A stretch of DNA of 64,000 nucleotides from a virus. Both the position numbers and the translations under genes were made by a program. The DNA lies in the IMG/VR virus record IMGVR_UViG_3300030106_005509, positions 62,001 to 126,000 of that record; one strand, written 5' to 3'. Shown here in pieces: positions 1-64,000 of this stretch. Positions within the stretch are counted from its first letter, which is position 1; each line of letters starts with the position of its first letter. The notes beneath the pieces are model-generated. The model did no database searches, was not told the origin of the DNA, and saw only the letters and a program-made list of their open reading frames with translations.

Positions 1-2
1 AT

Positions 3-3000
3 TGTGGAACTTATAACACAGAGCCTTTGAATTGGGGTCCTAACAATAAGCCTGCTGGTCCGGGACATCATAAGTGTTTTAAGTGCAGTAATGCTATAAG
101 ATTTAATGACAACTGGACAGGTCTCGGAGGCCACATATCACATCCAGACAGTTCTGTGTGGGAGTGGGCAACTTCAGGCGCTTTGGTAGATAAAAACCGC
201 GCTCTATGCTGTGAAGCTGAATGTAATCCGGGAGCAGGAGCTGGAACTTACCCAACTGCTCAAATGGTCATGGATGCTGCTCCTGATGGATGCAATCATA
301 CAATAGGAAGCCTTACATGTAAGACTATGGATGTTGGCGGTGGCGGCGGAGAGGGCGGCGACGATGGAGAAGGCGAAGGCGGCGATGATGGTGGCGACGG
401 TGGCGACGGTGGCGACGGTGGTGGCGGTGGTGACGATCCCGGTGATGCCGATGGCGGTGATGATAGCGGCGGTAGCACTTACGAAATGTGCATTTGCGGT
501 GAAGACACTGGAGAAGCAAGTCAAGAAGGGATACCATGTTTCGGTTTCCCAAATGGAAGACCGATGAAATGCGAGCCTCCTGAAATTACAGGCTACCAAA
601 TGGCGGGATGTCCATCAGGCAAAGGAGAAGTACATAGCAACGCAGAAGCACAGGGAGATGGATGTGGAGATCCAAACGTCTTTGCAATGCCAACAACTGA
701 GTGTTATGATTTCGTACCTCGTCAAGGAATAGGCTACACAGGAGGTGATTATGATATCAAAGATGGTTGTTCAGGTCTTAGCTCAACGACAATCGACCTG
801 AATTACAATGGCTCTCACTGGGTTTCTAACTGGGAACCCATGATGGGGGATTCTCCCTCTACTAGAAAATTAGGTAGCGGCAAAACACACACCGAATTTG
901 TTGGGGGAATGTCTTGCAATCACTATCCAAATGTTGGCGCTCAATCAATATGTGCTGCTGGATATCCCGGATGTGTGGCTTATGACAAAGATACGTGTAA
1001 GGTTTGTGGCGGTAAATGGTTAAATCCAGAACCATTCCGATTAGCAGAGTCTACAGGTGGCGATTCAGATTTACCTATGGATGGAAATTGCGGCCAATGC
1101 GCAACAAGAAGCTTTACCGGCTATATAAAAGGTAGCAATTTAGGCCCTCCAGTTCCAACTCCATCAAAAGACGCTTTCCTAATGAGATTCCGTCTTGGGT
1201 GTGGAGGAAACTTCCAGCAATACTATGGCTCGGATGTGTTAAAAAATGGTGATTACTATCAAAACAACCAACTTAACATGTACATTGAAGTCAGTTCGTG
1301 TAAGTATAATTCCTGCAACAAACTAGCAGCCTTCAACGCCTTCAGACCTCCATGCCCTAACTCTTTAATAATAAACGACCCTAAAAATTCTGGCGGGCTG
1401 ACCGTCGATAGGGATGGAAAAATAGAGGACACTATATCAAGAACGATATCTGGAGGTAGTGGAGGAGATTTCAAATTAGCTGTCAATGGAGGAGATCCAT
1501 ACTGGAACGTACCTCAGTGTATCATTAATGGTCCTACTTCTGGTATCACAGGTTATTGCAGGTATAAGGTTCGTGGTCCTGCGGGAAGCGATGCCGCTCC
1601 AAATACTATAAAACCTTTTGATTGCAACAAACCCGCACCTCCAATAGAAGAATTACATCAAACTACTACTGTTGCCTATTGTCACTCTCTTGATGATGAG
1701 GGAACCTGCGAAGGAAAAGAGTTAGATGAATTTTGTTACGCAGAAGCATTCCCAGAGGGCTGTACTGGTGAGTTCATTCCCGGAGGGCGAGGGGCTGAAT
1801 TTTCAGGCACAGAATGGGATATGGACAATTGTCCAGCACAGCCAGCTGATCTTGATTGGGTTGGTAGCACTCCTACTGTAGATCTTCGCCGTCATGTAAA
1901 TCCTTCTGCTGGGTTTAACGATTGTTATAGCATAGGCTCCAATATTGATTTTGTATTTTCAGACCCAAGTGTTTGTGATGCTGCTTTTCCATGTACAGAG
2001 TGTTGTGAGTTTAATCCTACTCCTGCTGGATACCATAGAGTATTTGGAGGAACACAAAGAACAGACTATATCACTTGTGCCGTAGCTAACGAATTAACAT
2101 CACGTTACGATGGCGGTCCTTATGGTCTTGGAGGTACTCAAATTCCTGATGGTAGATTCATAAACCTACAAGGAGGAAAGCACCCTGAAAACTTTGAGGT
2201 TGTAGGAGCTTATCCTAATGACTATGGTACAGCTCTCGTAGTTAAGAAAAACAACAGGAACACTTGCGGGTGGCAAAAAGGAACTCCTGTTAGCATAGGC
2301 TTAGCTGATAAATATGAAGCGGAGCATGGAAACTTATTGCAAAGCACAAGAAATAAGCTCAGCAGAAACTGGAATAGAGATGCAAATGGGCGAATGGTCA
2401 CTAGTTTATCAGAAAAAATACCAAACGGAGAAGTTAGATATGCTAGAAATCCAAACTCTGAGTACATGGAAATAATAGTTAAAGATGGCGCTCAGTTAGT
2501 CAGTCGCGCACATGCTGTCAATAATGAATTTTGGGATGCAGTTGCACACAAGCGTCCTATTGATAGACATGGAGATAATGCTTTTTCTGGATGGCCTTAT
2601 GACGGAAAGTTAGGAGGTCTTTCGGGTCTGGTCGCTCCTCAAAGTGATACCAGAGTTCCCTCAACAAGAGCAAACGACCTGCATATGGAAAGGCTTGGAC
2701 AAACCTATATTCGTAACGGAAGAAGAGGTTTTCATCCAACAATGTCAAACATATTAGATGACACAAAGGCTGTTTTCCTATCTGAAATACCAAAGATGGA
2801 TGTTAGCTATCCAGACAACGACACATCAAAATCACCAAAGGTTGTTTATTACAATGAGATGAATATGTCTTTGAGTATTATCAACATCGAAAATATATAT
2901 GATCCAGAACAGTCTTATTGCACAAACCCTAAATTTACAGACGAAGCAGATTGTAATGAACAGGGCGTTTGTAAAAAGATTGATATGTCAAAACCTGAGT

Positions 3001-4463
3001 CAAACTATATTGTTGAGACGACTGATAATAAAACTGATTGTGAAGACAAAGCAGCTAGCGATCCTGATTACAGCTGGGTGAGAACATCTTGGTGGAAGCC
3101 AAAATTCTTGTATACAGAGTTTACTACACATAGAAATCACGATCTTCTAGACGGAGAGAGGATAATAATAAGTGGTAGTAGGACTCATGAAGCTAAGTGT
3201 CTTAATATTAAAAATCTTCCTCCAGATCCAGCGGGTAGTGCCGGAGGAGGCTCAAGAGGCGACCTCCCACAAGGCTGGGAAATGTCTGATGTCGATCAGA
3301 ACATATGTGAAAGTGTACTCGGTGGTACTTGGTCTTTTGACTTTAGTGATATGGATACAGCCAAAAAGGGATGTCCTCCATTATGTGACTTAGACAAGCT
3401 TATTGGAAGAAACACATGTGGTGAAAACGAATGTCCAGACTGCGTATTTATACCAGCCCATTGTGAGGACGATCAATATAAGAATAAAGTAGAATGTGAA
3501 GCTAACGGAAAAGAGTGGATTGAAGATGACGAGTATTGTTTTAGGTCTTCATTTGATGGACATCGTATTGTTGGAAGTGTTCAAGATGACGAAGGCGCAA
3601 CAGTACTAAATAAGTTCACAATAGTCAAAGATTCTAGAATTACTTTTAGGGGTACATCAGCTGCTTATCGTAGCAGTTTTGTAGACATCACAAAAGTTGG
3701 TGAAACCGGACCTGTGGGTCCTGATGAAAACGGATGTGGGCATATTAATAATGAACAAGAGTGTAATGCACATACCGCAACCGCAAACTGTAAGTGGAGA
3801 AATGACAATACTCTTGTAGCTGGAGGAGAATGTTATCACTTAAGTGAGTGTGCTAAGCTAAAAGGTCAAAACGATGCTTGCTCAGCTAGTCCGTGGTGTA
3901 CAGTTGATGTCGATGAAGATGGCACTGACATTTGTGTTGGCGGGGTCACTCGAATGGATGAGCATTGGAAGCAAACTACTGCTGCTACAGATATGAATGA
4001 TGCTTTAAGAAATCATCATGGCATAAGTATGGGATCTCCATCTGATTTATACAGAGGTGAAGAGTACTTTATTCCAACAGCGGACAGTGCTGGCAACTAC
4101 GGCCCATACTTTGGTGGACAATGGAGTAGAGGTGGTGGTACTTTTAATATAAGAGTTGGGCAGGAAGTAGCTCTTGATGATTGTAGACAAGGCGGATCTG
4201 ATACACCGACAAATCTTAAATTTGTATTTCCAATGGCTGATGAACTTTGTAATCATTATTTACCAGCGATTGATACAGATATATCACCTTTAAGAGGTTA
4301 TGGGCCTTATACAGAGCCTACAATGGATATTAATAGACCTTTTGGGTTCCCTGCAAGAGCGTTTTTGCGTGTAGATATCCATGAAGGAAGTTCGCCTGTT
4401 GATGACTTTGATTATCCGTGGACAAGAGAAGGACAAGCAGACTACAAGGAGGAAAATGAGTAA
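3..4463 (+). CDS. Large Cys-rich probable virion protein (5' partial)
   Basis: The reading frame is open to the left edge, so the gene is truncated there; the TTG at 27 is only the first start-like codon. At least 1,485 residues are visible. A Gly/Asp-rich low-complexity linker lies at nt 333-470. Cysteine-rich units follow, several in the style of C-E-A-N-G-K-E-W (near nt 3495), E-C-N-A-H (near 3760) and D-C-N-E-Q-G-V-C (near 2950), as in secreted or virion-exposed disulfide-rich proteins. It overlaps the next gene by one base. I recognise no enzyme domain. A tail fibre, adhesin or other surface structural protein is inferred from size, composition and the neighbouring probable virion genes. 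Confidence 0.6.
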   Translation, partial: CGTYNTEPLNWGPNNKPAGPGHHKCFKCSNAIRFNDNWTGLGGHISHPDSSVWEWATSGALVDKNRALCCEAECNPGAGAGTYPTAQMVMDAAPDGCNHTIGSLTCKTMDVGGGGGEGGDDGEGEGGDDGGDGGDGGDGGGGGDDPGDADGGDDSGGSTYEMCICGEDTGEASQEGIPCFGFPNGRPMKCEPPEITGYQMAGCPSGKGEVHSNAEAQGDGCGDPNVFAMPTTECYDFVPRQGIGYTGGDYDIKDGCSGLSSTTIDLNYNGSHWVSNWEPMMGDSPSTRKLGSGKTHTEFVGGMSCNHYPNVGAQSICAAGYPGCVAYDKDTCKVCGGKWLNPEPFRLAESTGGDSDLPMDGNCGQCATRSFTGYIKGSNLGPPVPTPSKDAFLMRFRLGCGGNFQQYYGSDVLKNGDYYQNNQLNMYIEVSSCKYNSCNKLAAFNAFRPPCPNSLIINDPKNSGGLTVDRDGKIEDTISRTISGGSGGDFKLAVNGGDPYWNVPQCIINGPTSGITGYCRYKVRGPAGSDAAPNTIKPFDCNKPAPPIEELHQTTTVAYCHSLDDEGTCEGKELDEFCYAEAFPEGCTGEFIPGGRGAEFSGTEWDMDNCPAQPADLDWVGSTPTVDLRRHVNPSAGFNDCYSIGSNIDFVFSDPSVCDAAFPCTECCEFNPTPAGYHRVFGGTQRTDYITCAVANELTSRYDGGPYGLGGTQIPDGRFINLQGGKHPENFEVVGAYPNDYGTALVVKKNNRNTCGWQKGTPVSIGLADKYEAEHGNLLQSTRNKLSRNWNRDANGRMVTSLSEKIPNGEVRYARNPNSEYMEIIVKDGAQLVSRAHAVNNEFWDAVAHKRPIDRHGDNAFSGWPYDGKLGGLSGLVAPQSDTRVPSTRANDLHMERLGQTYIRNGRRGFHPTMSNILDDTKAVFLSEIPKMDVSYPDNDTSKSPKVVYYNEMNMSLSIINIENIYDPEQSYCTNPKFTDEADCNEQGVCKKIDMSKPESNYIVETTDNKTDCEDKAASDPDYSWVRTSWWKPKFLYTEFTTHRNHDLLDGERIIISGSRTHEAKCLNIKNLPPDPAGSAGGGSRGDLPQGWEMSDVDQNICESVLGGTWSFDFSDMDTAKKGCPPLCDLDKLIGRNTCGENECPDCVFIPAHCEDDQYKNKVECEANGKEWIEDDEYCFRSSFDGHRIVGSVQDDEGATVLNKFTIVKDSRITFRGTSAAYRSSFVDITKVGETGPVGPDENGCGHINNEQECNAHTATANCKWRNDNTLVAGGECYHLSECAKLKGQNDACSASPWCTVDVDEDGTDICVGGVTRMDEHWKQTTAATDMNDALRNHHGISMGSPSDLYRGEEYFIPTADSAGNYGPYFGGQWSRGGGTFNIRVGQEVALDDCRQGGSDTPTNLKFVFPMADELCNHYLPAIDTDISPLRGYGPYTEPTMDINRPFGFPARAFLRVDIHEGSSPVDDFDYPWTREGQADYKEENE
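333..470 (+). repeat. Gly/Asp-coding low-complexity tract with 9-bp tandem repeat
   Basis: GGTGGCGAC is repeated in tandem at 390-398, 399-407 and 408-416, flanked by degenerate GGC/GAT-type codons. The tract codes for a flexible acidic glycine linker inside the large Cys-rich protein. It stays in frame and looks like a protein linker prone to slippage rather than a separate element. Confidence 0.8.
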
Positions 4464-5047
4464 TGGCTTGTAATAACTGTAATAAAAAATGGCTTACATC
4501 TCATGGGTCTAAGCCGGACACCCACAAAACTAAAGGTTTTTTTGGAGATGACGGCGAATTACCACAAACAGAAGCCATATCTATTGACCTTTTAACAAAT
4601 AAACTAACACCATGTGAGTGCGATTTGACTGAAGATGGTGGTGGTGTACACTGCGAGAGACATAAGTGCTGGAAAACTCCAGACCTCGTACAGTTATGCC
4701 AAAAGAGAAAAGACTATTTTGATTTATGGGAGCAGGGCGTAGGACCTCTTCAAGACATGTATCAAAATGTTATGAAAGAAGGCACTAAAACTTCTATAGA
4801 AACTGCTGAGCTAGAGCAGAAAACGCTAGAAGAAGAGTATTTTATGGGAGATCCTCATATCCCTAAAAAATCTAGAGGATTGGGCGATACAGTCGCAAAA
4901 ATCACCAAAGCTACAGGTATAAAAGCCACTGTGGATAAGGTGTTTGATTCTATAGACAAAGACTGTGGTTGCAAAGAGAGACAAAGTAAACTGAACAAGC
5001 TTTTCCCCTATGGTAAGCGCAAGAAAACAAAAGGCTTTTTTGAATAA
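4463..5047 (+). CDS. Cys-containing hypothetical phage protein
   Basis: A protein of 194 residues whose ATG overlaps the stop of the preceding gene by one base (TAATG). A strong AAGGAGG ribosome site lies at 4446-4452. The N-terminus carries C-x-x-C (residues 3-6) and a second cysteine/histidine group (C-E-C near residue 52, then C-E-R-H-K-C near residues 64-69), which could bind metal. The C-terminal half is charged, and its last third is Lys-rich with C-G-C. I do not recognise the family. Its place between two probable virion genes suggests a structural or assembly role. Confidence 0.6.
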   Translation: MACNNCNKKWLTSHGSKPDTHKTKGFFGDDGELPQTEAISIDLLTNKLTPCECDLTEDGGGVHCERHKCWKTPDLVQLCQKRKDYFDLWEQGVGPLQDMYQNVMKEGTKTSIETAELEQKTLEEEYFMGDPHIPKKSRGLGDTVAKITKATGIKATVDKVFDSIDKDCGCKERQSKLNKLFPYGKRKKTKGFFE

Positions 5048-5063
5048 TGGTGTATAATATATT
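5048..5063 (+). promoter_or_regulatory. Late-type phage promoter candidate
   Basis: TGGTGTATAATATATT lies 28 bases upstream of the next start and contains a TATAAT hexamer (5053-5058). No -35 element is evident at the usual distance. The same 16 bases occur on the other strand upstream of the probable structural gene at 62193-62858. That sharing, not the hexamer alone, is the evidence for a dedicated phage promoter. Confidence 0.6.
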
Positions 5064-5090
5064 AGTAGATAAACTCCAAAGGAGATAGAT

Positions 5091-5801
5091 ATGGCCTCAA
5101 TTAATTTTTATGCTGGTGATACAGCTGTTAACCACCTTTCTGGCTCAGGGCTAGGGTTTTTTGGTGGTTCTTTTGGTGCATCAGTTGAAATAAATAAATT
5201 TCAAGACACTACCTTTATAACAGACGGAAATGGTACTGTCCAAGGTGGTGCAGCTAACAATGTAAAATATTCAACAGACAGTCTAGGCTTTGCTGCTGGC
5301 GTAGTTCCAGCTACAGGTTTAAAGTATATACCAAACTCAAAAGCGACTGCTAACATTAGATTCACAAATAGCACTTCGGTTAGAACTCAGAATGTAAGAC
5401 TGAGAATTTTTGATAGAACAAATAAAAACCATCCTGCTAGTGGTGTTATTACTAGAGTTTGCGAACTGATTCATCCTCAGACTTCTTATGATATTGAAGG
5501 CTCTGGAGATGCTACTTGGTGGGGAGGATCAACGCATACCGGTACAGACGCTCAGGGGACGTTTACAGGCGCTCCAAACCCAAGCGATAGGTTACCCGCA
5601 GGTACTAACACAGTGGGCGGTAGCGGCATCCTAGTACCTCTGTCGCAATCTCCCGGCCCTAGCGGTATTTTTGCAGGTGACGGATCTTCAAACACTGGTC
5701 AATATACGCAACACGACTGGTACGTTGGTATTTCTGCCTCGCCAGACAGCGTTGGAAGTAAGACACTATACGGTCTATATGTGGAACTAGAGTACCTGTA
5801 A
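5091..5801 (+). CDS. Probable virion structural protein
   Basis: A protein of 236 residues with an AAAGGAG ribosome site (5078-5084). It is rich in Gly, Ser, Thr and Asn with alternating hydrophobics, as in beta-rich virion or tail proteins. It has no signal peptide and no enzyme motif that I recognise. It has its own promoter-like motif and is followed by a strong terminator, so it is probably an abundant single-gene transcript. The exact role (decoration, fibre, minor capsid) cannot be told. Confidence 0.55.
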   Translation: MASINFYAGDTAVNHLSGSGLGFFGGSFGASVEINKFQDTTFITDGNGTVQGGAANNVKYSTDSLGFAAGVVPATGLKYIPNSKATANIRFTNSTSVRTQNVRLRIFDRTNKNHPASGVITRVCELIHPQTSYDIEGSGDATWWGGSTHTGTDAQGTFTGAPNPSDRLPAGTNTVGGSGILVPLSQSPGPSGIFAGDGSSNTGQYTQHDWYVGISASPDSVGSKTLYGLYVELEYL

Positions 5802-5825
5802 ACAAAACCTCGTCTAGATTCTACA

Positions 5826-5866
5826 TAAAAAAAGCCCGACTCTCGCGAGACGGGCTTTTCTTTTCC
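5826..5866. terminator. Bidirectional rho-independent terminator
   Basis: AAAGCCCG (5831-5838) pairs with CGGGCTTT (5851-5858) around an inner palindrome TCTCGCGAGA (5841-5850). An A-run precedes and a T-run follows, so it works on both strands. It lies between convergent genes ending at 5801 (+) and 5876 (-). Confidence 0.93.
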
Positions 5867-5875
5867 ATTGACTTA

Positions 5876-6211
5876 TTATTCTTCCTTTTGTGTATCAGGA
5901 TTCCATTTGACCCATCCTCGGTCATTAAGCCAATTACCTTCCTTATCTTTTCGTCGAGGGAATAGTCTTCCACCCTTCTTCATCACACCGAAGGATAGCT
6001 TAGCTCCGCAATCCATACAGCGTAATTCGTAGTAAAGGTTATCCTCTACTGTGCGAACTTGGAAGCGAACATTTTCACTTCCACATTTTCCACAAACAGA
6101 CTCATCAAATATTTCTTGAAAGTGAGCTAATTGCTCAAAAATTTCAATCTGAGTATCTGCTTCAATATCGACGTTAATACGTCCCGATAGGTTAGTGTAG
6201 TTAACTTTCAT
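5876..6211 (-). CDS. Zinc-ribbon protein, phage recombination neighbourhood
   Basis: A protein of 111 residues with C-G-K-C and C-M-D-C pairs about 25 residues apart, a treble-clef or zinc-ribbon layout. A basic, Trp-containing tail follows. It starts directly after the stop of the probable annealing-protein gene. Small zinc-ribbon proteins of this kind often accompany phage annealing proteins. Function is unproven. It is the last gene of the minus-strand run before the bidirectional terminator. Confidence 0.6.
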   Translation of the reverse strand: MKVNYTNLSGRINVDIEADTQIEIFEQLAHFQEIFDESVCGKCGSENVRFQVRTVEDNLYYELRCMDCGAKLSFGVMKKGGRLFPRRKDKEGNWLNDRGWVKWNPDTQKEE

Positions 6212-7087
6212 TTAACTTCTCCAATTCTTATAACCCTTGATGTTGTTTGGTATTTCTTTGTTGCTATTTTGATAGTTATTCAAATGTTTAACCATCATTT
6301 TAGCACAATCTTTGGTGACATCGTTAATACTATTGTAAGTATTTTCACCTATATTGATGAACTTCAAAATGTCAATGTCTAACTGAGAACACTTAGTGTC
6401 AATAAATTGAATCTGTTGCAAGCTGATTCTGCTATCATCTGTAACAGTAACAGATTGCTGTACAATTTCAACAATATCTTTCTTAGCTAACTCTTCAGCC
6501 GCTAGACATCTTACCTTCAAAGCTTTTCGTAACGCTCTTCCTTCTGCTCTGGTTGATGCCGTTGCTACAGGATGAGCGCAGAACAAGTCGTCTGTATTTC
6601 CGTGCCAAACATCGGCAACGTCCTTCCAAACTCTAATCTCTCCAGAATTCATCCAGTTAAAGGCAACCTTATAAAGAACAGTAGCTCTGCCCGGCCCTAA
6701 AGCGTCTGTTGCTGGAAATACCTGTTCTGGGCCAGATTCGATTACATCGCCAAGCAACAACTCAGCAACTCTTCTTAGTCCAGCACAAATAGGGTTTCCT
6801 TCAACAAGTTCATTCTTCTGAAAATGACTCATTACATAGTCGCTCCACTCTGGAGATCCGTATGTAGGACTTTCATCTTCGGGATCTTGAGAAATCAATT
6901 CGCTCTCTGTCACCTCGGTGAGAGAGGGTTCATCCTCAAAAACTTCTTCAAATAATGTTTGTTCAGACATCATTTCCTCCACTAACTTAACCAAATCAGA
7001 CTTCTTGGCTCCACTAGGAATCGCACAGTTATGTGCCTCAAGAAGTGTTTTCAATTCTTTAATAGGCTTTTTATTGTAATCTATCAT
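6212..7087 (-). CDS. SAP-domain protein, possible single-strand annealing protein
   Basis: A protein of 291 residues. Residues 1-40 look like a SAP/HeH DNA-binding helix-extended-loop-helix. An acidic linker follows, then a conserved-looking core at residues 95-200. The segment T-R-A-E-G-R-A-L-R-K-A-L (residues 179-190) recalls Rad52/Erf-type annealing proteins. The start overlaps the upstream stop as ATGA. The neighbours are an endonuclease and a zinc-ribbon gene, which fits recombination. The assignment rests on motif resemblance only; another DNA-binding role is possible. Confidence 0.45.
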   Translation of the reverse strand: MIDYNKKPIKELKTLLEAHNCAIPSGAKKSDLVKLVEEMMSEQTLFEEVFEDEPSLTEVTESELISQDPEDESPTYGSPEWSDYVMSHFQKNELVEGNPICAGLRRVAELLLGDVIESGPEQVFPATDALGPGRATVLYKVAFNWMNSGEIRVWKDVADVWHGNTDDLFCAHPVATASTRAEGRALRKALKVRCLAAEELAKKDIVEIVQQSVTVTDDSRISLQQIQFIDTKCSQLDIDILKFINIGENTYNSINDVTKDCAKMMVKHLNNYQNSNKEIPNNIKGYKNWRS

Positions 7088-7872
7088 GCTTCTATTTCAA
7101 TTAGTCTTTTTGCCGATGAAGGGAATTTTTTATCAATTTTTTTAAGCTCATCAATAACTTGATTGAGAATATCTCTCATGCGTTTCTGGGAGATGTTTTT
7201 AATCAAGTTTTTGACACGTAGAATCACGTAGCCTCTGTTGATAAGCATACCAGCTTTTTGAGCATCTGCCCGAATATGTTTCTGTAGACTCTCTTCTCCC
7301 CAGATTGGGAGAAAGTGAGCTGGGCCGTCAATCTCTATTGCCGTTTTTAATCCCGGCACAAACAAATCGACTTCCATATTGTCGTTTGGAATCAGACCCT
7401 TCTTATGAAAGATAACATCAAAACCATGCGAGGTCAAACCCTCATATATAAATTTTTCAATTTTAGAACCTTCTTTACTGGCTTTTCTGACAGCTTCAGC
7501 AGCCAGCTTTCTAAGATGCGCTTTGTCTTCTTCCGACATAGAAGCCCACTGATCTTTAGATATCTTAGATCTTCTCTTGCGTTCTGAGTCATCCATTTCA
7601 TCCCAGAAGTGTGACATGCCGTTGCTAATCGCTATTTTTTCGGCTTGTGTTCTTTTCTTACCTCTAGTAGGATGTTCGTGACGACCATTCTCTATAGCTA
7701 CCGTCTGAGCTGTGCTACGATTTCTCAAGTCTACCCCAAGAGTTATTAAGGTTCTTCTTATTTTATTGGCATAAGTACCTAGCTCTTGAGCTATCTCATA
7801 TGTGCTTTTCTTATGGTTTACATATTGATCTATTATAAACTCTTTGTACTTTTCTAGAAATTGACTAGACAT
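7084..7872 (-). CDS. HTH plus PD-(D/E)XK (DUF559/RAP-like) endonuclease
   Basis: A protein of 262 residues. The N-terminus (residues 1-50) resembles a helix-turn-helix, followed by a basic linker with nuclease-associated modular repeats. The C-terminal nuclease core has D169, then E180-I-D182 and G-P-A-H-F, matching the DUF559/RAP/Vsr-like fold. It overlaps the upstream gene by eight bases. A free-standing homing-type endonuclease or a recombination nuclease are both plausible; I favour a mobile or homing role because of the DNA-reading N-terminus. Confidence 0.6.
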   Translation of the reverse strand: MSSQFLEKYKEFIIDQYVNHKKSTYEIAQELGTYANKIRRTLITLGVDLRNRSTAQTVAIENGRHEHPTRGKKRTQAEKIAISNGMSHFWDEMDDSERKRRSKISKDQWASMSEEDKAHLRKLAAEAVRKASKEGSKIEKFIYEGLTSHGFDVIFHKKGLIPNDNMEVDLFVPGLKTAIEIDGPAHFLPIWGEESLQKHIRADAQKAGMLINRGYVILRVKNLIKNISQKRMRDILNQVIDELKKIDKKFPSSAKRLIEIEA

Positions 7873-8341
7873 TATTTATTATCTCCATTAATTGTTCTGT
7901 GTTAAAGTTTTCAACTATTCCGTGAACATCTCTGTTTGAATAGTTTTTAATTGCCTTTGCGTGATCTTCGCTTCTGGCTATTAGCTTGACATCATCAATA
8001 CAAAAAGCCTGAATCATAGTTTCAAAAGATTCGTCTTTCTTTCTTATCCACTCCAAGTCCCAAACGTAAAAGAATCTACTTTCAGCGGCAAAGGTTTTAG
8101 AAATTGATAGGGCTGTAGAAGCAGAGGTGGCTACTAAGGAACCATCAAAGCTCCATATTTCATTTACGCACATAGACGCAAAACTCATAGGAACAAAAAC
8201 TGAGGTGTAGTTTTCAAAAAACGCTACAAAATCGGTGTCATTGTTCTCTATATACCTGTTGGTATTTTTTATCATGTTGAATGAAAGTTGGCTTGCGCTA
8301 AGCTCCTCAACTAGGAATCCAACCTTTTTAGTTTTTTGCAT
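7865..8341 (-). CDS. Hypothetical protein of the glycan cluster
   Basis: A protein of 158 residues with no motif I can name with confidence. Alternating alpha/beta segments resemble part of a GT-B or nucleotide-sugar-binding fold. It overlaps the upstream epimerase gene by 14 bases, so it is translationally coupled to sugar-nucleotide genes. It is the last gene of the glycan run. It could be a small or degenerate glycosyltransferase. Confidence 0.45.
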   Translation of the reverse strand: MQKTKKVGFLVEELSASQLSFNMIKNTNRYIENNDTDFVAFFENYTSVFVPMSFASMCVNEIWSFDGSLVATSASTALSISKTFAAESRFFYVWDLEWIRKKDESFETMIQAFCIDDVKLIARSEDHAKAIKNYSNRDVHGIVENFNTEQLMEIINNV

Positions 8342-9281
8342 CAGCTTCCTCTTTGTTTTGTATATACCATTTTATTGTTTTTCTTATTCCGTCGTAGGTT
8401 GACAGAGGATCTATGTCGATGATTTTTCTCATTCTGGTTGTATCTAAAAGTTTTTTCATCTGGCCGTCTGGCTTATCAGTATTCCAATAAACTTCGCCGG
8501 TATAACTTATTGCTTCTACTATAATTTCTACAAGTTCTTTTATGCTGATATCTTTACCAGTACCTATATTAAGAGGTATTGAGCTGTCCTCGTATTTCTC
8601 TAAAGCTTGCACAACTGCTTCACCAGCGTCATCTACATACATAAACTCTCTCATGGGAGCGCCTGTCCCCCAACATTCGACTTCATCTTCTGCGTCAATA
8701 TCCGCCTCTACAAACTTCCTTATCAGCGCGCCTACAACTTTTGTTCTAACTAAGTTGAAGGTGTCATTTGGTCCGTATAAATTTGTTACGCAAGCAGTTA
8801 CTGATTTTAAATCGTATTGCTCCCCATAAGCCTCGGCTGCTGTTTGCAACGTTCTTTTTGCAATCCCATGCGCTCTGATTGTTTTATTCGGAAGACCATC
8901 CCAAAAGGTGTCCTCCTTTAACAATTCCATACCCGTGTCTGGATAAGCGCAGGAGGTCATGATGGAAAGGACTTTTTTGACTTTCATATACTCACATGCG
9001 TGATGTAAATTTAATCCCATAACTGTATTTGCATATAGGATGTCGGCAGGATACATTCTGTTAAACTCGATGCCGCCGTTATATCCAGCTGCGTGTATGC
9101 AATAGTCCGGTTTAGTTGACTCTAAAAAGAGTATAGTCTCTTCAATATCTAAAAGGTTTACAGTGTCAGAGTTCACCGCTATGACTTCTGCGCCTCTAGT
9201 TTCTAGGGCTTTGCATATGCCCCTTCCAAAAAAACCAGTTCCGCCAGTTACTAATACCTTTGAACCTTCTAAGTCTATCAT
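8328..9281 (-). CDS. NAD-dependent epimerase, GDP-fucose-synthase-like
   Basis: An extended SDR protein of 317 residues. It has a GGTGFFG nucleotide-binding loop (residues 13-19), an H-A-A-G-x-N-G-G-I segment and S110-C-A-Y-P, which align with GDP-L-fucose synthase (epimerase-reductase) landmarks. The usual catalytic Y-x-x-x-K appears as H138-G-I-A-K142, so the tyrosine is replaced by histidine; activity may be altered. The start overlaps the upstream stop (ATGA). It likely makes or modifies an NDP-deoxyhexose. Confidence 0.75.
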   Translation of the reverse strand: MIDLEGSKVLVTGGTGFFGRGICKALETRGAEVIAVNSDTVNLLDIEETILFLESTKPDYCIHAAGYNGGIEFNRMYPADILYANTVMGLNLHHACEYMKVKKVLSIMTSCAYPDTGMELLKEDTFWDGLPNKTIRAHGIAKRTLQTAAEAYGEQYDLKSVTACVTNLYGPNDTFNLVRTKVVGALIRKFVEADIDAEDEVECWGTGAPMREFMYVDDAGEAVVQALEKYEDSSIPLNIGTGKDISIKELVEIIVEAISYTGEVYWNTDKPDGQMKKLLDTTRMRKIIDIDPLSTYDGIRKTIKWYIQNKEEADAKN

Positions 9282-10213
9282 GAGTATTGATGCCTAATTT
9301 GTAAGATTGGTGCTACTTTAATTAACTCGTCGATGCCGGTTTTCATGTCTACGTCGCAGGTAAACCCTTCGGCTTCTAGTTTATCATAACTAACTTCATA
9401 GTCTCTTTGGTCAGCGTCTGTTCCGATTTCTTCGTAATGTACGAAACACCCTGTCTTTTCTTTTACATACTCAGCAAGCTCTCTTTTTGTCCAATTCAAA
9501 TGATTAGCCCCACAGTTATATGTTTTGTGTTTCCAGTTACCCATATTCTCTACACCCATAGTAAAAGCCTTAGCCATATCTCTTACATGGATAAAAGTTC
9601 TGCGGAAATCTGCTTGAAAAATAGTGAGTATGCGATTGGTAATAGCTTGATACACAAAATCGTTTACAAGCAAATTCACCCGCATACATGGGCTAACACC
9701 GAAGCCGGTTGCAAAGCGGAAAGATACGGTATTATCTTGAGTAGCTACCATTTCTTCTGCGACCCGTTTATTAACACCGTAAAGAGATACGGCGTTCAAG
9801 GGTGACTCTTCAGTACAGGTTCCCTTTACTCTTCCGTAAACGCTTCCTGTCGAGGCGTACACCAAAGGTATATCTGGATTGTATGCTTCTCTTGCAAAGA
9901 TAATATTTCTCGTACCCTCTACATTTACTTCCGTAGCCAGCGCAGGTTGGGATTTGCAAGCCGGAAAGCCAACAATAGCAGCGAGATGAATAATAGCGTC
10001 ACACCCACGTACAGCCTCCTTCATTTGTTCCAAAACAGTAACATCTCCATATTCAAACTCAAATCTTGGGTTTGTTGCTAATGGAATAATTGCGTCACAT
10101 TGACCCTTATGAAAGTTGTCAACACACTTTACTTCATAACCTTTGTCTAATAGATGTCGGCATAGTACGTTTCCTACATACCCGCCTCCTCCTGTTACTA
10201 ATATTTTAGACAT
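9278..10213 (-). CDS. NAD-dependent sugar epimerase (GalE-like SDR)
   Basis: An extended SDR protein of 311 residues. It has a GGGGYVG loop near the N-terminus, H-L-A-A-I-V-G, a Ser/Thr-rich S-T-G-S-V-Y-G catalytic segment and Y-G-V-N-K (YxxxK). These match NDP-sugar 4-epimerases or related dehydratases. The substrate cannot be told. It is coupled downstream to a second SDR gene, and its start overlaps the end of a 41-residue membrane-peptide gene. Confidence 0.8.
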   Translation of the reverse strand: MSKILVTGGGGYVGNVLCRHLLDKGYEVKCVDNFHKGQCDAIIPLATNPRFEFEYGDVTVLEQMKEAVRGCDAIIHLAAIVGFPACKSQPALATEVNVEGTRNIIFAREAYNPDIPLVYASTGSVYGRVKGTCTEESPLNAVSLYGVNKRVAEEMVATQDNTVSFRFATGFGVSPCMRVNLLVNDFVYQAITNRILTIFQADFRRTFIHVRDMAKAFTMGVENMGNWKHKTYNCGANHLNWTKRELAEYVKEKTGCFVHYEEIGTDADQRDYEVSYDKLEAEGFTCDVDMKTGIDELIKVAPILQIRHQYS

Positions 10214-10331
10214 TATTTCTCCTGTAAGCTACGAAAGCTAAAAATATACAAGTGGATTGCACCACCGGAAATTGCACTGTAAATAAAATTGCCATCAAAG
10301 AAATAAAACCCATGTCCCTGCCTCTTCTCAT
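10206..10331 (-). CDS. Small single-span membrane peptide
   Basis: A 41-residue reading frame fills the only gap of this stretch. Its ATG overlaps the stop of the upstream WavE-like gene (ATGA), and its stop overlaps the ATG of the downstream epimerase. It opens with M-R-R-G-R, has a hydrophobic stretch (residues 8-36) and ends A-Y-R-R-N-N-V, which gives one membrane span with basic flanks. Perfect fitting between two coupled genes and the hydrophobic span are the evidence. Function is unknown; it might anchor glycan enzymes at the membrane. Confidence 0.55.
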   Translation of the reverse strand: MRRGRDMGFISLMAILFTVQFPVVQSTCIFLAFVAYRRNNV

Positions 10332-11095
10332 AGGTTTTCCATTGACGTTATCGTTGCTGTATCTTCTAGAACTTTATCGTATTCATTATATCCTACACAA
10401 GCTCTATAGCACAAAAAACTACCCATGTCTGTTATCTCTACAAGCTGGCAGTTGTCTTTCATTATTTCTATCGACCTTGAATTGTCTATATCAACACCTT
10501 TGTGCATGAGGTAGCATATAAACAAAAATGACTCTGGAGCTAAACCGTCATGGTCGTAGTTTTCGATTACTGGATTATCTTTGCCAGAACTTTCCTCACA
10601 TATTCTAACCGCATTATTAAAAAGACCTTTGACATCTTCTGTTTTGCCGCCAATAACGTGGTCTGATGGGTGAAACTTACAAAACTCATCTGATGTAAAC
10701 AGAAAGTTATTGGTTGTTAGCTTGTCTGGCGATGATTTCATAACCTCTATAAATTTGGAAAGGTCAGTATAGATTTCATCACATCTAGCTTTTATCACAA
10801 ACTCGGTGTCTACCACCTCAATGCCATTTAGAGATGTCGCTGCTTGATAGGCTAGGTTTGAATGGTTGTAGTACCCTTCGTATTTGTCAATCGAGTCTTC
10901 AACGTAACCTATGTCATTCTTAGCTAGAAATCTTTTTGATGGTTTAACTCTATGATGATCCCAAGTAGATATTACTATCTTCCCTACATACTTTTTATAG
11001 TTTTGTATTTTTTTGGGTGATAGGACAGGCGCTATTTTGCCTGACATGCTCAGTAAAGGTCCCTGTAATACAAGTGTTACATCATCGTGTTTCAT
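10328..11095 (-). CDS. WavE-like LPS-synthesis glycosyltransferase
   Basis: A protein of 255 residues. The N-terminus V-T-L-V-L-Q-G-P-L, a strand ending I-V-I-S-T-W, and later F-V-I-K-A-R-C-D-E match the WavE family found in Vibrio LPS core loci. K-x-R-x-D takes the place of the acidic nucleotide-sugar-binding motif. It overlaps the glycerophosphodiesterase-like gene by 14 bases. It probably transfers a sugar onto a surface glycan. Confidence 0.7.
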   Translation of the reverse strand: MKHDDVTLVLQGPLLSMSGKIAPVLSPKKIQNYKKYVGKIVISTWDHHRVKPSKRFLAKNDIGYVEDSIDKYEGYYNHSNLAYQAATSLNGIEVVDTEFVIKARCDEIYTDLSKFIEVMKSSPDKLTTNNFLFTSDEFCKFHPSDHVIGGKTEDVKGLFNNAVRICEESSGKDNPVIENYDHDGLAPESFLFICYLMHKGVDIDNSRSIEIMKDNCQLVEITDMGSFLCYRACVGYNEYDKVLEDTATITSMENL

Positions 11096-11552
11096 TAAAT
11101 CCTAAGCCTTCTCCAGCCCGTCTACCTGAGTATACGCCTACATAATCTGAACATATGGCGTGGCAGTCAGATATAGTGTCCATTGATATTAATTCTGGTT
11201 TCATACATATCACATTTTCTCCAGTCGCGTATCCGGGATAGCTTATAATCAAACCTCTGCTCGTGATAGTATAGTAATCTTCTTGATGCCAAAAGCAATG
11301 AACATCAAGTTCAAGCAGTGACTTTAAAGCATCTAAATTCTTTGCGTGAACTAACAGGTTTTTCTTTTTTAAATAGGATTCGTCTACTCCATACATAGGA
11401 CCGTCGTGACCTAAAAACCAACTATCTTTTATTTTCCACACATCTATTTCTACATGGTAGTTATCTTCGATAGCAGAATCTATATAGATAGGATTGTTTT
11501 CAAGTTTAGGTTCTGGCCCAAAGGTGTTGCCTCTGTGTGATATCAATATCAT
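11082..11552 (-). CDS. Glycerophosphodiester phosphodiesterase-like protein
   Basis: A protein of 156 residues with I-S-H-R-G-N at the N-terminus, E-I-D-V-W and L-G-H-D, matching the catalytic His, Glu/Asp and second His of GDPD/PLC TIM-barrel proteins. It is much shorter than usual (about 240 residues), so the barrel may be incomplete. It is coupled to the next gene by a four-base overlap. In this setting it may act on phosphodiester-linked sugars or glycerol phosphate, which is inference. Confidence 0.65.
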   Translation of the reverse strand: MILISHRGNTFGPEPKLENNPIYIDSAIEDNYHVEIDVWKIKDSWFLGHDGPMYGVDESYLKKKNLLVHAKNLDALKSLLELDVHCFWHQEDYYTITSRGLIISYPGYATGENVICMKPELISMDTISDCHAICSDYVGVYSGRRAGEGLGFNETR

Positions 11553-12337
11553 ATTTCTACCATCCCTCCAAAGTCTTCCATCATGGTAAAGTTAATTCCA
11601 TAAAAATCAAATAACTGTCTAGTATAGCTCCATCCTTCATACTCCCTAGTAATTCCAACAGTATGAACTTCTTTAATATCATTTAGCCAAAGCCAATTTA
11701 CTAAGAAGTGTAGAGAGCTACAATGATTCCTAAGCGTGCCATCTCTCTTCAAAAAATCGTCGATTGGGAGATGAACTAGATCAACATCTTCTCGCTTAAA
11801 GACTTCTATTTTGTATTCATCTTTTATATCTATTACTTTTTCTACATCCTCGTAGTTTACATGAGGGTGGAGTATTCTACATCCATGCTCGTCTAAAACC
11901 AGAGGCTTTTTATAGTCCTGAAACTCCACCATGTGAGCAAGCATATTTGAGTGCTTTGGGCTTTTCTTGTAGATGTATTGGACATCAGACCAATCTTTAC
12001 TAGAGCCAATATTAAATGAGCCTGTATTAAAGCTGTAGATCGGGCTTGTATTTGCTATCTCTTTTATTCCAGACTTATCGCCTGTCCAATATCTAAGAGT
12101 GAAGCAGTGGGGAACTAAGAACTTGTTCCACCTGTCAGAAAAGTTGGATATGTTGTGAACAAACCTAACAAGGTCTAGGCATGTAACAATGTCTACCTTG
12201 TCTATAGCGTGTATCGCTCTTCCTGTACATAGAGTAAAGTATTTGCTTGTGACTTCTGGTGTGAGATATTCTTCGGATGCAGGTCCCGAACCAATCAGTA
12301 AGACTGGCTTATTTATCTTCACCTTTTCCAGATCCAC
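11549..12337 (-). CDS. DUF115/GT42-like putative glycosyltransferase
   Basis: A protein of 262 residues. The start P-V-L-L-I-G-S-G-P-A-S and the later C-S-S-L-H-F-L-V-N-W-L-W-L-N-D-I-K-E-V with T-V-G-I resemble the nucleotide-binding strand and helix of DUF115 and GT42 (sialyltransferase-like) proteins. The match is by pattern only. It overlaps the cupin gene by 29 bases. It is likely a transferase of the glycan assembly, acceptor unknown. Confidence 0.45.
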   Translation of the reverse strand: MDLEKVKINKPVLLIGSGPASEEYLTPEVTSKYFTLCTGRAIHAIDKVDIVTCLDLVRFVHNISNFSDRWNKFLVPHCFTLRYWTGDKSGIKEIANTSPIYSFNTGSFNIGSSKDWSDVQYIYKKSPKHSNMLAHMVEFQDYKKPLVLDEHGCRILHPHVNYEDVEKVIDIKDEYKIEVFKREDVDLVHLPIDDFLKRDGTLRNHCSSLHFLVNWLWLNDIKEVHTVGITREYEGWSYTRQLFDFYGINFTMMEDFGGMVEI

Positions 12338-12689
12338 CGCTATCTTTCCTTACTATATCTTTTGGGTCTAGTCCGTCTATCCAGTATACCTCTAAAGCTT
12401 TAGTGTCTTCCATAGCTATAAATCTATGGTCTATTCCGGGAGGTACATCTGAGAACATTCCATCGGTTAAGATTGTCTCATCTTCACTATCCTGCTTATA
12501 TATAATAACCTTCAAAGCACCCTCAAGCACAATAAATCTGTTCCATTTGTTTTCATGGTGATGACGAGAGCAGTACCCATCCTTCTGCGCCTCTATATAA
12601 TGTACTTCGCTGGTATAGTTTTCAAAGAAGCATCTTGTTGATCCCCAAAATTTACCTTGAACAGCTCCGGTTAATGTTTTATGACCCAT
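12309..12689 (-). CDS. Cupin-fold sugar isomerase-like protein
   Basis: A single-domain cupin of 126 residues. H-H-H-E-N-K-W-N-R-F and L-E-G-A-L-K form cupin motif 1, and P-P-G-I-D-H-R-F forms motif 2, as in the C-terminal domain of type II mannose-6-phosphate isomerase. It could be a hexose-phosphate isomerase or a sugar-nucleotide isomerase/epimerase. The C-terminal tail is charged and probably disordered. It is coupled to the upstream transferase gene by an 11-base overlap. Confidence 0.7.
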   Translation of the reverse strand: MGHKTLTGAVQGKFWGSTRCFFENYTSEVHYIEAQKDGYCSRHHHENKWNRFIVLEGALKVIIYKQDSEDETILTDGMFSDVPPGIDHRFIAMEDTKALEVYWIDGLDPKDIVRKDSGGSGKGEDK

Positions 12690-13632
12690 TTAATTCCTCC
12701 TCAAAAACTTCCTTAAGATTTTCAAACATAGTGCCTTCTTCTATTTCTTTCATTTTATACTGAAAATAAGAAAGAGACCTTCCTAAAGAATGCTTTTCTT
12801 CAAGCGTTGGTTTGTATATATCGTTTATGTGGTTAAGTTTGGTACTAGAAATAGGCTTCGCTATAGCGTCTCCCAAAACAATAGTTGGAACACCATAAAA
12901 ATTAGCTTCTAGAGCCGCATTACTAGTATGTGTTATTACGCAGTATAAGTCTTTTTTTAGTAGTTCGTGAAACTTTACTTTACGACTACCTATGTATATA
13001 GTTCCTTCGACATCCTCTTTTGCGTTCCAGCTGGGCTTAGGTCTGTATATTATTGTTCTGTCTGTCAGCTCACCAAGCTTCTTTACAACGCCTCTCGCAA
13101 AAGTAGTAGGATCTTCAATATCCATGTATAGATGGTACTTTGCAGAGCTTCCTGCGAGTAGTATAAACTCTCCATCTTTTTTATGATGAGGCTTAGGGTC
13201 TAAAGTTTCTATACTTATTAATTTTCCATCTTTTGTATTTTTTCTTATTGGTATACTTAGCAGCTCTTTCCATCTGTCATTTCTATCGCTAAATTTTTTT
13301 AAGTATTTTAGGGGTTGCCAGTTATTGGGACTAAATCTTATAAAGGCTTCAGGATCTCTAAGCCTTGCGTTTCTACAGTAACCTTTGTCCATGTAAATAT
13401 AAGGCTTGCCATATTCAATCGCTAAGTCTCTTATCCAGTCTCCAGTTATAGTAAATACAAATACAAAATCGTAATTTTTAATACAATCTGGATTTTTAGA
13501 AAGCTCATCTCTTAGGATGATATCAACTTTTTGCCCGTGTTTTTCTAAACCACTCTTTAGGACTTCTGAAAGTAGAAGAAAGTATTTGCTGTCTTTTATA
13601 GGTAGTAGAAATTTCATTAATCTGCTAACCAT
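12679..13632 (-). CDS. Capsule-type GT-B glycosyltransferase, paralog family 1
   Basis: A protein of 317 residues. Its C-terminal half has R-T-I-I-Y-R-P-K-P, V-I-T-H-T-S-N-A-A-L-E-A and G-V-P-T-I-V-L-G-D, a pattern of capsule polysaccharide synthesis/export-like GT-B transferases. The same layout recurs in the proteins at 19167-19931 and 22558-23538, so the cluster holds three related copies. It overlaps the RmlB-like gene by 16 bases. Confidence 0.6.
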   Translation of the reverse strand: MVSRLMKFLLPIKDSKYFLLLSEVLKSGLEKHGQKVDIILRDELSKNPDCIKNYDFVFVFTITGDWIRDLAIEYGKPYIYMDKGYCRNARLRDPEAFIRFSPNNWQPLKYLKKFSDRNDRWKELLSIPIRKNTKDGKLISIETLDPKPHHKKDGEFILLAGSSAKYHLYMDIEDPTTFARGVVKKLGELTDRTIIYRPKPSWNAKEDVEGTIYIGSRKVKFHELLKKDLYCVITHTSNAALEANFYGVPTIVLGDAIAKPISSTKLNHINDIYKPTLEEKHSLGRSLSYFQYKMKEIEEGTMFENLKEVFEEELNGS

Positions 13633-14606
13633 TTAGGGTTTTTTAAAGTCCATTGTATTGTCTTTTTTATTGACTCCTCAAAGGACACTGGGTACTTATA
13701 ACCCATTCTCCACAGCTTTGTGTCTTCTAAAGCGTACCTTAAATCATGTCCGGGTCTAGATGAGTGAAAGTCTACTAGTTCATAGTTCAACTCTTTGCCT
13801 AAAATGTCTGCCACAGTCTGCGCAAGCTCTAGATTAGAAAGCTCTTTTTGACCCACAAGATTATACTTGTCTCCAGCTTCTGCTTTTTCTGTCAAGAATA
13901 AAGATACGTCAGCTACGTTTCTTGCGTGTACATAAAACCTTGTTCCCGGATTCTTGTCAGGGTCTGAGTGTATGTACACCTTCTCGCCAGCCAGTATTTT
14001 TTTTATGCAAAGAGGCAAATATTTTTCGGGATGCTGTCTCTCACCAATAACATTCATACAGTTAGTTGTTACAATAGGTAACCCGTAAGTATTATGAAAG
14101 GCAATGCCTAGCTGCTCTGCTCCGGCTTTACTAGCAGAATATGGATTTTTTGCTTTATGACGATCCCATTCTTTGTAGGCAGTTCCTACTGGTGCATCAC
14201 CAAACACTTCATCTGTACTAAAATTCTGTATGTAGTCGATTGTGTCGCAGTTTCTGGCGAAGTTAAATAAGTTGCAAGAGCCTACCACGTTATCGTAGAC
14301 GAAGCTTAAAGGGTCTTCAATGCTCCTGTCTACGTGAGAAGACGCAGCTAAATGAAAAACAATGCTGACATTACCTATTTGCCTTGCTAGTTGTGAATTT
14401 ATTTCAGCCTTTAAATCGTGATATAAAAACTTAAATTTCTTTTTCCAAGAAGGGTTAGCATCTAGAAACTCTGATATCCGGTTTAGATTGCCAGATGTGT
14501 CTAACCTGTCCAAGCAAACTACAAACCAGTCTGTGTTTTTTAATATATGTTCTATGAGGTGATGACCGATAAAACCAGCACCACCAGTAACTAAGACTTT
14601 TTGCAT
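13617..14606 (-). CDS. rmlB: dTDP-glucose 4,6-dehydratase
   Basis: A protein of 329 residues, family-typical length. It has GGAGFIG near the N-terminus, the S-T-D-E-V-F-G catalytic loop (Thr-Asp-Glu triad), Y-S-A-S-K-A-G (YxxxK) and the N-x-I-G-E-R-Q-H-P-E-K substrate loop of RmlB. It turns dTDP-glucose into dTDP-4-keto-6-deoxyglucose. The neighbouring formyltransferase and PLP aminotransferase genes suggest a 4-amino/4-formamido sugar product. No RmlA-like thymidylyltransferase is evident, so dTDP-glucose may come from the host. Confidence 0.88.
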   Translation of the reverse strand: MQKVLVTGGAGFIGHHLIEHILKNTDWFVVCLDRLDTSGNLNRISEFLDANPSWKKKFKFLYHDLKAEINSQLARQIGNVSIVFHLAASSHVDRSIEDPLSFVYDNVVGSCNLFNFARNCDTIDYIQNFSTDEVFGDAPVGTAYKEWDRHKAKNPYSASKAGAEQLGIAFHNTYGLPIVTTNCMNVIGERQHPEKYLPLCIKKILAGEKVYIHSDPDKNPGTRFYVHARNVADVSLFLTEKAEAGDKYNLVGQKELSNLELAQTVADILGKELNYELVDFHSSRPGHDLRYALEDTKLWRMGYKYPVSFEESIKKTIQWTLKNPKWLAD

Positions 14607-15172
14607 TTTATAAACTCTTTAAATTTTTCGCTAAGCTCAAACTCTCCTCTATTATACATCCTTGGAGGGTACTTATAACACTTTTCTATTTGTTTTTCTT
14701 CCATGCTCTCTAGCAACTTTAAACTGCTATAGACAAAAGAAGGCGCTATTTCTAGCATTCTTTTATACAGGTCAAAAGAACAATCAGTGTCTAATACCGG
14801 ATATGTTATCTTGCTTATTATTGGGCCATAATCAAGGTCTCTAGTCATTTTATGAAAAGTGAGACCCTGTTCGTTGTCTTTGTTTTTAATTGTATGATCT
14901 AGTATGTCTCTACCTCCATAGTCTGGTAGAAGACCGGTATGTAGATTGTAAGCGTTTGATGTGTCCTCAACAAAAATATCGTATTGTAAAGAAAGCTTTA
15001 TATCGCATGGGGTATCAACTTCTACCTGTTTAAGTGGCACTTTTCCATTAACAGGTGTATTCCTACAAGGTACATAACCAATTAAGTTATAATCACCCAT
15101 GTCTAGGATATGTTTGACGGCAAGCTCTGTTAGGTATGAAGAGCCTAATATGAGTATGTCAAAGCTCCTCAT
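14591..15172 (-). CDS. Sugar N-formyltransferase
   Basis: A formyltransferase-fold protein of 193 residues. N76-L-H78-T-G-L-L-P and D114-Y-G give the N-x-H...D catalytic triad, with the His-to-Asp spacing of Fmt. T-F-H-K-M is also typical. It uses N10-formyl-tetrahydrofolate to formylate an amino group. With RmlB and the DegT-type aminotransferase next door, an NDP-4-amino-4,6-dideoxyhexose (Qui4N or perosamine type) is the likely acceptor rather than Met-tRNA. It is shorter than Fmt and lacks the C-terminal tRNA-binding domain. Confidence 0.8.
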   Translation of the reverse strand: MRSFDILILGSSYLTELAVKHILDMGDYNLIGYVPCRNTPVNGKVPLKQVEVDTPCDIKLSLQYDIFVEDTSNAYNLHTGLLPDYGGRDILDHTIKNKDNEQGLTFHKMTRDLDYGPIISKITYPVLDTDCSFDLYKRMLEIAPSFVYSSLKLLESMEEKQIEKCYKYPPRMYNRGEFELSEKFKEFIKCKKS

Positions 15173-15785
15173 AGTATTCGCCTATCTTAAAGGACATCCC
15201 TTGAGTGACGCTTTTCTTACCTGTTGCTACGTATTTTGACTTAGGTAATACCCTAAAATCAAAGCTAACCCTAGTAGATCCTGTTTCGTTTTTCTTGTTT
15301 CCGTGTGCTAAGTTAGCTCCGTCCCACATATAGAACTCACCGTATTCCGCTTCCATAGGACTAAAGTCTTCTTTTCCTTCTTCACTTTCTACCCACACAG
15401 TATTTGAGCCAAAGGCTTTTGTTAACGGGACGAAAAAATTTACTTCATCTGTAAAATGATTGTAGTCCCTATCTCTGTGAAAAGCACCTACCGCAACATT
15501 GTTTCTTAGATGAACTCTAAAGGTAGGTTTTTTCTGAAAGATTATAGGTTCGTCAAACAGTGGTTTTATTTCATTTACTACAAACGCTCTAAAATTTAAA
15601 AAGAACAAATGATCTTCGGGAAGCTCGTAAAACTTTTTGTGATACTTTGAAGATTGATCTGTGTCTACATCGAATAGTTTTATTTCTTCATGTAGGCATG
15701 ACATATCTACACAGCCAAAAACCCTCTGCAATATTGAAGCAAACCTGTATTTAAATGATTTATATTTAAATTTATTCATTTCCAA
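15159..15785 (-). CDS. StrG/phytanoyl-dioxygenase-like Fe(II)/2OG oxygenase
   Basis: A protein of 208 residues. F-H103-R-D105 gives the H-x-D iron motif, H161-G-N supplies the distal His, and T-R172-V-S-F-D-F-R supplies the 2-oxoglutarate Arg. N-F-F-V-P-L-T and N-T-V-W-V-E-S match StrG-like proteins of aminoglycoside and surface-sugar clusters. It probably hydroxylates or oxidises a sugar or lipid-linked intermediate. It overlaps the formyltransferase gene by 14 bases. Confidence 0.7.
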   Translation of the reverse strand: MEMNKFKYKSFKYRFASILQRVFGCVDMSCLHEEIKLFDVDTDQSSKYHKKFYELPEDHLFFLNFRAFVVNEIKPLFDEPIIFQKKPTFRVHLRNNVAVGAFHRDRDYNHFTDEVNFFVPLTKAFGSNTVWVESEEGKEDFSPMEAEYGEFYMWDGANLAHGNKKNETGSTRVSFDFRVLPKSKYVATGKKSVTQGMSFKIGEYYEEL

Positions 15786-16579
15786 AAATATATTAAACCC
15801 CCTCTTCCATAAGCAGAATTCTTTTCATACTTGATGTTAAATTGTGACTCAATCCAACCAATTTGCACTTTGGTTATTTTGTTATTCATTACGCCTTCTA
15901 TATGTGGCGCCATTTTTCCCACAATTATTCCCATGCTACATTTTTTTATGATGTTGTCAAAATAGAATTTTTGTACATCGTGAGTTATCTCTGTAAAAGC
16001 AAAGTTAGATATGAACAAATCGTAATGAGTTTTTAGTTTGTTAATGTCTTTGTATGGATTTATATAGGTAATGTCGGGTGTTTTAAAGTTAGAAAGATAA
16101 GCTGACTGAAGTTTTAACATGTCTGGCAGATCTACGTGGGTGTAGCTCTTGTAACCAACGATGTCGTGAAAAATTTTAGCTTCTATTCCAAAGCCACATC
16201 CAACTTCTACTATGTCAAAGTCTGAGGAGAGGTTAAGATTCTCCTTTATTTTTGTTATATCGTACAACGGTGGAAAAACTGAGTCCGAGCAGTTAATCTT
16301 AAAATTTTCACGCTCAAAACTTTGAAGTACAGGATTGCCAAATGAGTCCCATTCTTTTATCTTGTCTAGGTTTTTAGTTAATATCTCTGGGTTGTTTTTT
16401 AATAGATAGCTTAATTCACCGTTTGCTCTCTTAGCGTTGTCTCCGCTTATGTTTCTACGCAAGCTTTCCATCTGTCTAAAGTTGGTATAATCTCCGCTTT
16501 CATGCAGTGAAGAAATATCATCTAAAAACTCTATTCTGTACTTTATAGTCCTATGCCAAGACTCTTCATGTGATTCCAT
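15776..16579 (-). CDS. Putative sugar O-methyltransferase
   Basis: A protein of 267 residues with a helical N-terminal region (residues 1-100) and a SAM-binding core that begins with I-V-E-V-G-C-G-F-G. Y-T-H-V-D-L-P and F-I-S-N-F-A-F-T-E match the 'putative sugar O-methyltransferase' family in O-antigen loci. It overlaps the oxygenase gene by ten bases. It likely methylates a sugar hydroxyl of the glycan. Confidence 0.7.
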   Translation of the reverse strand: MESHEESWHRTIKYRIEFLDDISSLHESGDYTNFRQMESLRRNISGDNAKRANGELSYLLKNNPEILTKNLDKIKEWDSFGNPVLQSFERENFKINCSDSVFPPLYDITKIKENLNLSSDFDIVEVGCGFGIEAKIFHDIVGYKSYTHVDLPDMLKLQSAYLSNFKTPDITYINPYKDINKLKTHYDLFISNFAFTEITHDVQKFYFDNIIKKCSMGIIVGKMAPHIEGVMNNKITKVQIGWIESQFNIKYEKNSAYGRGGLIYFWK

Positions 16580-16580
16580 T

Positions 16581-18620
16581 TTAACTCTCTCTACCCACGT
16601 AAAACTCTTTTATTTTAGTCACAACCTTTCTGATTCTGTGTGGTGTCATCCACCAGCCAACAGGGAGGCAAAGCATCTCGCGTGACACTTCGTTCATCAC
16701 AGAAAGCTTCCGTTTTGTTGAATACTTTTTGAATACTAGATGTTTGTCATTTCTAGAATGAACCACATTTGTTTGTACGCCTCGATCTAAAAGATATTTC
16801 TTCAATTCGTCTCGGTAGAGAGCCTTTATCGTGAACAGCCAGTAACTGGAATCAAATCCAAATTTGTTTTCTGGAAGTGTGACATAGCGTAAATCTTGAA
16901 GATTTTCATAATATGTATGAGCATGTTCTCTGTTTTGCTCTATACATCCTCCTACGTATGGCATATTTCCAATACCTATCGCAGAAGATATATCATTCAT
17001 ATGAAACTTGAAACCCAAATCTTTTATAGGCTGTCCGCTCCTAAAGTCTTCCTTGTTATCTCTGTCTATGCCAAACCATCTTTTTCTTCTTGCGATTGAT
17101 TTGAATTTAGGAGGCGTGATCAACAAACCTCCATCTCCAGTCGTTAGAGATTTAATAGCCTGAAAACTGAAACAGCTAAATGTATATTGATCTTTCAAGA
17201 CATTCCCTACATAAGAACCATTCCAAGTAGAACCCCAAGCGTGAGCGCAATCCTCAACCACATATAAAGGTTTTCCGTATTTTAGAAGATAGCCTTTTTT
17301 TATCTCTTCTAGTCTTTGGTAGTCTATCGGATATCCACCCCAATGCACGAAGCTTAATATCCTAGTATTTTCATTGAGTAGCTTTACTACTTTGTTCAAG
17401 TCAATATTAAAATTTGACGATTCTATATCACACCACTTTATAGACAAGCCATTAGACACTATTGGTAAAAGACCAGCTGCGCAGGTTAGTGGACTGCAAA
17501 TGACCTCGCATGATTCATCTAATTTTTCTGCTTCTTTTATCAAATCAAATGCAAGATGTAAAGCAGACGTACCAGAGTTAACGGTTACTATATTTTTATT
17601 AGCAAAATGATTGACAAGCTTTTTCTCAAAAATTTCATTAACACTACCCTGAGCTATATGACCAGATCTTAAAACTTTATGGCTTTCTGTTATTGCATCT
17701 TCGTGCATAAAAACCCTAAACAGGGGAACTACTAATTTTTTAGGTTTTGTTTTTCTTATATTCTGAATCATATCTACTACATGTGCCATGTATGATAATT
17801 CATTTTCAGGTTCAGTCCCCTTAGCTGAATACACTTCGTCTTTTTTATCTCTAGGCTTTACTTTCATCCTAATATGCGAACCAAAATACTCATTTCCTTC
17901 TTTCCAGAAGTAATTATTTTTTGCGGCTTGTGGTGATTTCACGCCGTATGCACTGGACAAAGAATTCTTTGTATATGGAAATTTTACATGTGGCCTTGCC
18001 GATAACTGATCTCTTACTTTACTGTCTTCTACTGATTGCTCAACATATCCGTAATCATATTCTAAGTGTTCTAAGTATACTTTTGTACCAGTGTCACCTT
18101 TGTACAAATCTGTAGGCTGTGGAGTAAAATCAAATTTAGAAATATCTACTTTTGTTGTGTCTACAAACATGCAGTAAACACACGGGAAAGTGTGACTAAC
18201 CCTATCAGCTGAATCTATAGCATACGGAGTACCGAAAAATGCTAAGTTGTTCTTATCCATATGGTCTATGATCTCTAATAGAGATGGGCCAATGAAAAAA
18301 TCTGGGTCTAGAAAAAGAACATACCTTGTTTTTATATGGCGTATAGTTTTGTTTAGACCTGCTGCATGATGAAAGCTTCCTACATGTATAGCTCTATTTT
18401 TTTGGGGAACCTCTACTTTTGACTGATCAACACCCTCAATAATCTTGAAATTAGGAATACTCTCAACCATACCCAAACTCTTCGAGGGTTGATTATTTGC
18501 GACTACCCATTGCAAACCGTCTGTTGAGTATTCAGATATTAATTTCCAGTTTGATTCTAAAAAATTAGAGCAGTTCCAAGCTGCACTAGCTATCGTTAGA
18601 TCGCTAATCTGTACTGACAT
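16581..18620 (-). CDS. Fusion of GT-A glycosyltransferase and DegT-type sugar aminotransferase
   Basis: A two-part protein of 679 residues. Residues 1-280 resemble GT2: A-S-A-A-W-N-C at the start and F-L-D105-P-D107-F as DxD. Residues 297-679 form a DegT/DnrJ/EryC1/StrS aminotransferase: V-N-S-G-T-S-A-L-H-L, V-V-E-D457-C-A-H-A, and F-Q-A-I-K490-S-L-T-T-G-D-G-G with the PLP lysine. The aminotransferase would convert a 4-keto sugar (RmlB product) to a 4-amino sugar. The fusion would link precursor synthesis to transfer. It overlaps the methyltransferase gene upstream. Confidence 0.85.
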   Translation of the reverse strand: MSVQISDLTIASAAWNCSNFLESNWKLISEYSTDGLQWVVANNQPSKSLGMVESIPNFKIIEGVDQSKVEVPQKNRAIHVGSFHHAAGLNKTIRHIKTRYVLFLDPDFFIGPSLLEIIDHMDKNNLAFFGTPYAIDSADRVSHTFPCVYCMFVDTTKVDISKFDFTPQPTDLYKGDTGTKVYLEHLEYDYGYVEQSVEDSKVRDQLSARPHVKFPYTKNSLSSAYGVKSPQAAKNNYFWKEGNEYFGSHIRMKVKPRDKKDEVYSAKGTEPENELSYMAHVVDMIQNIRKTKPKKLVVPLFRVFMHEDAITESHKVLRSGHIAQGSVNEIFEKKLVNHFANKNIVTVNSGTSALHLAFDLIKEAEKLDESCEVICSPLTCAAGLLPIVSNGLSIKWCDIESSNFNIDLNKVVKLLNENTRILSFVHWGGYPIDYQRLEEIKKGYLLKYGKPLYVVEDCAHAWGSTWNGSYVGNVLKDQYTFSCFSFQAIKSLTTGDGGLLITPPKFKSIARRKRWFGIDRDNKEDFRSGQPIKDLGFKFHMNDISSAIGIGNMPYVGGCIEQNREHAHTYYENLQDLRYVTLPENKFGFDSSYWLFTIKALYRDELKKYLLDRGVQTNVVHSRNDKHLVFKKYSTKRKLSVMNEVSREMLCLPVGWWMTPHRIRKVVTKIKEFYVGRES

Positions 18621-19197
18621 TCTTTTTTACCTTTGCTAATCTAAGATGTATGTTGTTCTTCTCAACGATCTCTATAGGGTCTAGTCTATCCACCAAAAAA
18701 TTAGGATCTTTGTCAAGCTCGTCTATGAGTTTTTTGCATCCATAGTCATCTCTGTTTTCGTAATAGTCGTCAAATATAACAACTGTTTCGTCGTCCATGA
18801 ACTTTTCTACATTCTTCCAGTCACTTTCTATCGTTTCTACTGAATGTCCACCGTCAATAAAAACAAAGTCTATTTGTCTTTCTGGAGAGAATCTGGCTAA
18901 TGTTTTCACGGTATTCCCAGCAACCAATTTATGCTGTATACCCTCTCGTCTAAGTCGGCGCTTGGCTCTTCCAATATTGGCATGGCTTTTTCCATTAAAC
19001 TCCCTATCCATGAACTCTTCATTTCCCCAGTCAAATATGTCAAAGCCGTAATAGAATACGTCATCGTTATATTCTTTTGCCTTGTTAACCATAGTTATCG
19101 CACTGTTTCCACGATGCGTTCCAACCTCAAGTATGGTTTTAGGCTGTCTGCCTTCTACTTCTGCTATTAATGTTTTGTATCGCCCAAGTAATTCCAT
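18604..19197 (-). CDS. Class I SAM methyltransferase
   Basis: A protein of 197 residues. T-I-L-E-V-G-T-H-R-G-N-S is motif I, Y-G-F-D-I-F-D follows, and D-F-V-F-I-D-G-G-H-S plus V-V-I-F-D-D-Y match Methyltransf_24/TylF-like enzymes. It probably modifies a sugar of the glycan. It overlaps both neighbours, including 31 bases with the transferase gene upstream, so it is strongly coupled. Confidence 0.8.
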   Translation of the reverse strand: MELLGRYKTLIAEVEGRQPKTILEVGTHRGNSAITMVNKAKEYNDDVFYYGFDIFDWGNEEFMDREFNGKSHANIGRAKRRLRREGIQHKLVAGNTVKTLARFSPERQIDFVFIDGGHSVETIESDWKNVEKFMDDETVVIFDDYYENRDDYGCKKLIDELDKDPNFLVDRLDPIEIVEKNNIHLRLAKVKKNVSTD

Positions 19198-19931
19198 GCT
19201 TCACCTGATCTTATTTCGTCTAAAGTCCATTGTTGATAAGCTAATCCGTAAAAAAAGTCACGATCCATAGGTGGATTCTCAATGTCCGACACCTCACCCA
19301 GATTTCTCGATGGGTTAGTAAAGATCGTAGGAACTCCGTTGAGTAATGCTGTTATTCCTGCATTTGAATGGTCTGTTACCAACGCCCATGCATTCGGTAG
19401 CACTCTTTCTAGAGGGATTTCATTTTTTATAGATACAACTATTTTTCTGTCTGTGTATTGCTGCAACTCTCTTACGGTATTTCTTAGCCAGTCATGCATA
19501 CCCCAATAGTCCGCCATATATTTTGACGGAGGGACAACTATTACATGATCTCCTGTTTTACGCCAGTCTTTTACCTTCAAACCTTTTAGCTGTAATTGTA
19601 AAAAACGATCTGAGTCAAACTTACCAAGACCGTTATGCCAAAATGTGTTGTTAGTTATTCTATAATACCCATCGTAAGACTCTGGCGTGGTTGATCTAAA
19701 AAAATATCCGTGATCTATATGCCAGTAATCCTTTGCGGCTTTAAGGGCATCTCCACAACCACGAAGTATTCCGTAACTAGCAACGCGAGGAACTATTATG
19801 TTTCTCTTTGCTAATTCTTGAAGCTTAAAAATGTCTATGATTCCACCACCACAGCCTTCAGCAAAAGCCCTTCCTACAACCTTGCTTCTCTCATGTTGTG
19901 TAAGAATTGTCTTTGGTGGAGACGCTGCCAT
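19167..19931 (-). CDS. Capsule-type GT-B glycosyltransferase, paralog family 1
   Basis: A protein of 254 residues related to the one at 22558-23538: both share D-W-R/E-W-R followed by G-D-H-V, Y-T-D-R, a N-A-W-A/C-x-V-T segment, N-G-V/I-P, and a C-terminal Y-x-x-W-x-L-D/E-E-x-R/M-x-G-x-A-W-N. The N-terminal domain is shorter than in the other two copies. It lies immediately downstream of a GT-A gene with no gap. Confidence 0.6.
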   Translation of the reverse strand: MAASPPKTILTQHERSKVVGRAFAEGCGGGIIDIFKLQELAKRNIIVPRVASYGILRGCGDALKAAKDYWHIDHGYFFRSTTPESYDGYYRITNNTFWHNGLGKFDSDRFLQLQLKGLKVKDWRKTGDHVIVVPPSKYMADYWGMHDWLRNTVRELQQYTDRKIVVSIKNEIPLERVLPNAWALVTDHSNAGITALLNGVPTIFTNPSRNLGEVSDIENPPMDRDFFYGLAYQQWTLDEIRSGEAWNYLGDTKH

Positions 19932-19932
19932 T

Positions 19933-20709
19933 CTATTGTGGATCTTTATGACCTTTCATAGAGGGTAAACCGTGCCTTTTCCAATGTATTCCTTTTTTAT
20001 GAACTAAGTATTCAGCAAAAGGCCCATGTTCTACGACATTGTTTTCTTGGACATCTACAATATCTCTGGTTGCTATATTTGTATATTCTTCAACGACCAT
20101 TCTAAATACATAGCCGTCATCCCATCTAAGATATTTTCTAAACTCACCACTTCTAAACTTGTTGATAACAATACTTAAGAGCAAGGCTCCTTCTTCTTTT
20201 AAGTTAAATCCAATTATGCCGGACTCTATCCCAGTGCCAGACTTTTTCCTGTGAGGCCCTAAGTGATAGAACATAGAGTGACCGCTAAATATCTCCTCTA
20301 TCTTTGATCCCGGCAGATGCTTATTTACCACCGTGTCGCTATCTAGGAATACTATAGCCTCGTAGCCTGACTTATTATCCATAGCCGCATTGAGTGCTAC
20401 TATCTTTCTAAACCACTGAGAGGCTCTTTGATTGAATTTAGTTTTTTCCTCATAGACACCTTCAAATTTACCACCAAGCTCGACAGGTATGATGTCCTCG
20501 TTTTCCTTTAGCCATGAAGAAAGAAAGCTATCTTGTTCTAAGTCATGAAAAATAAACTTTCTATGGTGGGGAATAACTGCGTCTAGACCGTCTTCGTGAG
20601 CAATGAGAAGATCGCCTTCTGTCTTATATTTGACGAAAGACGTAATCATGTCATTTCCGGTAGCTTTAAAAAGCTTGTCATTGAATGTCGTTACATAAAG
20701 GACTTTCAT
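19933..20709 (-). CDS. GT-A (GT8-like) glycosyltransferase
   Basis: A protein of 258 residues. A Rossmann-like start M-K-V-L-Y-V-T-T is followed by A-I-V-F-L-D-S-D-T-V-V with the DxD motif that binds Mn and nucleotide sugar. G-I-E-S-G-I-I-G-F-N is the usual acceptor-side segment. The start overlaps the upstream stop (ATGA). Sugar specificity is unknown. Confidence 0.7.
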   Translation of the reverse strand: MKVLYVTTFNDKLFKATGNDMITSFVKYKTEGDLLIAHEDGLDAVIPHHRKFIFHDLEQDSFLSSWLKENEDIIPVELGGKFEGVYEEKTKFNQRASQWFRKIVALNAAMDNKSGYEAIVFLDSDTVVNKHLPGSKIEEIFSGHSMFYHLGPHRKKSGTGIESGIIGFNLKEEGALLLSIVINKFRSGEFRKYLRWDDGYVFRMVVEEYTNIATRDIVDVQENNVVEHGPFAEYLVHKKGIHWKRHGLPSMKGHKDPQ

Positions 20710-21380
20710 GCCATTTCTTCCAGTAAGGGAAAGAACCTAGAAAATACTCCAAGTCTCTTGCCATAAACTAATTGGTGGTTAACCTTTTTTGTATTTACTA
20801 CCCACAATGCACCAGAACCAAACTCAATTTCGTGACAATTCTGTTTTTGTTTGCAGGCATCGCAGTAAGTGCAGGGACAGGAGATCCTCCACACTCTAGC
20901 TTCATTATCAAGATTCAAAAATATTCTCATAGGCTCTTGATCATAATTATCCATGTGCATTCTACGAGGTATTTCTTTTGTATCAAACCTAAGATTGAAT
21001 TGGTCATCTCTGACATACTTCAAATCTCCCATGAAGTACCTAGAAGCCAAATCATTGCTAAACAATCTATATCGCTTTACAGAGAATTCCCCAAGTCTAT
21101 CTCTTATATTTGCTAAAATTGTTCCAGCCTCAGCATTTCTAAACAAGGTGCTTGGCTTCCCAATGATTCCCTCTACGGTATGCTTTCCTCCGACATCATA
21201 GTTGTTTTTGTTTTGTGTTTGTGAATCTTGAAGTATTGCAATTTCATCCTTAGAAACAAAGTTGTCAATTATCACAAGTTTCTTGTCTAGGTAATATTGA
21301 GACAGATCATCTGATTCTTTTTTATGTGAAACAATAATATTGTTAGGCAGTTCTTCACTTAGCGTGACTTTTGTTTTCAT
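20706..21380 (-). CDS. Fe(II)/2OG-oxygenase-like protein with Cys cluster
   Basis: A protein of 224 residues with a GGAG ribosome site 7 bases before the ATG. M-H142-M-D144 and N-H202-Q with a basic residue at 208-209 fit the H-x-D...H...R pattern of double-stranded beta-helix oxygenases. An insertion carries C168, C170, C173, C176 and C182, a spacing that could bind zinc or an iron-sulfur cluster. Its job in the glycan cluster is unknown; hydroxylation of a sugar or protein acceptor is a guess. Confidence 0.5.
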   Translation of the reverse strand: MKTKVTLSEELPNNIIVSHKKESDDLSQYYLDKKLVIIDNFVSKDEIAILQDSQTQNKNNYDVGGKHTVEGIIGKPSTLFRNAEAGTILANIRDRLGEFSVKRYRLFSNDLASRYFMGDLKYVRDDQFNLRFDTKEIPRRMHMDNYDQEPMRIFLNLDNEARVWRISCPCTYCDACKQKQNCHEIEFGSGALWVVNTKKVNHQLVYGKRLGVFSRFFPLLEEMA

Positions 21381-21903
21381 TTAACTTCTCCATCTTAGAA
21401 GCTGGAACTATATAGTTTTTTGGTAGATACGGGCCATACTGCTTTTCTTGCTTGACTTCGTCAAACTTATCTCTTGTTATTTGACCTAGTACTTCTACCA
21501 CCTTATTTTTTATATCCCATCTGGTAAGGACATAAAGTTTTGGAGGGGTTCTTTGTTCGTATTCTTTTACTGTGATTTTCAGTTCTGGCTCCCCTCTACC
21601 CATGTAGGTTATCGTTTTAACCTCAACCCCATCGAAGTCTTGACCAGAATCTCGAACTGAATATATTTCTTCATCAACCTTTTGGTCTGTTGCTAGAGCG
21701 TATCCAAGCTCGCCAATAACACCAAGAAAATGAGCCATGTATTGTTTATCAACTTTAAACTCGGAAGACATCTCCTCCTTGCCATCATTCATAAACTTAG
21801 CAACGTCTTTGTTTCTAAACGATACATCTTTTGCGTCATGTCGCTTCATCGCAAGGTCTAAAGCGTAATCAAGTTGTTCGTGGTTCAATTTAAATTTTGT
21901 CAT
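21355..21903 (-). CDS. PD-(D/E)XK nuclease-like protein
   Basis: A protein of 182 residues. G-E65-L-G-Y followed by D91-G-V-E94-V-K96 matches a restriction-endonuclease-like active site (E...D-x2-E-x-K). It sits inside the glycan cluster, coupled to an FkbM methyltransferase gene by four bases and overlapping the next gene by 26. This is unusual company; it may be a cargo or homing-type nuclease, or an anti-competitor function. No methylase partner for a restriction system is seen. Confidence 0.55.
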   Translation of the reverse strand: MTKFKLNHEQLDYALDLAMKRHDAKDVSFRNKDVAKFMNDGKEEMSSEFKVDKQYMAHFLGVIGELGYALATDQKVDEEIYSVRDSGQDFDGVEVKTITYMGRGEPELKITVKEYEQRTPPKLYVLTRWDIKNKVVEVLGQITRDKFDEVKQEKQYGPYLPKNYIVPASKMEKLNENKSHAK

Positions 21904-22574
21904 TTGTCAAATCCATAAATCATTAGGCATTTACTATCTACTGGTATTCTTTTTCCGCCAAGAGACTCCAAAAGATCACAGCACAAATCTTTGTCTTGGT
22001 CTATCTCGAAGACAACCACAGGCTTCCATTTCTCTATCGTTCTCTTTGCACCTTTAAGTATCCTAAGCTCATGCCCTTGCGTGTCAATCTTTATTAACCC
22101 AACTTCATGAAAGTTGTGAGAATCTAATGCTCTGACATCGACTACATCTTCAGGGGTGAACTTGTTTCCTTTGATCTGGTCTGTGTAGACTATTTTGCAA
22201 TCGCCGCAATTTTTGACACCCAGAAGTAGATTTCCTTGAGTTTTCTTCTCGCCTAGACCATGACTGTAAAGACTTATGTTGTCTAAATTCTTTGTGTTTT
22301 CAATGAAGCACTCTCTGTTTTTTTCGGCTGGCTCGAAAGCTTCTACTTTGTCAAATTTTTCAGCAAGCGGCCTGCTCCATATACCTACATTACCACCAGC
22401 GTCAACAAACGTACCGAAGTTAGTAACGGCATCTAAAGCAGCCTTCCTCACTCTTCTTTCGTAGTAAAGATCTGTGTGAGTAGGATCAGAATCCTTCTTC
22501 TTTCTCTCGTTTATTTTTCTTGTTATAAGTTCGTCCCCGTCAGGAACGCACCACACGTCATTTATCCTGTGCAT
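21900..22574 (-). CDS. FkbM-family methyltransferase
   Basis: A protein of 224 residues. F-V-D-A-G-G-N-V-G-I-W-S is motif I, V-E-A-F-E-P the acidic loop, and L-I-K-I-D-T-Q-G-H-E with V-V-V-F-E the FkbM signature. These enzymes O-methylate sugars and other small hydroxyls. It overlaps its upstream neighbour by 17 bases. Confidence 0.85.
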   Translation of the reverse strand: MHRINDVWCVPDGDELITRKINERKKKDSDPTHTDLYYERRVRKAALDAVTNFGTFVDAGGNVGIWSRPLAEKFDKVEAFEPAEKNRECFIENTKNLDNISLYSHGLGEKKTQGNLLLGVKNCGDCKIVYTDQIKGNKFTPEDVVDVRALDSHNFHEVGLIKIDTQGHELRILKGAKRTIEKWKPVVVFEIDQDKDLCCDLLESLGGKRIPVDSKCLMIYGFDK

Positions 22575-23538
22575 GTTTTAGATTACTCCTTAAATGATTC
22601 CAAGCAAGCCCTTGACGCATCTCTTCTAAAGACCATTCTGCGTAAGACATGTCGTAAACCCATTGATTTCTGCTAGGCTTTTCTGGGTCTTCTATCTTCT
22701 TTATTGTATGCCCTGCAACATCATAAGCTAAACAAATTGGATCTTCCGTTATGACAGGTATACCGTTAAAAGCAGCGTCAACAGCGCCGTTTGACGTTCT
22801 AGTCACAGCGCACCAAGCATTTTTTAAGTCTTCTTTGATGCTAACCTGTTTAGCGTCAGTTAGTTTTATATTATCGACTCCTTCTGGAGGTCGAATTCTA
22901 TTTCTTATCTCTTTATCGCCTATGGGATGTGTTCTAAAGACAATAGGTCTGTCAGTATACTCCCTAACCCTTTTGACTAGATTGTGATAGTAGTCTGTAG
23001 GATCAGTCCACATATTAGACATTGGGTCGCTTTCGGTTCCAACATGAGACAGGCCAGCGCCGTAATGTGTTTGACCTATGATCAAAACATGATCGCCAGA
23101 GTTGCGCCACTCTTTTATTCGTAACTTTCTCTTTTTAAACCTGTCGTTTGGGCTATTCTCGTTGTAAAAATTTGCACCCCTTTTGATGCCATCAACACCT
23201 ATTGAGTAATATCTCTCACTAGAGTCTCTATTTCTATCGTCGTCAAGAATCCCACAGTCCAGCATCACTCTTTGGCGACCAAGCTCTATCATTTTATTTT
23301 TTATGGCAACCCTCATGTAGCCTTCTTCTGCCATGCCATGAGGATCGGAGTGATAACAAAGAGATTCGTATCTTGTTACTTCAGCTATTTGAAACGATAC
23401 ATCGCATCTTTCAAGTTTATGCAGGTCACTTTTTGACTTTACAAGCTCAACGTGATCTCCAGAGCTAACGACCCCTTTAGTAAAGGACTCCATTATCTCA
23501 TCTGTTCTTCTTTTTGTGTAACATATAGCTACTTTCAT
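22558..23538 (-). CDS. Capsule-type GT-B glycosyltransferase, paralog family 1
   Basis: A protein of 326 residues when started at the ATG that overlaps the upstream stop (TAATG at 23540-23536); an alternative start six codons earlier (23556) is less likely. T-R-T-S-N-G-A-V-D-A-A-F-N-G-I-P-V-I is the GT-B C-terminal signature. It is a clear paralog of the proteins at 19167-19931 and, more distantly, 12679-13632. Confidence 0.6.
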   Translation of the reverse strand: MKVAICYTKRRTDEIMESFTKGVVSSGDHVELVKSKSDLHKLERCDVSFQIAEVTRYESLCYHSDPHGMAEEGYMRVAIKNKMIELGRQRVMLDCGILDDDRNRDSSERYYSIGVDGIKRGANFYNENSPNDRFKKRKLRIKEWRNSGDHVLIIGQTHYGAGLSHVGTESDPMSNMWTDPTDYYHNLVKRVREYTDRPIVFRTHPIGDKEIRNRIRPPEGVDNIKLTDAKQVSIKEDLKNAWCAVTRTSNGAVDAAFNGIPVITEDPICLAYDVAGHTIKKIEDPEKPSRNQWVYDMSYAEWSLEEMRQGLAWNHLRSNLKHAQDK

Positions 23539-24200
23539 TAGAGGTAACTCCTCCAAAGCTCAGCATAATCCACATCTTGCCAGTTATCAAACCAAGGACC
23601 ACCATTGGTAAAGTGAATCACAGCAGGCGGTGTTTCAGGCTTGTCGTACTCACCTTCTAGCCAGTTCCACTCTAGAGGTATCTCGCCTATCTCTTCATCA
23701 TTTAAAAATTGAAATCTATGCAGAAAAGCTCCCGACTCGCTACTTGCTATATCTTTTGTTAGGGCTTTATTAGAAGGATGAGAGCAATTCCATAATATGC
23801 AACTAGACCAGTTTTTTCTTGGGTAAGAAACTTGCTTTTGACCATCCATTTTTACAGCGTTTCTAGGCACATAGTCATGTTTAACGCACATTAGTGCGTA
23901 TTTGTCGTCTGCCATGGCGAACAACTCAGCTACGTCTTTCGTGAATAAAAAGTCACAGTCTATGAATAATGCCCAGCCGTTGTAATCTGCTAGATATGGA
24001 GTCAGAAACCTAGTGTAAGTAAACTCCACAGAACCAGCTTCTGGTTGTGGCCTGTAATACTCTCCGGTCTCAATAAGCGTCTCTCTAACAATCGGTGTGA
24101 TATCAAGCTCTTGCGATGCGTGTTCTTTTAGGGATTTAACACAGACATTGTAAGCGTCTGTTTCTCTGCTGTCCCATCCAATAAAAACTTTAAGTGTCAT
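23538..24200 (-). CDS. GT8-like glycosyltransferase
   Basis: A protein of 220 residues. I-G-W-D-S-R-E at the start, A-L-F-I-D-C-D-F with DxD, and C-terminal V-I-H-F-T-N-G-G-P-W are characteristic of GT8-type transferases that bind UDP-sugars through Mn. It overlaps the upstream fusion gene by 11 bases. Confidence 0.78.
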   Translation of the reverse strand: MTLKVFIGWDSRETDAYNVCVKSLKEHASQELDITPIVRETLIETGEYYRPQPEAGSVEFTYTRFLTPYLADYNGWALFIDCDFLFTKDVAELFAMADDKYALMCVKHDYVPRNAVKMDGQKQVSYPRKNWSSCILWNCSHPSNKALTKDIASSESGAFLHRFQFLNDEEIGEIPLEWNWLEGEYDKPETPPAVIHFTNGGPWFDNWQDVDYAELWRSYL

Positions 24201-25566
24201 TTAGAAATACCTCTAAGTCTTCTGGCGTTCCAAGACCCCACATTTTGTCGATGTCGAACACCTTTATTTTTTTCTTATCTTCTATAGCTTCGTTAAATAC
24301 AGGGCAGACATAAAACTCATTGTTTACCCGCTTGTCTTTTGTAATCATTTCCTCGGCATATTTTACATAGTCGCTACCTTTAGACCAGTAATACACACCT
24401 ACCGTAGCCTTGTTGCTGATGGGTTTCTTTTCAGCAACTTCGGAAACAAACCCGTCGTCATCAAGTTTAGCAAAGCTCCACTTTGGATGAACCGACTCAA
24501 AAGTTAAGATTCCGCCGTCTACACCTGAAGCTTGCATGGAATACAAGAATTCATTGCTGTTCCAGTCAATAAACTGATCGGAATTTGCTGTTAAAAGCGG
24601 CTCGTCGTTGTTGATGAATTCTTTTGCCAACAATGTTGTACAAGCCGCACCTTCAGTTACTCCATCAACTTGAACTATCTCGCAATTAGGAGCTATTAAG
24701 TTAAGTAGATACTGAAGATTGTATTTTTCGTAGTGGCTTTTTTGGACTATGAATATGTGTTGAGCATCAATGTTCAAATTTTCAACGACAACCTGTATCA
24801 TCGGCTTGCCATTGACTTCAATAAGCGGCTTAGGAAAGGTGTATCCCGCTTTTTCAAAGCGAGAGCCAGCCCCAGCCATTGGTATCAAAACTTTCATATT
24901 TCCACCCTGCCATTTGGGTCTTATCGGTTTATGCTTACATTCAGCTTTTTCTATAGCTTTATGTATGTTATCTAATCTTACGTCTTCTAGACCTTTTACG
25001 CCTAAAACATTTCCTCCAGATTTTGCAGCCGCCTCTCTACCTATATGAGAGTCCTCTATAATAAGACATTCTTCTGGGTTGACTCCAGCATGTACCATGC
25101 ATTTTAAGTATATTTCAGAGTGTGGCTTTGGGTTTTTTACGTCTTCGTTAGAAAAGTACTCATCTATGTATTCTAAGTAACCTGCTTTTAAAAGCATTAG
25201 CTTTACACTAGACCTTATTGAGTTTGATGCGCAATATATTTTATATCCTTCACTACTAAGTCTTCTTAATACCATGCATATACCAGCGTGTGCAGTAGGA
25301 CTAACTACATCTGATATTACTTTCTGTGTGCATTTTTGTTTTTCTTGCCAAACTTCTTCATGTATATCAGTAGGTAGCCCTTTTTCTTTAGATAGCTTAG
25401 CCAGTTTTTTGCTTGTAGGAAGTCCGTCGTAAGAAGAGAGATGTTCTTCTAGTGATATTACATACTCCTCTCCAAACTTAGACAAGGCTCTATTAAGAGC
25501 TTCGTAATGTATGTTTCTGGCTTCAACTAATACGCCATCAAGATCAAATATTACAAGTTTTATCAT
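24190..25566 (-). CDS. Fusion of HAD phosphatase and sugar nucleotidyltransferase
   Basis: A protein of 458 residues. Residues 1-220 are HAD (beta-phosphoglucomutase/phosphatase subfamily): D8-L-D10-G-V, C-A-S-N-S, K-N-P-K-P-H and I-I-E-D-S-H. Residues 224-458 are a nucleotidyltransferase: M-A-G-A-G-S-R-F, F-P-K-P-L-I-E-V, and D-x-D-like S-D-Q. It would dephosphorylate or isomerise a sugar phosphate and activate it with an NTP, as the separate GmhB and HddC enzymes do for heptose. The sugar is not known. Confidence 0.82.
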   Translation of the reverse strand: MIKLVIFDLDGVLVEARNIHYEALNRALSKFGEEYVISLEEHLSSYDGLPTSKKLAKLSKEKGLPTDIHEEVWQEKQKCTQKVISDVVSPTAHAGICMVLRRLSSEGYKIYCASNSIRSSVKLMLLKAGYLEYIDEYFSNEDVKNPKPHSEIYLKCMVHAGVNPEECLIIEDSHIGREAAAKSGGNVLGVKGLEDVRLDNIHKAIEKAECKHKPIRPKWQGGNMKVLIPMAGAGSRFEKAGYTFPKPLIEVNGKPMIQVVVENLNIDAQHIFIVQKSHYEKYNLQYLLNLIAPNCEIVQVDGVTEGAACTTLLAKEFINNDEPLLTANSDQFIDWNSNEFLYSMQASGVDGGILTFESVHPKWSFAKLDDDGFVSEVAEKKPISNKATVGVYYWSKGSDYVKYAEEMITKDKRVNNEFYVCPVFNEAIEDKKKIKVFDIDKMWGLGTPEDLEVFLNDT

Positions 25567-26228
25567 GCGTATTGTCTACCTCTTAGTAGCATTGGAAAAT
25601 CTATTCTTTCTACCGGTAGGTTATTGTAACTAATATGGTATTTCAGTATGTATTCAGGATGTATTGTAATATTGTTTCGTGCATAGTGTCTTATATGATT
25701 ATAAACAGAATTATAAAAATTCATATAGTAAGGAGAGCTAAAGGCTAACGAGTCTTGATAGCCACCTCTACCATCAAGTCCGTATGGTATAACAAGATTG
25801 CTGTAAGCAAGTTCTATCTCTTCTTGAGTTATGGCTCTTTCGTACTCTATCTCAGTTCTACACCTAAAAACAACATCGTATTTTTCATTGTTTACCTGCT
25901 CAAAACACTTCATGTTCGTATAGAACATGCACATCATTCTTTCAGCGCTTGTCTCTGGGGACTTTGTAGGAAAGTCAAAACTCTTTCCACTTAAAAATTC
26001 ATCACAATCCTCAAGAACGATTGATTTTGGCTTATAAGAATCTATAAATTCTTCTACAGTTCCATCTTCAGAGAACCGGCTAGTCACACTATTTTGCTTT
26101 TGTTTTTCAAAATCCCAACCATAGACAAACAAGTCTGCGTTTGTAGGCTCTATTATGTTTTTGAAGAGAGAGTCTCTGCTCTTCTTAAAACTTCTTAGCT
26201 GTCCAGATAGGCAAACTGCGACTTTCAT
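25563..26228 (-). CDS. Putative glycosyltransferase (SGQLR-type)
   Basis: A protein of 221 residues starting M-K-V-A-V-C-L-S-G-Q-L-R-S-F, with F-V-Y-G-W-D and V-V-F-R-C-R-T-E. This pattern belongs to a family commonly seen in marine viral and bacterial glycan clusters and usually annotated as glycosyltransferase-like. The R-x-R-T-E segment may take the DxD place. ATGA-coupled on both sides. Confidence 0.6.
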   Translation of the reverse strand: MKVAVCLSGQLRSFKKSRDSLFKNIIEPTNADLFVYGWDFEKQKQNSVTSRFSEDGTVEEFIDSYKPKSIVLEDCDEFLSGKSFDFPTKSPETSAERMMCMFYTNMKCFEQVNNEKYDVVFRCRTEIEYERAITQEEIELAYSNLVIPYGLDGRGGYQDSLAFSSPYYMNFYNSVYNHIRHYARNNITIHPEYILKYHISYNNLPVERIDFPMLLRGRQYA

Positions 26229-26932
26229 AGTTTCTTTCTTTCCAATCTATTTTGTTCACAGTTACTAAACAGCCCTTTGTCATGAATGACTTTAGGCATG
26301 ACGTAGTAAGTTTTCATTTCTTTATGTAGATCTCTATTTAGTTGAGAGTCTATCGGGTTCACAGGCTCAAGCCCTATTAGCTTATCAAGCATTGTGTGAT
26401 TGATTATAACGCCGTGCATACCGCCACATGTAAAGTGAGCCTCGGATACAATCCCAACACCTATATGTCCATGCTCAGAGTACATTCTTTCTACAGTTTC
26501 GTTCCAAGCATCATCTGCTTCGCCTATCCACCAGCCTAGAAACAACATGTCAAAATCTAAATTTTCAAAGTCAACTATATAGTTGCCAAGTCTTGACATA
26601 ACATCGTCAAATCTTTCGGTAAAGTAAGCGTCATCTTCTAGCATCAAAAATCTTTTGACGCCCTCTTCCTTCATCTTCTTAAAAATTTCTATGTGAGACA
26701 TGAAAGCATTGTAATGTCTTATCTTTGTTGTATCATTGCCATAGCCCCACTCAGACATGTCTGCCGATTCGTCATCAATTCTGTCGTATTCTTCGTTGTT
26801 TAGTAGGTTTCCTTCGCCCACAACATAAGGCTCAAAGTCTATGCCTTTTGATTCACATTGCTTTCTAAGATCTTCCCACTCATCTTTCCGCTTGTCTAAA
26901 CAAAGACAGACAGCTTTTTCTATTCCGAGCAT
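26225..26932 (-). CDS. GT25 (LPS galactosyltransferase-type) glycosyltransferase
   Basis: A protein of 235 residues. A-V-C-L-C-L-D-K-R at the start, S-H-I-E-I-F, and F-L-M-L-E-D-D-A-Y-F are hallmarks of GT25 enzymes of LPS outer core synthesis. G-M-H-G-V-I-I matches the later conserved loop. It overlaps the upstream gene by 13 bases. The donor is likely a UDP-hexose. Confidence 0.8.
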   Translation of the reverse strand: MLGIEKAVCLCLDKRKDEWEDLRKQCESKGIDFEPYVVGEGNLLNNEEYDRIDDESADMSEWGYGNDTTKIRHYNAFMSHIEIFKKMKEEGVKRFLMLEDDAYFTERFDDVMSRLGNYIVDFENLDFDMLFLGWWIGEADDAWNETVERMYSEHGHIGVGIVSEAHFTCGGMHGVIINHTMLDKLIGLEPVNPIDSQLNRDLHKEMKTYYVMPKVIHDKGLFSNCEQNRLERKKL

Positions 26933-27972
26933 TTTTTCATCTCTTCCAATAAATACTTTGCCATTGATTCTGTAGTCAAATACTTTTCGGTGTAATCTCT
27001 AAACTCTTGGCATAAATTAAAATATTCAATTGTATTGAAATTTGAATGGTCTATATACCCTCTAGCTGCACCGTCTTGTATTTTTCTAGATGTTCCTATA
27101 TACGTGTCTTTGTCTTGGTCAAAAGGGTCTTTAGTTCCGGGGAATACCCCGTAAACCTTTTTGGCTTTTACGCAAAGATCTTTTGGAAATCTAAACATGC
27201 TTTTCTCAGGGCATTTTTCTATATCTGTAAAGTACGGCACTGAACCAGCGGCTAGTATTTCATAATGTCTCATACAATCCCAAGACTCTTCGATTACATC
27301 TTCTCTACCCTTCTTGCACGTAAAAGAAAAGTAGCTTTTAGAATACATTTTGTAGTAATCGTCTTCATTGTCGTATATATATGACTTCATGTGAGGGTCG
27401 TCGAAATGTCCATATGCAGGAACAAGAGGTGCAAAGTCAAACTCTTTGATCCTCTCTATCGGTCTTATTTTCTCTTTTGGTAAAGAGAAGGATATAGGTA
27501 TAGCACCTTCACTTTCAGGCCCTATCTCTCTTTTAAAGAATGGAAGCATAGATATTAGTGATTTATCTGTCTTTGGTCTGTCCCAGCCGTCTATTAAGCA
27601 AACCCTATTTGAGGGGAACTTATCTATGACTTTAGATATTACTTCTTTTATCGTTTGCCAGTCTTGAACAATAGTGTGATGAAGCGGGCATATGATGTAA
27701 TCAAAGTATTGATTTACTATCTTGCTACCTATATCGTCTCTGTCTATTTCAATTTCTGGAAGAAGTCCGTAGGTAGTAAACCCCTTTCCCCATAGCTTGC
27801 TAAGCTTTTCTTTAGGTGCGTCTTTATAAAGATGCCACATCCTGTAGCCGTCTACTAGGTCTTCACCAAGAATTGATCTAAGCCCATGAAACAGAGTGTC
27901 AGTCAGATAATCTCCTGCCTGAACTGAGTCTACAGCGTGGTGTTGTATCAGAGGGTAGTATAGAACTTTCAT
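26920..27972 (-). CDS. Exostosin/GT-B-like glycosyltransferase
   Basis: A protein of 350 residues. The C-terminal half has C-M-R-H-Y-E-I-L-A-A-G-S-V-P-Y-F, a donor-site pattern of exostosin-like and GT1-type transferases. The N-terminus M-K-V-L-Y-Y-P-L begins a Rossmann fold. Specificity is unknown. ATGA overlap with the epimerase gene upstream. Confidence 0.6.
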   Translation of the reverse strand: MKVLYYPLIQHHAVDSVQAGDYLTDTLFHGLRSILGEDLVDGYRMWHLYKDAPKEKLSKLWGKGFTTYGLLPEIEIDRDDIGSKIVNQYFDYIICPLHHTIVQDWQTIKEVISKVIDKFPSNRVCLIDGWDRPKTDKSLISMLPFFKREIGPESEGAIPISFSLPKEKIRPIERIKEFDFAPLVPAYGHFDDPHMKSYIYDNEDDYYKMYSKSYFSFTCKKGREDVIEESWDCMRHYEILAAGSVPYFTDIEKCPEKSMFRFPKDLCVKAKKVYGVFPGTKDPFDQDKDTYIGTSRKIQDGAARGYIDHSNFNTIEYFNLCQEFRDYTEKYLTTESMAKYLLEEMKKCSE

Positions 27973-28919
27973 TTTGCATTTCTAACAACGTCAAAGATTA
28001 CATCTTTTGATTTTGGAAACTTTGGTATCCAGCCAACAGACTTTAGTAGCTCGTTACTAGCTCTAATTACTCTATTGTCACCCTTCCAGTTTGCTTCTTC
28101 TCCAAGCCACTTAATTGGCTTCTGTATTTCCAAAGCGTCCATCGCAGCCTCTGCCACTTCCTCTACAGTGATTGAGTCATCGGGGACAACATTGAAAATT
28201 TTATTTTCCGTATTTTGCATCCCAAGCATCATCAATGCTTCTACAGCATCTTCTATATGACAAAACGGCTTGGTAGATCCCGGATAAGAACCTAAAGCTT
28301 CTAGGTTTGGATTGTCGCTCTTAATTTTTCTGATAAAGTCTTTTACTATTCCGTGAGTTAAACCTGAACCCACAGTGGCGCACAACCTTGCCGATACTCC
28401 ATCTATTTTGCCTGAATTAGTATACGATTGAATTATGCTCTCAGAAGCTCTTTTAGTCATTCCATAAATTGACGTAGGCTTACAAGCGGCGTACTCCTTG
28501 TATTCTCTGTCGGGGTTTGAAGAATTGTAAACCCAATCACCATAGACTATAACGGAAGAAGCTAAAACAACCTTGCATCCTTCAGGTGCGTAATGAGCTA
28601 CTTTCTGTGTGCTTATAGTATTGTCTAAGATAATCCCGTGTGGATTGTCATCGTCTGGTTTTACTACAGCGTTGCTTGCCAAATGAAATATCAAATCAGG
28701 ACTGTGTTGCCTACAGATGTTTTCAAACATGTAGTAGCTATCTTTCGACCTGTCTACTTCGCCAAGATCAAGAGCGTAGTGAGTGCTTAGTTTAACATCT
28801 TTTTTGTTTCTGATTACAGGTCTTCTAGAAACCGTAATAAGCTCATGACCCAGAAGTTTAAGCTTGAGGGTTAGATGTCTCCCTATAAATCCTGTAGCGC
28901 CTGTGATAAGTATCTTCAT
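27969..28919 (-). CDS. NAD-dependent sugar epimerase/reductase
   Basis: An extended SDR of 316 residues when started at the ATG overlapping the upstream stop (28919); a start at 28952 would add 11 residues before the Rossmann loop. G-A-T-G-F-I-G, F-H-L-A-S-N-A, A-S-S-V-I-V-Y-G and Y-G-M-T-K (YxxxK) are present. It is a member of the NDP-sugar epimerase/dehydratase group; the substrate is unknown. Confidence 0.8.
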   Translation of the reverse strand: MKILITGATGFIGRHLTLKLKLLGHELITVSRRPVIRNKKDVKLSTHYALDLGEVDRSKDSYYMFENICRQHSPDLIFHLASNAVVKPDDDNPHGIILDNTISTQKVAHYAPEGCKVVLASSVIVYGDWVYNSSNPDREYKEYAACKPTSIYGMTKRASESIIQSYTNSGKIDGVSARLCATVGSGLTHGIVKDFIRKIKSDNPNLEALGSYPGSTKPFCHIEDAVEALMMLGMQNTENKIFNVVPDDSITVEEVAEAAMDALEIQKPIKWLGEEANWKGDNRVIRASNELLKSVGWIPKFPKSKDVIFDVVRNAK

Positions 28920-29962
28920 TCTTCTATCATCTTCTCTAAAGCTTCCAGACACTTTTCAGCTTGCTCTGGCATCTGCAATTCGTTAAATAGATCGGCTATT
29001 CTGTGAAAATAAGTATGGTTTCTTAAAACCGACTCGTACCCTCTTTGTATGTACGGGAGTCTTTCCTCTGGATTATTGACGTAGTATGAAACCAGCTTTT
29101 CAAATTCTTCTGGAGTTTTTGCGAACACTAATTCTTCGTTTGTGAATACGTCATTCGCCATAGATTCTACATAATCTGAGATACAAAATCCACCACTCAT
29201 CAAGATCTTAAAAGGTCTTTCTATAATATCGTAGCCAAAATCTTGAGAATGTGGCTCGCTGACGTTTGGGCAGACAAGAGAAGATCTAAAAGCGTGTTTT
29301 ACGTTTTCATTTGAGATATGTCCGCAGTACTGAACGACAGGCCAAGAAGATCCGCCAAATATTTTTATATTGAATTTACCTACTGGATTGCACAGCCTAA
29401 TCATGTACGGGTCTAGTCTTTCAGCTTTGTAAGGCCAGTAGCCGCCAATAAAAGTCACATCCGACTTCAAATTGTCTATGACTCCAGAACCAGCATAGTC
29501 AAATACATCGGCCCCATGCATCATAGATACGACTTTAACACCAATCATTTCCCATCTATTGTGGGTGGCTTTCATCCATTTGTCATGATAATGGTTGTGA
29601 ACAAAGTCGGGCTTATCACATTCTCTCTTCAGTCTTTCAACCCATATTGACTCTTCTTTGTTAGCAACCAATATTGGGTATCTGTCTGTGTCTATTTCAT
29701 TCTGCATGTCTCCCCAGTCTGATGCTCGCATCACAACCTTCATCTCTGGGCGTTCTTTTATACAGTTGAATAGAGACCTGTCTAAATTGTAAGTTTGACC
29801 CATGAATATGTCTGGTTCTACTTCATCAAATGCATCGTAAGCAGATTTAGTAGATATATCCCATATAACCACTTGGTGACCTATAGCTTGAAATACTTTA
29901 GCCCAGCCTAGACGTATATAATAATGAGCATGAGGCCCATCGCTTGAAATCATTATTCTCAT
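28916..29962 (-). CDS. CgeB-like GT-B glycosyltransferase
   Basis: A protein of 348 residues. The N-terminus reads M-R-I-M-I-S-S-D-G-P-H. The C-terminal half has E-R-P-F-K-I-L-M-S-G-G-F-C-I-S, then L-V-F-A-K-T-P-E-E and N-P-E-E-R, the pattern of CgeB/glyco_trans_1_2 proteins. It is coupled to both neighbours by ATGA overlaps. Confidence 0.7.
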   Translation of the reverse strand: MRIMISSDGPHAHYYIRLGWAKVFQAIGHQVVIWDISTKSAYDAFDEVEPDIFMGQTYNLDRSLFNCIKERPEMKVVMRASDWGDMQNEIDTDRYPILVANKEESIWVERLKRECDKPDFVHNHYHDKWMKATHNRWEMIGVKVVSMMHGADVFDYAGSGVIDNLKSDVTFIGGYWPYKAERLDPYMIRLCNPVGKFNIKIFGGSSWPVVQYCGHISNENVKHAFRSSLVCPNVSEPHSQDFGYDIIERPFKILMSGGFCISDYVESMANDVFTNEELVFAKTPEEFEKLVSYYVNNPEERLPYIQRGYESVLRNHTYFHRIADLFNELQMPEQAEKCLEALEKMIEE

Positions 29963-30678
29963 TTTTTAAGATCCTTAAGAGAGTCTATCTCTTTTATATT
30001 CATGTTCTTAGGCTCAAAAGATTTCAACATCCCTCCAGATCTCATGACAATATTGAAAAGCTCAAAAGGGTACATTTTAGACTTGGTCTTATCTTGACAT
30101 AGACTACTGAAGCTTTCATATTCTTCACCTTCGAGATACGCTATGTGGCACCATTTAGAGTCTAAGCCGTAAGCAAAGTTTGTCGCCACACCATCGACAA
30201 CAGTCACTCCTATTTCCTCGTCATCAAACCTGTTTTTCTTATCAACCAAAACGCAAGACCCGTTTTTGGTCATTCCCTGTATGCAATTTATATTAAAGAT
30301 TAAATCGCCATATATGATTAAAGCATTGTCATTTATAGAGTTGTTTATACCTAGTCTTATGCTTTCGACAATATTTGTCTCTTCGTAAGAATGATTCTCT
30401 ACTATTCTCACTCTTCTGTCTAAAGTTTTTATTATTCGTTCTGACTCAAAACCGACAACCACTATTATGTCGCAAAATTCATAGCTCTTTCTGACATTGC
30501 TAATTATCTTGTCTATTATTGTGTTTGTTTGATTTACAGGCAGCAAGCATTTAGGGCCATAGGATTTCATTCTATGACCCATTCCAGCAGCGGGTATTAT
30601 AACCGTCAACTGCTTATCAGCATCTTTGCCCGCCCCATTGTCTTTTGTGGAGCTTGTAAATCTATTGTACTTTCGCAT
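29959..30678 (-). CDS. MobA/LicC-like nucleotidyltransferase
   Basis: A protein of 239 residues. I-P-A-A-G-M-G-H-R-M and P-K-C-L-L-P-V form the NTP-binding loop and PK motif; I-I-Y-G-D-L supplies the metal-binding Asp. It activates a phosphorylated small molecule (sugar or choline/ethanolamine phosphate) to a CDP-, UDP- or GDP-form. The first 22 residues are probably a disordered extension. It overlaps the GT2 gene by 17 bases. Confidence 0.75.
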   Translation of the reverse strand: MRKYNRFTSSTKDNGAGKDADKQLTVIIPAAGMGHRMKSYGPKCLLPVNQTNTIIDKIISNVRKSYEFCDIIVVVGFESERIIKTLDRRVRIVENHSYEETNIVESIRLGINNSINDNALIIYGDLIFNINCIQGMTKNGSCVLVDKKNRFDDEEIGVTVVDGVATNFAYGLDSKWCHIAYLEGEEYESFSSLCQDKTKSKMYPFELFNIVMRSGGMLKSFEPKNMNIKEIDSLKDLKK

Positions 30679-31456
30679 TTAGCCTTTCATGAAGCTTGTC
30701 CATAACCCTGCCCCAGTTACGCTCCCAGATTCTTTTTTCAACCACAAAACTAGAATTTTCACCATCTGTCCTAACCATAGTTAAGCATTTAGGTACATGC
30801 TGAATAACAAACTTTTCACTTATTCTCATCCAAAGATCATAATCCTCACAAGTTCTCATGGTTACGTCGTAGTAACCAGTAGACTCCTCTGTAGCAACAA
30901 ATGCTTTTTTATTAATAATGCTTCCGCTATGAACTATGCACTCCTCAAGAAGTCTTCTTCTACTGTAAGGCTCTTTATATTCTCGTATGATCTTGCCCGT
31001 ATTCAAATGATGGTTCTCGTAGTCTCCATAAACAACGCCTATAGATTGCATGTCTTGTTTCATTACGTCAACCAGCGAGCTAATTTTGTTAGGAAACATT
31101 TCATCATCAGCATCTAATACCGCATATATATCCGTGTCGTGGAGTGTGTATCTAATTCCTATATTTCTAGCGGAGCTTGGCCCTCCGTTTGCTGTGTTTA
31201 TCGCTACAATCTTGGTGTCAGTATAAAGGTCTTGAGGCCACTTTATTAAAACATCACTATTCTCAAAACAGTCTTTAGCTGGACTATTTATATTTTGCGA
31301 TATCACATCCCAAGAATCATCTGTAGAGCCATCGTTTATAACGCATATGGTCAATGGCCCTTTGTAGTCCTGCTTTAAGCAGCTATCTATAGCTCCCTGT
31401 ATATAATGTGAATCATTGTAACAGGCAAGTATTACGGTTACTCTAAGTTCTTCCAT
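30662..31456 (-). CDS. GT2 family glycosyltransferase
   Basis: A protein of 264 residues. V-I-L-A-C-Y-N-D-S, V-I-N-D-G-S-T-D-D, G-G-P-S-S-A-R-N-I-G and A-V-L-D-A-D-D-E form a textbook GT2 donor site; C-E-D-Y-D-L-W-M-R is the ED-Y catalytic segment. It is an inverting transferase for an NDP-sugar, likely membrane-associated through its lipid-linked acceptor. Confidence 0.9.
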   Translation of the reverse strand: MEELRVTVILACYNDSHYIQGAIDSCLKQDYKGPLTICVINDGSTDDSWDVISQNINSPAKDCFENSDVLIKWPQDLYTDTKIVAINTANGGPSSARNIGIRYTLHDTDIYAVLDADDEMFPNKISSLVDVMKQDMQSIGVVYGDYENHHLNTGKIIREYKEPYSRRRLLEECIVHSGSIINKKAFVATEESTGYYDVTMRTCEDYDLWMRISEKFVIQHVPKCLTMVRTDGENSSFVVEKRIWERNWGRVMDKLHERLNAKVQ

Positions 31457-32261
31457 TTGAAAGTTCTTCTAAGCTCCAAACAACAGAAATTTTACTACCA
31501 TCTTCACTCTGTATACCTTTTATTTTTTCAATAAGCGGCATCCCATAGTTTCCATTTAGATATTTATGCATCGTTGCCTGAGCTGCGTATGGAATATCAT
31601 CATCGGAAAATTTGACGTAAGCTACAGGGTCTAATTCGTCATTAGTTCTTTTATCAAGAAGTTCTACAATGTTAGTGACAGGCTTTTGGCCAGACTTTAG
31701 TACATAGTAATAGCCGTTTTTTATGTGTGAGAAGACAAGGTCAATGCTTCTGAGATTTTCAGCGTCTTTCTCGACTAACTTACTAAGTTTCCAGTCATGC
31801 TCGCTCTCCTCACCAAACACTTTTTGGCAGTTATCAACCATTGTAGTGTACTCCTCTTCTGAAGAGTCTGAAATGATGATATAACTGATTTTATCTTCGA
31901 CAAGTTTAATTTGTTCGATGGTCAAATTAAGATCATCTAGTGTTGAATTCTTGTCAAATAAAACCAAGAAGCCTAAAGGAGGAACGGTTTCTTCCCTCAT
32001 CTTATTTAAAAGGTTAGACTCTTGATCCTCTGATATATCTTTGGATTCTGCCCAATCTTTATCTCTGTAGTGGTTACACCAAGACTCTATAACGAAGAAC
32101 TCGTTTTCTTCCAAGTCTTCTGCTTCGATGATGTCAACGCCTTTTTCTCTGTATTTATCTAGCCTTCCTGTCTTGCAGCCCGTCTGTGTTTTTTCTTCGT
32201 ACTCAGCAAACACACATTCCTTACAAGAAGTGGTCAATTCATTCCCTAAATTGTCGTTCAC
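31443..32261 (-). CDS. Cys-motif hypothetical protein of the glycan cluster
   Basis: A protein of 272 residues that starts at a GTG overlapping the previous stop (GTGA), with a GGAGG ribosome site. The N-terminus has C13-x-x-C16, C29 and C62, a possible small metal site. The middle (residues 95-200) looks like an alpha/beta transferase domain without a clear DxD, though S-D-D-D-I-P occurs later. Family not recognised; a GT-A-like role is a guess. Confidence 0.45.
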   Translation of the reverse strand: MNDNLGNELTTSCKECVFAEYEEKTQTGCKTGRLDKYREKGVDIIEAEDLEENEFFVIESWCNHYRDKDWAESKDISEDQESNLLNKMREETVPPLGFLVLFDKNSTLDDLNLTIEQIKLVEDKISYIIISDSSEEEYTTMVDNCQKVFGEESEHDWKLSKLVEKDAENLRSIDLVFSHIKNGYYYVLKSGQKPVTNIVELLDKRTNDELDPVAYVKFSDDDIPYAAQATMHKYLNGNYGMPLIEKIKGIQSEDGSKISVVWSLEELSNGRT

Positions 32262-32767
32262 GGTCTTTCTCCCTCCACGATCATATTTATACCTTCGATT
32301 CTTTTCTTTGTGATTTTGACACCGTTTGCTTGGAGCAAGCCTATCAAATCTTCTATTTTTCTATGGCTAAGTTTAACACTCCAAGGCTTTTCAAAAGTTC
32401 CATGCACAACCTGATTGAAATCCTCAGTTGTTATCTTGCCGTTTTTAAATATTCTACAGACTTCTTCTATGTCTGTTCCCCCGATTGCTATTTTACCGCC
32501 ATGTCTTAGTCTAGACACCCAATGAGAGACTACCGTTTTAGATTCTTCAAACTGCAAGTAATCTAAAATATCAGCGGCGTAAATCTCTGTGCATTCATTT
32601 TCTTGTGATACTTCGGAAAGATTTCTTATATCAGCTTTAATAACATTTGTCTGATCTTCGTTTCCATTTTCGAGTATGACCTCCTCCCCCATTCTTTGTA
32701 GGGTAGGGTCTATATTAACAAAGCCAGATTTATATCCTGAGCCGCCAAGTGTTATATTTATCTTCAT
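32258..32767 (-). CDS. Short SAM-dependent methyltransferase-like protein
   Basis: A protein of 169 residues. It starts I-N-I-T-L-G-G-S-G with G-F-V-N-I-D-P, then A-D-I-R-N-L-S and L-R-H-G-G-K-I-A-I-G-G. This matches the COG4627-type predicted methyltransferases. It is shorter than most, and the C-terminal domain is trimmed. It lies between a GT4 and a Cys-motif gene. Confidence 0.6.
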   Translation of the reverse strand: MKINITLGGSGYKSGFVNIDPTLQRMGEEVILENGNEDQTNVIKADIRNLSEVSQENECTEIYAADILDYLQFEESKTVVSHWVSRLRHGGKIAIGGTDIEEVCRIFKNGKITTEDFNQVVHGTFEKPWSVKLSHRKIEDLIGLLQANGVKITKKRIEGINMIVEGERP

Positions 32768-32768
32768 C

Positions 32769-33785
32769 TCAACCTCTATATGTCGTATTAGCTGCTTCTT
32801 TAAATATTTGATTCCAAGAGTCGATAAACTTTTTCTCGGAAAATTTTTGTTCTATTGTTTGCCGAGCTTTGAGACCCATCTCTTTTGCTAAGTCTTCGTC
32901 GTTCAGCAGATCTACCAAATGCTGTTTTAATTCATTGGGGTCATTACTAATAAATCCATTTACTCCATGATCTATAACCTCTGGTATCATACACGTTGCG
33001 GTACTAACTACGGCACATCCACAAGACATAGCTTCAAGAAGTGCTGTAGGGACTGGTGATATCGTAGAGGTATTAAGAAATATCCTAGAGTTTTGATAAC
33101 CAGCAACTAGCTCTTCTGTAGAAGAAGCAGGCTCAGAAAGTCCCGGAGTGTCACCTATAACCTTATATGGCAATCCTTGTATGACATCTCTCCATAGGTG
33201 AAATCCACAACACCAATCTCTATTTATCCAGTCATTTACTACAGACAGGATATTATTTTCCCTCTCTCCAGTTCCGTAAGAGAATTTTTCAGAATCAACT
33301 CCGTGCTTGATAACAACGGTATCTTTACCGTCTGGAAGCCATCTCCACTCTTTTATGCTATAGCCAGATATAAAAACGTTTTTGACACCTCTCATATTGT
33401 AAGTTCTTTGTAGTACATCTATTCCCCACTCAGGCATCGGAAGGGTATGTTCTAGGCTTACTAATGGAAGATGCAGTCTTCTGGCTAAAGACTCTGCTAG
33501 TTGAAATTGCCCAAATTTATTTTGTGAGAGGATGAGATCAAAGTCTAGGTTCAGCGGTATCTGTCTGTCTCCTAGATTTTTATCTAACAAGGTATAGTTT
33601 TCTGGTAGCTTTGCGTATGTGTGATTCCATTCTTTGATACCTTTAGCTCTGTACGCATAAAAATTGTGACCAGTTCTTGCCAGAAGAGTTTCATATCTCT
33701 CATGAGTGGGAAATGTTAGTATGTTTAGAGGCTCCACATATTTCCTAGTAGAGGCTCTAATTATGGAGGATACAGCGTTAGTCAT
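32769..33785 (-). CDS. GT4 family glycosyltransferase
   Basis: A protein of 338 residues. P-V-P-T-A-L-L-E-A-M-S-C-G-C-A-V-V-S-T is the GT4 donor-site E-x7-E-type motif, with V-I-K-H-G-V-D at the domain hinge. N-G-F-I and N-D-P follow as usual. It is a GT-B retaining transferase of surface glycan assembly. Confidence 0.85.
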   Translation of the reverse strand: MTNAVSSIIRASTRKYVEPLNILTFPTHERYETLLARTGHNFYAYRAKGIKEWNHTYAKLPENYTLLDKNLGDRQIPLNLDFDLILSQNKFGQFQLAESLARRLHLPLVSLEHTLPMPEWGIDVLQRTYNMRGVKNVFISGYSIKEWRWLPDGKDTVVIKHGVDSEKFSYGTGERENNILSVVNDWINRDWCCGFHLWRDVIQGLPYKVIGDTPGLSEPASSTEELVAGYQNSRIFLNTSTISPVPTALLEAMSCGCAVVSTATCMIPEVIDHGVNGFISNDPNELKQHLVDLLNDEDLAKEMGLKARQTIEQKFSEKKFIDSWNQIFKEAANTTYRG

Positions 33786-34902
33786 TCAAAATATCCTTTA
33801 TGAGCTTGCCTATGTTTTCATGGGAATATTCTTTTGCTCTTTTTATTCCCTCACTCTTCATTGATACGTACTCTTTGTCTCCAGCTTTATACATCTCAAA
33901 GACTTTTCTCATGGCTTTTCTTAATTGATTTACATCAATCGAATACCAATCCTCGTCGCTTGTAAACAGATCTTCAAAGGTGTTTGTCATCCCGTAGACA
34001 GGCTCCCATCTACCCTCAACAAGAATACCAGCATTTTGGATGTAATCAGCCATGCCTCCAGTATTTGAGCATATTGGCGTGTTTCCAAATCCCATTGCAT
34101 CAAAAGCGGGTATAGACCAAGCTTCTCCATAACTTGGCATTACTAAGCAATTACAACTTTTGTGCAAAGCATACAAGTCATCCTCGTAAAGATTGTCTGT
34201 AATTATTAAATCTTCTTTGTAGTCCTCTACACTTGCGTATTTTTTTATACCAGTCTTAACTTGGTCACAAACATCCTTAATTTCCACAGCGCATTGGTCG
34301 GGAGACATGGAGTATCTATTAGACTTTATCAGGATGGAGACAGGCTCATTCTTCCCAAATTCTGTATGGAAAGCTCTTATGAAAGCTTCCATGTTTTTTC
34401 TCTTATTCAACTCTCCGACAAAGTAAAATATAAAGTTGTCTTTGGAGTTTGGTATATCAACCTCTTCGTAGTCTCGCTCAAACTTAGAAAAGCTAGTTGC
34501 ATGAGGGACAACCTTTATTGGTATGTTGACACCGCTTTCTTTGGCCGCATCTACCATTTGGTTGTTGATTACCCAAGCCTCGTCCATCATGTTTATTTTT
34601 CTAGCCCAGTTAGAAGAGTTGAAATTACTGGTTTCGCTAGCGTAAAGAGCTATGTTCTTCTTAAAGTCTCCACTGTATTCCATAAGGTGTGGTAGAGTGT
34701 GCTGGATGCATATTTCTGCACCTCTACTATCTTTAGCTTCAAGATGCAGTAGTTTTTTAGGTATTGTTGGACTGTTTTCGTTGAGCTTTAGTGGTCTTGG
34801 AACAACATCAATGCCAGCACTATCCATAGCCAATATGTAGTCTATAGCGGCTTGCGCCCAGCCAGTTCCATCTCTGTAACAACCTATGTATAAGACTTTC
34901 AT
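33778..34902 (-). CDS. GT4 family glycosyltransferase
   Basis: A protein of 374 residues when started at the ATG overlapping the upstream stop (ATGA, 34902), which gives M-K-V-L-Y-I-G-C; a start at 34950 adds 16 Lys-rich residues. N-K-R-K-N and P-S-Y-G-E-A-W-S-I-P-A-F-D-A-M-G form the GT4 donor site. It is overlapped by the next transferase gene and probably acts on the same glycan. Confidence 0.83.
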   Translation of the reverse strand: MKVLYIGCYRDGTGWAQAAIDYILAMDSAGIDVVPRPLKLNENSPTIPKKLLHLEAKDSRGAEICIQHTLPHLMEYSGDFKKNIALYASETSNFNSSNWARKINMMDEAWVINNQMVDAAKESGVNIPIKVVPHATSFSKFERDYEEVDIPNSKDNFIFYFVGELNKRKNMEAFIRAFHTEFGKNEPVSILIKSNRYSMSPDQCAVEIKDVCDQVKTGIKKYASVEDYKEDLIITDNLYEDDLYALHKSCNCLVMPSYGEAWSIPAFDAMGFGNTPICSNTGGMADYIQNAGILVEGRWEPVYGMTNTFEDLFTSDEDWYSIDVNQLRKAMRKVFEMYKAGDKEYVSMKSEGIKRAKEYSHENIGKLIKDILND

Positions 34903-36536
34903 TCGATTCTTTCCTTGCGTTTTCTTTCCCAGTAGTTTCTTCTTTCGCATAAGTTAGCCGCAAGATTGTAGGCTATTTCTTTGTCAAAAGGCTGGTAATC
35001 GGGTTTTACAAACTTGAAAGAATCTTCATTTAGGTACATGTCTCCAGTACCTTCTATATACATTCCGTAATTGAGATCCCTAATCATTCTTGACTCAAAG
35101 TAAGTATTGAGCCTTTCGGGTTCTCCAAGGACACTAATTATTATCCATTGCACATAATCTTTGACGGAAAGATGCGCTGGAATATCCCTGTCTGGCGTAT
35201 GAAGTCTGGGTGGCGAAAGCCAAGTCTCCTCCTCTGATCTTATCTCTACAGAATCAAAGTAGTCTTCCCACTTTTTGGCTGTTTTGTCCCACTGGTAATA
35301 CTTTTCAAAATTAAGCCTACAATTTTTGGAAAGCATTTCTCTTTCGGCTTCTGAAAGGTTAAAAAAGTTTTCAAGTTCTTTAGCCGCCAAGTCATTATCG
35401 GGTACTGCTCTGTAGCATCCCGTTTCCATTTCTCTGTAAAGTGCTTTAGGCTTTAAGGGCGTGCCTCCTAGCTTTCTGACCACGCTGCTCATGGCTGAGT
35501 AATCTATGCTCATAACGGGGACTCCACACGCAGCAGCTTCTACCTGCGGTAAACCAAACCCTTCGCTGTTAGCATACTGGACATAAAGATCAAAACAGTT
35601 CATAACAGCGGCTAAGAACTCATAGCTAACTCCATTTTTTACACTGGAAAGAACAGCATTTTGCCCTCCGCACTTGGGACATTTTGTCTTGGCATCTGCG
35701 AAAAATGTTGGAAATGCGTGCTTGCAGTCACCGCAGACGTAAGTGAACAAAACCTTTGATGCTATACCGTTTTCATTAAGCAGTTTAGGTATATCCCATC
35801 CAATGTCAGGATAGCTAGTGTGGCAGTATAGATATACGTCCTTGTGACCACTATTCCTTAAATATTTACCAAACGCCTCAAATAAGTCAGGAAACAACTT
35901 CCTTCGCTGATTACGCATGATGGTTCCAATGATTTTACTGTTCCCATCAAACCCCATCATTTCTTTATGTTTGAGCTTATTTTCTGCGGGCTTGTAAGCT
36001 TCATTAGCAGACGGCGGAGCTGAACCCAGACATCTTATAGCTCCTCTGGACTCGGTTTCAAGAACCTCGTGACCCCAATCAGAATAGTTAAAAACACCGT
36101 CAGCATTAGCAAATGTTGAAAGCCATTGTTCATTTTGAGGAGCTGCGTCTACGGTTGGCATGATGACCCAGTGAAATAAATCTCTGTAAGGAGATCTTTG
36201 TTGGTAGTCAAGCATCCAGAAGTCTCGTATATCGAAAACGATATCTGGTTTGAAATCTAGTAATACTTGTTCAAATCTCCACTCACCAAATTGATTTGTA
36301 GGAATTGAATTGTATTCGTCTACCTGAGCCTTATCTGACTGGTCAGGCATATTCTGATAGAATTTCCAAGGAGTGCCAGCACTTATGGCGTCCTTTAAAA
36401 GTCCATAACTAGCAAATTCAGCTAATTCATATTTTTCAGTTTGGTAGAGTCTTCTAAGAACTTCTCTACCGTAGGTCGCATAACCCGTATTTAGATACGT
36501 AGCTTCACCACAAAAAAGTATTCTTTTTTTTCTCAT
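34899..36536 (-). CDS. GT4 glycosyltransferase with inserted zinc ribbon
   Basis: A protein of 545 residues. S-E-G-F-G-L-P-Q-V-E-A-A-A-C-G-V-P forms the GT4 donor site. An insertion carries C268-G-D-C271 and C286-P-K-C289, a zinc ribbon between the GT-B strands that I have not seen as standard in GT4. An extra C-terminal region of about 120 residues follows the catalytic part. It is the first glycan gene transcribed after the sigma-like gene, with ATGA coupling. Confidence 0.82.
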   Translation of the reverse strand: MRKKRILFCGEATYLNTGYATYGREVLRRLYQTEKYELAEFASYGLLKDAISAGTPWKFYQNMPDQSDKAQVDEYNSIPTNQFGEWRFEQVLLDFKPDIVFDIRDFWMLDYQQRSPYRDLFHWVIMPTVDAAPQNEQWLSTFANADGVFNYSDWGHEVLETESRGAIRCLGSAPPSANEAYKPAENKLKHKEMMGFDGNSKIIGTIMRNQRRKLFPDLFEAFGKYLRNSGHKDVYLYCHTSYPDIGWDIPKLLNENGIASKVLFTYVCGDCKHAFPTFFADAKTKCPKCGGQNAVLSSVKNGVSYEFLAAVMNCFDLYVQYANSEGFGLPQVEAAACGVPVMSIDYSAMSSVVRKLGGTPLKPKALYREMETGCYRAVPDNDLAAKELENFFNLSEAEREMLSKNCRLNFEKYYQWDKTAKKWEDYFDSVEIRSEEETWLSPPRLHTPDRDIPAHLSVKDYVQWIIISVLGEPERLNTYFESRMIRDLNYGMYIEGTGDMYLNEDSFKFVKPDYQPFDKEIAYNLAANLCERRNYWERKRKERIE

Positions 36537-37030
36537 AGATTGGCTTCTCTTATCCTGTCAAATATATCATCAAGTTTATTCGCTAGAACAGACTTGGTAC
36601 AACCTAGAAAGTCACATATCTCTTTAGATGTGTAGTTTTCTAATTTTAATTTAATTATAAACGTTTGTTCTTGAGTAAGCCCATCTGGAACATAGTCAAA
36701 AAAGCTCTCTTTTATATAGTACTTAACTTTTTCTGTTTTTGCTAACAAAGAGCTGTCAAATACAACATGACTTTTTTTATTCTTAGTCTTTAGTTTTAGT
36801 ATTTGATTTTTTACGCAAACGCTAGCATAAGTTGAAAATTTAGACTTTTCTTCATCATACGTTCTTATCGCTTTTAACAGGCCAATTAAACCAGCCTGTA
36901 TCATGTCGTCTAAACTATGTCCCTCAGAAAGAAAATAAAGAGCTTGACTAACAACTAGCCCATAGTTTTCTTGGACAAGATGCTCTTCAAGCTCTGTTAT
37001 ATCTATATCTGTTTGGTTTTTATTTTGCAT
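36533..37030 (-). CDS. Small sigma-70-like factor
   Basis: A protein of 165 residues. D-D-M-I-Q-A-G-L-I-G-L-L-K-A-I with Y-D-E-E-K-S-K-F-S-T-Y-A is sigma region 2 (core binding and -10 recognition). The C-terminus Y-T-S-K-E-I-C-D-F-L-G-C-T is a region-4-like HTH. It is probably a phage factor that redirects host RNA polymerase. It sits between ssb and the glycan genes, so it may control late genes; the TATAAT-only motifs in this window are candidate targets. Confidence 0.82.
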   Translation of the reverse strand: MQNKNQTDIDITELEEHLVQENYGLVVSQALYFLSEGHSLDDMIQAGLIGLLKAIRTYDEEKSKFSTYASVCVKNQILKLKTKNKKSHVVFDSSLLAKTEKVKYYIKESFFDYVPDGLTQEQTFIIKLKLENYTSKEICDFLGCTKSVLANKLDDIFDRIREANL

Positions 37031-37427
37031 CTAATGTTTCAGACAGTTTATCACCTGAACTGGCATCATCTGAAACATTAGAATAGTCTGTATTAAAAAG
37101 TTTGAACTCTTTAACTCGAAATCTAGTCTTAAATTTTTTGTTCCCACTCTTGTCAGTCCAGCTGTTGTTTCTCGCTGAAGTTACTACGTCTACTATATCG
37201 CCCTTCTTGCAATACTTGCCCAAAGTAGAGGCTCCTGTATCCCAAGCTTCAAAGTCAAAATAGTTAACGCTTTTCTTTTTCTTATACTCACCGTCAGATA
37301 TCTTTTCTTTTCGATACTCAGTAACAGCTAAGGTAAACTTGCAAAGTTGCGTGTTTTCTACCTTAACAATTTCTGGATCTTGCGTAAGTCTTCCGATGAA
37401 TCTGCAATAGTTTGAAATAGTGTTCAT
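37020..37427 (-). CDS. ssb: Single-stranded DNA-binding protein
   Basis: A protein of 135 residues with a GAGGAG ribosome site. N-x-C-R-F-I-G-R-L-T-Q-D-P-E and F-T-L-A-V-T-E-Y-R match bacterial SSB; Y-F-D-F-E-A-W and K-Y-C-K-K-G-D-I-V-D complete the OB fold. The tail is Ser/Asp-rich and acidic but lacks the usual D-D-I-P-F end. It binds ssDNA during replication and recombination. Confidence 0.9.
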   Translation of the reverse strand: MNTISNYCRFIGRLTQDPEIVKVENTQLCKFTLAVTEYRKEKISDGEYKKKKSVNYFDFEAWDTGASTLGKYCKKGDIVDVVTSARNNSWTDKSGNKKFKTRFRVKEFKLFNTDYSNVSDDASSGDKLSETLDAK

Positions 37428-37446
37428 GGCGCTCCTCGTTAGGTCT

Positions 37447-37461
37447 TATATTAATAATATA
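37447..37461 (-). promoter_or_regulatory. Palindrome upstream of ssb
   Basis: A perfect 15-base inverted repeat (TATATTA-T-TAATATA as read on the minus strand) in the 57-base gap before ssb, one of the few gaps in the replication block. It could be an operator or a promoter core. The gap also separates ssb from the polymerase C-terminal gene, so a promoter here would make sense. Confidence 0.45.
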
Positions 37462-37484
37462 CTTCTGTGGGTGTTTAATTGCAA

Positions 37485-39047
37485 CTAAAGTTCGTACATT
37501 TCATCAACTATTATGCCAGCTCTATCGCCAGAGGAAGCTTTTCCAACTAAAAGTATATTATTTCCAATATATGTAATATTTTTGTGTTTTATCCAAGACT
37601 CGTTAAACATTGTTACGTTTTCTATAGAACCTGTACCATCTTCTACCTGCATGAACACCATCTCTTTTCCCGCAGCTTTTCCTTTTGTCGGTATGTACTT
37701 ATTATACTCAACTATGGTGGCAGCAATTTTTACAGTGCCGATCTTTCCATTGATAATGTCTTTGCAGGTTGTGTCCGACTTGCTTGTGTCGTAGGTATCA
37801 ATTTCGGAAAAGGTTAGTGGTGTGCCGTAGTAATTTGTTTCAGTCTGTATTATCCAGTTTGGATCGTCTTCAAGAGACATCGGTGGGTTTTCTAGCATGT
37901 CAACCAAAGACATGACCATCTCAAGCCTGTTTTTGTTTGCTACCCCACCGCCTTCTTTTTTAGGTCTTGCTAAGCTTCTTAGTAAAGGAATTAGACCTTC
38001 GTAGTCCTTGTAGTTTTCTTTAACCCATTCCTGCTCTTTTTTAGAAAGCTCTTGCACAGTAGTAAATTCATACTTCATCTTTTGTCTAGACACACCCATT
38101 ACAGACACTACACCAGACTCTATCATTGCCTGTATATATGTTTTGTTTACTTCTCCGCAAGTTTCTATCAAAAATTCATACCAAGACATCTCGTGTGCGT
38201 TTTCAGGTAGCTTGTCAACTATCGAATTGATAGCCCTCTCTCCCAGTGACTTGACATTAGTAAGTCCGAAGTAAATTTTGCCATCCTTTACTACAGTTTC
38301 CTTGTTCATATATTTTAACGAGGGAGGATGGACGTTGATGTCATTGGACTTTGCGTCAACCACAAGTTCCTTGACTTCTTTTTGAGGGTCAGGCTTCCCA
38401 CCTGAGTGTTTGAGATAGTTTGAGTAAAACTCCAGTGGGTAGTGGGACTTTGCGTAAGCGCTCCAATAGCTACATATTGCATAGCTTACAGAATGAGATT
38501 TGTTGAACGCATATCGACTTGACTTTTCAATCCAGCTAAATATTTCTTCAGCGGTCTCTTTGTCAACTATGTTTTGTTTTTCAGCACCTTCTATAAAGTC
38601 TTCTTTGACTTTTGCCATCAGGTCAGCTTTTTTCTTACCAATAGCCTTCCTAAGATTGTCTGCATCCTCTAGTGTGAATCCAGCCAGCTGCTGCGCTATC
38701 TGCATCGACTGCTCTTGGTAAACTAATACCCCTTGAGTCTTTTTAAGTATTGGTTCAAGAGATGGATGGATATATGTGACAGACTCTTTTTCATTTTTTC
38801 TGTCTACATAATGCTGTGTCATAGTTTTACCATCAACAACAGCTTTTAGACATCCGGGACGAATGATAGCTATAAGGTCAGAAAGCTCTTCTATATTATT
38901 AGGCTTTACTCTTTTTGCCCAACTTTTACCTAAGCTACTTTCTAGCTGGAATACGCCTTTCGTCCTACCGCTAGATATTAAATCCCAAGTATCTTGGTCG
39001 TCAAAGTGCAAATTCTCTGCATCAAAGGTGGATGTTTCCATCTGCAT
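37485..39047 (-). CDS. dnaE: DNA polymerase III alpha, C-terminal part (split DnaE)
   Basis: About 520 residues, starting at the ATG at 39047 or 39041; the TTG at 39059 is less likely. It opens in the finger region (T-K-G-V-F-Q-L-E-S) and contains I-R-P-G, Y-Q-E-Q-S-M, Y-A-F-N-K-S-H-S-V-S-Y and a C-terminal OB domain. It therefore covers the part of DnaE after the catalytic aspartates. Residues D, D, D lie in the other piece (39940-41850). No intein sequence is present at the junction. The two parts presumably associate to form one enzyme. Confidence 0.85.
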   Translation of the reverse strand: MQMETSTFDAENLHFDDQDTWDLISSGRTKGVFQLESSLGKSWAKRVKPNNIEELSDLIAIIRPGCLKAVVDGKTMTQHYVDRKNEKESVTYIHPSLEPILKKTQGVLVYQEQSMQIAQQLAGFTLEDADNLRKAIGKKKADLMAKVKEDFIEGAEKQNIVDKETAEEIFSWIEKSSRYAFNKSHSVSYAICSYWSAYAKSHYPLEFYSNYLKHSGGKPDPQKEVKELVVDAKSNDINVHPPSLKYMNKETVVKDGKIYFGLTNVKSLGERAINSIVDKLPENAHEMSWYEFLIETCGEVNKTYIQAMIESGVVSVMGVSRQKMKYEFTTVQELSKKEQEWVKENYKDYEGLIPLLRSLARPKKEGGGVANKNRLEMVMSLVDMLENPPMSLEDDPNWIIQTETNYYGTPLTFSEIDTYDTSKSDTTCKDIINGKIGTVKIAATIVEYNKYIPTKGKAAGKEMVFMQVEDGTGSIENVTMFNESWIKHKNITYIGNNILLVGKASSGDRAGIIVDEMYEL

Positions 39048-39705
39048 ATGCTTTCTCAAAGTTTACATTAGGTGCAAATTTTCTGTGCATTTTCATAAAT
39101 GCTATCAATAGGTTGGCGGTGTCTTTGACATCCTGCAATGCGTCATGAGCATTAGTTTTGTCCATGCCTAAAAGGTCTCTCATAGAGTCCATACTCAGGG
39201 ACTTTATGTCAGGATTATTCTCCATCCACATCCATACGGTGTGCATGAGGTCTAGCTTGTGTATTGGGTTGAACAAGCCTTGCCTGCCAGTTTTGTTGTG
39301 TTTAGGGCCGTATTGCTCACACATCCGATCAACAATCGGCATGTCAAAACCAATAATATTGTATCCAGCAGCGAGTGGTGCATAGTAGTTAGTCTTCTTA
39401 AAGTTGTACTTGTTTACAAAGTCTGAAAACTTTTTCCATACAGTCTTGGGTAGAGGAGCTTTTGCTAAGTCTTCCCTATTTTTTCTAGTTATAGCTAACG
39501 CTTCATCTTCTAAAGGATCAAGCCCCATTTCAATCGCTTTGTCATCATCGAGTATCGGCCTTATTTCACTATTAAAATATCCACCGGGCTGTATGGTCAG
39601 CTTTCTCCCATGTATAGCTACAGCAGCTATCTGGGTAGGCTGTGTCTTGTATGGGTTTCTAGAACCCGTTTCAAAGTCAAATACAATTATGTCCCTATAA
39701 TTCAT
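39022..39705 (-). CDS. DEDDh 3'-5' exonuclease (epsilon-type)
   Basis: A protein of 227 residues. V-F-D-F-E-T-G is ExoI, G-Y-N-I-I-G-F-D is ExoII, and N-A-H-D-A-L-Q-D is ExoIII with the DEDDh His. It is the likely proofreader for the split DnaE. It is encoded between the two polymerase pieces and overlaps the C-terminal piece by about 26 bases. Confidence 0.88.
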   Translation of the reverse strand: MNYRDIIVFDFETGSRNPYKTQPTQIAAVAIHGRKLTIQPGGYFNSEIRPILDDDKAIEMGLDPLEDEALAITRKNREDLAKAPLPKTVWKKFSDFVNKYNFKKTNYYAPLAAGYNIIGFDMPIVDRMCEQYGPKHNKTGRQGLFNPIHKLDLMHTVWMWMENNPDIKSLSMDSMRDLLGMDKTNAHDALQDVKDTANLLIAFMKMHRKFAPNVNFEKAYADGNIHL

Positions 39706-39965
39706 CTTATCTTCCTTCTTATTTTTATAAACTCGTCTAAAGCCTCATTAAAGTTTTCATAAATCTTGCTGAATGGAACTTTTTTGTTTCCAGACTTTAC
39801 GAGAGCTTTTGGATGAGTGCAGTGTACTTGGTACACATGTTTTTCATTATGTGTTTTGTAAAATTGTTGTATCGCTGATATCGAAAGAGATCTAAAGTCA
39901 TAGTACCCTTTGGAAGAAACGGCTATGCATACTCTCTGTCTAATCGTCTTGTTGTTCGAGGTCAT
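39702..39965 (-). CDS. Small basic hypothetical protein
   Basis: A protein of 87 residues, basic, with no motif I recognise. It overlaps the end of the N-terminal polymerase gene by 26 bases and the exonuclease gene by four (ATGA). Its place between the polymerase pieces suggests a role linked to replication, but the sequence shows nothing more. Confidence 0.5.
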   Translation of the reverse strand: MTSNNKTIRQRVCIAVSSKGYYDFRSLSISAIQQFYKTHNEKHVYQVHCTHPKALVKSGNKKVPFSKIYENFNEALDEFIKIRRKIR

Positions 39966-41850
39966 CTCTTATTCCCATTACTTTGTCTAATAGTGATATG
40001 CCAAGCACATCAAATTTAACATGTCCCATAGATTCCAGATCGTTCATTTCTAATCCGGCTATCTTGTCTGTATTTGTTTTGTCTCTGACCATTGGGCAAA
40101 CCTCGTTGAGATTGTTTGAGGAAATCACAACTCCAGCTGCGTGCTTACCTTGAGACTTGAATGTACCCTCAAGACGCATTGCTTGCTCGAAGAGTTTTGA
40201 ATAATCGCCCTCCAGCGAGCCGTCATCATTCAACCTGCAATAGTCTCTGAGAGAGTCTGGTTGGTTCATGAGCGTCCATTGTATAACAGATGGCGAATCC
40301 ATAGAAGCAAGCTGATCAGATATCTCTTGTTCTGGAGGCAGACTTTTTGTTATTGAATTCATTTCGTCAAAGCCACAAGCCTCGTTCATCCTCAAGACTT
40401 CTTTTAGGGCGCTGCGACCTTGAAGCCTACCAAAAGTAACCATCTGGCTAACTTTAGAATGTCCATACTTTTCCCTAATATAGTCTATCACTTCATCTCT
40501 TTTTGATGCTGGCACGTCTATGTCTATATCAGGTAATGAGACATGGTCTTTTGTATTTCTTCCAGAGTTATAGAATCGCTCAAAAATTAATCCGTATTCA
40601 ATAGGATCGACATGTGTTATTCCAACTAGATAAGAAACCAAGCATCCTGCTGCGGAGCCTCTTCCCGGACCCGGAATCCAACCGTTAGATCTCACGTTAT
40701 TTACTATATCTCTAACTATAAGAAAATAACCTGACAGTTTAGCATCACTAATAACTTTTAGCTCTTTTTGCACCCTGTCTGCGTATAGTGCTTTTGCCTC
40801 TTCTAAGTTTACCTTGCCAGATGTTTTTAGTAACTTAGACCAACCCTGTCTACAAAGCTCTCTCAGGTACTGCTCTTCATTGTATTCTTCTGGGCATTTA
40901 AATTCTGGAAGCATGGGTTTGCCGAGTATGTCATAATCTTCGCACATATCGGACACAAGCATTGCATTTGCTATCTCGGCTTCTGTGTTAACAGCTTGTA
41001 TCTCCTCTAAGGAGGGTATGTGGAAGTTGCTAGACTTCATAAAGCCGGAAAAACCAACCTCTTCATTGTTGTTTAGCTTGCTTCTTATTTTTCTTAGCGT
41101 TGTTTTCATTGAAGAACACAGCAATAACATGTGATCTCCAGAGTCTTGTTTAGTTGGGTAGTGTGAATCCGCTGTTGCTACGGTTGGTATCCTTAGCTTT
41201 TTAGCTATATACCTCATACCCTGAGCTACTAATTTAGCCGCCGGAGAATTTTCTTGATCAATGCACTGAACCTCTATCAAAAAGTTATCTTTACCAAAGA
41301 CATCCATATAGGTGTATGCCATCTTCGTGACATTTTCCACCCAATTTGGATCTACAAATTTCTTTACCTCTCCTTCTGTATCCTGATTGTAAGCAGACTT
41401 ATAATCTGTAAATATTGCATTAGCCATATCGCTTCCAAGATGGCCGCTAAAAGCAATTAGATTGCCATCCGCATAATCTCCTAGAGTTTGTAGATCTATT
41501 CTAGGTCTATAGTAGAAAAGCTCTTCGTCGTTACTCCTCGAAACAGCCTCAATTAAATTATGCCAACCCTTTTTATTCTTAGACAGGACGCATAGATGGC
41601 TCAAGCTTCTATTTTCAGGAGACTTCAGTCTTGCGTCTGGGCTTAGATAAAACTCGCATCCCAGTATGGGTTTTATATTTTTAGACCTGCAAGACTTTGA
41701 GAAAGAAACAGCTCCAGATATAGTTCCATGATCTGTTAGCGCGCAAGACGTAAACCCAAGCTTGCTACATCTTGATGCAATCTGGTCTGGCTTTGAGAGA
41801 CCATCTAGAAGACTGTAGTGACTATGCAGGTGTAGTGGTGTCCAATTCAT
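39940..41850 (-). CDS. dnaE: DNA polymerase III alpha, N-terminal part with PHP and palm
   Basis: A protein of 636 residues. L-H-L-H-S-H-Y at residues 6-12, D-H at 40-41 and A-D-S-H at 227-230 keep the PHP metal site. G-P-G-R-G-S-A (394-400) is the phosphate-binding loop. P-D441-I-D443-I-D and K-F-D614-V-L-G supply the three palm aspartates. The gene stops 22 residues after D614, where the family normally runs on into the fingers. The rest is at 37485-39047. ATGA overlap with the nuclease gene upstream. Confidence 0.9.
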   Translation of the reverse strand: MNWTPLHLHSHYSLLDGLSKPDQIASRCSKLGFTSCALTDHGTISGAVSFSKSCRSKNIKPILGCEFYLSPDARLKSPENRSLSHLCVLSKNKKGWHNLIEAVSRSNDEELFYYRPRIDLQTLGDYADGNLIAFSGHLGSDMANAIFTDYKSAYNQDTEGEVKKFVDPNWVENVTKMAYTYMDVFGKDNFLIEVQCIDQENSPAAKLVAQGMRYIAKKLRIPTVATADSHYPTKQDSGDHMLLLCSSMKTTLRKIRSKLNNNEEVGFSGFMKSSNFHIPSLEEIQAVNTEAEIANAMLVSDMCEDYDILGKPMLPEFKCPEEYNEEQYLRELCRQGWSKLLKTSGKVNLEEAKALYADRVQKELKVISDAKLSGYFLIVRDIVNNVRSNGWIPGPGRGSAAGCLVSYLVGITHVDPIEYGLIFERFYNSGRNTKDHVSLPDIDIDVPASKRDEVIDYIREKYGHSKVSQMVTFGRLQGRSALKEVLRMNEACGFDEMNSITKSLPPEQEISDQLASMDSPSVIQWTLMNQPDSLRDYCRLNDDGSLEGDYSKLFEQAMRLEGTFKSQGKHAAGVVISSNNLNEVCPMVRDKTNTDKIAGLEMNDLESMGHVKFDVLGISLLDKVMGIRDDLEQQDD

Positions 41851-42866
41851 TTTTTCTTAGTATCTTCTGCGAGCCTTCCGCCTCCGTCTCCGTAGGCAGA
41901 AAGCTTATCAATATTTCCGTATTTTTCAACAACTTTTGGTATACCCTTGAGCCTTATTTCATCTCTAATATGTTGGCATACACTTTTTTTAGATCCGGGT
42001 TTATGAGGCTGGCTAAACTTACAAAGCTTTCTACACTTCCAGTGAGAATTATCATTAGATAGGAGCTTAGGGTTTTGCGTCCTCTTTATGCGCTCAAATT
42101 TCTTCCTTAAAATATCTTCAGCTTTTTGATAGTCATCTTCATCAAACACCATCGAGAATAAACCGCCAGCATTAATGTAATAAATGCTTACCGAGAATTC
42201 ATAATCTGGAAACATATTTTTAAGCGCGTAATAATATAGTAGTAACTGCGTATCTTTCTGAAGCTTTTCTAGAGTCTTTTCTTCTCCAGTAGCCCAGTTA
42301 ATTCTCTTTCCAGTTTTGTAATCTAGTATTTCAAAGTAGTTGTCGCCTTGTTGAACAATAAGGTCAACAGTTCCTTTTATTGCGAGATTGCCTTTTATAG
42401 TCTCTCTTCCTACCTTGTAGTTGTATCTAGCCCAAGGTTTATCAATCTCAATATCAAAAAATAGTTCGGTTGCAAAAACATCTTGGTTTCTTGGGTCTAG
42501 AAGTCCATCTTGGTATGCTACCGCCTTCTCTGCCCACTTTAGACAGGTTCTTTTTTCAGAGTCACCAAGATCCACATCTGGAAAGTTTTTAGTGTAATAG
42601 TCAAATGCCAGATCGTTTATATACGAGAGGTCGTCACACTGATCCAAACTGATAGTGCCAAGTTCATCATCCACTACCTCAGTCTCACCATTTTTCATCG
42701 CGAGACATTTATCACCCAAAGTCTGCATAACCTTGTGGGTAACAGTACCCATCAACGCCTTCTTATTAGTCTTATCTCTGTAAGAAAGGTTGTATTGTAG
42801 GAAGTATTTCTGTTCGCAAAAGTCTAAAGTTCCAAGACTACTGCTTCTGTGGTAACAAACTATCAT
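41847..42866 (-). CDS. Cas4/RecB-type exonuclease with Fe-S cluster
   Basis: A protein of 339 residues. G-T-V-D-L-I followed by E-I-L-D-Y-K-T-G-K is the RecB motif of the PDDEXK_1 family. C17 near the N-terminus with C278, C282 and C297 near the C-terminus gives the 4Fe-4S layout of Cas4 and AddB. No CRISPR array or other cas gene is near, so a phage recombination or resection nuclease is likely. Coupled to kinase and polymerase genes. Confidence 0.82.
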   Translation of the reverse strand: MIVCYHRSSSLGTLDFCEQKYFLQYNLSYRDKTNKKALMGTVTHKVMQTLGDKCLAMKNGETEVVDDELGTISLDQCDDLSYINDLAFDYYTKNFPDVDLGDSEKRTCLKWAEKAVAYQDGLLDPRNQDVFATELFFDIEIDKPWARYNYKVGRETIKGNLAIKGTVDLIVQQGDNYFEILDYKTGKRINWATGEEKTLEKLQKDTQLLLYYYALKNMFPDYEFSVSIYYINAGGLFSMVFDEDDYQKAEDILRKKFERIKRTQNPKLLSNDNSHWKCRKLCKFSQPHKPGSKKSVCQHIRDEIRLKGIPKVVEKYGNIDKLSAYGDGGGRLAEDTKKK

Positions 42867-43663
42867 TTAATTTTTGGATCTATCCATCCCCATTCTTTCA
42901 TGACTTTAAGTAGTTCTCTATTGGTCTCGTCTATGCCCTTATCCTTGTTGTCGATCACAGCATCAAACTTTTCATAATCATCAAGAGCCGTTTCACTGTC
43001 GTGAGCATCTTCGTGTGGCTTTCTGGTAAGTCTTATAACTTTTCCTCCAGCCTTTTGTATAGCTTTTACCTCATTTGGAAATCTGATATCTGGAACTATT
43101 GCCATCTCAGTTCCACTATCTATTATTCTGTTTATGCAAGCAGAGACCCAAACATCTTTTCTAAGTCTTCGGCAAACGTCAGTGCCAAAATACTGCAAAA
43201 ACTCTCTTGCTGTCAAATGAGCTTCAGCTGCTGGTATCTTTACAAGCTCTGTTTGATCTGGCCCAGAAATCAATCTAGACATATCTTGGATTCTTATATT
43301 GGTCAGAGAATTCTTGTCTTCATCTGTACCATAGCATTGCTCTTCAGAGAGACCGAAGAGTTGTATTGCGATTATTTTTAGGGGATCTGCAAAACTAAAA
43401 GGTCTGACGTAAGGCCATATGTTTTGTGCTGAGTAACCTATAAATTCTTCGTCCTTTCTTTCCATATCCAAAATACCTAGAGATTCTTGCTCATTACCTT
43501 TTTCGTCTAGGACTGTAGTATTTACAAGAAGTTCACCAGTATCTTCATTCATCATAAACTTTTCAATGATGCCATTAACACTGAGCTGATATCCATGTAA
43601 GAAGTTACTGCAAGTTGTCTTGCCGCTTTGTTTAGCTCCAGAAAAACCAATAATTCTAACCAT
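42863..43663 (-). CDS. Deoxynucleoside monophosphate kinase
   Basis: A protein of 266 residues. G-F-S-G-A-K-Q-S-G-K-T-T (residues 6-17) is the P-loop; L-Q-Y-F-G-T-D-V-C-R and V-P-D-I-R-F-P-N-E match T4 gp1-type dNMP kinases. It phosphorylates dNMPs released by host DNA breakdown or made de novo, for phage DNA synthesis. It overlaps the primase gene by eight bases. Confidence 0.85.
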   Translation of the reverse strand: MVRIIGFSGAKQSGKTTCSNFLHGYQLSVNGIIEKFMMNEDTGELLVNTTVLDEKGNEQESLGILDMERKDEEFIGYSAQNIWPYVRPFSFADPLKIIAIQLFGLSEEQCYGTDEDKNSLTNIRIQDMSRLISGPDQTELVKIPAAEAHLTAREFLQYFGTDVCRRLRKDVWVSACINRIIDSGTEMAIVPDIRFPNEVKAIQKAGGKVIRLTRKPHEDAHDSETALDDYEKFDAVIDNKDKGIDETNRELLKVMKEWGWIDPKIK

Positions 43664-44723
43664 TTGTCATCGCCTCAATTTGTGGTTTTATTTCTTCTAC
43701 TATTTTAGATACAGACATGTCACCAATGTCACTGCCGGAAAAATTGGGAGCATAAACATTAAAAAGATTGCTACACTTTTCAGTGATCTCTCGCTTAGCC
43801 TTTTTACCAGCCTCGTCATTGTCAGTTAATATTATAACATTTCTTGCTGTTGTAGTTTGTATCAATCTTAACTGGGCTTCGCTCAAGCTAGAACCAAACA
43901 TTCCAACGGCATTTTTTATGCCAGCCATGTGTAGCTTCCAGACATCGCCTTGACCTTCCACCAAAACAATGCTCTTACTCTTAAATATATGCTCTGAAGC
44001 TACCCAAAGGCCGTATAAATATAAACTTTTACGGAATCCAGCACTGTTTCTCCATTTTGAATAAGTGCTGTTTTCTCTTGTCATCCTTCCAACTTCACCG
44101 ACATATTCTGTATTTTCATTATAAACAGGAGCTACAGCCCTACTAAACATAGGATCTTTTCTTATCATGCACTCGCCAACGTCAAACTCTCTGAGAACTT
44201 CTTTTGAGAATCCACGTTTGAGAAAGTAGGTAGATGGTATTTGCAGTTTTGCTTGCATCTGCCTTCTACTGTATTTGCCAACATTGTTCTGTACCACTTG
44301 CTGTTTCGCGTATTTCTTTTCAAGATCAGGAAGGATTTTCTTCCTTTCAGCTATGTCTAAGTCGGAAACCTGCAACATCTTTTTGCAAAAATCCAAAGTC
44401 TCGCCAAAGTGATAAAGCTTCTCGTCTTCAAGCCAGTCAGGAAAGCTGAGTATTCCACGTATCAAACCTATGGTAGTTCTTTGAAATACCTTCTCGCAAC
44501 CTCTAGCTTTACAAGCCCAAGCCCCTCTCCACTCACCATGCTTTGTGACTACACATGAACAAGCGTTAGCGCCGCCACCATGAACTGGGCATGGCATCAT
44601 GTAGTAATTGTCACTTTCCCTATAGGAGACCCCAAAGTGATCTAGAAACAACGGCAGGTTGTCCATCACCAAGCTGTTTAAGGCTTTTATCTCTTCTGGT
44701 TTTAGAAATGTTTTATTACTCAT
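43656..44723 (-). CDS. DnaG-like primase with zinc finger and TOPRIM
   Basis: A protein of 355 residues from the ATG right after the helicase stop (44723); a longer frame to 44774 overlaps the helicase by 50 bases and is less likely. M-P-C-P-V-H with downstream C-x-C and C-K-A-R-G-C forms a CHC2-type zinc site. V-L-V-E-G-Q-G-D-V and I-L-T-D-N-D-E-A-G form the TOPRIM catalytic site. It makes RNA primers for the phage fork and pairs with the DnaB-like helicase upstream. Confidence 0.85.
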   Translation of the reverse strand: MSNKTFLKPEEIKALNSLVMDNLPLFLDHFGVSYRESDNYYMMPCPVHGGGANACSCVVTKHGEWRGAWACKARGCEKVFQRTTIGLIRGILSFPDWLEDEKLYHFGETLDFCKKMLQVSDLDIAERKKILPDLEKKYAKQQVVQNNVGKYSRRQMQAKLQIPSTYFLKRGFSKEVLREFDVGECMIRKDPMFSRAVAPVYNENTEYVGEVGRMTRENSTYSKWRNSAGFRKSLYLYGLWVASEHIFKSKSIVLVEGQGDVWKLHMAGIKNAVGMFGSSLSEAQLRLIQTTTARNVIILTDNDEAGKKAKREITEKCSNLFNVYAPNFSGSDIGDMSVSKIVEEIKPQIEAMTNG

Positions 44724-44724
44724 T

Positions 44725-46176
44725 TTAGAATGGTTTGTCTTCAACATCTTTACTTTCATCAACAATAAATCCATCTGTCTTTAGCTGATTCTCTTTTCTA
44801 GCTTCTGAGAAAAGAAGACCTTCTTCGACAGTTCCAATTTCGCCAGTCATTATGACATTTATATAGTCACTAGATGACCAGCCTTGCCCGAACCTGCTTT
44901 TAAGAGGCACTAATTTTTTGTTTCCAGCATCTTCTTCAGTGCTTGCTATCTCGTCTATAGTTTTGTCTTTGAAGAGGGTGATGCTTGTGGCAGTCCAAGA
45001 AAGTCTTTTAGTTCCTGCGAGAACGGAAGTTGTTTCCTTAGTCTCTCCATCTTTATTCAGCTGGCAGAAGGTCAGTACAGGCACGCCCATTTCGCCAGCA
45101 AAGTCCTTTAGCTTTTTAGCGTTTTTTGTTAGCTCTTGGTACTCTTGGTTGTATTCAGATATAGCTGTGGTATCCATGATTTTAAGATAGTCATAAATTA
45201 CAAAGCAGTCCTTTGCAACACCGCCCTCTGTGCCAACATTTCTAACTATCCATCTTCTTATGACCGAAAGTGTTTCGTCAAACTTCATACCTCCAGCGCC
45301 TATGTGCGAGATTGGCATTTCTTTAATTTGATTAATTGCCACATCGACACGATCTTCTCCACCCACAACATCTAAAAACTTTCCCGTCTCTATGTCAGTA
45401 GTTGGTATTTTTGAAAGCTTTGCAGTAAGTCTAGCGTAGTGTTCTTCTTCAGACATCTCTGTATCTACATAAAGAACTGGTATGTCTAAATTGCCAGCTA
45501 TGTGAGCGCCGATATTTAAGGCAAGCATACTTTTACCAGTCTTTTCAGCAGCGCCAATCAAATCAACTGCACCTCTTCTGAACCCGCCTCCTATTGCAGC
45601 ATCGTATCTAGGAAAACCGCTGCTTATGCCAACCATCTCGCATGGATTCTCTTTTACATGCTCAATCCAATCTCCAACGCCATCGCCAAAAGCGATTGGC
45701 TCGTCTGCAATGGGGTTTGATCCTAAAAGCGTCACATCAAATATTTTACCTTCAACCATTGAGATGATCTCATTCATCTCTTCGTCGCCGGTACATTTTC
45801 CAAGATCGTTTATTATTTCAGTTGCTGTTCTTTTGTATGTCCGCATCGTGTCCAGTTTTAGCAATTTCTTGCTCTGATTGACAACGTTTTCTAGTTGTAT
45901 ATCAACATTGGACAGCTCTTTTAAAAACTCATCAGAGATTTCTCTTTCATACATCCGTGTTATATCAAGCTGCTCAGCAGCAGAATTAAGCACGACAGTA
46001 TCAACTGTATCAGATGTTTCAAAGACTTTTTTTAGACAGGCGTAAAGAACTTTATTGGCATCGTTGGTAAAGCACTTTTCATCTATAAAGGGGTCAGCGT
46101 CTACAAATGCATCCTTGCCGTATCTGATCATAGACGCTAAGACAGCTCTTTCAGTTTCTGGATTTTTTATTTCCAT
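44725..46176 (-). CDS. dnaB: DnaB-like replicative helicase
   Basis: A protein of 483 residues. The N-terminal domain has A-V-L-A-S-M-I and a helical bundle. The RecA-like motor has G-A-A-E-K-T-G-K-S-M (Walker A), L-Y-V-D-T-E-M-S and C-F-V-I-Y-D-Y-L-K-I (Walker B). It unwinds DNA 5'-3' at the fork. It starts just after the zinc-ribbon gene with a GGAGG site. Confidence 0.88.
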   Translation of the reverse strand: MEIKNPETERAVLASMIRYGKDAFVDADPFIDEKCFTNDANKVLYACLKKVFETSDTVDTVVLNSAAEQLDITRMYEREISDEFLKELSNVDIQLENVVNQSKKLLKLDTMRTYKRTATEIINDLGKCTGDEEMNEIISMVEGKIFDVTLLGSNPIADEPIAFGDGVGDWIEHVKENPCEMVGISSGFPRYDAAIGGGFRRGAVDLIGAAEKTGKSMLALNIGAHIAGNLDIPVLYVDTEMSEEEHYARLTAKLSKIPTTDIETGKFLDVVGGEDRVDVAINQIKEMPISHIGAGGMKFDETLSVIRRWIVRNVGTEGGVAKDCFVIYDYLKIMDTTAISEYNQEYQELTKNAKKLKDFAGEMGVPVLTFCQLNKDGETKETTSVLAGTKRLSWTATSITLFKDKTIDEIASTEEDAGNKKLVPLKSRFGQGWSSSDYINVIMTGEIGTVEEGLLFSEARKENQLKTDGFIVDESKDVEDKPF

Positions 46177-46179
46177 GAG

Positions 46180-46629
46180 CTACCCTCCTATACATCTGCT
46201 GCATCTATAAAATTCCCCAGACTTATAAGTAGGGTTTATTTGGTCAACCTGTCCACAAACATAACATTTTACGTCCACCATTTTGACTGGAGGTCTTCTC
46301 TGCATTCTGCCAACATCTGGTGTAGAAATATCTCTATGCTCTACTCCATCATCTACAAAAGTGTTTTCACCAGCAGTCACTGATTGATGCTTGGCATACG
46401 TGCCACTTTCAGACTTTTCACTATGTGTTATTGAGAAGTCTTCTGTTGCTGATTTTGGCATTCGTGCTTTTGGCTCTGACACTTGTGGTTCTGGCACTTC
46501 TTCGGTTGCAACCCCATCTCTTTCTGTTGAGACTCTGACTTCTTCTCCCGTGAGTTGAGCATACCCTTGAATAACTTGCTCCATATCATTGTTAACAATA
46601 CCTTCCTTGATTTGTTGTAAAGGAGTCAT
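46180..46629 (-). CDS. Disordered protein with C-terminal zinc ribbon
   Basis: A protein of 149 residues. The central part is Pro/Glu/Ser-rich and likely disordered. The last 35 residues hold C-Y-V-C and C-S-R-C, a zinc ribbon. It lies directly upstream of the helicase gene, so a helicase-loader or adaptor role is possible, but no loader motif (Walker A) is present. Confidence 0.55.
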   Translation of the reverse strand: MTPLQQIKEGIVNNDMEQVIQGYAQLTGEEVRVSTERDGVATEEVPEPQVSEPKARMPKSATEDFSITHSEKSESGTYAKHQSVTAGENTFVDDGVEHRDISTPDVGRMQRRPPVKMVDVKCYVCGQVDQINPTYKSGEFYRCSRCIGG

Positions 46630-47108
46630 TAAAACCTTCTCCTTCCTAATTCTAATAAAACATCAACTTGCTTTCGCAAGTCTCTAACCTTGTTCTCTAA
46701 CCAAATTGTATTTGATTCCGCCTGAAGTTTTGCTTGCATGACAGTGTTGGCGAATTCATCGTTAGCAGCTAGTACGTGCAATTTTTGATCCCACTTCATG
46801 TATTTAGTAAATAAGCCCTCATTGTCTACAACCAGTTTGTACATTAAGTTTTGACACCAGTTGAGTTTAGCTTTATGCTTGTTTTCTATCTTCTGAACGT
46901 AACCGCAATAACCAGATAAGATAAAGGCTTTGAATAGAGATTCTTCTTGGCTAAGACTTTTGAGTTCTTCTTCTGATAAATTTACAATGCTCTCAACTTG
47001 CGGATTCACAGATGCAGTTACCAGAGACTTAGATGTTGAATATTCTTCTAGATATTCCAGAAGCCCGTCTATGTCAGAGCTGTTCAATAATTGTTTGCTT
47101 CCACTCAT
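46629..47108 (-). CDS. Hypothetical helical protein of the replication block
   Basis: A protein of 159 residues, mostly helical, with a likely coiled coil in the last 40 residues (E-N-K-V-R-D-L-R-K-Q). It overlaps the upstream nuclease by 35 bases. It has no recognised domain. Position between RecA-like and DnaB-like genes suggests a replication or recombination accessory. Confidence 0.5.
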   Translation of the reverse strand: MSGSKQLLNSSDIDGLLEYLEEYSTSKSLVTASVNPQVESIVNLSEEELKSLSQEESLFKAFILSGYCGYVQKIENKHKAKLNWCQNLMYKLVVDNEGLFTKYMKWDQKLHVLAANDEFANTVMQAKLQAESNTIWLENKVRDLRKQVDVLLELGRRRF

Positions 47109-47499
47109 CTTTATCTTCCGAATATTTCAATTCAACAAATATAATCGAATTTATTTCACACCATCGTTTTTTATCTTTGTCTCTAACTCTTGACTTCAAA
47201 AACTCTGCTTTTGATTTGTGAAAGAATGATACAAATTCAAAATGCTGCCTACCATGAACCTCGACTACCAAATTGTAAGCCGGAACGAAGAAATCTGCGA
47301 AAAGCTTTGAGGGTCTCGACGGCTTATTTGAACCGGGAAGTGGAACCTCCTCAAGGATTGTATCATACGGAAAAAGCTCTTTCAACAATTTTCTTGCCGT
47401 TAAGTGCAGATTTGATCTTGGACGAGTGTCGTCACCAAGCACCGTACACTTATTTAGCTTCCAATGTCTCTCTACGCCATCAAAACCAACAGCTCTCAA
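47074..47499 (-). CDS. DUF559-like endonuclease
   Basis: About 141 residues from a TTG that overlaps the RecA-like stop (TTGA) and has AGGGAG eight bases upstream; an ATG at 47538 would overlap RecA by 43 bases. A-D-F-F-V-P-A-Y-N-L-V-V-E-V-H-G-R-Q-H-F carries the D...E-x-H core of very-short-patch/DUF559 nucleases. It resembles the C-terminal part of the protein at 7084-7872. Probably a recombination or nicking nuclease. Confidence 0.6.
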   Translation of the reverse strand: MRAVGFDGVERHWKLNKCTVLGDDTRPRSNLHLTARKLLKELFPYDTILEEVPLPGSNKPSRPSKLFADFFVPAYNLVVEVHGRQHFEFVSFFHKSKAEFLKSRVRDKDKKRWCEINSIIFVELKYSEDKDEWKQTIIEQL

Positions 47500-48587
47500 T
47501 AAAGTATCTCCCTCATGGTTTTGTCGAGAATGTCCCATAACGAAGGATTTTCGTCCATGAACTGAAGAAGTCTTGCTTGTCCTTGAAACTTAAATAATTT
47601 GACCAAGCCCTCCGTGTCGTCTAGAGCAACTTCATTAGCCTCAACAATATCAGTAACGTCTTCAATATTTTCGAGAGCAAAGCTGCATGTGTACCAAGCT
47701 CCAGCTTGCTCAATCATATCAAAGTCAACGGCTTGAGAAAAAAGCTCTTGCTTCTTATCCAAACCAACACCGTAACGAAGCCAGCTAATAGCTCCACCGC
47801 CAGTGAAACCGCCAGCGGAAGATGTAACAACTTTCCAGCTGACGCATTGACCAATCTGCTGTGAGTCTGACCTGTCATCTATCTTCCAAGGTTGAACTCT
47901 GGATATCTCAAGTATGGTATCAGCTTGATATTGTATTTTTACACCACCGTCAGCTACTTTCTTTTTGCCATAACCAGAAACATTGGATATGTAGTGAGTA
48001 ATCATGATTATGATTGCTTTTTGTTTTGGAACTACACCGGCCATCTTCTTTGTAAAGTTCGAGAGTATCTTTTGTAGTCCGGGCCTATAGTCTCCTCTAA
48101 CCTCTTCGTCTAAGTCTTTCTGTGCTATCATTGAAGAAACAGAGTCAATGATGATGACAGATCCGGGACACTCTTTGACTATTCGTTCAATACCACCAAG
48201 ATACTTCTCTGCACTAAGTGTTTCACTTGGTGATTCAAAAATGTTTATTCTATCTACATCAAGCCCTTGGATACCCTCTAAGTTTTTTCTGTTGAGCCTC
48301 CCCTCAACATTTACATACCAAACATCTCTTGCTCCGTATTCTTCTTTTTGAGCATTTGCGGCTATCTGCAAGGCTGTGGTGGTTTTGCCACTTTTGGGAT
48401 CACCAATCATTTGAACCCAGCTGCCTTCCTGTATGCCGCCACCCAAGGCATAATCGAGACAAGGGCTAACAGGTATAATAACCCTATCCTTCATCTCTTC
48501 AAAAACTTCTCTGCCTGTTTTTACTACTTCTTCGCCGTATTTTTTAACGAGAGTGTCAAATATTGATAGTTCTTTCTTCTTAGCCAT
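47496..48587 (-). CDS. RecA/UvsX-like recombinase
   Basis: A protein of 363 residues. G-D-P-K-S-G-K-T-T is Walker A, V-I-I-I-D-S-V-S-S-M is Walker B, and Y-V-N-V-E-G is the preceding strand. A DNA-binding loop region (G-V-V-P-K-Q-K-A) and the C-terminal domain follow. It promotes strand exchange in recombination-dependent replication. It overlaps the small gene upstream by eight bases. Confidence 0.85.
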   Translation of the reverse strand: MAKKKELSIFDTLVKKYGEEVVKTGREVFEEMKDRVIIPVSPCLDYALGGGIQEGSWVQMIGDPKSGKTTTALQIAANAQKEEYGARDVWYVNVEGRLNRKNLEGIQGLDVDRINIFESPSETLSAEKYLGGIERIVKECPGSVIIIDSVSSMIAQKDLDEEVRGDYRPGLQKILSNFTKKMAGVVPKQKAIIIMITHYISNVSGYGKKKVADGGVKIQYQADTILEISRVQPWKIDDRSDSQQIGQCVSWKVVTSSAGGFTGGGAISWLRYGVGLDKKQELFSQAVDFDMIEQAGAWYTCSFALENIEDVTDIVEANEVALDDTEGLVKLFKFQGQARLLQFMDENPSLWDILDKTMREILY

Positions 48588-48993
48588 CTAAATCCCTCAA
48601 GCTAATGTTCTTATTGTTATTGAATCGCTTTTGCGGTTTTGACCGCGTGTTATCTGTATATTCTACCTGCTTTGGCTCTGGAGCTTCATCTATTTTTTTC
48701 TGCTCGTTCTTTATTAGCGGTTTGAGTTTTTTCATATTCAAGGAATACATCCAGCTTCCCGCGCTTGATTTCAAGGCTCGTAGTATCGCTTGGTCACTAA
48801 ATTCTTTTAGAAGTTTGTAGGCGTAGCCTACTTGGTACTGGTAGTATCTTTTCCAGCTTTTAGTGTTCCATAGAGCATAGGCTGGTCTACCTACGTTTTC
48901 TTTTTCTGCCTTTCTCAAGCAGACGAATTCGGCTATATACTGCGCTGCATTACACTCTTGGTCTTTTGTTATGTGTTTGTAGTTCTTTGCCAT
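48580..48993 (-). CDS. Hypothetical protein upstream of RecA-like gene
   Basis: A protein of 137 residues with a GGAAG ribosome site. N-terminal helices contain N-T-K-S-W-K-R-Y-Y-Q-Y-Q, and the tail is Lys/Asn-rich and likely disordered. It is coupled to the RecA-like gene. It has the look of a small DNA-binding accessory, but no domain is recognised. Confidence 0.5.
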   Translation of the reverse strand: MAKNYKHITKDQECNAAQYIAEFVCLRKAEKENVGRPAYALWNTKSWKRYYQYQVGYAYKLLKEFSDQAILRALKSSAGSWMYSLNMKKLKPLIKNEQKKIDEAPEPKQVEYTDNTRSKPQKRFNNNKNISLRDLDG

Positions 48994-49471
48994 TCAATAC
49001 TTCCTTCTTTACAATCAAACACTCTTGAGACTTTTTGATGTCTCTATCTTCAAGTCTCTCTGGAGTCATTTCGGGCATAACCCACTTCCTGACCCTCAGC
49101 TTGCCATCATTCAATCCACCAACCACAAACGAGTGTATGGTGTTATCTCCAAACATATAAGCTCCTGCGCATTTGCAGAAGAAGTAACCATCAAAATCAG
49201 ATCCAACATCTTGTACATTGGATCTGTTTTTTATTTTCATATTTGTAATGTGAATACCATTTTCTTCACAGTATATTTTAAGTCTAGCCCAAGCGCTTTG
49301 AGGTTCTCTTTCTGGTCTGTCATCATCTTGGTAAACAGTCTCACCATTAGAAAGCTTGACTACCCACATTGGGTTTTGATCGCCATATTGATTTACATAA
49401 GAATCTAACTGCTTTGCTACGCTTTGCTTTGCTAAATTGTATTCACGATCTGGTATATCAGATATATCCAT
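48950..49471 (-). CDS. Hypothetical protein, compact domain
   Basis: A protein of 173 residues with a fold-like core: V-V-K-L-S-N-G-E-T-V-Y-Q-D, then A-R-L-K-I-Y-C-E-E-N-G, and F-C-K-C-A-G-A. The later I-H-S-F-V-V-G-G suggests a beta sheet. It overlaps its downstream neighbour by 44 bases. Function not recognised; a C-x-C pair is present but no full metal site. Confidence 0.45.
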   Translation of the reverse strand: MDISDIPDREYNLAKQSVAKQLDSYVNQYGDQNPMWVVKLSNGETVYQDDDRPEREPQSAWARLKIYCEENGIHITNMKIKNRSNVQDVGSDFDGYFFCKCAGAYMFGDNTIHSFVVGGLNDGKLRVRKWVMPEMTPERLEDRDIKKSQECLIVKKEVLNGKELQTHNKRPRV

Positions 49472-49472
49472 A

Positions 49473-49802
49473 TTACTTATCTTTGATTATATGAATTGCA
49501 TCACTGTATCTCTTTGCGTTCTGAACTCTTATGGGTCTAGTTTCGTCAGCTAGCTCAGAAGCAGCTTGTGTCATAATTGTGACTCCACGGTCTTCTTTGT
49601 GACCCATAAGGTCTCCAACTGTCGAGCCTTCTTCACGAGCTGTGTCTACATGTCCAGTGTCGGCAGATTCGCCAATATGCTTTTTAATAGCGTTTTCCGT
49701 TCTATTCAAGTCTTTAGCTATATCTTCGACAGTCATGTCAGAATTGTTGTCAATATAAAACTTTTCTATCTTCGTCAGCTTTCCTGTTTTTCTTTTAGAC
49801 AT
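49473..49802 (-). CDS. Small HTH protein
   Basis: A protein of 109 residues from the ATG that overlaps the preceding stop by eight bases. M-T-V-E-D-I-A-K-D-L-N-R-T-E-N-A-I is a helix-turn-helix-like segment at residues 27-43. The second half is charged with no evident domain. It may be a DNA-binding regulator or a terminase/replication accessory. Confidence 0.5.
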   Translation of the reverse strand: MSKRKTGKLTKIEKFYIDNNSDMTVEDIAKDLNRTENAIKKHIGESADTGHVDTAREEGSTVGDLMGHKEDRGVTIMTQAASELADETRPIRVQNAKRYSDAIHIIKDK

Positions 49803-50103
49803 CAATATGGCTCCGTTCTGCCCAAGTTAGATTGTTCCTTCGTCTGGTTTTAAGATAGTCAACATAGAACTTAAAAGTGTTCTTTGCGACCTTCTTATAC
49901 TCAGCGAACATGTCTTGAGATTTAGAAGCATCAATCCCGAAAGGATCTAGTAGTCTACCTCTAAAAAACTTAACATGATAGGTTTTTTTGTCATTAACTT
50001 CTGCAATGTACGCAAAAGCTGTGTCCCGTGAATAATCTTTCTCTAAATCCGGCCCATAGAAAATGTACTCTGGATTTGGAGATGGTTCAAGTTCAAAATT
50101 CAT
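49795..50103 (-). CDS. Hypothetical small protein
   Basis: A protein of 102 residues. Y-H-V-K-F-F-R-G-R-L-L-D-P and helical W-A-E-R give a compact mixed domain with a basic C-terminal helix. It is coupled to its upstream zinc-ribbon neighbour by ATGA. Family not recognised. Confidence 0.45.
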   Translation of the reverse strand: MNFELEPSPNPEYIFYGPDLEKDYSRDTAFAYIAEVNDKKTYHVKFFRGRLLDPFGIDASKSQDMFAEYKKVAKNTFKFYVDYLKTRRRNNLTWAERSHIDV

Positions 50104-50402
50104 TGTTTTTTCTTTCTTAGATGAATTTCCATAATGTCATCTTCGTTCATCGACATTTCGTGAATATAATCTCGCTCTTTTATTGGCGAGTAGGCATATT
50201 TACCTGTGAGTTCGTGAACCCAGCTCTCGCCCCTAGTTTCTTGTGGGGCGCATTTTTTATTTACACAGTGAACTTTTACAAGATGAACATCGTCTGTGTC
50301 TGATGTTTTGAGAAAATTCATTAGTGGTCTGTCGCAGTCAGCGCATTTTACAACGATAAATTCAGCTTTTGACTGCTTTACATACTCTTTGAATTCTCTC
50401 AT
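50100..50402 (-). CDS. Zinc-ribbon hypothetical protein
   Basis: A protein of 100 residues with V-K-C-A-D-C-D-R and V-H-C-V-N-K-K-C, two Cys pairs that form a likely zinc ribbon. W-V-H-E-L-T-G-K-Y follows. Coupled by ATGA to the FmdB-like gene upstream. Probably a nucleic-acid-binding or scaffold protein. Confidence 0.5.
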   Translation of the reverse strand: MREFKEYVKQSKAEFIVVKCADCDRPLMNFLKTSDTDDVHLVKVHCVNKKCAPQETRGESWVHELTGKYAYSPIKERDYIHEMSMNEDDIMEIHLRKKKQ

Positions 50403-50752
50403 TTTTTACCGTCTCTTATGTATTTAGCTTTTTGCTTTTTGGTCATTTTATTTATGTCAGACTTACTGGCATCTCCAGACTTTTCCCACCAGTCCTTCTT
50501 CTTTTCCTTCTTCTCGGCATTGTGATAACCCCGTTTGTCATCTAGCTCGTAGCGTCCCATCTTTTTCGTATTTTTTTCGGCAAGCTGTCCAAGAGTTTGA
50601 GCTTCACCCTTTACAAAACCAATAGGAGCCTGATTGATTACTATCTTGATATTAGAACTTCCGCACTCGCAGGGTTCTGGAGCTTCTCCAAATTTATGAA
50701 ACTGCTCAAACTCGCAGCCGCAGTCATTGCATAGATAATCGTATGTGGGCAT
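50399..50752 (-). CDS. FmdB-type zinc-ribbon protein
   Basis: A protein of 117 residues. M-P-T-Y-D-Y-L-C-N-D-C-G-C-E-F-E-Q and later C-E-C-G match the FmdB putative regulatory zinc ribbon. The tail is Lys-rich. Its role in phages is not known. Starts just after the PhoH-like gene. Confidence 0.75.
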   Translation of the reverse strand: MPTYDYLCNDCGCEFEQFHKFGEAPEPCECGSSNIKIVINQAPIGFVKGEAQTLGQLAEKNTKKMGRYELDDKRGYHNAEKKEKKKDWWEKSGDASKSDINKMTKKQKAKYIRDGKK

Positions 50753-50753
50753 T

Positions 50754-51422
50754 TTAATCGTAAAGCGCGTTAAGGATTCTTGAAATTATTTCATTTCTAA
50801 TAATGTCGTCTTGCGTAAGTTCTGATATACCAACACCCTCCACATCAGATAGACGATCTAAAAACTCTTCTAAGCCTCCCTGATCTTTCTTTAGAAGGTC
50901 GGTTTGATCTATGTCTCCATTGATAACGGCTTTAGAGTCCCAACCTATTCTAGTAACAAACATCTTAAGCTGCTCAAAGGTTGCGTTTTGTGCCTCATCT
51001 AAAACCACAAAACAGTTATGAAAGTTTCTTCCTCTCATATATTCTAAAGGTACAACTTCGATCTTACCTTCATCTCGGTAGGCTTGAACCCTGTTTGTGT
51101 TTAATCTAAACTCCATCTCTTCCAACACAGGAATTAGATATGGGTGTATCTTCTCTTCAAAGGTTCCCGGTAAGAAGCCCAGACCTCTTCCAGACTCGAT
51201 AACAGGTCTAGTGACTACTAACTTTTCTACCCTTTTGTCTAAGAGATAGTCACAGGCTATTCCGACAGCAACTGCTGTTTTGCCAGTTCCTGCTGGGCCT
51301 GTACAAAAAGTTACATCATTTTTTTCTATAGTCTTGATGTATTCTTCTTGGTTTTTAGTTTTTGGTTTCAGTACTTTTCTTCTAGCTGTACGACCTGCTT
51401 CGGCCTTTTTTCTTCTTGCCAT
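50754..51422 (-). CDS. phoH: PhoH-like ATPase
   Basis: A protein of 222 residues. F-C-T-G-P-A-G-T-G-K-T is Walker A; V-V-T-R-P-V-I-E-S-G and V-V-L-D-E-A-Q-N-A are the PhoH signature segments (Walker B with DEAQN). PhoH genes are common in marine phages; the role, perhaps RNA or phosphate-stress related, is not settled. It lies three bases after the dUTPase gene. Confidence 0.88.
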   Translation of the reverse strand: MARRKKAEAGRTARRKVLKPKTKNQEEYIKTIEKNDVTFCTGPAGTGKTAVAVGIACDYLLDKRVEKLVVTRPVIESGRGLGFLPGTFEEKIHPYLIPVLEEMEFRLNTNRVQAYRDEGKIEVVPLEYMRGRNFHNCFVVLDEAQNATFEQLKMFVTRIGWDSKAVINGDIDQTDLLKKDQGGLEEFLDRLSDVEGVGISELTQDDIIRNEIISRILNALYD

Positions 51423-51424
51423 AT

Positions 51425-51859
51425 TTATTTGCCTGTAGAGCCAAACCCTCCATCACCTCTTTGGGTGGAATCTAATTCTTTTACAACATGTTGTATAAAG
51501 GTTGGGACTTCTTGTATTAAGAGTTGGGCTATTCTATCCCCCTTCTCTATATGATACGTCTCTTGAGTGGTATTATGCAAACAAACTTTTACTTCACCCC
51601 TATACTCAGAGTCTATGACACCAGCATGTCTATGAACACCCTTTACACCCATGGAGGATCTATCCCATATTAATCCAGCATAACCTTTTGGTATTGCAAC
51701 GGCTATGCCCGTGGAAACTAATACAGTTGCATCTGAGGGGATGCTTACAGTTTCAAAAGAATACAAATCCCAACCTGCGTCGTTTAGATGACCCTTAGTT
51801 GGGACTTGGGATGATTCGTGTAGCTGTTTGACTTCAAAAAAGTTGTAATCGTAATTCAC
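51425..51859 (-). CDS. dut: dUTPase
   Basis: A protein of 144 residues starting at a GTG that overlaps the upstream stop (GTGA, 51859); a longer frame to 51886 is less likely because the 47-residue gene occupies it and AAGGAAG lies just before the GTG. D-A-G-W-D-L-Y, R-S-S-M-G, G-V-I-D-S-E-Y-R-G, and R-G-D-G-G-F-G-S-T-G are dUTPase motifs 1, 2, 3 and 5. It hydrolyses dUTP and supplies dUMP. Confidence 0.92.
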   Translation of the reverse strand: MNYDYNFFEVKQLHESSQVPTKGHLNDAGWDLYSFETVSIPSDATVLVSTGIAVAIPKGYAGLIWDRSSMGVKGVHRHAGVIDSEYRGEVKVCLHNTTQETYHIEKGDRIAQLLIQEVPTFIQHVVKELDSTQRGDGGFGSTGK

Positions 51860-51999
51860 TTTTCTTCCTTCTTTTCGTATTCCCAAATCAAATTCGATAG
51901 AGTGCTTCTGGTAATTTTGTTACCAGTTTCTACTTCTTCGTTGAGTTTCTTAGCGATCCATCTGAGCATGTCATTGTCTATTGTGATACTTCTGAGCAT
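51856..51999 (-). CDS. 47-residue ribbon-helix-helix protein
   Basis: A short frame exactly filling the gap between RNR and dUTPase. Its ATG overlaps the RNR stop (TAATG) and its TGA overlaps the dUTPase GTG. L-R-S-I-T-I-D is the RHH beta strand, N-D-M-L-R-W-I-A-K-K-L-N helix A, and T-R-S-T-L-S-N-L-I-W-E-Y helix B. That is the full length of an RHH domain. It may regulate the nucleotide genes as a small repressor; the operator is unknown. Confidence 0.7.
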   Translation of the reverse strand: MLRSITIDNDMLRWIAKKLNEEVETGNKITRSTLSNLIWEYEKKEEK

Positions 52000-54200
52000 T
52001 AGATGATATCGCACTTTCCTCCGGCGCAAGCCCATTCCTGCTCGGGCTTAACATTGTTTTCTTCTTCTATGACTTCAGTATAGTCAACTTTTGAGAATTC
52101 TCTGTTAAGATCCACCCACTCTTTCCAGTTATAAACATCTTTCATGCAGTAGGTGAGTTTTCTAAGATCTCCTTCAAAGTATCTCTCAGCAAACTTTTTG
52201 CATCTATCAGACCATTCTTTTTTGCCATTGCCTTTTATCTTGGCTCCAACACCAAGAAGGGAATCGCAAGCTGCCCATAGATTGTCTTCCCATAAATTTA
52301 ACGCAACTTCTATAAGTCCGCTAACAAAGAGTGAGGCATCTCCATAGTGACGAACCTGTTCTGTTGGCAAGTAAATAGCAGTGAATGGGGCTTGCGGGTA
52401 GTCTTTGTCTCCTGTAATCGGAAGGAGAGATATTCCGCAAAAATACTTTCTATTTTTATAAATGAACCTTTCTACTTCTTGCCACTCTTCTGGTTTTACA
52501 TTGATCGTATTAGACACGTTATGTACAAGCCAAGGTTGAGTACATAGGCTCTTGTTAGTGCCGGGAATTACCCAGCTTTGCTGTGTGCTTTTTACATGTG
52601 TTAGTAAGTCTATAGCGCCAACTTGATTCTTAGTTTTAGATCCCGCAGGAACTTCTACACAAAAAGCTACCACATCATCGCTATCGTTATTCGACCACAC
52701 AGACTCTTCACATGCTCTTGGATTTATATCTCTGAAGTAGTTGTAAATGGGTTCCATTTTATTCGCCTGAACCCTTCGTATATAACGCTTAGCATGATGC
52801 GGATGGATACCAGAGGAAGTACCAAGAACACAACTGCTAGTACCTTCAGGCTTAATACAAGTAGTTCTAGCGGCTTGATTGATTCCAATGATCTTGGTGA
52901 TTCGTTTGTTTTCATCTTTGACTACCTTAGCTCCCTTCTTTTGTATGTCAGGGTTTAGGCATATTTCATGTTGTTCCATGATGCCTGTCATAGACACTCC
53001 GAGTAAAGCCTCTCGCGAAACAATGTTTTCACTAGCTTTACCTAAATATGGAAAGGATGCAAACCCAGCTTGAAGCGAACCTATGATCGAAGCTGCTTTA
53101 CAAGCTTCAAGAAAGTCTTCTTCGGATTTTATCTTTGCACAATTTATTGTACTTAGATTGCAAGCCTGCCAGCCGCTTTCGCCGGTTGTTTCATCTACAG
53201 GCCACATTCCAATCTCAACACATGGATTAACTATTAACTCGGTAGAGTCAGACCATACAAAACCGGGTTCTCCAAACTCTTGTACTGACTTCATAAGTTC
53301 TGAGAACTGCTCGGCTGTTGTTTCATCTCTCAACAATAAAGCTGAATTATTAGATCTTCCTCTTTGCGGATTTTCTACAAACCAAGAGCCAGTTTTAGCT
53401 TTTGCCATCTCTTCGTCATCTGGACTAAACAGACAGATGGTAGCACTTCTACGCACACCTCCTGAAATGACTGCATCAGCACTATGCATGACTATATCAT
53501 AAGCTTGAATTGGTGATAGTTTTCTAATAGGGCCGTTAGCAAACTCCAACTCTTTCAAAGCTTTATCTAGTATTTTTCTAATATTAGAGAGTGCGTTTTT
53601 CAGTGGTTCTGGGCCGGGAGCTTTGCCACCGCTAGAATTTAAAAATGCTCCAGCGGGTCTAATTTCAGAGTAGTCAAAGTTTACATTCTTACCAGTGTAC
53701 TCTGGAAATAGTTCATCCTGCTCAAAATAACTAGACACCAAAACACCGACAGCATCTGACCAGCCCTCAATAGTGTCAGGAATAACAAACTTTTTAGTAC
53801 CGCTCTTACTTTTTACTATCTTCGGTAGTTCGTCCACATGGTGTTTTTGTACAGAAAAACCTGTGCCGCAACCGCACAGTAAAAGATACATACATTCTTG
53901 AAAGAACTTCAGTCTGTCACAAAAAGAGGTGATGCAATTATAGATTCTTGCATTGTGTTTGAAGATTGGCTTACCGCCAAATTGTAAAGCTCTTTGAGAT
54001 CCGAGGACTTTTTTCTTCCTCATCATTTCATAAGCCCATTCTATGTCGTCAAGAACGTCTGGCTTGTCAGAATACTTTTCAAGCATCATGTTTTTAACAC
54101 GACTTACTGCTTCTTCCCAAGTCTCCCTTCTTTTTTTCTCTGGTATCCAACGGGCATATTTTGAAACAAAAGTATAGTCAGACAGTTCTCTTACTGACAT
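51999..54200 (-). CDS. nrdJ: Class II (AdoCbl-dependent) ribonucleoside triphosphate reductase
   Basis: A protein of 733 residues, close to the monomeric L. leichmannii-type RTPR. N-C-I-T-S-F, C-G-C-G-T-G-F-S, and V-N-P-C-V-E-I-G (thiyl Cys with NPCxE) are present. The tail C725-A-G-G-K-C730 matches the spacing of the redox-active C-terminal cysteines. It reduces NTPs to dNTPs with adenosylcobalamin. A GGAG site precedes the ATG. The 5' leader is structured (see separate entry). A thioredoxin gene is at 57901-58200. Confidence 0.9.
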   Translation of the reverse strand: MSVRELSDYTFVSKYARWIPEKKRRETWEEAVSRVKNMMLEKYSDKPDVLDDIEWAYEMMRKKKVLGSQRALQFGGKPIFKHNARIYNCITSFCDRLKFFQECMYLLLCGCGTGFSVQKHHVDELPKIVKSKSGTKKFVIPDTIEGWSDAVGVLVSSYFEQDELFPEYTGKNVNFDYSEIRPAGAFLNSSGGKAPGPEPLKNALSNIRKILDKALKELEFANGPIRKLSPIQAYDIVMHSADAVISGGVRRSATICLFSPDDEEMAKAKTGSWFVENPQRGRSNNSALLLRDETTAEQFSELMKSVQEFGEPGFVWSDSTELIVNPCVEIGMWPVDETTGESGWQACNLSTINCAKIKSEEDFLEACKAASIIGSLQAGFASFPYLGKASENIVSREALLGVSMTGIMEQHEICLNPDIQKKGAKVVKDENKRITKIIGINQAARTTCIKPEGTSSCVLGTSSGIHPHHAKRYIRRVQANKMEPIYNYFRDINPRACEESVWSNNDSDDVVAFCVEVPAGSKTKNQVGAIDLLTHVKSTQQSWVIPGTNKSLCTQPWLVHNVSNTINVKPEEWQEVERFIYKNRKYFCGISLLPITGDKDYPQAPFTAIYLPTEQVRHYGDASLFVSGLIEVALNLWEDNLWAACDSLLGVGAKIKGNGKKEWSDRCKKFAERYFEGDLRKLTYCMKDVYNWKEWVDLNREFSKVDYTEVIEEENNVKPEQEWACAGGKCDII

Positions 54201-54344
54201 CGTTATCTCCTAAAAAAGTGACACTGGTAAACCTAAGTGGTTGGTGAAGGAAAAAAACAAGATTAAACTTAGCACTTAGGGCTAATTGCTTGTCGAGGAA
54301 GTGTCACTTTAGTCCAGTCTGTATGCTAACTCTTTAAACCCCGA
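54201..54344 (-). promoter_or_regulatory. Structured 5' leader of the RNR gene (possible riboswitch/attenuator)
   Basis: In the transcript, AAAGUGACACU (54310-54300) can pair with AGUGUCACUUU (54225-54215), an 11-bp perfect stem followed by a U-run and the AGGAG ribosome site. Inside it, UUAGC/GCUAA (54285-54281 with 54273-54269) forms a hairpin whose loop CCUAAGU (54280-54274) is complementary to ACUUAGG downstream (54238-54232), a 7-bp potential pseudoknot. A canonical B12 box (GCCACUG) is not seen. It could control RNR expression by termination or by sequestering the RBS. Confidence 0.6.
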
Positions 54345-54349
54345 CAGAG

Positions 54350-54359
54350 TATTATACAC
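54350..54359 (-). promoter_or_regulatory. Promoter-like motif upstream of the RNR leader
   Basis: GTGTATAATA as read on the minus strand, about 150 bases before the RNR start, with TATAAT at 54356-54351. It shares TGTATAATA with the motifs at 5048-5063 and 62941-62926. It would start transcription at about 54344 and give the leader described separately. No good -35 is seen. Confidence 0.5.
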
Positions 54360-54407
54360 TATATGTAAAAAGGTTGTTAGTTTTTAATTTATCTACTATT
54401 TGCTCGT

Positions 54408-54878
54408 TTAAGTAAGACCTAGTTCTATCCAGTCTAACCTCAAACCACTGTCAAACAATAGGTTTTGTATCATTTTGTCTTCTTCTGAATGGCCGAAAGC
54501 CTGTTGGCCTGATAATATTTTCCAGTGCCTTATATTATTTTGCCACAGAAGTTTCGCACATCTGCAACAAGGGACATGCGTAACGTAAGCCACAATATTT
54601 TTTTTGGGCTTTATTATCATATTGCTAATTGCGTTTTGTTCTGCGTGAACCATGTATGGGTATTTATCGGGTCTTGTTGTTGGAAGCTCGGAGTCGTCAA
54701 TGTCAGAACAAAATCCGTTATATCCAGCACTAATAACTCTCTTCTTGTGAACAAGGACGCATCCGACCTGAGTTTGAGAGTCAGGACTCCTAGTTCCTGT
54801 CAGTATGGCAAACTGCATGAAATACTCATCCCAGCTTGGGCGAGTTCTTTTCTGTTGAAGTTCTTTCTCTTCTTTCAC
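54408..54878 (-). CDS. dCMP deaminase
   Basis: A protein of 156 residues starting at a GTG overlapping the upstream stop (GTGA). V-H-A-E-Q-N-A and V-P-C-C-R-C are the zinc and catalytic site of deoxycytidylate deaminases. It makes dUMP from dCMP for dTTP synthesis, fitting with dUTPase, RNR and dNMP kinase in the window. No thymidylate synthase is visible. Confidence 0.88.
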   Translation of the reverse strand: MKEEKELQQKRTRPSWDEYFMQFAILTGTRSPDSQTQVGCVLVHKKRVISAGYNGFCSDIDDSELPTTRPDKYPYMVHAEQNAISNMIIKPKKNIVAYVTHVPCCRCAKLLWQNNIRHWKILSGQQAFGHSEEDKMIQNLLFDSGLRLDWIELGLT

Positions 54879-55090
54879 GCTTCAGTTTTTTCTTTTGCTT
54901 TTTTGTCTTTTTTCTTATCGTCTTGCCCATTTAAATAATCTGGATGAATCCAAATCCAGCCTTTGTCGTGGGCGTAAGCTACCATTTTACGAGAACGCTG
55001 ATCCTCTGGCAATAACCACGCCCATAAACCATTGGGAGTTTTCAGCTTTTCTACATTATTTTCTGATGCTAGTTTGTCATTGAACTTCAT
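54875..55090 (-). CDS. Small Trp-rich hypothetical protein
   Basis: A protein of 71 residues with G-L-W-A-W-L-L-P and D-K-G-W-I-W-I-H-P, then a Lys-rich acidic-basic tail. Coupled by ATGA upstream and GTGA downstream. No domain recognised. Confidence 0.45.
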   Translation of the reverse strand: MKFNDKLASENNVEKLKTPNGLWAWLLPEDQRSRKMVAYAHDKGWIWIHPDYLNGQDDKKKDKKAKEKTEA

Positions 55091-56058
55091 CCTAAAACCT
55101 CCAGTCCGTGAATAGCATGTCGCATATCTTCCTCTAGTTGTATTTCTTTAATAAATTCACAAGTGTTTAAATCGTAAACCAGTATCCTCGCTGGTGAAGA
55201 ACCTATAAACACAAGATTGTCTTTGCGTGCTAGACCTCTATTCCAGTTGTTTACTGCTATGTCATCAACACAAAACTTAACATTCTTAGATGGCGGTATA
55301 GGAGCTATGTCAAAATGCACACCGCCAAGTTGTTTGGTTGCTATACCAAGACAGCTAAAGCTAGTAAGATTAGCCATGAATACATCTTCATACTCATAAA
55401 GATTATGTATGAAGCTGGCTGATTTAATTACGTTTACCCCAGCTGGAACAAGACTCGCTTCGGTAAGAGCGCCGCCAGATATGTACGGCATTGGTAACAC
55501 TGTAGACATGTCATTAAAATCATACAAACCAGTTAATAGGCCAGAGACCATAAGCTTTCCGTCGTGATGACAAATTGAGTTTATATGATAGTGATCGTCA
55601 TATGTTTTTTGTTCAGGTGTAATTCTTTGTTTTGAGTCTAGAACTTTATGATGTTCTTCATTGTGTCCATTGATTTGCCAAAATCCGGTCAGGTTATAGT
55701 TCATATCAAAACTAGCAATGGCATCATGAGCGGTGGAAGTAGCCCAGATCGAGTCAGAGAAAAAGCATATCTCATGAACAGACTTGAGGACATCTTGATT
55801 TTTATGGGTCTTTCTGACAGAGAAATCTTTTTTGTCTAATTCAATAAAACCGCTAGAGTCAGAAACAATAATACGATCATCGAGTACAGCAATGCCACGA
55901 AGACCTCTTTCTCCTCCACGTTCATTGTCATTAATAAAATCTTCTTGATAAGGTGCATAATGTACGACCTCTTCTGAGTCTATGTCTACAACATACAGAC
56001 CTCCATGTATGTCGCCTTGCTTAGCAGCTCTTACTACAGTTGTGCAGATTATTTTCAT
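55087..56058 (-). CDS. Beta-propeller-like protein (DUF4915/TIGR03032-type)
   Basis: A protein of 323 residues with repeated strand patterns (G-L-Y-V-V-D-I-D, I-I-V-S-D-S-S-G-F, L-M-V-S-G-L-L-T-G-L-Y, L-V-F-I-G-S-S-P-A-R) as in a beta-propeller. H-Y-H-I-N-S-I resembles the TIGR03032 family found near glycan genes. It may be a lyase, epimerase or sugar-binding protein. It lies next to a transferase and an SDR gene, forming a small glycan island. Confidence 0.55.
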   Translation of the reverse strand: MKIICTTVVRAAKQGDIHGGLYVVDIDSEEVVHYAPYQEDFINDNERGGERGLRGIAVLDDRIIVSDSSGFIELDKKDFSVRKTHKNQDVLKSVHEICFFSDSIWATSTAHDAIASFDMNYNLTGFWQINGHNEEHHKVLDSKQRITPEQKTYDDHYHINSICHHDGKLMVSGLLTGLYDFNDMSTVLPMPYISGGALTEASLVPAGVNVIKSASFIHNLYEYEDVFMANLTSFSCLGIATKQLGGVHFDIAPIPPSKNVKFCVDDIAVNNWNRGLARKDNLVFIGSSPARILVYDLNTCEFIKEIQLEEDMRHAIHGLEVLG

Positions 56059-56907
56059 TTAACTAAAATGTGTTGTAAAGTTAGTATAGGGTTTTGATAC
56101 GTGTTTAAAATTGTACTTGTTATATTGTATTGTTAAGCCTTCTACATATCTATGGTTTATGCCTAAGTCTGTAGTGTCAAAGTTTGTTTTATCAGATATC
56201 TTGTCGCATGAGTTTGAGACAACGACACTGTACTCAGGACAGGACATGTGTAAAGGCATATCGTTTAACATGCCAGCGTAAAGGTTCGTTTGTAGAACTA
56301 ATTCAAAATCTTCTTCGTCTACAATTTTCGATCTAGATAGCGCCCCTTCAATGACATCCTTTTTATAGATATGACCATTAAGAGAAAACGGCATAGCAAA
56401 ATTAGTGAAGCTTCTCAATGACGAAGCGTTCCAAACAAGAAATCTATCAAGCTCGAAGCTACCCTCTGAAGGTTTGTCAATGTGGTAATTTCCGGGTTCG
56501 TAGGGGTTTTGCAATACGGTATTGTTTCCAAGTCTCAGAGATAAAGAACATAAATCATTCTCTTCAAAAAGTTTAGTTATTTTTTTATATGAAGAGACCC
56601 TGTCAAAAAGAATGTTATCATCTTTGAAAAGAGCTACTAAGCCGGTTGACTTCTTGGTTATTTTTAGGATGTCCTTGCTTAGGTTTTTCTTTTTTCTTTT
56701 CTTCCATATGATTGGAAACAAGTAACTTCTCTTTGTCTTACTGTGAAAATGCTCAATAGCCTTTCTGTAACCCTCTTGAAAGTAATCGCTGGAAGCTTTG
56801 TAAAGAACTGTTATTCTAAAAAGATTACCTCCGTTTAGATGTATGCTATCCAGTAATAGATGCAACTGAGCTGGCCTGTCATTTGAGACGATTATAGTTT
56901 CTATCAT
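56059..56907 (-). CDS. GT-A-like glycosyltransferase
   Basis: A protein of 282 residues. I-I-V-S-N-D-R-P-A-Q-L at the start and A-L-F-K-D-D-N-I-L-F (DxD-like K-D-D-N) at about residues 93-102 suggest a GT2/GT-A fold. L-N-G-H-I-Y fits the acceptor region. Coupled to the SDR gene by ATGA. Confidence 0.5.
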   Translation of the reverse strand: MIETIIVSNDRPAQLHLLLDSIHLNGGNLFRITVLYKASSDYFQEGYRKAIEHFHSKTKRSYLFPIIWKKRKKKNLSKDILKITKKSTGLVALFKDDNILFDRVSSYKKITKLFEENDLCSLSLRLGNNTVLQNPYEPGNYHIDKPSEGSFELDRFLVWNASSLRSFTNFAMPFSLNGHIYKKDVIEGALSRSKIVDEEDFELVLQTNLYAGMLNDMPLHMSCPEYSVVVSNSCDKISDKTNFDTTDLGINHRYVEGLTIQYNKYNFKHVSKPYTNFTTHFS

Positions 56908-57899
56908 CTTAAAGCTCTCAGGCTGGGAGGCAGCTCATCTGGAGCATATTGTGATGGGGACTGCATTGATTTGTAGAACCAGTCTAGCGTTTTGTCTATA
57001 CCGTCCTTTAGCTTGGTCTGTGGTTCAAATGATAAGAGCTGTCTAGCTCCAGTTATATCTAAGCATCTTCTTTCAACCCCTTTAGCTTTTGTTTCATTCC
57101 ACTCAATTTTTCCCATGTAATTAGCTGAGTCACAAACCGTACTTACAAGGTCTTTTATAGTGGTCTCTTCGCCGCTTCCGATATTTAATATGCTTGCATC
57201 GACATCGTTTTCTAACGCTAGGACAACAGCTTTAGCACAATCTTCTACGTATATGAAATCTCTAGTTGATTTAGAAGAGCCGTCAACATTGAAGTCTTTC
57301 AGGTCGTTTTCTAACGCAAACCTTACATTGGTGAGAAGGGCGGGTATGATTTTGCCCGCATGAGGATCGAACTCATCTTCTGGCCCATATATGTCAGAGA
57401 ATATTAGACTCAGCGTGTTCATGCCAAACTGTCTTTTATAGGCAACAAGCATGTCGGCTATCGTTTTTTTAGCTATAGAGTAATGTCCTTTTGAGAAATG
57501 GGGATAGCCTTCCCAGAAATCAGTTTCTCTAAACGGCATTGGACATCTAGCAGGGTAGCAGGAGATGTCACAAGCGTTGACTATTTTCTTAACGTCATAT
57601 TGTCTAGCTTCCTCAATTATCTTTATGCTCATGTTCAAATTTTCATACATGAGTCCGCCAGAATATCTGAAGTTAGCGCCCATACCTCCATGCCTACAGG
57701 CTAGATGAACGACATAATCTGGTTTTGTGTAGTCAAATAACCAACCAACATTGGCTTCTTCACCAAGGTCAAGCCCGTCAGTTACTCCAGACGCAGTAAA
57801 TACATTTGAGTAGTCCTGCCGTCTTAGTTCTCTCTCTACATAGCGACCTAGAAATCCTTTGCCGCCAGTTATTAGAATCCTGCTGTTTTTATTTATCAC
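56904..57899 (-). CDS. GDP-fucose-synthase-like epimerase
   Basis: An SDR protein of 331 residues from a GTG start. G-G-K-G-F-L-G is the NAD(P) loop, L-A-C-R-H-G-G-M-G the family loop, I-S-C-Y-P and Y140-S-I-A-K144 the catalytic site, intact unlike the related protein at 8328-9281. It likely makes a GDP- or dTDP-deoxyhexose. It starts two bases after the thioredoxin stop. Confidence 0.78.
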   Translation of the reverse strand: MINKNSRILITGGKGFLGRYVERELRRQDYSNVFTASGVTDGLDLGEEANVGWLFDYTKPDYVVHLACRHGGMGANFRYSGGLMYENLNMSIKIIEEARQYDVKKIVNACDISCYPARCPMPFRETDFWEGYPHFSKGHYSIAKKTIADMLVAYKRQFGMNTLSLIFSDIYGPEDEFDPHAGKIIPALLTNVRFALENDLKDFNVDGSSKSTRDFIYVEDCAKAVVLALENDVDASILNIGSGEETTIKDLVSTVCDSANYMGKIEWNETKAKGVERRCLDITGARQLLSFEPQTKLKDGIDKTLDWFYKSMQSPSQYAPDELPPSLRALR

Positions 57900-57900
57900 T

Positions 57901-58200
57901 TTAGAGGTCTTCTAGAAATTTAACCAGATCTTCCGCAGGCATGTTGTTTTCTTTCTTAACAACATTATGATCTTCATCCATTATCACAACTGTTGGATAT
58001 CGTTCTATATCAAACTCTGTGACAAATTTTCTGTTCTGAGGCTTGTTGCAAACCACAAAAGCAGGCTTGCTCTTATGATATGGTTCTACAGCTTCAATTA
58101 CTTTTTCATCAGCCCAAGTATGTTTCTTCATGTGTTCACAGTGAGGACACCAATCTGTCATGAATACTACTACTTGATGTTTACTTTTTTTCTTGCCCAT
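57901..58200 (-). CDS. Thioredoxin-like protein
   Basis: A protein of 99 residues. W17-C-P-H-C21 is the redox motif and Y-P-T-V-V-I the cis-Pro loop. It could reduce the class II RNR encoded downstream. It is the first gene after the terminator at 58215-58248, so it needs its own promoter or read-through. Confidence 0.85.
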   Translation of the reverse strand: MGKKKSKHQVVVFMTDWCPHCEHMKKHTWADEKVIEAVEPYHKSKPAFVVCNKPQNRKFVTEFDIERYPTVVIMDEDHNVVKKENNMPAEDLVKFLEDL

Positions 58201-58214
58201 CTTTTAAGTCCAAA

Positions 58215-58248
58215 TAAAAAAGCCTTGCCCCCTTTCGGGGGCTTGGCT
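58215..58248 (-). terminator. Rho-independent terminator after the small membrane genes
   Basis: On the minus strand, GCC-AAG-CCCCC pairs with GGGGG-CAA-GGC around a GAAA loop (58248-58221), followed by a six-base U-run. It lies between the stop at 58257 and the thioredoxin start at 58200. Confidence 0.9.
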
Positions 58249-58256
58249 AGTCTAAG

Positions 58257-58442
58257 TTATTCTTTAGCTGCTGTGTCAGTAACACGCAAGGAATCACCAA
58301 GAATCCAAGCAACAGCAAGAGCAACGATTCTGTTTGTTGTGTCTGGGTCTAACCCAAGAGTTTCTTGAGCAGCTACTACAACAACACCACCGATGGCGGT
58401 CCAGAAACGTCTACTCTTTAAAAGAGCTTTAACTTTTTCCAT
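58257..58442 (-). CDS. Small membrane protein, holin-like
   Basis: A protein of 61 residues. R-R-F-W-T-A-I-G-G-V-V-V-V-A-A and I-V-A-L-A-V-A-W-I-L give one to two membrane spans in a short basic-start protein, the common form of small phage holin or membrane proteins. It is directly followed by a terminator. Lysis function is only inferred from form. Confidence 0.5.
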   Translation of the reverse strand: MEKVKALLKSRRFWTAIGGVVVVAAQETLGLDPDTTNRIVALAVAWILGDSLRVTDTAAKE

Positions 58443-58457
58443 GACTATACTCCTAGT

Positions 58458-58721
58458 CTAAAAGAAAGATTTGACCTTATCAATTATACCACTGCCGCCG
58501 CCTAAACCGCCACTTGAAATAACAAAATAAGCAACTAAACCTATACCAATTAAGAATACCAACCATTTTCTTTTCTGTGCGACTGCAAGAGCCTTAGAGC
58601 TGACCTCTTTAATCTTCTGAAGTTTATAATTTCGCTTATCATCTTTCTTATCAGACCTAAGCTTATTCTTGAGTTCTCTCTTGTCATGCTTAGATAGATT
58701 CTTATTTTCTTCGCTAGCCAT
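58458..58721 (-). CDS. Single-span membrane protein with charged N-terminus
   Basis: A protein of 87 residues. The first 50 residues are Lys/Asp/Glu-rich, then one membrane span (W-L-V-F-L-I-G-I-G-L-V-A-Y-F-V-I) and a Gly-rich tail. N-in/C-out topology is likely. Its start overlaps the end of the 56-residue gene. Role unknown. Confidence 0.55.
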   Translation of the reverse strand: MASEENKNLSKHDKRELKNKLRSDKKDDKRNYKLQKIKEVSSKALAVAQKRKWLVFLIGIGLVAYFVISSGGLGGGSGIIDKVKSFF

Positions 58722-58884
58722 TTTTTACCTTACCTTTATAGATTAAAACAACTCCGTCCTTCTTATAAGGTCCGGTTCTTGAGTATAGAAATACTTCTCC
58801 AGTTTTTGGATTTTCATATTCATACTTTACAGTGCTTTTAGTTTCTAGCCGTAAAGCTTCTATATATTTATTATTTTTAAACAT
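58714..58884 (-). CDS. 56-residue protein sharing its N-terminus with the next gene upstream
   Basis: A short frame filling the gap between two genes. Its ATG overlaps the upstream stop (TAATG), and its TAG lies inside the next start region. It begins M-F-K-N-N-K-Y-I-E-A-L; the upstream protein begins M-F-K-E-N-K-Y-T-E-A-M. E-N-P-K-T-G-E-V-F and T-G-P-Y follow. The shared start suggests a common tag or a partial duplication. Confidence 0.6.
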   Translation of the reverse strand: MFKNNKYIEALRLETKSTVKYEYENPKTGEVFLYSRTGPYKKDGVVLIYKGKVKNG

Positions 58885-59501
58885 TACCACGCTTTACAAG
58901 ACCAATATCTTGCCTTCCATCTAGGGCCGGGATTATCGCAATTATGTCTAGCTCTAAAACTCTTGCGTCTTTCCGGGTCATTTTTCTTGATCTTCATGTT
59001 AGGATCACCGAAGTTTACCTTCACAACATTACCCTTTTCGTTTTTAACATAGACAGATCGTTTCTTTGGCCCATCTGGTGTTAAAAATGGTTTGCCTAGT
59101 TTTACTTTTCTACCTTGATATTCTGCGGCATCAGACTTTTTGTCCTTACGAAGAAGCTCAAAGTCTTCTTTACTGACTTTGCCATCTTTATTTTTATCAA
59201 GCGCGTCTTTTTGCTCCTTAGACATTTTTTCTTGAGCTTTTTTCCAAGACTTTGGATCTGGTCTATCTGGATCTCCGGGTTTTGCAGGCTTATACTTCTT
59301 GCCTTCTTTCTGTTTCTTTTTTCTAATATTTTCCCAGAGTCCCGGCCTATCAGCCGCAACATCCCATTCCTCAACTTCTTCTCCGAAATCCACATAATCC
59401 TCTTCTTCAGGAAACACAAAGTTTTCCGCTGTGATTTCTTCTTCAAAGCCGCCAGAGGCATAATCTTCCATAGCTTCTGTGTACTTGTTTTCTTTAAACA
59501 T
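58884..59501 (-). CDS. EF-hand phage protein with conserved Cys C-terminal domain
   Basis: A protein of 205 residues from the ATG that overlaps the upstream stop (TAATG, 59501). D102-K-N-K-D-G-K-V-S-K-E-D113 is a canonical EF-hand calcium loop. The acidic N-terminal half has a long charged linker. The last 60 residues (V-Y-V-K-N-E-K-G-N-V-V-K-V then S-F-R-A-R-H-N-C-D and W-S-C-K-A-W) match a tail domain I associate with many phage and environmental virus proteins. It is likely a virion or head-associated protein. Confidence 0.65.
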   Translation of the reverse strand: MFKENKYTEAMEDYASGGFEEEITAENFVFPEEEDYVDFGEEVEEWDVAADRPGLWENIRKKKQKEGKKYKPAKPGDPDRPDPKSWKKAQEKMSKEQKDALDKNKDGKVSKEDFELLRKDKKSDAAEYQGRKVKLGKPFLTPDGPKKRSVYVKNEKGNVVKVNFGDPNMKIKKNDPERRKSFRARHNCDNPGPRWKARYWSCKAW

Positions 59502-60739
59502 TATTTCCAACCTTCTAATATAAATCTAAGTGAGTTTCTACCTAGTAAGTTTGTTATTGTGCCATCTGAATACTTGTCTGTATTTATAGATGACTTTAGT
59601 GATTTAAGATACCTAGTCAATCTAGGAAGCTCTGATATGTCTGTGATTTCATCTGGAGGGTCAGTAAAACCATCGAAGTCTGTGCCTATCGCAAGAACCT
59701 GATCTCCAGCTATGTTTATTATATGATCTATTGTTTTCTCTATATACTTTAAACCTAGAGAGGAATCTATTGGACTTAGCCAGTAGTTCATAAAAATTAT
59801 ACCTATAAGGCAATTATGGTCAGCCAGCCATTCTATCTCCCAATCCTCTAGATTTAGCGGATCTGGATTAACACCAAAAGCTCCAATGTGACTGGCAATA
59901 ACTTTTGAAAGGTCGTCACCTACAATTTTATACACTTGCTGTCTAGCTTTAGGAGTGCAATGTGTTATGTCTATAATCATACCCATGTCTTTCATGGCTT
60001 GCACAACTTTTTTGCCAGTTGATGTGAGACCTTTGTTCATATCCCAACCAGCCATTAACTGCTTCCAGTTACTACTTTTAATGCCATACTCTGGGTATGG
60101 GAAAACAGGAGACACTAAATGATTTGGGTAGAAATGAGCTAGGGTAAGATAAGCGACACCTCTATCGTAAAAGTGTTCAAGGTTTTTTAATATTTCATCT
60201 TCAACAAGAGGTTTTAAGGCAGTAGATTCTTCTACTCTTTTCTTGGCAAGTTCACCATTTAAAGAATGACCACCCTCTACAGAATGAATCATTGCTATTT
60301 CGTGGTCTACTATACACTCTTCAAGCTCTTGGATGTTCTTTACAAATCTAAACTTTTTGCTTGGCTCCGATTCGTTATACTTTTCGACCTCTGCCTCCAT
60401 ACGATCCATCATAGCGTTGGTTGCGTCAAAGTAAGTTGGCTTGAAGACTCTTTCATTTACAGAAGGGTAGAGCCATTTTAGAAACTTGATTAGTTTTTGA
60501 TCGTCAACCCACTCTATTTCGGGAATGTAAGAAGTCGAAAGAACCACATTCAAACCACCTTCTTCCATTTTAGGGAGGGTGTTTCTTTCGCTGAGAGGCC
60601 AGAAAGCTCTTTTGTACAGCTTAGTTAAGAACCTAGAGTCTTTGCCATCAAGAGAGCGGTCAAATAGAAAGTTCTTGAGAGTTCCGTGATTGTGCCAGTC
60701 AAATATTAAGGACTGTTTATGTAAGTCTTCCCAGCTCAT
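59501..60739 (-). CDS. M19 membrane dipeptidase-like protein
   Basis: A protein of 412 residues. D-W-H-N-H at the start, H-S-V-E-G-G-H, L-T-L-A-H, I-I-D-I-T-H-C, A-S-H-I-G and I-G-T-D-F-D-G match renal dipeptidase (M19) metal and substrate motifs. The usual H-x-D at the first site reads H-N-H. No signal peptide is seen, so it is probably cytoplasmic. It may hydrolyse dipeptides or D-amino-acid-containing peptides. This is unusual in a phage. Confidence 0.82.
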   Translation of the reverse strand: MSWEDLHKQSLIFDWHNHGTLKNFLFDRSLDGKDSRFLTKLYKRAFWPLSERNTLPKMEEGGLNVVLSTSYIPEIEWVDDQKLIKFLKWLYPSVNERVFKPTYFDATNAMMDRMEAEVEKYNESEPSKKFRFVKNIQELEECIVDHEIAMIHSVEGGHSLNGELAKKRVEESTALKPLVEDEILKNLEHFYDRGVAYLTLAHFYPNHLVSPVFPYPEYGIKSSNWKQLMAGWDMNKGLTSTGKKVVQAMKDMGMIIDITHCTPKARQQVYKIVGDDLSKVIASHIGAFGVNPDPLNLEDWEIEWLADHNCLIGIIFMNYWLSPIDSSLGLKYIEKTIDHIINIAGDQVLAIGTDFDGFTDPPDEITDISELPRLTRYLKSLKSSINTDKYSDGTITNLLGRNSLRFILEGWK

Positions 60740-61123
60740 TTAATTAACCCCGCTACCCACGACAAAAATTGGCGAATCAAATTCTTGATAGAATCGAGGA
60801 AAGGGCATGACGGACACCTTCAAGTCCGTTGGCTTTTCTTTCACAGAAATACTTTCTAACTGTATAACATTAGATGTTGTAATCTCTGAAGAAAAATTGT
60901 CAGTTTTAGCTTCAACAGTAAAATAAACTCTTGTCTGTTCTTCTAAAAGATTTCCTTTGCCGTCCCAAGCGGGTATAAAAAATTCATGCTCTCTTGTCCA
61001 GCGGTCAAAGACTCTTTGCTCTTTTAGTGAGCCGTTGACATAAATTTTTAATTCCTGACTGGTCACATTTAAGTCTGGGTTTATGATCGGTTCCCACTCA
61101 GCTTTAATTTTTGGGTATTTCAT
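60740..61123 (-). CDS. Hypothetical beta-rich protein
   Basis: A protein of 127 residues, beta-rich with E-L-K-I-Y-V-N-G-S and V-Y-F-T-V-E-A-K. An Ig-like or carbohydrate-binding fold is possible. Coupled by ATGA to the upstream gene and abutting the dipeptidase gene. Confidence 0.45.
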   Translation of the reverse strand: MKYPKIKAEWEPIINPDLNVTSQELKIYVNGSLKEQRVFDRWTREHEFFIPAWDGKGNLLEEQTRVYFTVEAKTDNFSSEITTSNVIQLESISVKEKPTDLKVSVMPFPRFYQEFDSPIFVVGSGVN

Positions 61124-61626
61124 TCTCTTCGCTCCATGAATTTGTGTCTGAAATCTTGTTTTAGTATCTTCAGATGTTTACGTTCAACATCATGGTCTGT
61201 ATGAGTTGTCTTCATGCTTCCACATATAACTCGTAGATATGTATCGCTATTCATATCGTAAAAAGTAAAATGCCACTTTCCATTTATTAGATTCCATCTT
61301 ACGTTTTGTTTATTACTCCATCCAATCTTTAAAGTAATATAGTCTCTTATTACAAAGGCCGAAGTCATCCTGTATTCGTCAGTTGGCTTGCCTTCTATAT
61401 CCATGACTGGAAGTAAAACTTCTTCTCTAAAAGACCAGAAAATGGCCTGCTTCATATAGCAGACCACTCTCTGTTCTATTTCGTCATATCTGTAGACATG
61501 GTTGATTTCTACATAATCGCAGTATTCAACAACTTCTACTTCATAATTATCCGGTGCAGACAGTGCAGTCACATGCATCAACACAGACACAATCACCGCC
61601 GTCAACATCACATTCGCAACCTTCAT
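61120..61626 (-). CDS. Hypothetical protein with possible signal sequence
   Basis: 168 residues if started at 61626; ATGs at 61659, 61608 and 61578 are alternatives. M-L-T-A-V-I-V-S-V-L-M-H-V-T-A-L-S could be a signal peptide, but it lies in another frame of the Cys-rich tail of the upstream gene, so its reality is uncertain. The later part is beta-rich with Y-R-Y-D-E and W-H-F-T-F-Y. An outer-membrane or spanin-like role is a guess. Confidence 0.4.
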   Translation of the reverse strand: MKVANVMLTAVIVSVLMHVTALSAPDNYEVEVVEYCDYVEINHVYRYDEIEQRVVCYMKQAIFWSFREEVLLPVMDIEGKPTDEYRMTSAFVIRDYITLKIGWSNKQNVRWNLINGKWHFTFYDMNSDTYLRVICGSMKTTHTDHDVERKHLKILKQDFRHKFMERRE

Positions 61627-61783
61627 CGCAATCGCAACTTTCTGGAATATTAACTTCAATGGGATTAGATCCCGGAACGTCTATAATAATTCCATCAAGT
61701 CCTCCGTTTTGCCATATGGCTGCAAGCAAAGCAATAAGTATTGATACTATTGCCAAACTTTTTTTACTCTTTACAGCCTTCAT
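61547..61783 (-). CDS. Membrane-anchored Cys-rich acidic protein
   Basis: A protein of 78 residues. The N-terminus K-S-K-K then S-L-A-I-V-S-I-L-I-A-L-L-A-A-I is a membrane anchor. The last 29 residues hold nine cysteines in repeated C-x-C units with Asp/Glu (C-D-C, C-E-C, C-V-C, C-D-C), a metallothionein-like pattern. ATGA overlap with the coiled-coil gene. Metal binding is inferred from composition. Confidence 0.55.
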   Translation of the reverse strand: MKAVKSKKSLAIVSILIALLAAIWQNGGLDGIIIDVPGSNPIEVNIPESCDCDEGCECDVDGGDCVCVDACDCTVCTG

Positions 61784-62124
61784 TGCTTTTCTCCGATCTT
61801 ATTTAGTGTCATATTTATTTTGTCCAGAGTATCACTTACTCTTTGCATTCTTTGTGCTTCAATCTCATTCTTCGCATCATAACGATCCTGTAAGTCATCT
61901 AATATCTTTTCGTAATGATCTCTTTGGTTTTTAAAGTCACTACTAAAAGTTTCTTGCATGACAGAGATTTGTTTCTGATGTGAAGGAAATATAACTTTGG
62001 TTGTATACCATAAGTACCATCCCAATAGTCCTGTAGCCGATATAGTTCCCCAATCAAATGCAAAAGGCATGTTATCGCCAGCTGCAACTAAAAAGGGCGG
62101 CAAAAAAGCTAACAGGGTTTTCAT
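61780..62124 (-). CDS. Membrane coiled-coil protein
   Basis: 114 residues from an ATG with GGAG nine bases upstream (62124); the ATG at 62160 lies in a stable hairpin and is unlikely. L-L-G-W-Y-L-W-Y-T-T-K-V-I is the membrane span, followed by a heptad-rich coiled coil (M-Q-E-T through K-I-N-M-T-L). This is a spanin- or holin-accessory-like layout. Confidence 0.6.
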   Translation of the reverse strand: MKTLLAFLPPFLVAAGDNMPFAFDWGTISATGLLGWYLWYTTKVIFPSHQKQISVMQETFSSDFKNQRDHYEKILDDLQDRYDAKNEIEAQRMQRVSDTLDKINMTLNKIGEKQ

Positions 62125-62145
62125 AATGCAATACTCCATAATATA

Positions 62146-62175
62146 GGGGGCATGGGGCATTTACCCCACACCCCC
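62146..62175 (-). terminator. Stable hairpin after the structural gene
   Basis: A 12-bp G/C stem with two G-U wobbles in the RNA (62175-62164 with 62157-62146) and a six-base loop. No U-run follows, but it lies right after the probable structural gene and is stable enough to protect an mRNA 3' end or slow polymerase. Confidence 0.55.
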
Positions 62176-62192
62176 AACTATTACTAGACTCA

Positions 62193-62858
62193 CTAGCCGG
62201 TTATGTCACTGTAATCTTTCATGTTGTTTGTGTAAGTCACAAAGTCAACGAGATATACAAGTTCACCCGGTACAGATCTTGATGGTCTTGCTGCATCATC
62301 TGGGCTATCAGCTTTCGAGTTGTCGATACTGTTGTGGTTGTATCGTGTTCCTCTGTTTGTGATGCCAGACTTAGCTGCTCCACCACTTGTCAACAGACCT
62401 CCACCAAAGATATCAAATATGGCAGTAGCCCATGTACCTTTTTGGCGTGTACGTTCTGTGAAGTGAAGATTTCCAGCGCGTCTTGCTGTAGTATCACTAC
62501 CCGGAATGGAAAGAATTCCACCAGTAGAAGCAATACCACTGATTAAAGTTGGAGAACCACCTCTAATCAAGAACCCTGTATCTGTTGAAGATCTAGTAAC
62601 TGCTCTTCCATTTGGATTGTAAGCTAGTGTCCCACCAGATCTTGCTGTTGTGATTCCGATTTCATTGGCAGTACCAGTATTGGCTTTAACCATTGAACCG
62701 TAATCTTTAGCACCTTTGATAGTATCAATGATGCTTTTAGTTGTGTGACGAGAACTACCGATGTTACCACCGTTCATAACTACGCCACCGTCGTTGTCTG
62801 CTATACCATCGGAAGTTGAACTTTCGCTGATATAATACTTATGAGTGCTTGTTGCCAT
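62193..62858 (-). CDS. Probable virion structural protein
   Basis: A protein of 221 residues, Gly/Ser/Thr-rich, with no signal peptide or enzyme motif. T-T-A-R-S-G-G-T and T-T-A-R-R-A-G-N suggest loosely repeated beta units, as in tail or decoration proteins. A late-type promoter motif lies 68 bases upstream, identical over 16 bases to that of the probable virion gene at 5091-5801. Confidence 0.5.
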   Translation of the reverse strand: MATSTHKYYISESSTSDGIADNDGGVVMNGGNIGSSRHTTKSIIDTIKGAKDYGSMVKANTGTANEIGITTARSGGTLAYNPNGRAVTRSSTDTGFLIRGGSPTLISGIASTGGILSIPGSDTTARRAGNLHFTERTRQKGTWATAIFDIFGGGLLTSGGAAKSGITNRGTRYNHNSIDNSKADSPDDAARPSRSVPGELVYLVDFVTYTNNMKDYSDITG

Positions 62859-62925
62859 TTCTTTTTCTCTCTATAAAACATGGCTTGCACTTGTCCTATT
62901 CTTCCTAGAATAAAAGTCTTTTCCC

Positions 62926-62941
62926 AATATATTATACACCA
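62926..62941 (-). promoter_or_regulatory. Late-type phage promoter candidate
   Basis: TGGTGTATAATATATT as read on the minus strand, with TATAAT at 62936-62931. It overlaps the end of the DeoC-like gene and precedes the structural gene. It matches the plus-strand motif at 5048-5063 over all 16 bases. Confidence 0.62.
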
Positions 62942-63576
62942 CTTGACAATATATTTTCCGCTATGACTGGCGATGTGAATCTAAAGGCTTCTATGCCTAT
63001 GTCTTCAAATATTTTGTAGTATTTGTCTGTGATACGATTTGAGCATGATATTACAGATAATGAAGTGTTTTTCTGTATAGAATGACATATTATTGCATTG
63101 TCATTTGGGTCGTCTATTATAGAACCTGTAGAGTTTATCAGTGTATAGATGCCGTTTTTTTCTAAAATCTCACATGCTGTTAATATTGTCTTTGGTTCAA
63201 ACAGCCTGTACTCAATTATAGGTCTAAGGGAAACTTCATTCTCCTTGCAGACAGCATTGCAAGCCTTCAAGTCTTCTGACACCTTTTTCCAGTTTCCCTC
63301 TTTTAAATAACCAGAATGTAAAACCAAGTCTATGGCTCTTGCGCCAGATCTTATTGATAAAATTATTTCGTGCAGTCTAACTTGAGTGGTGCTTATTCCG
63401 TATGGAAAGTCAACTACGGCTGAGAACTCCTGATGCTCTATGAAGTCTTGAACGCGATTTAGAAAGCCAGACGGAAGTGCCACAAATTTTGCACCAGATT
63501 GCGAGGATATAAATATAGTCCTCATTAGATCCTCAAACGTAGAATCCTGACTGTAACAGGCTATCTCGGTAAACAT
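62932..63576 (-). CDS. DeoC-like aldolase-fold protein without Schiff-base lysine
   Basis: A TIM-barrel protein of 214 residues. V-V-D-F-P-Y-G with A-I-D83-L-V-L and L-R-P-I-I-E align with deoxyribose-phosphate aldolase. The catalytic K of I-K-T-S-T-G is I147 in L-I-N-S-T-G, and no replacement K stands at the second lysine site. An aldolase is therefore unlikely; it may be a regulator, isomerase or sugar-phosphate-binding protein. It overlaps the sigma-like gene by 16 bases. Confidence 0.6.
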   Translation of the reverse strand: MFTEIACYSQDSTFEDLMRTIFISSQSGAKFVALPSGFLNRVQDFIEHQEFSAVVDFPYGISTTQVRLHEIILSIRSGARAIDLVLHSGYLKEGNWKKVSEDLKACNAVCKENEVSLRPIIEYRLFEPKTILTACEILEKNGIYTLINSTGSIIDDPNDNAIICHSIQKNTSLSVISCSNRITDKYYKIFEDIGIEAFRFTSPVIAENILSSGV

Positions 63577-63995
63577 TCTTTTAGCTTTTCTAACCCTATG
63601 TTTATATATCTTCTGGCTGTTTCTCTACTGTAATTATTTTTAGAAGCTATTTCCTGCATGGTCATCCTGTCAAAAAATCTTTGCTTAATCACTAACTCAT
63701 ACTTGTTTTCTATCTTTGAGAGAGCGTCTTTAATGTGAATTTTCTGGTCTTCGTTTAAAGTTTTGAAATCTTGCACTGGATGGTCAAGAGAGATTGATGA
63801 CTTTCTTTTCCGCCTGTTCATCTTTTGTATCTCTCTTTTACATTCCCAGTCTATCCTGTTATACAAAAAAGATGTAAACTTTCTGCCACCATTTGGGTCA
63901 AAGGCTTTCATAGCCTCCCACAGTGCAATTAGCTTACATCTTTCTATCTCTTCTTTAGGTATCGTATTACGATATCTAGAGCAGACTTTGTTCAT
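63561..63995 (-). CDS. Sigma-like factor (possibly 5' partial)
   Basis: A protein of 144 residues visible. E-R-C-K-L-I-A-L-W-E-A-M-K-A-F-D-P-N-G-G-R-K-F-T-S-F is sigma region 2, and M-T-M-Q-E-I-A-S-K-N-N-Y-S-R-E-T-A-R a region-4 HTH. The frame is open to the right edge, so the real start may lie beyond it; no clear RBS is seen at 63995. It is a probable phage transcription factor, the second in this window. Confidence 0.75.
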   Translation of the reverse strand: MNKVCSRYRNTIPKEEIERCKLIALWEAMKAFDPNGGRKFTSFLYNRIDWECKREIQKMNRRKRKSSISLDHPVQDFKTLNEDQKIHIKDALSKIENKYELVIKQRFFDRMTMQEIASKNNYSRETARRYINIGLEKLKECLPR

Positions 63996-64000
63996 TATCC

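Follow-up and report, generated by a model that had tools for sequence, protein, structure and literature searches.

The ribonucleotide reductase (RNR) gene of the analysed DNA is preceded by a leader which, as judged from comparison with its relatives, is a real, conserved structured RNA with a fixed anatomy in 47 distinct homologues. The window, i.e., the whole stretch of 64,000 nucleotides that was analysed, carries this leader on the minus strand at 54346-54201, directly upstream of the RNR open reading frame (54200-51999, minus strand). The encoded protein of 733 aa is an adenosylcobalamin-dependent, RTPR-like class II enzyme according to TIGR02505 (E = 4e-67), with a score of 227 bits that lies below the equivalog cut-off of 340. 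Comparative analysis indicates that the RNA is pseudoknotted, linked to a terminator, headed by a predicted promoter at its 5' end, and specific for RNR in everything searched. With a confidence somewhat better than even, we interpret it as a cis-acting leader RNA of phage RNR operons which works by transcription attenuation. RNR is the step supplying DNA precursors and its genes are among the commonest in marine viruses, and to our knowledge it is largely open how phages set the level of the enzyme. As far as checked in the open-access literature, the RNA has not been described. A survey of 224 candidate RNAs from 2017 reportedly may include an RNR-associated motif, and the families of that survey are expected in the Rfam copy searched here.

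All 47 members of the set are located on uncultivated phage contigs. Searching with the RNR protein yielded 80 phage loci, about a dozen of them with the same leader, and pattern scans made without RNR information, together with a scan using NrdA, led to a core set of 40 distinct RNAs after opposite-strand and chance matches had been removed. Seven RNAs were added later; the last scan supplied six of them, and L136 came in through a weak match to the covariance model. DNA patterns with weak anchors returned mostly chance matches. The homologues are related by descent, so that independent events are fewer than sequences, and the sequence conservation of helix P2 is partly a matter of ascertainment, since several scans required GCGACAC. 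A strict pattern applied to 84,980 cellular genomes gave five matches, all of them due to chance by inspection, and no match to the model was found in five of the nearest RNR records from cultured phages.

Read from 5' to 3', the RNA consists of P1a, the junction J1 (often UAAAG), the P3 hairpin, one A, P2a, in most cases 1-2 nt, P1b, P4a, P4b and P2b. P1, the 5'-terminal helix, is formed by pairing across P2, and the two make up an H-type pseudoknot, with P3 between P1a and P2a (loop 1) and P4 inside P2 (loop 3). In the window, where all parts are on the minus strand, the 5' strand of P1 is UGUCGGGG (54339-54346), followed by the A-rich junction UUUAAAG (54332-54338), of which UAAAG or a near variant is present in most of the 40 RNAs. 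The P3 hairpin (54311-54331), recognised by comparison of the 40 RNAs, pairs 54328-54331 (AGUU) with 54311-54314 (GACU) and is weak in the window leader itself. The 5' strand of P2, AAAGUGACACU (54300-54310), pairs with AGUGUCACUUU (54215-54225), and the 3' strand of P1, CCUCGACA, lies between them at 54291-54298, mostly 1-2 nt past the 5' strand of P2 among the homologues. P4 is formed by CCUAAGUG (54273-54280) and CACUUAGG (54232-54239). A U-tract resembling that of an intrinsic terminator (54212-54217) stands right behind P2 and overlaps its last bases, and the ribosome-binding site of the RNR gene, AGGAG, is located at 54207-54211.

The existence of a structured leader had been noticed in the initial annotation and is confirmed, the structure being larger and more knotted than was seen then. 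The 11-bp stem described there, 54300-54310 with 54215-54225, is present and is our P2; it does run directly into six U (54217-54212) and then the ribosome-binding site (54211-54207). The pairing between a loop and a downstream segment also exists as P4, with 8 bp (54273-54280 with 54232-54239) rather than the seven given. The hairpin thought to present this loop, UUAGC/GCUAA, occurs in the window and its closest relatives L001 and L002 only, and a hairpin enclosing the P4 5' strand was therefore rejected as a general feature. A potential pseudoknot had been suspected in the loop pairing, whereas the true one is P1 (54339-54346 with 54291-54298), which had been missed.

The folding energy of the window leader shows no excess stability (z = +0.68; 149 of 200 shuffled sequences fold equally well or better) and does not speak for the structure, the support for which comes from the comparative evidence. 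Compensatory changes, which the initial annotation had proposed to look for in homologous leaders, were abundant. In alignment A2, comprising 25 sequences, P1 is paired in 99% of the cases with double changes in five of its eight pairs, the core nine pairs of P2 are standard in 100% of the cells with five double-changed, and P4 is paired in 91% with six of seven pairs double-changed. The whole structure has 17 double-changed pairs, compared with 8.0 in shuffles, which ignore kinship, and at most 9 in slid versions; when the 3' partners were slid by 1-3 columns, pairing fell from 94% to 28-45%. Because the shuffles ignore kinship, three further checks were made. Firstly, the P1 strands score 19.8 within their own sequence and 12.7 when partners are exchanged between divergent sequences. 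Secondly, RNAalifold recovers P2 and P4 unaided. Thirdly, seven RNAs were recovered by queries that contained neither P1 nor P2b, and both helices are present in all seven, while the single chance match has neither; one of the seven, L136, was first seen through the covariance model, which contains P2 and not P1. The P1 sequences in these RNAs are new (AACCAGA/UCUGGUU, AGCCAGA/UCUGGCU and GCUGGA/UCCGGC).

P3 is a helix of 3-7 bp which closes one nucleotide ahead of P2a in 40 of the 40 RNAs, and its pairs exchange between AGC/GCU, AGU/ACU and AAC/GUU. P4 is well defined in group A as well as in L162, L165 and L353-L356; for several further members of group B it is uncertain. Of the 25 group-A members, 24 retain a G-U pair in P1 (columns 13/65), which speaks for an RNA and not a DNA element. 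Other folds were considered and rejected. An alternative pairing of P1a with P2a and P1b with P2b (both UGUCG/CGACA) is possible in many group-A members and is lost in L001, L154, L174 and L175. An HDV-like ribozyme needs the order P1, P2, P3, P3', P1', P4, P4', P2', whereas in the phage RNA the hairpin follows P1a and precedes P2a, instead of separating P2a from P1b. As for a likeness to the P3/P7 core of group I introns, P4-P6 and the guanosine site are missing.

The -10 region of the predicted promoter, GTGTATAAT (54351-54359, minus strand), is kept upstream of nearly all homologues and, taken with CTAACA at 54375-54380, matches the sigma-70 hexamers at 10 of 12 positions. The predicted transcription start, at approximately 54344, falls inside the 5' strand of P1, and the first one or two pairs of P1 may be upstream of it; also in the homologues the promoter is placed for a predicted start within or beside this strand. 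There are 13 sites of GTGTATAATA with no more than one mismatch in the window, compared with 5.4 expected, and the over-represented motif may represent a class of phage promoters.

At the opposite end, 38 of the 40 core RNAs finish in P2 with a U-tract or in a separate terminator, which places a terminator between promoter and gene as in an intrinsic attenuator. The U-tract follows P2b directly in 31 of the 40, and a strong separate hairpin terminator is found within about 40 nt in seven of the remaining nine, while L081 and L096, which represent one phage type, have neither a U-tract nor a recognisable terminator. Termination after the RNA thus seems to be maintained even though its sequence basis changes. 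Both signals, or tandem ones, occur in L352-L356, L136, L132, L166 and L182, except for L354, which has the separate hairpin only. The window leader contains no simple short-loop terminator, the stem at this place being P2, and the loop that P2 encloses (60-100 nt) is long for a terminator. In many group-A members the RNR start lies 16-77 nt past P2b, which leaves no room for a promoter of its own, and expression from the leader promoter therefore requires read-through.

The arms of ten separate terminators pair with the RNA no better than expected by chance (p 0.16-0.72), nor was any competitor of P2b found to be conserved among the homologues. With no visible antiterminator there is room for two other explanations. 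One is a stand-alone small RNA gene, where promoter, structured RNA of approximately 135 nt and terminator would make up a full unit acting in trans, and RNR would be expressed by read-through or from other promoters. The promoter and terminator at the two ends of 38 of the 40 RNAs, the latter often in tandem, agree with such a unit. So does a possible second promoter ahead of NrdA in L352-L356: in L352, L353, L355 and L356 a conserved GGGTACAAT, two mismatches from GTGTATAAT, lies about 75-81 nt past P2b between the tandem terminators and NrdA. Nevertheless, we consider a small RNA rather unlikely, for the RNA is always beside RNR, in two different left-hand contexts and with three RNR types, and space for a separate promoter is lacking in group A as well as in L175, where an open reading frame with an AGGAGG site begins about 20 nt past the terminator.

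The other explanation is an antiterminator acting in cis, i.e., a nascent RNA which folds, associates with RNA polymerase and enables it to pass the terminators ahead of RNR. The putRNA of phage HK022 works in this way (PMC9378689), and it resembles the phage RNR leader in being a structured RNA which opens a phage transcript and is followed by terminators, strong ones in our case and with no competing antiterminator. However, 31 of the 40 RNAs have their own last helix, P2, as the terminator stem and are thus complete only once the terminator forms. In addition, put acts on whole early operons, while the leader described here is pseudoknotted and tied to RNR. A mechanism of the put type is accordingly held to be improbable.

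Attenuation in cis, the reading we favour, agrees with the association of the RNA with its gene. An RNR follows all 47 RNAs, and comprises class I NrdA in 26, RTPR-like class II in 18 and NrdJ_Z class II in three. All real matches from the scans made without RNR information also precede an RNR. With the group-A covariance model each phage record gave a single copy, at the RNR; the remaining matches listed were on the opposite strand at that position or did not exceed chance level. Thus, as in riboswitches, a conserved structure is found in the leader of a gene of related metabolism.

The genomic surroundings fall into two contexts. In context A, phages with class I RNR and phages with class II RNR have the same left flank (epimerase, F8, F2, F4) and the same right flank (dUTPase, PhoH, F5, F9-F11), which means that the enzyme was exchanged while promoter and RNA stayed. 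This context is represented by window positions 50754-58200 and by loci L161, L172, L082 and L093, with NrdA and a beta-subunit homologue on the one hand and a class II RNR on the other swapped in place. NrdA is followed by the beta-subunit homologue (F12) in eight of the examined contigs. A gene resembling dCMP deaminase adjoins the leader where the RNR is of class II, and none of the NrdA versions examined has it. Context B has an unrelated left flank (F15, F16, F18, F19), and RNR is again 3' of the RNA. Plain synteny can explain the adjacency within context A, and not across both contexts. A short lysine-rich open reading frame of the type FEVNFVLRDKNGKPTGKKKSF is often located between the RNA and RNR, with different types of the enzyme, e.g., in L176 (NrdA), L179 (NrdJ), L136 and L040.

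In four RNR relatives, L054, L060, L069 and L078, the same promoter is present and the RNA is absent, which makes the RNA an optional module. Its being dispensable would fit a passive 5' structure, which would shield the mRNA or hold RNR at a constant low level with no sensing involved. P1 would indeed sequester the 5' end, the sequences of the helices are free to vary, and strictly conserved unpaired nucleotides are few, which sets the RNA apart from most riboswitches. On the other hand, the architecture (J1, P3, the single A, P2, and P1b after mostly 1-2 nt) is more tightly conserved than stabilisation requires, and we regard the passive role as quite improbable.

No family was assigned to the leader when the whole window was searched against Rfam at the gathering threshold, nor was there any match up to E = 10 over 54150-54460 with the cobalamin and purine/2'-dG models included. 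Ten homologous loci gave nothing but a chance match to CsrC (22 bits, the gathering score being 61). These results bear on cobalamin sensing, which the initial annotation had suggested from the B12 dependence of the window RNR. Adenosylcobalamin riboswitches control B12-dependent as well as alternative enzymes, including some RNRs. The phage leader differs from them in having no model match and no B12 box, in its H-type pseudoknot instead of the cobalamin core, and in preceding class I NrdA in most copies. Since only class II RNR uses the cofactor, cobalamin is unlikely as a shared ligand, and we give a divergent adenosylcobalamin riboswitch hardly any credence. The interpretation offered originally is thus partly supported, "riboswitch or attenuator" being a fair description of the class of a structured, terminator-linked RNR leader.

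Among known riboswitches, SAM-II and preQ1 are H-type pseudoknots with interlocked P1 and P2. The phage RNA shares with them this interlock with a junction suited to ligand binding, but is larger, carries P3 in loop 1 and P4 in loop 3, precedes different genes and has no sequence or model match to them. The orphan motifs manA and wcaG are, likewise, riboswitch candidates from marine sequences and phages (PMC2864571), whereas the RNR leader has other associated genes and no Rfam match. A functional precedent is the 2'-dG riboswitch ahead of the RNR of Mesoplasma florum, a terminating riboswitch which provides feedback from the RNR product (PMC12268651). Both RNAs are RNR leaders linked to transcription termination, but the 2'-dG riboswitch has a purine-type aptamer fold and an antiterminator helix (PMC12268651), while the phage RNA is an H-type pseudoknot with no match to the Rfam purine models. 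The mutually exclusive terminator and antiterminator helices of 2'-dG and purine riboswitches were not found in it.

Under the attenuation model, transcription starting at the GTGTATAAT promoter, within or beside the 5' strand of P1, would produce the P1/P2 pseudoknot that the comparison supports, with P3 and P4 in its first and third loops. P2 forms last and precedes the U-tract or a nearby separate terminator, behind which comes RNR, or a short open reading frame and then RNR. Completion of the pseudoknot would make P2 an intrinsic terminator stem and cut the RNR transcript short; where folding is hindered, polymerase would read through into RNR. As one RNA serves three RNR types and was found with nothing else, the signal is most probably one shared by RNRs of every type. 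The RNA is plausibly a riboswitch for a nucleotide-pool ligand, and by analogy a deoxynucleotide or related pool signal is our guess as the simplest choice. Such a ligand might bind at the P1/P2 junction and provide end-product feedback, both the ligand and the direction of control being guesses. It is conceivable, though we hold it doubtful, that the RNA constitutes a new riboswitch class of marine phages, which responds to deoxynucleotides or the DNA-precursor pool, terminates on folding, serves any RNR class and stays in place through RNR exchange. A compact pseudoknot with a built-in terminator is a concrete object for ligand screens, and the fact that RNR classes replace each other while the leader stays shows how a genomic slot can be defined by a regulatory RNA for a function, not for a gene family.

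Three minor observations were made. The leaders of L138-L143, upstream of NrdA, gave no match to the covariance model and are too alike for covariation analysis. About 200 nt upstream of NrdA, L138, L139, L141 and L143 have TATAAT, a P1-like UCGGGG..CUCCGA, a hairpin and a terminator-like end, AGUGUCG-U8, and this leader may be a divergent member of the family. In Pseudaeromonas phage KLEP7 (L223, 176-2610), RNR is annotated as two pieces approximately 180 nt apart, as if interrupted. In the window, an open reading frame resembling thioredoxin/glutaredoxin (WCPHCEHMK; 57901-58200, minus strand) is found some 3.5 kb further upstream with the same orientation, and its product could be a source of reducing power for RNR.
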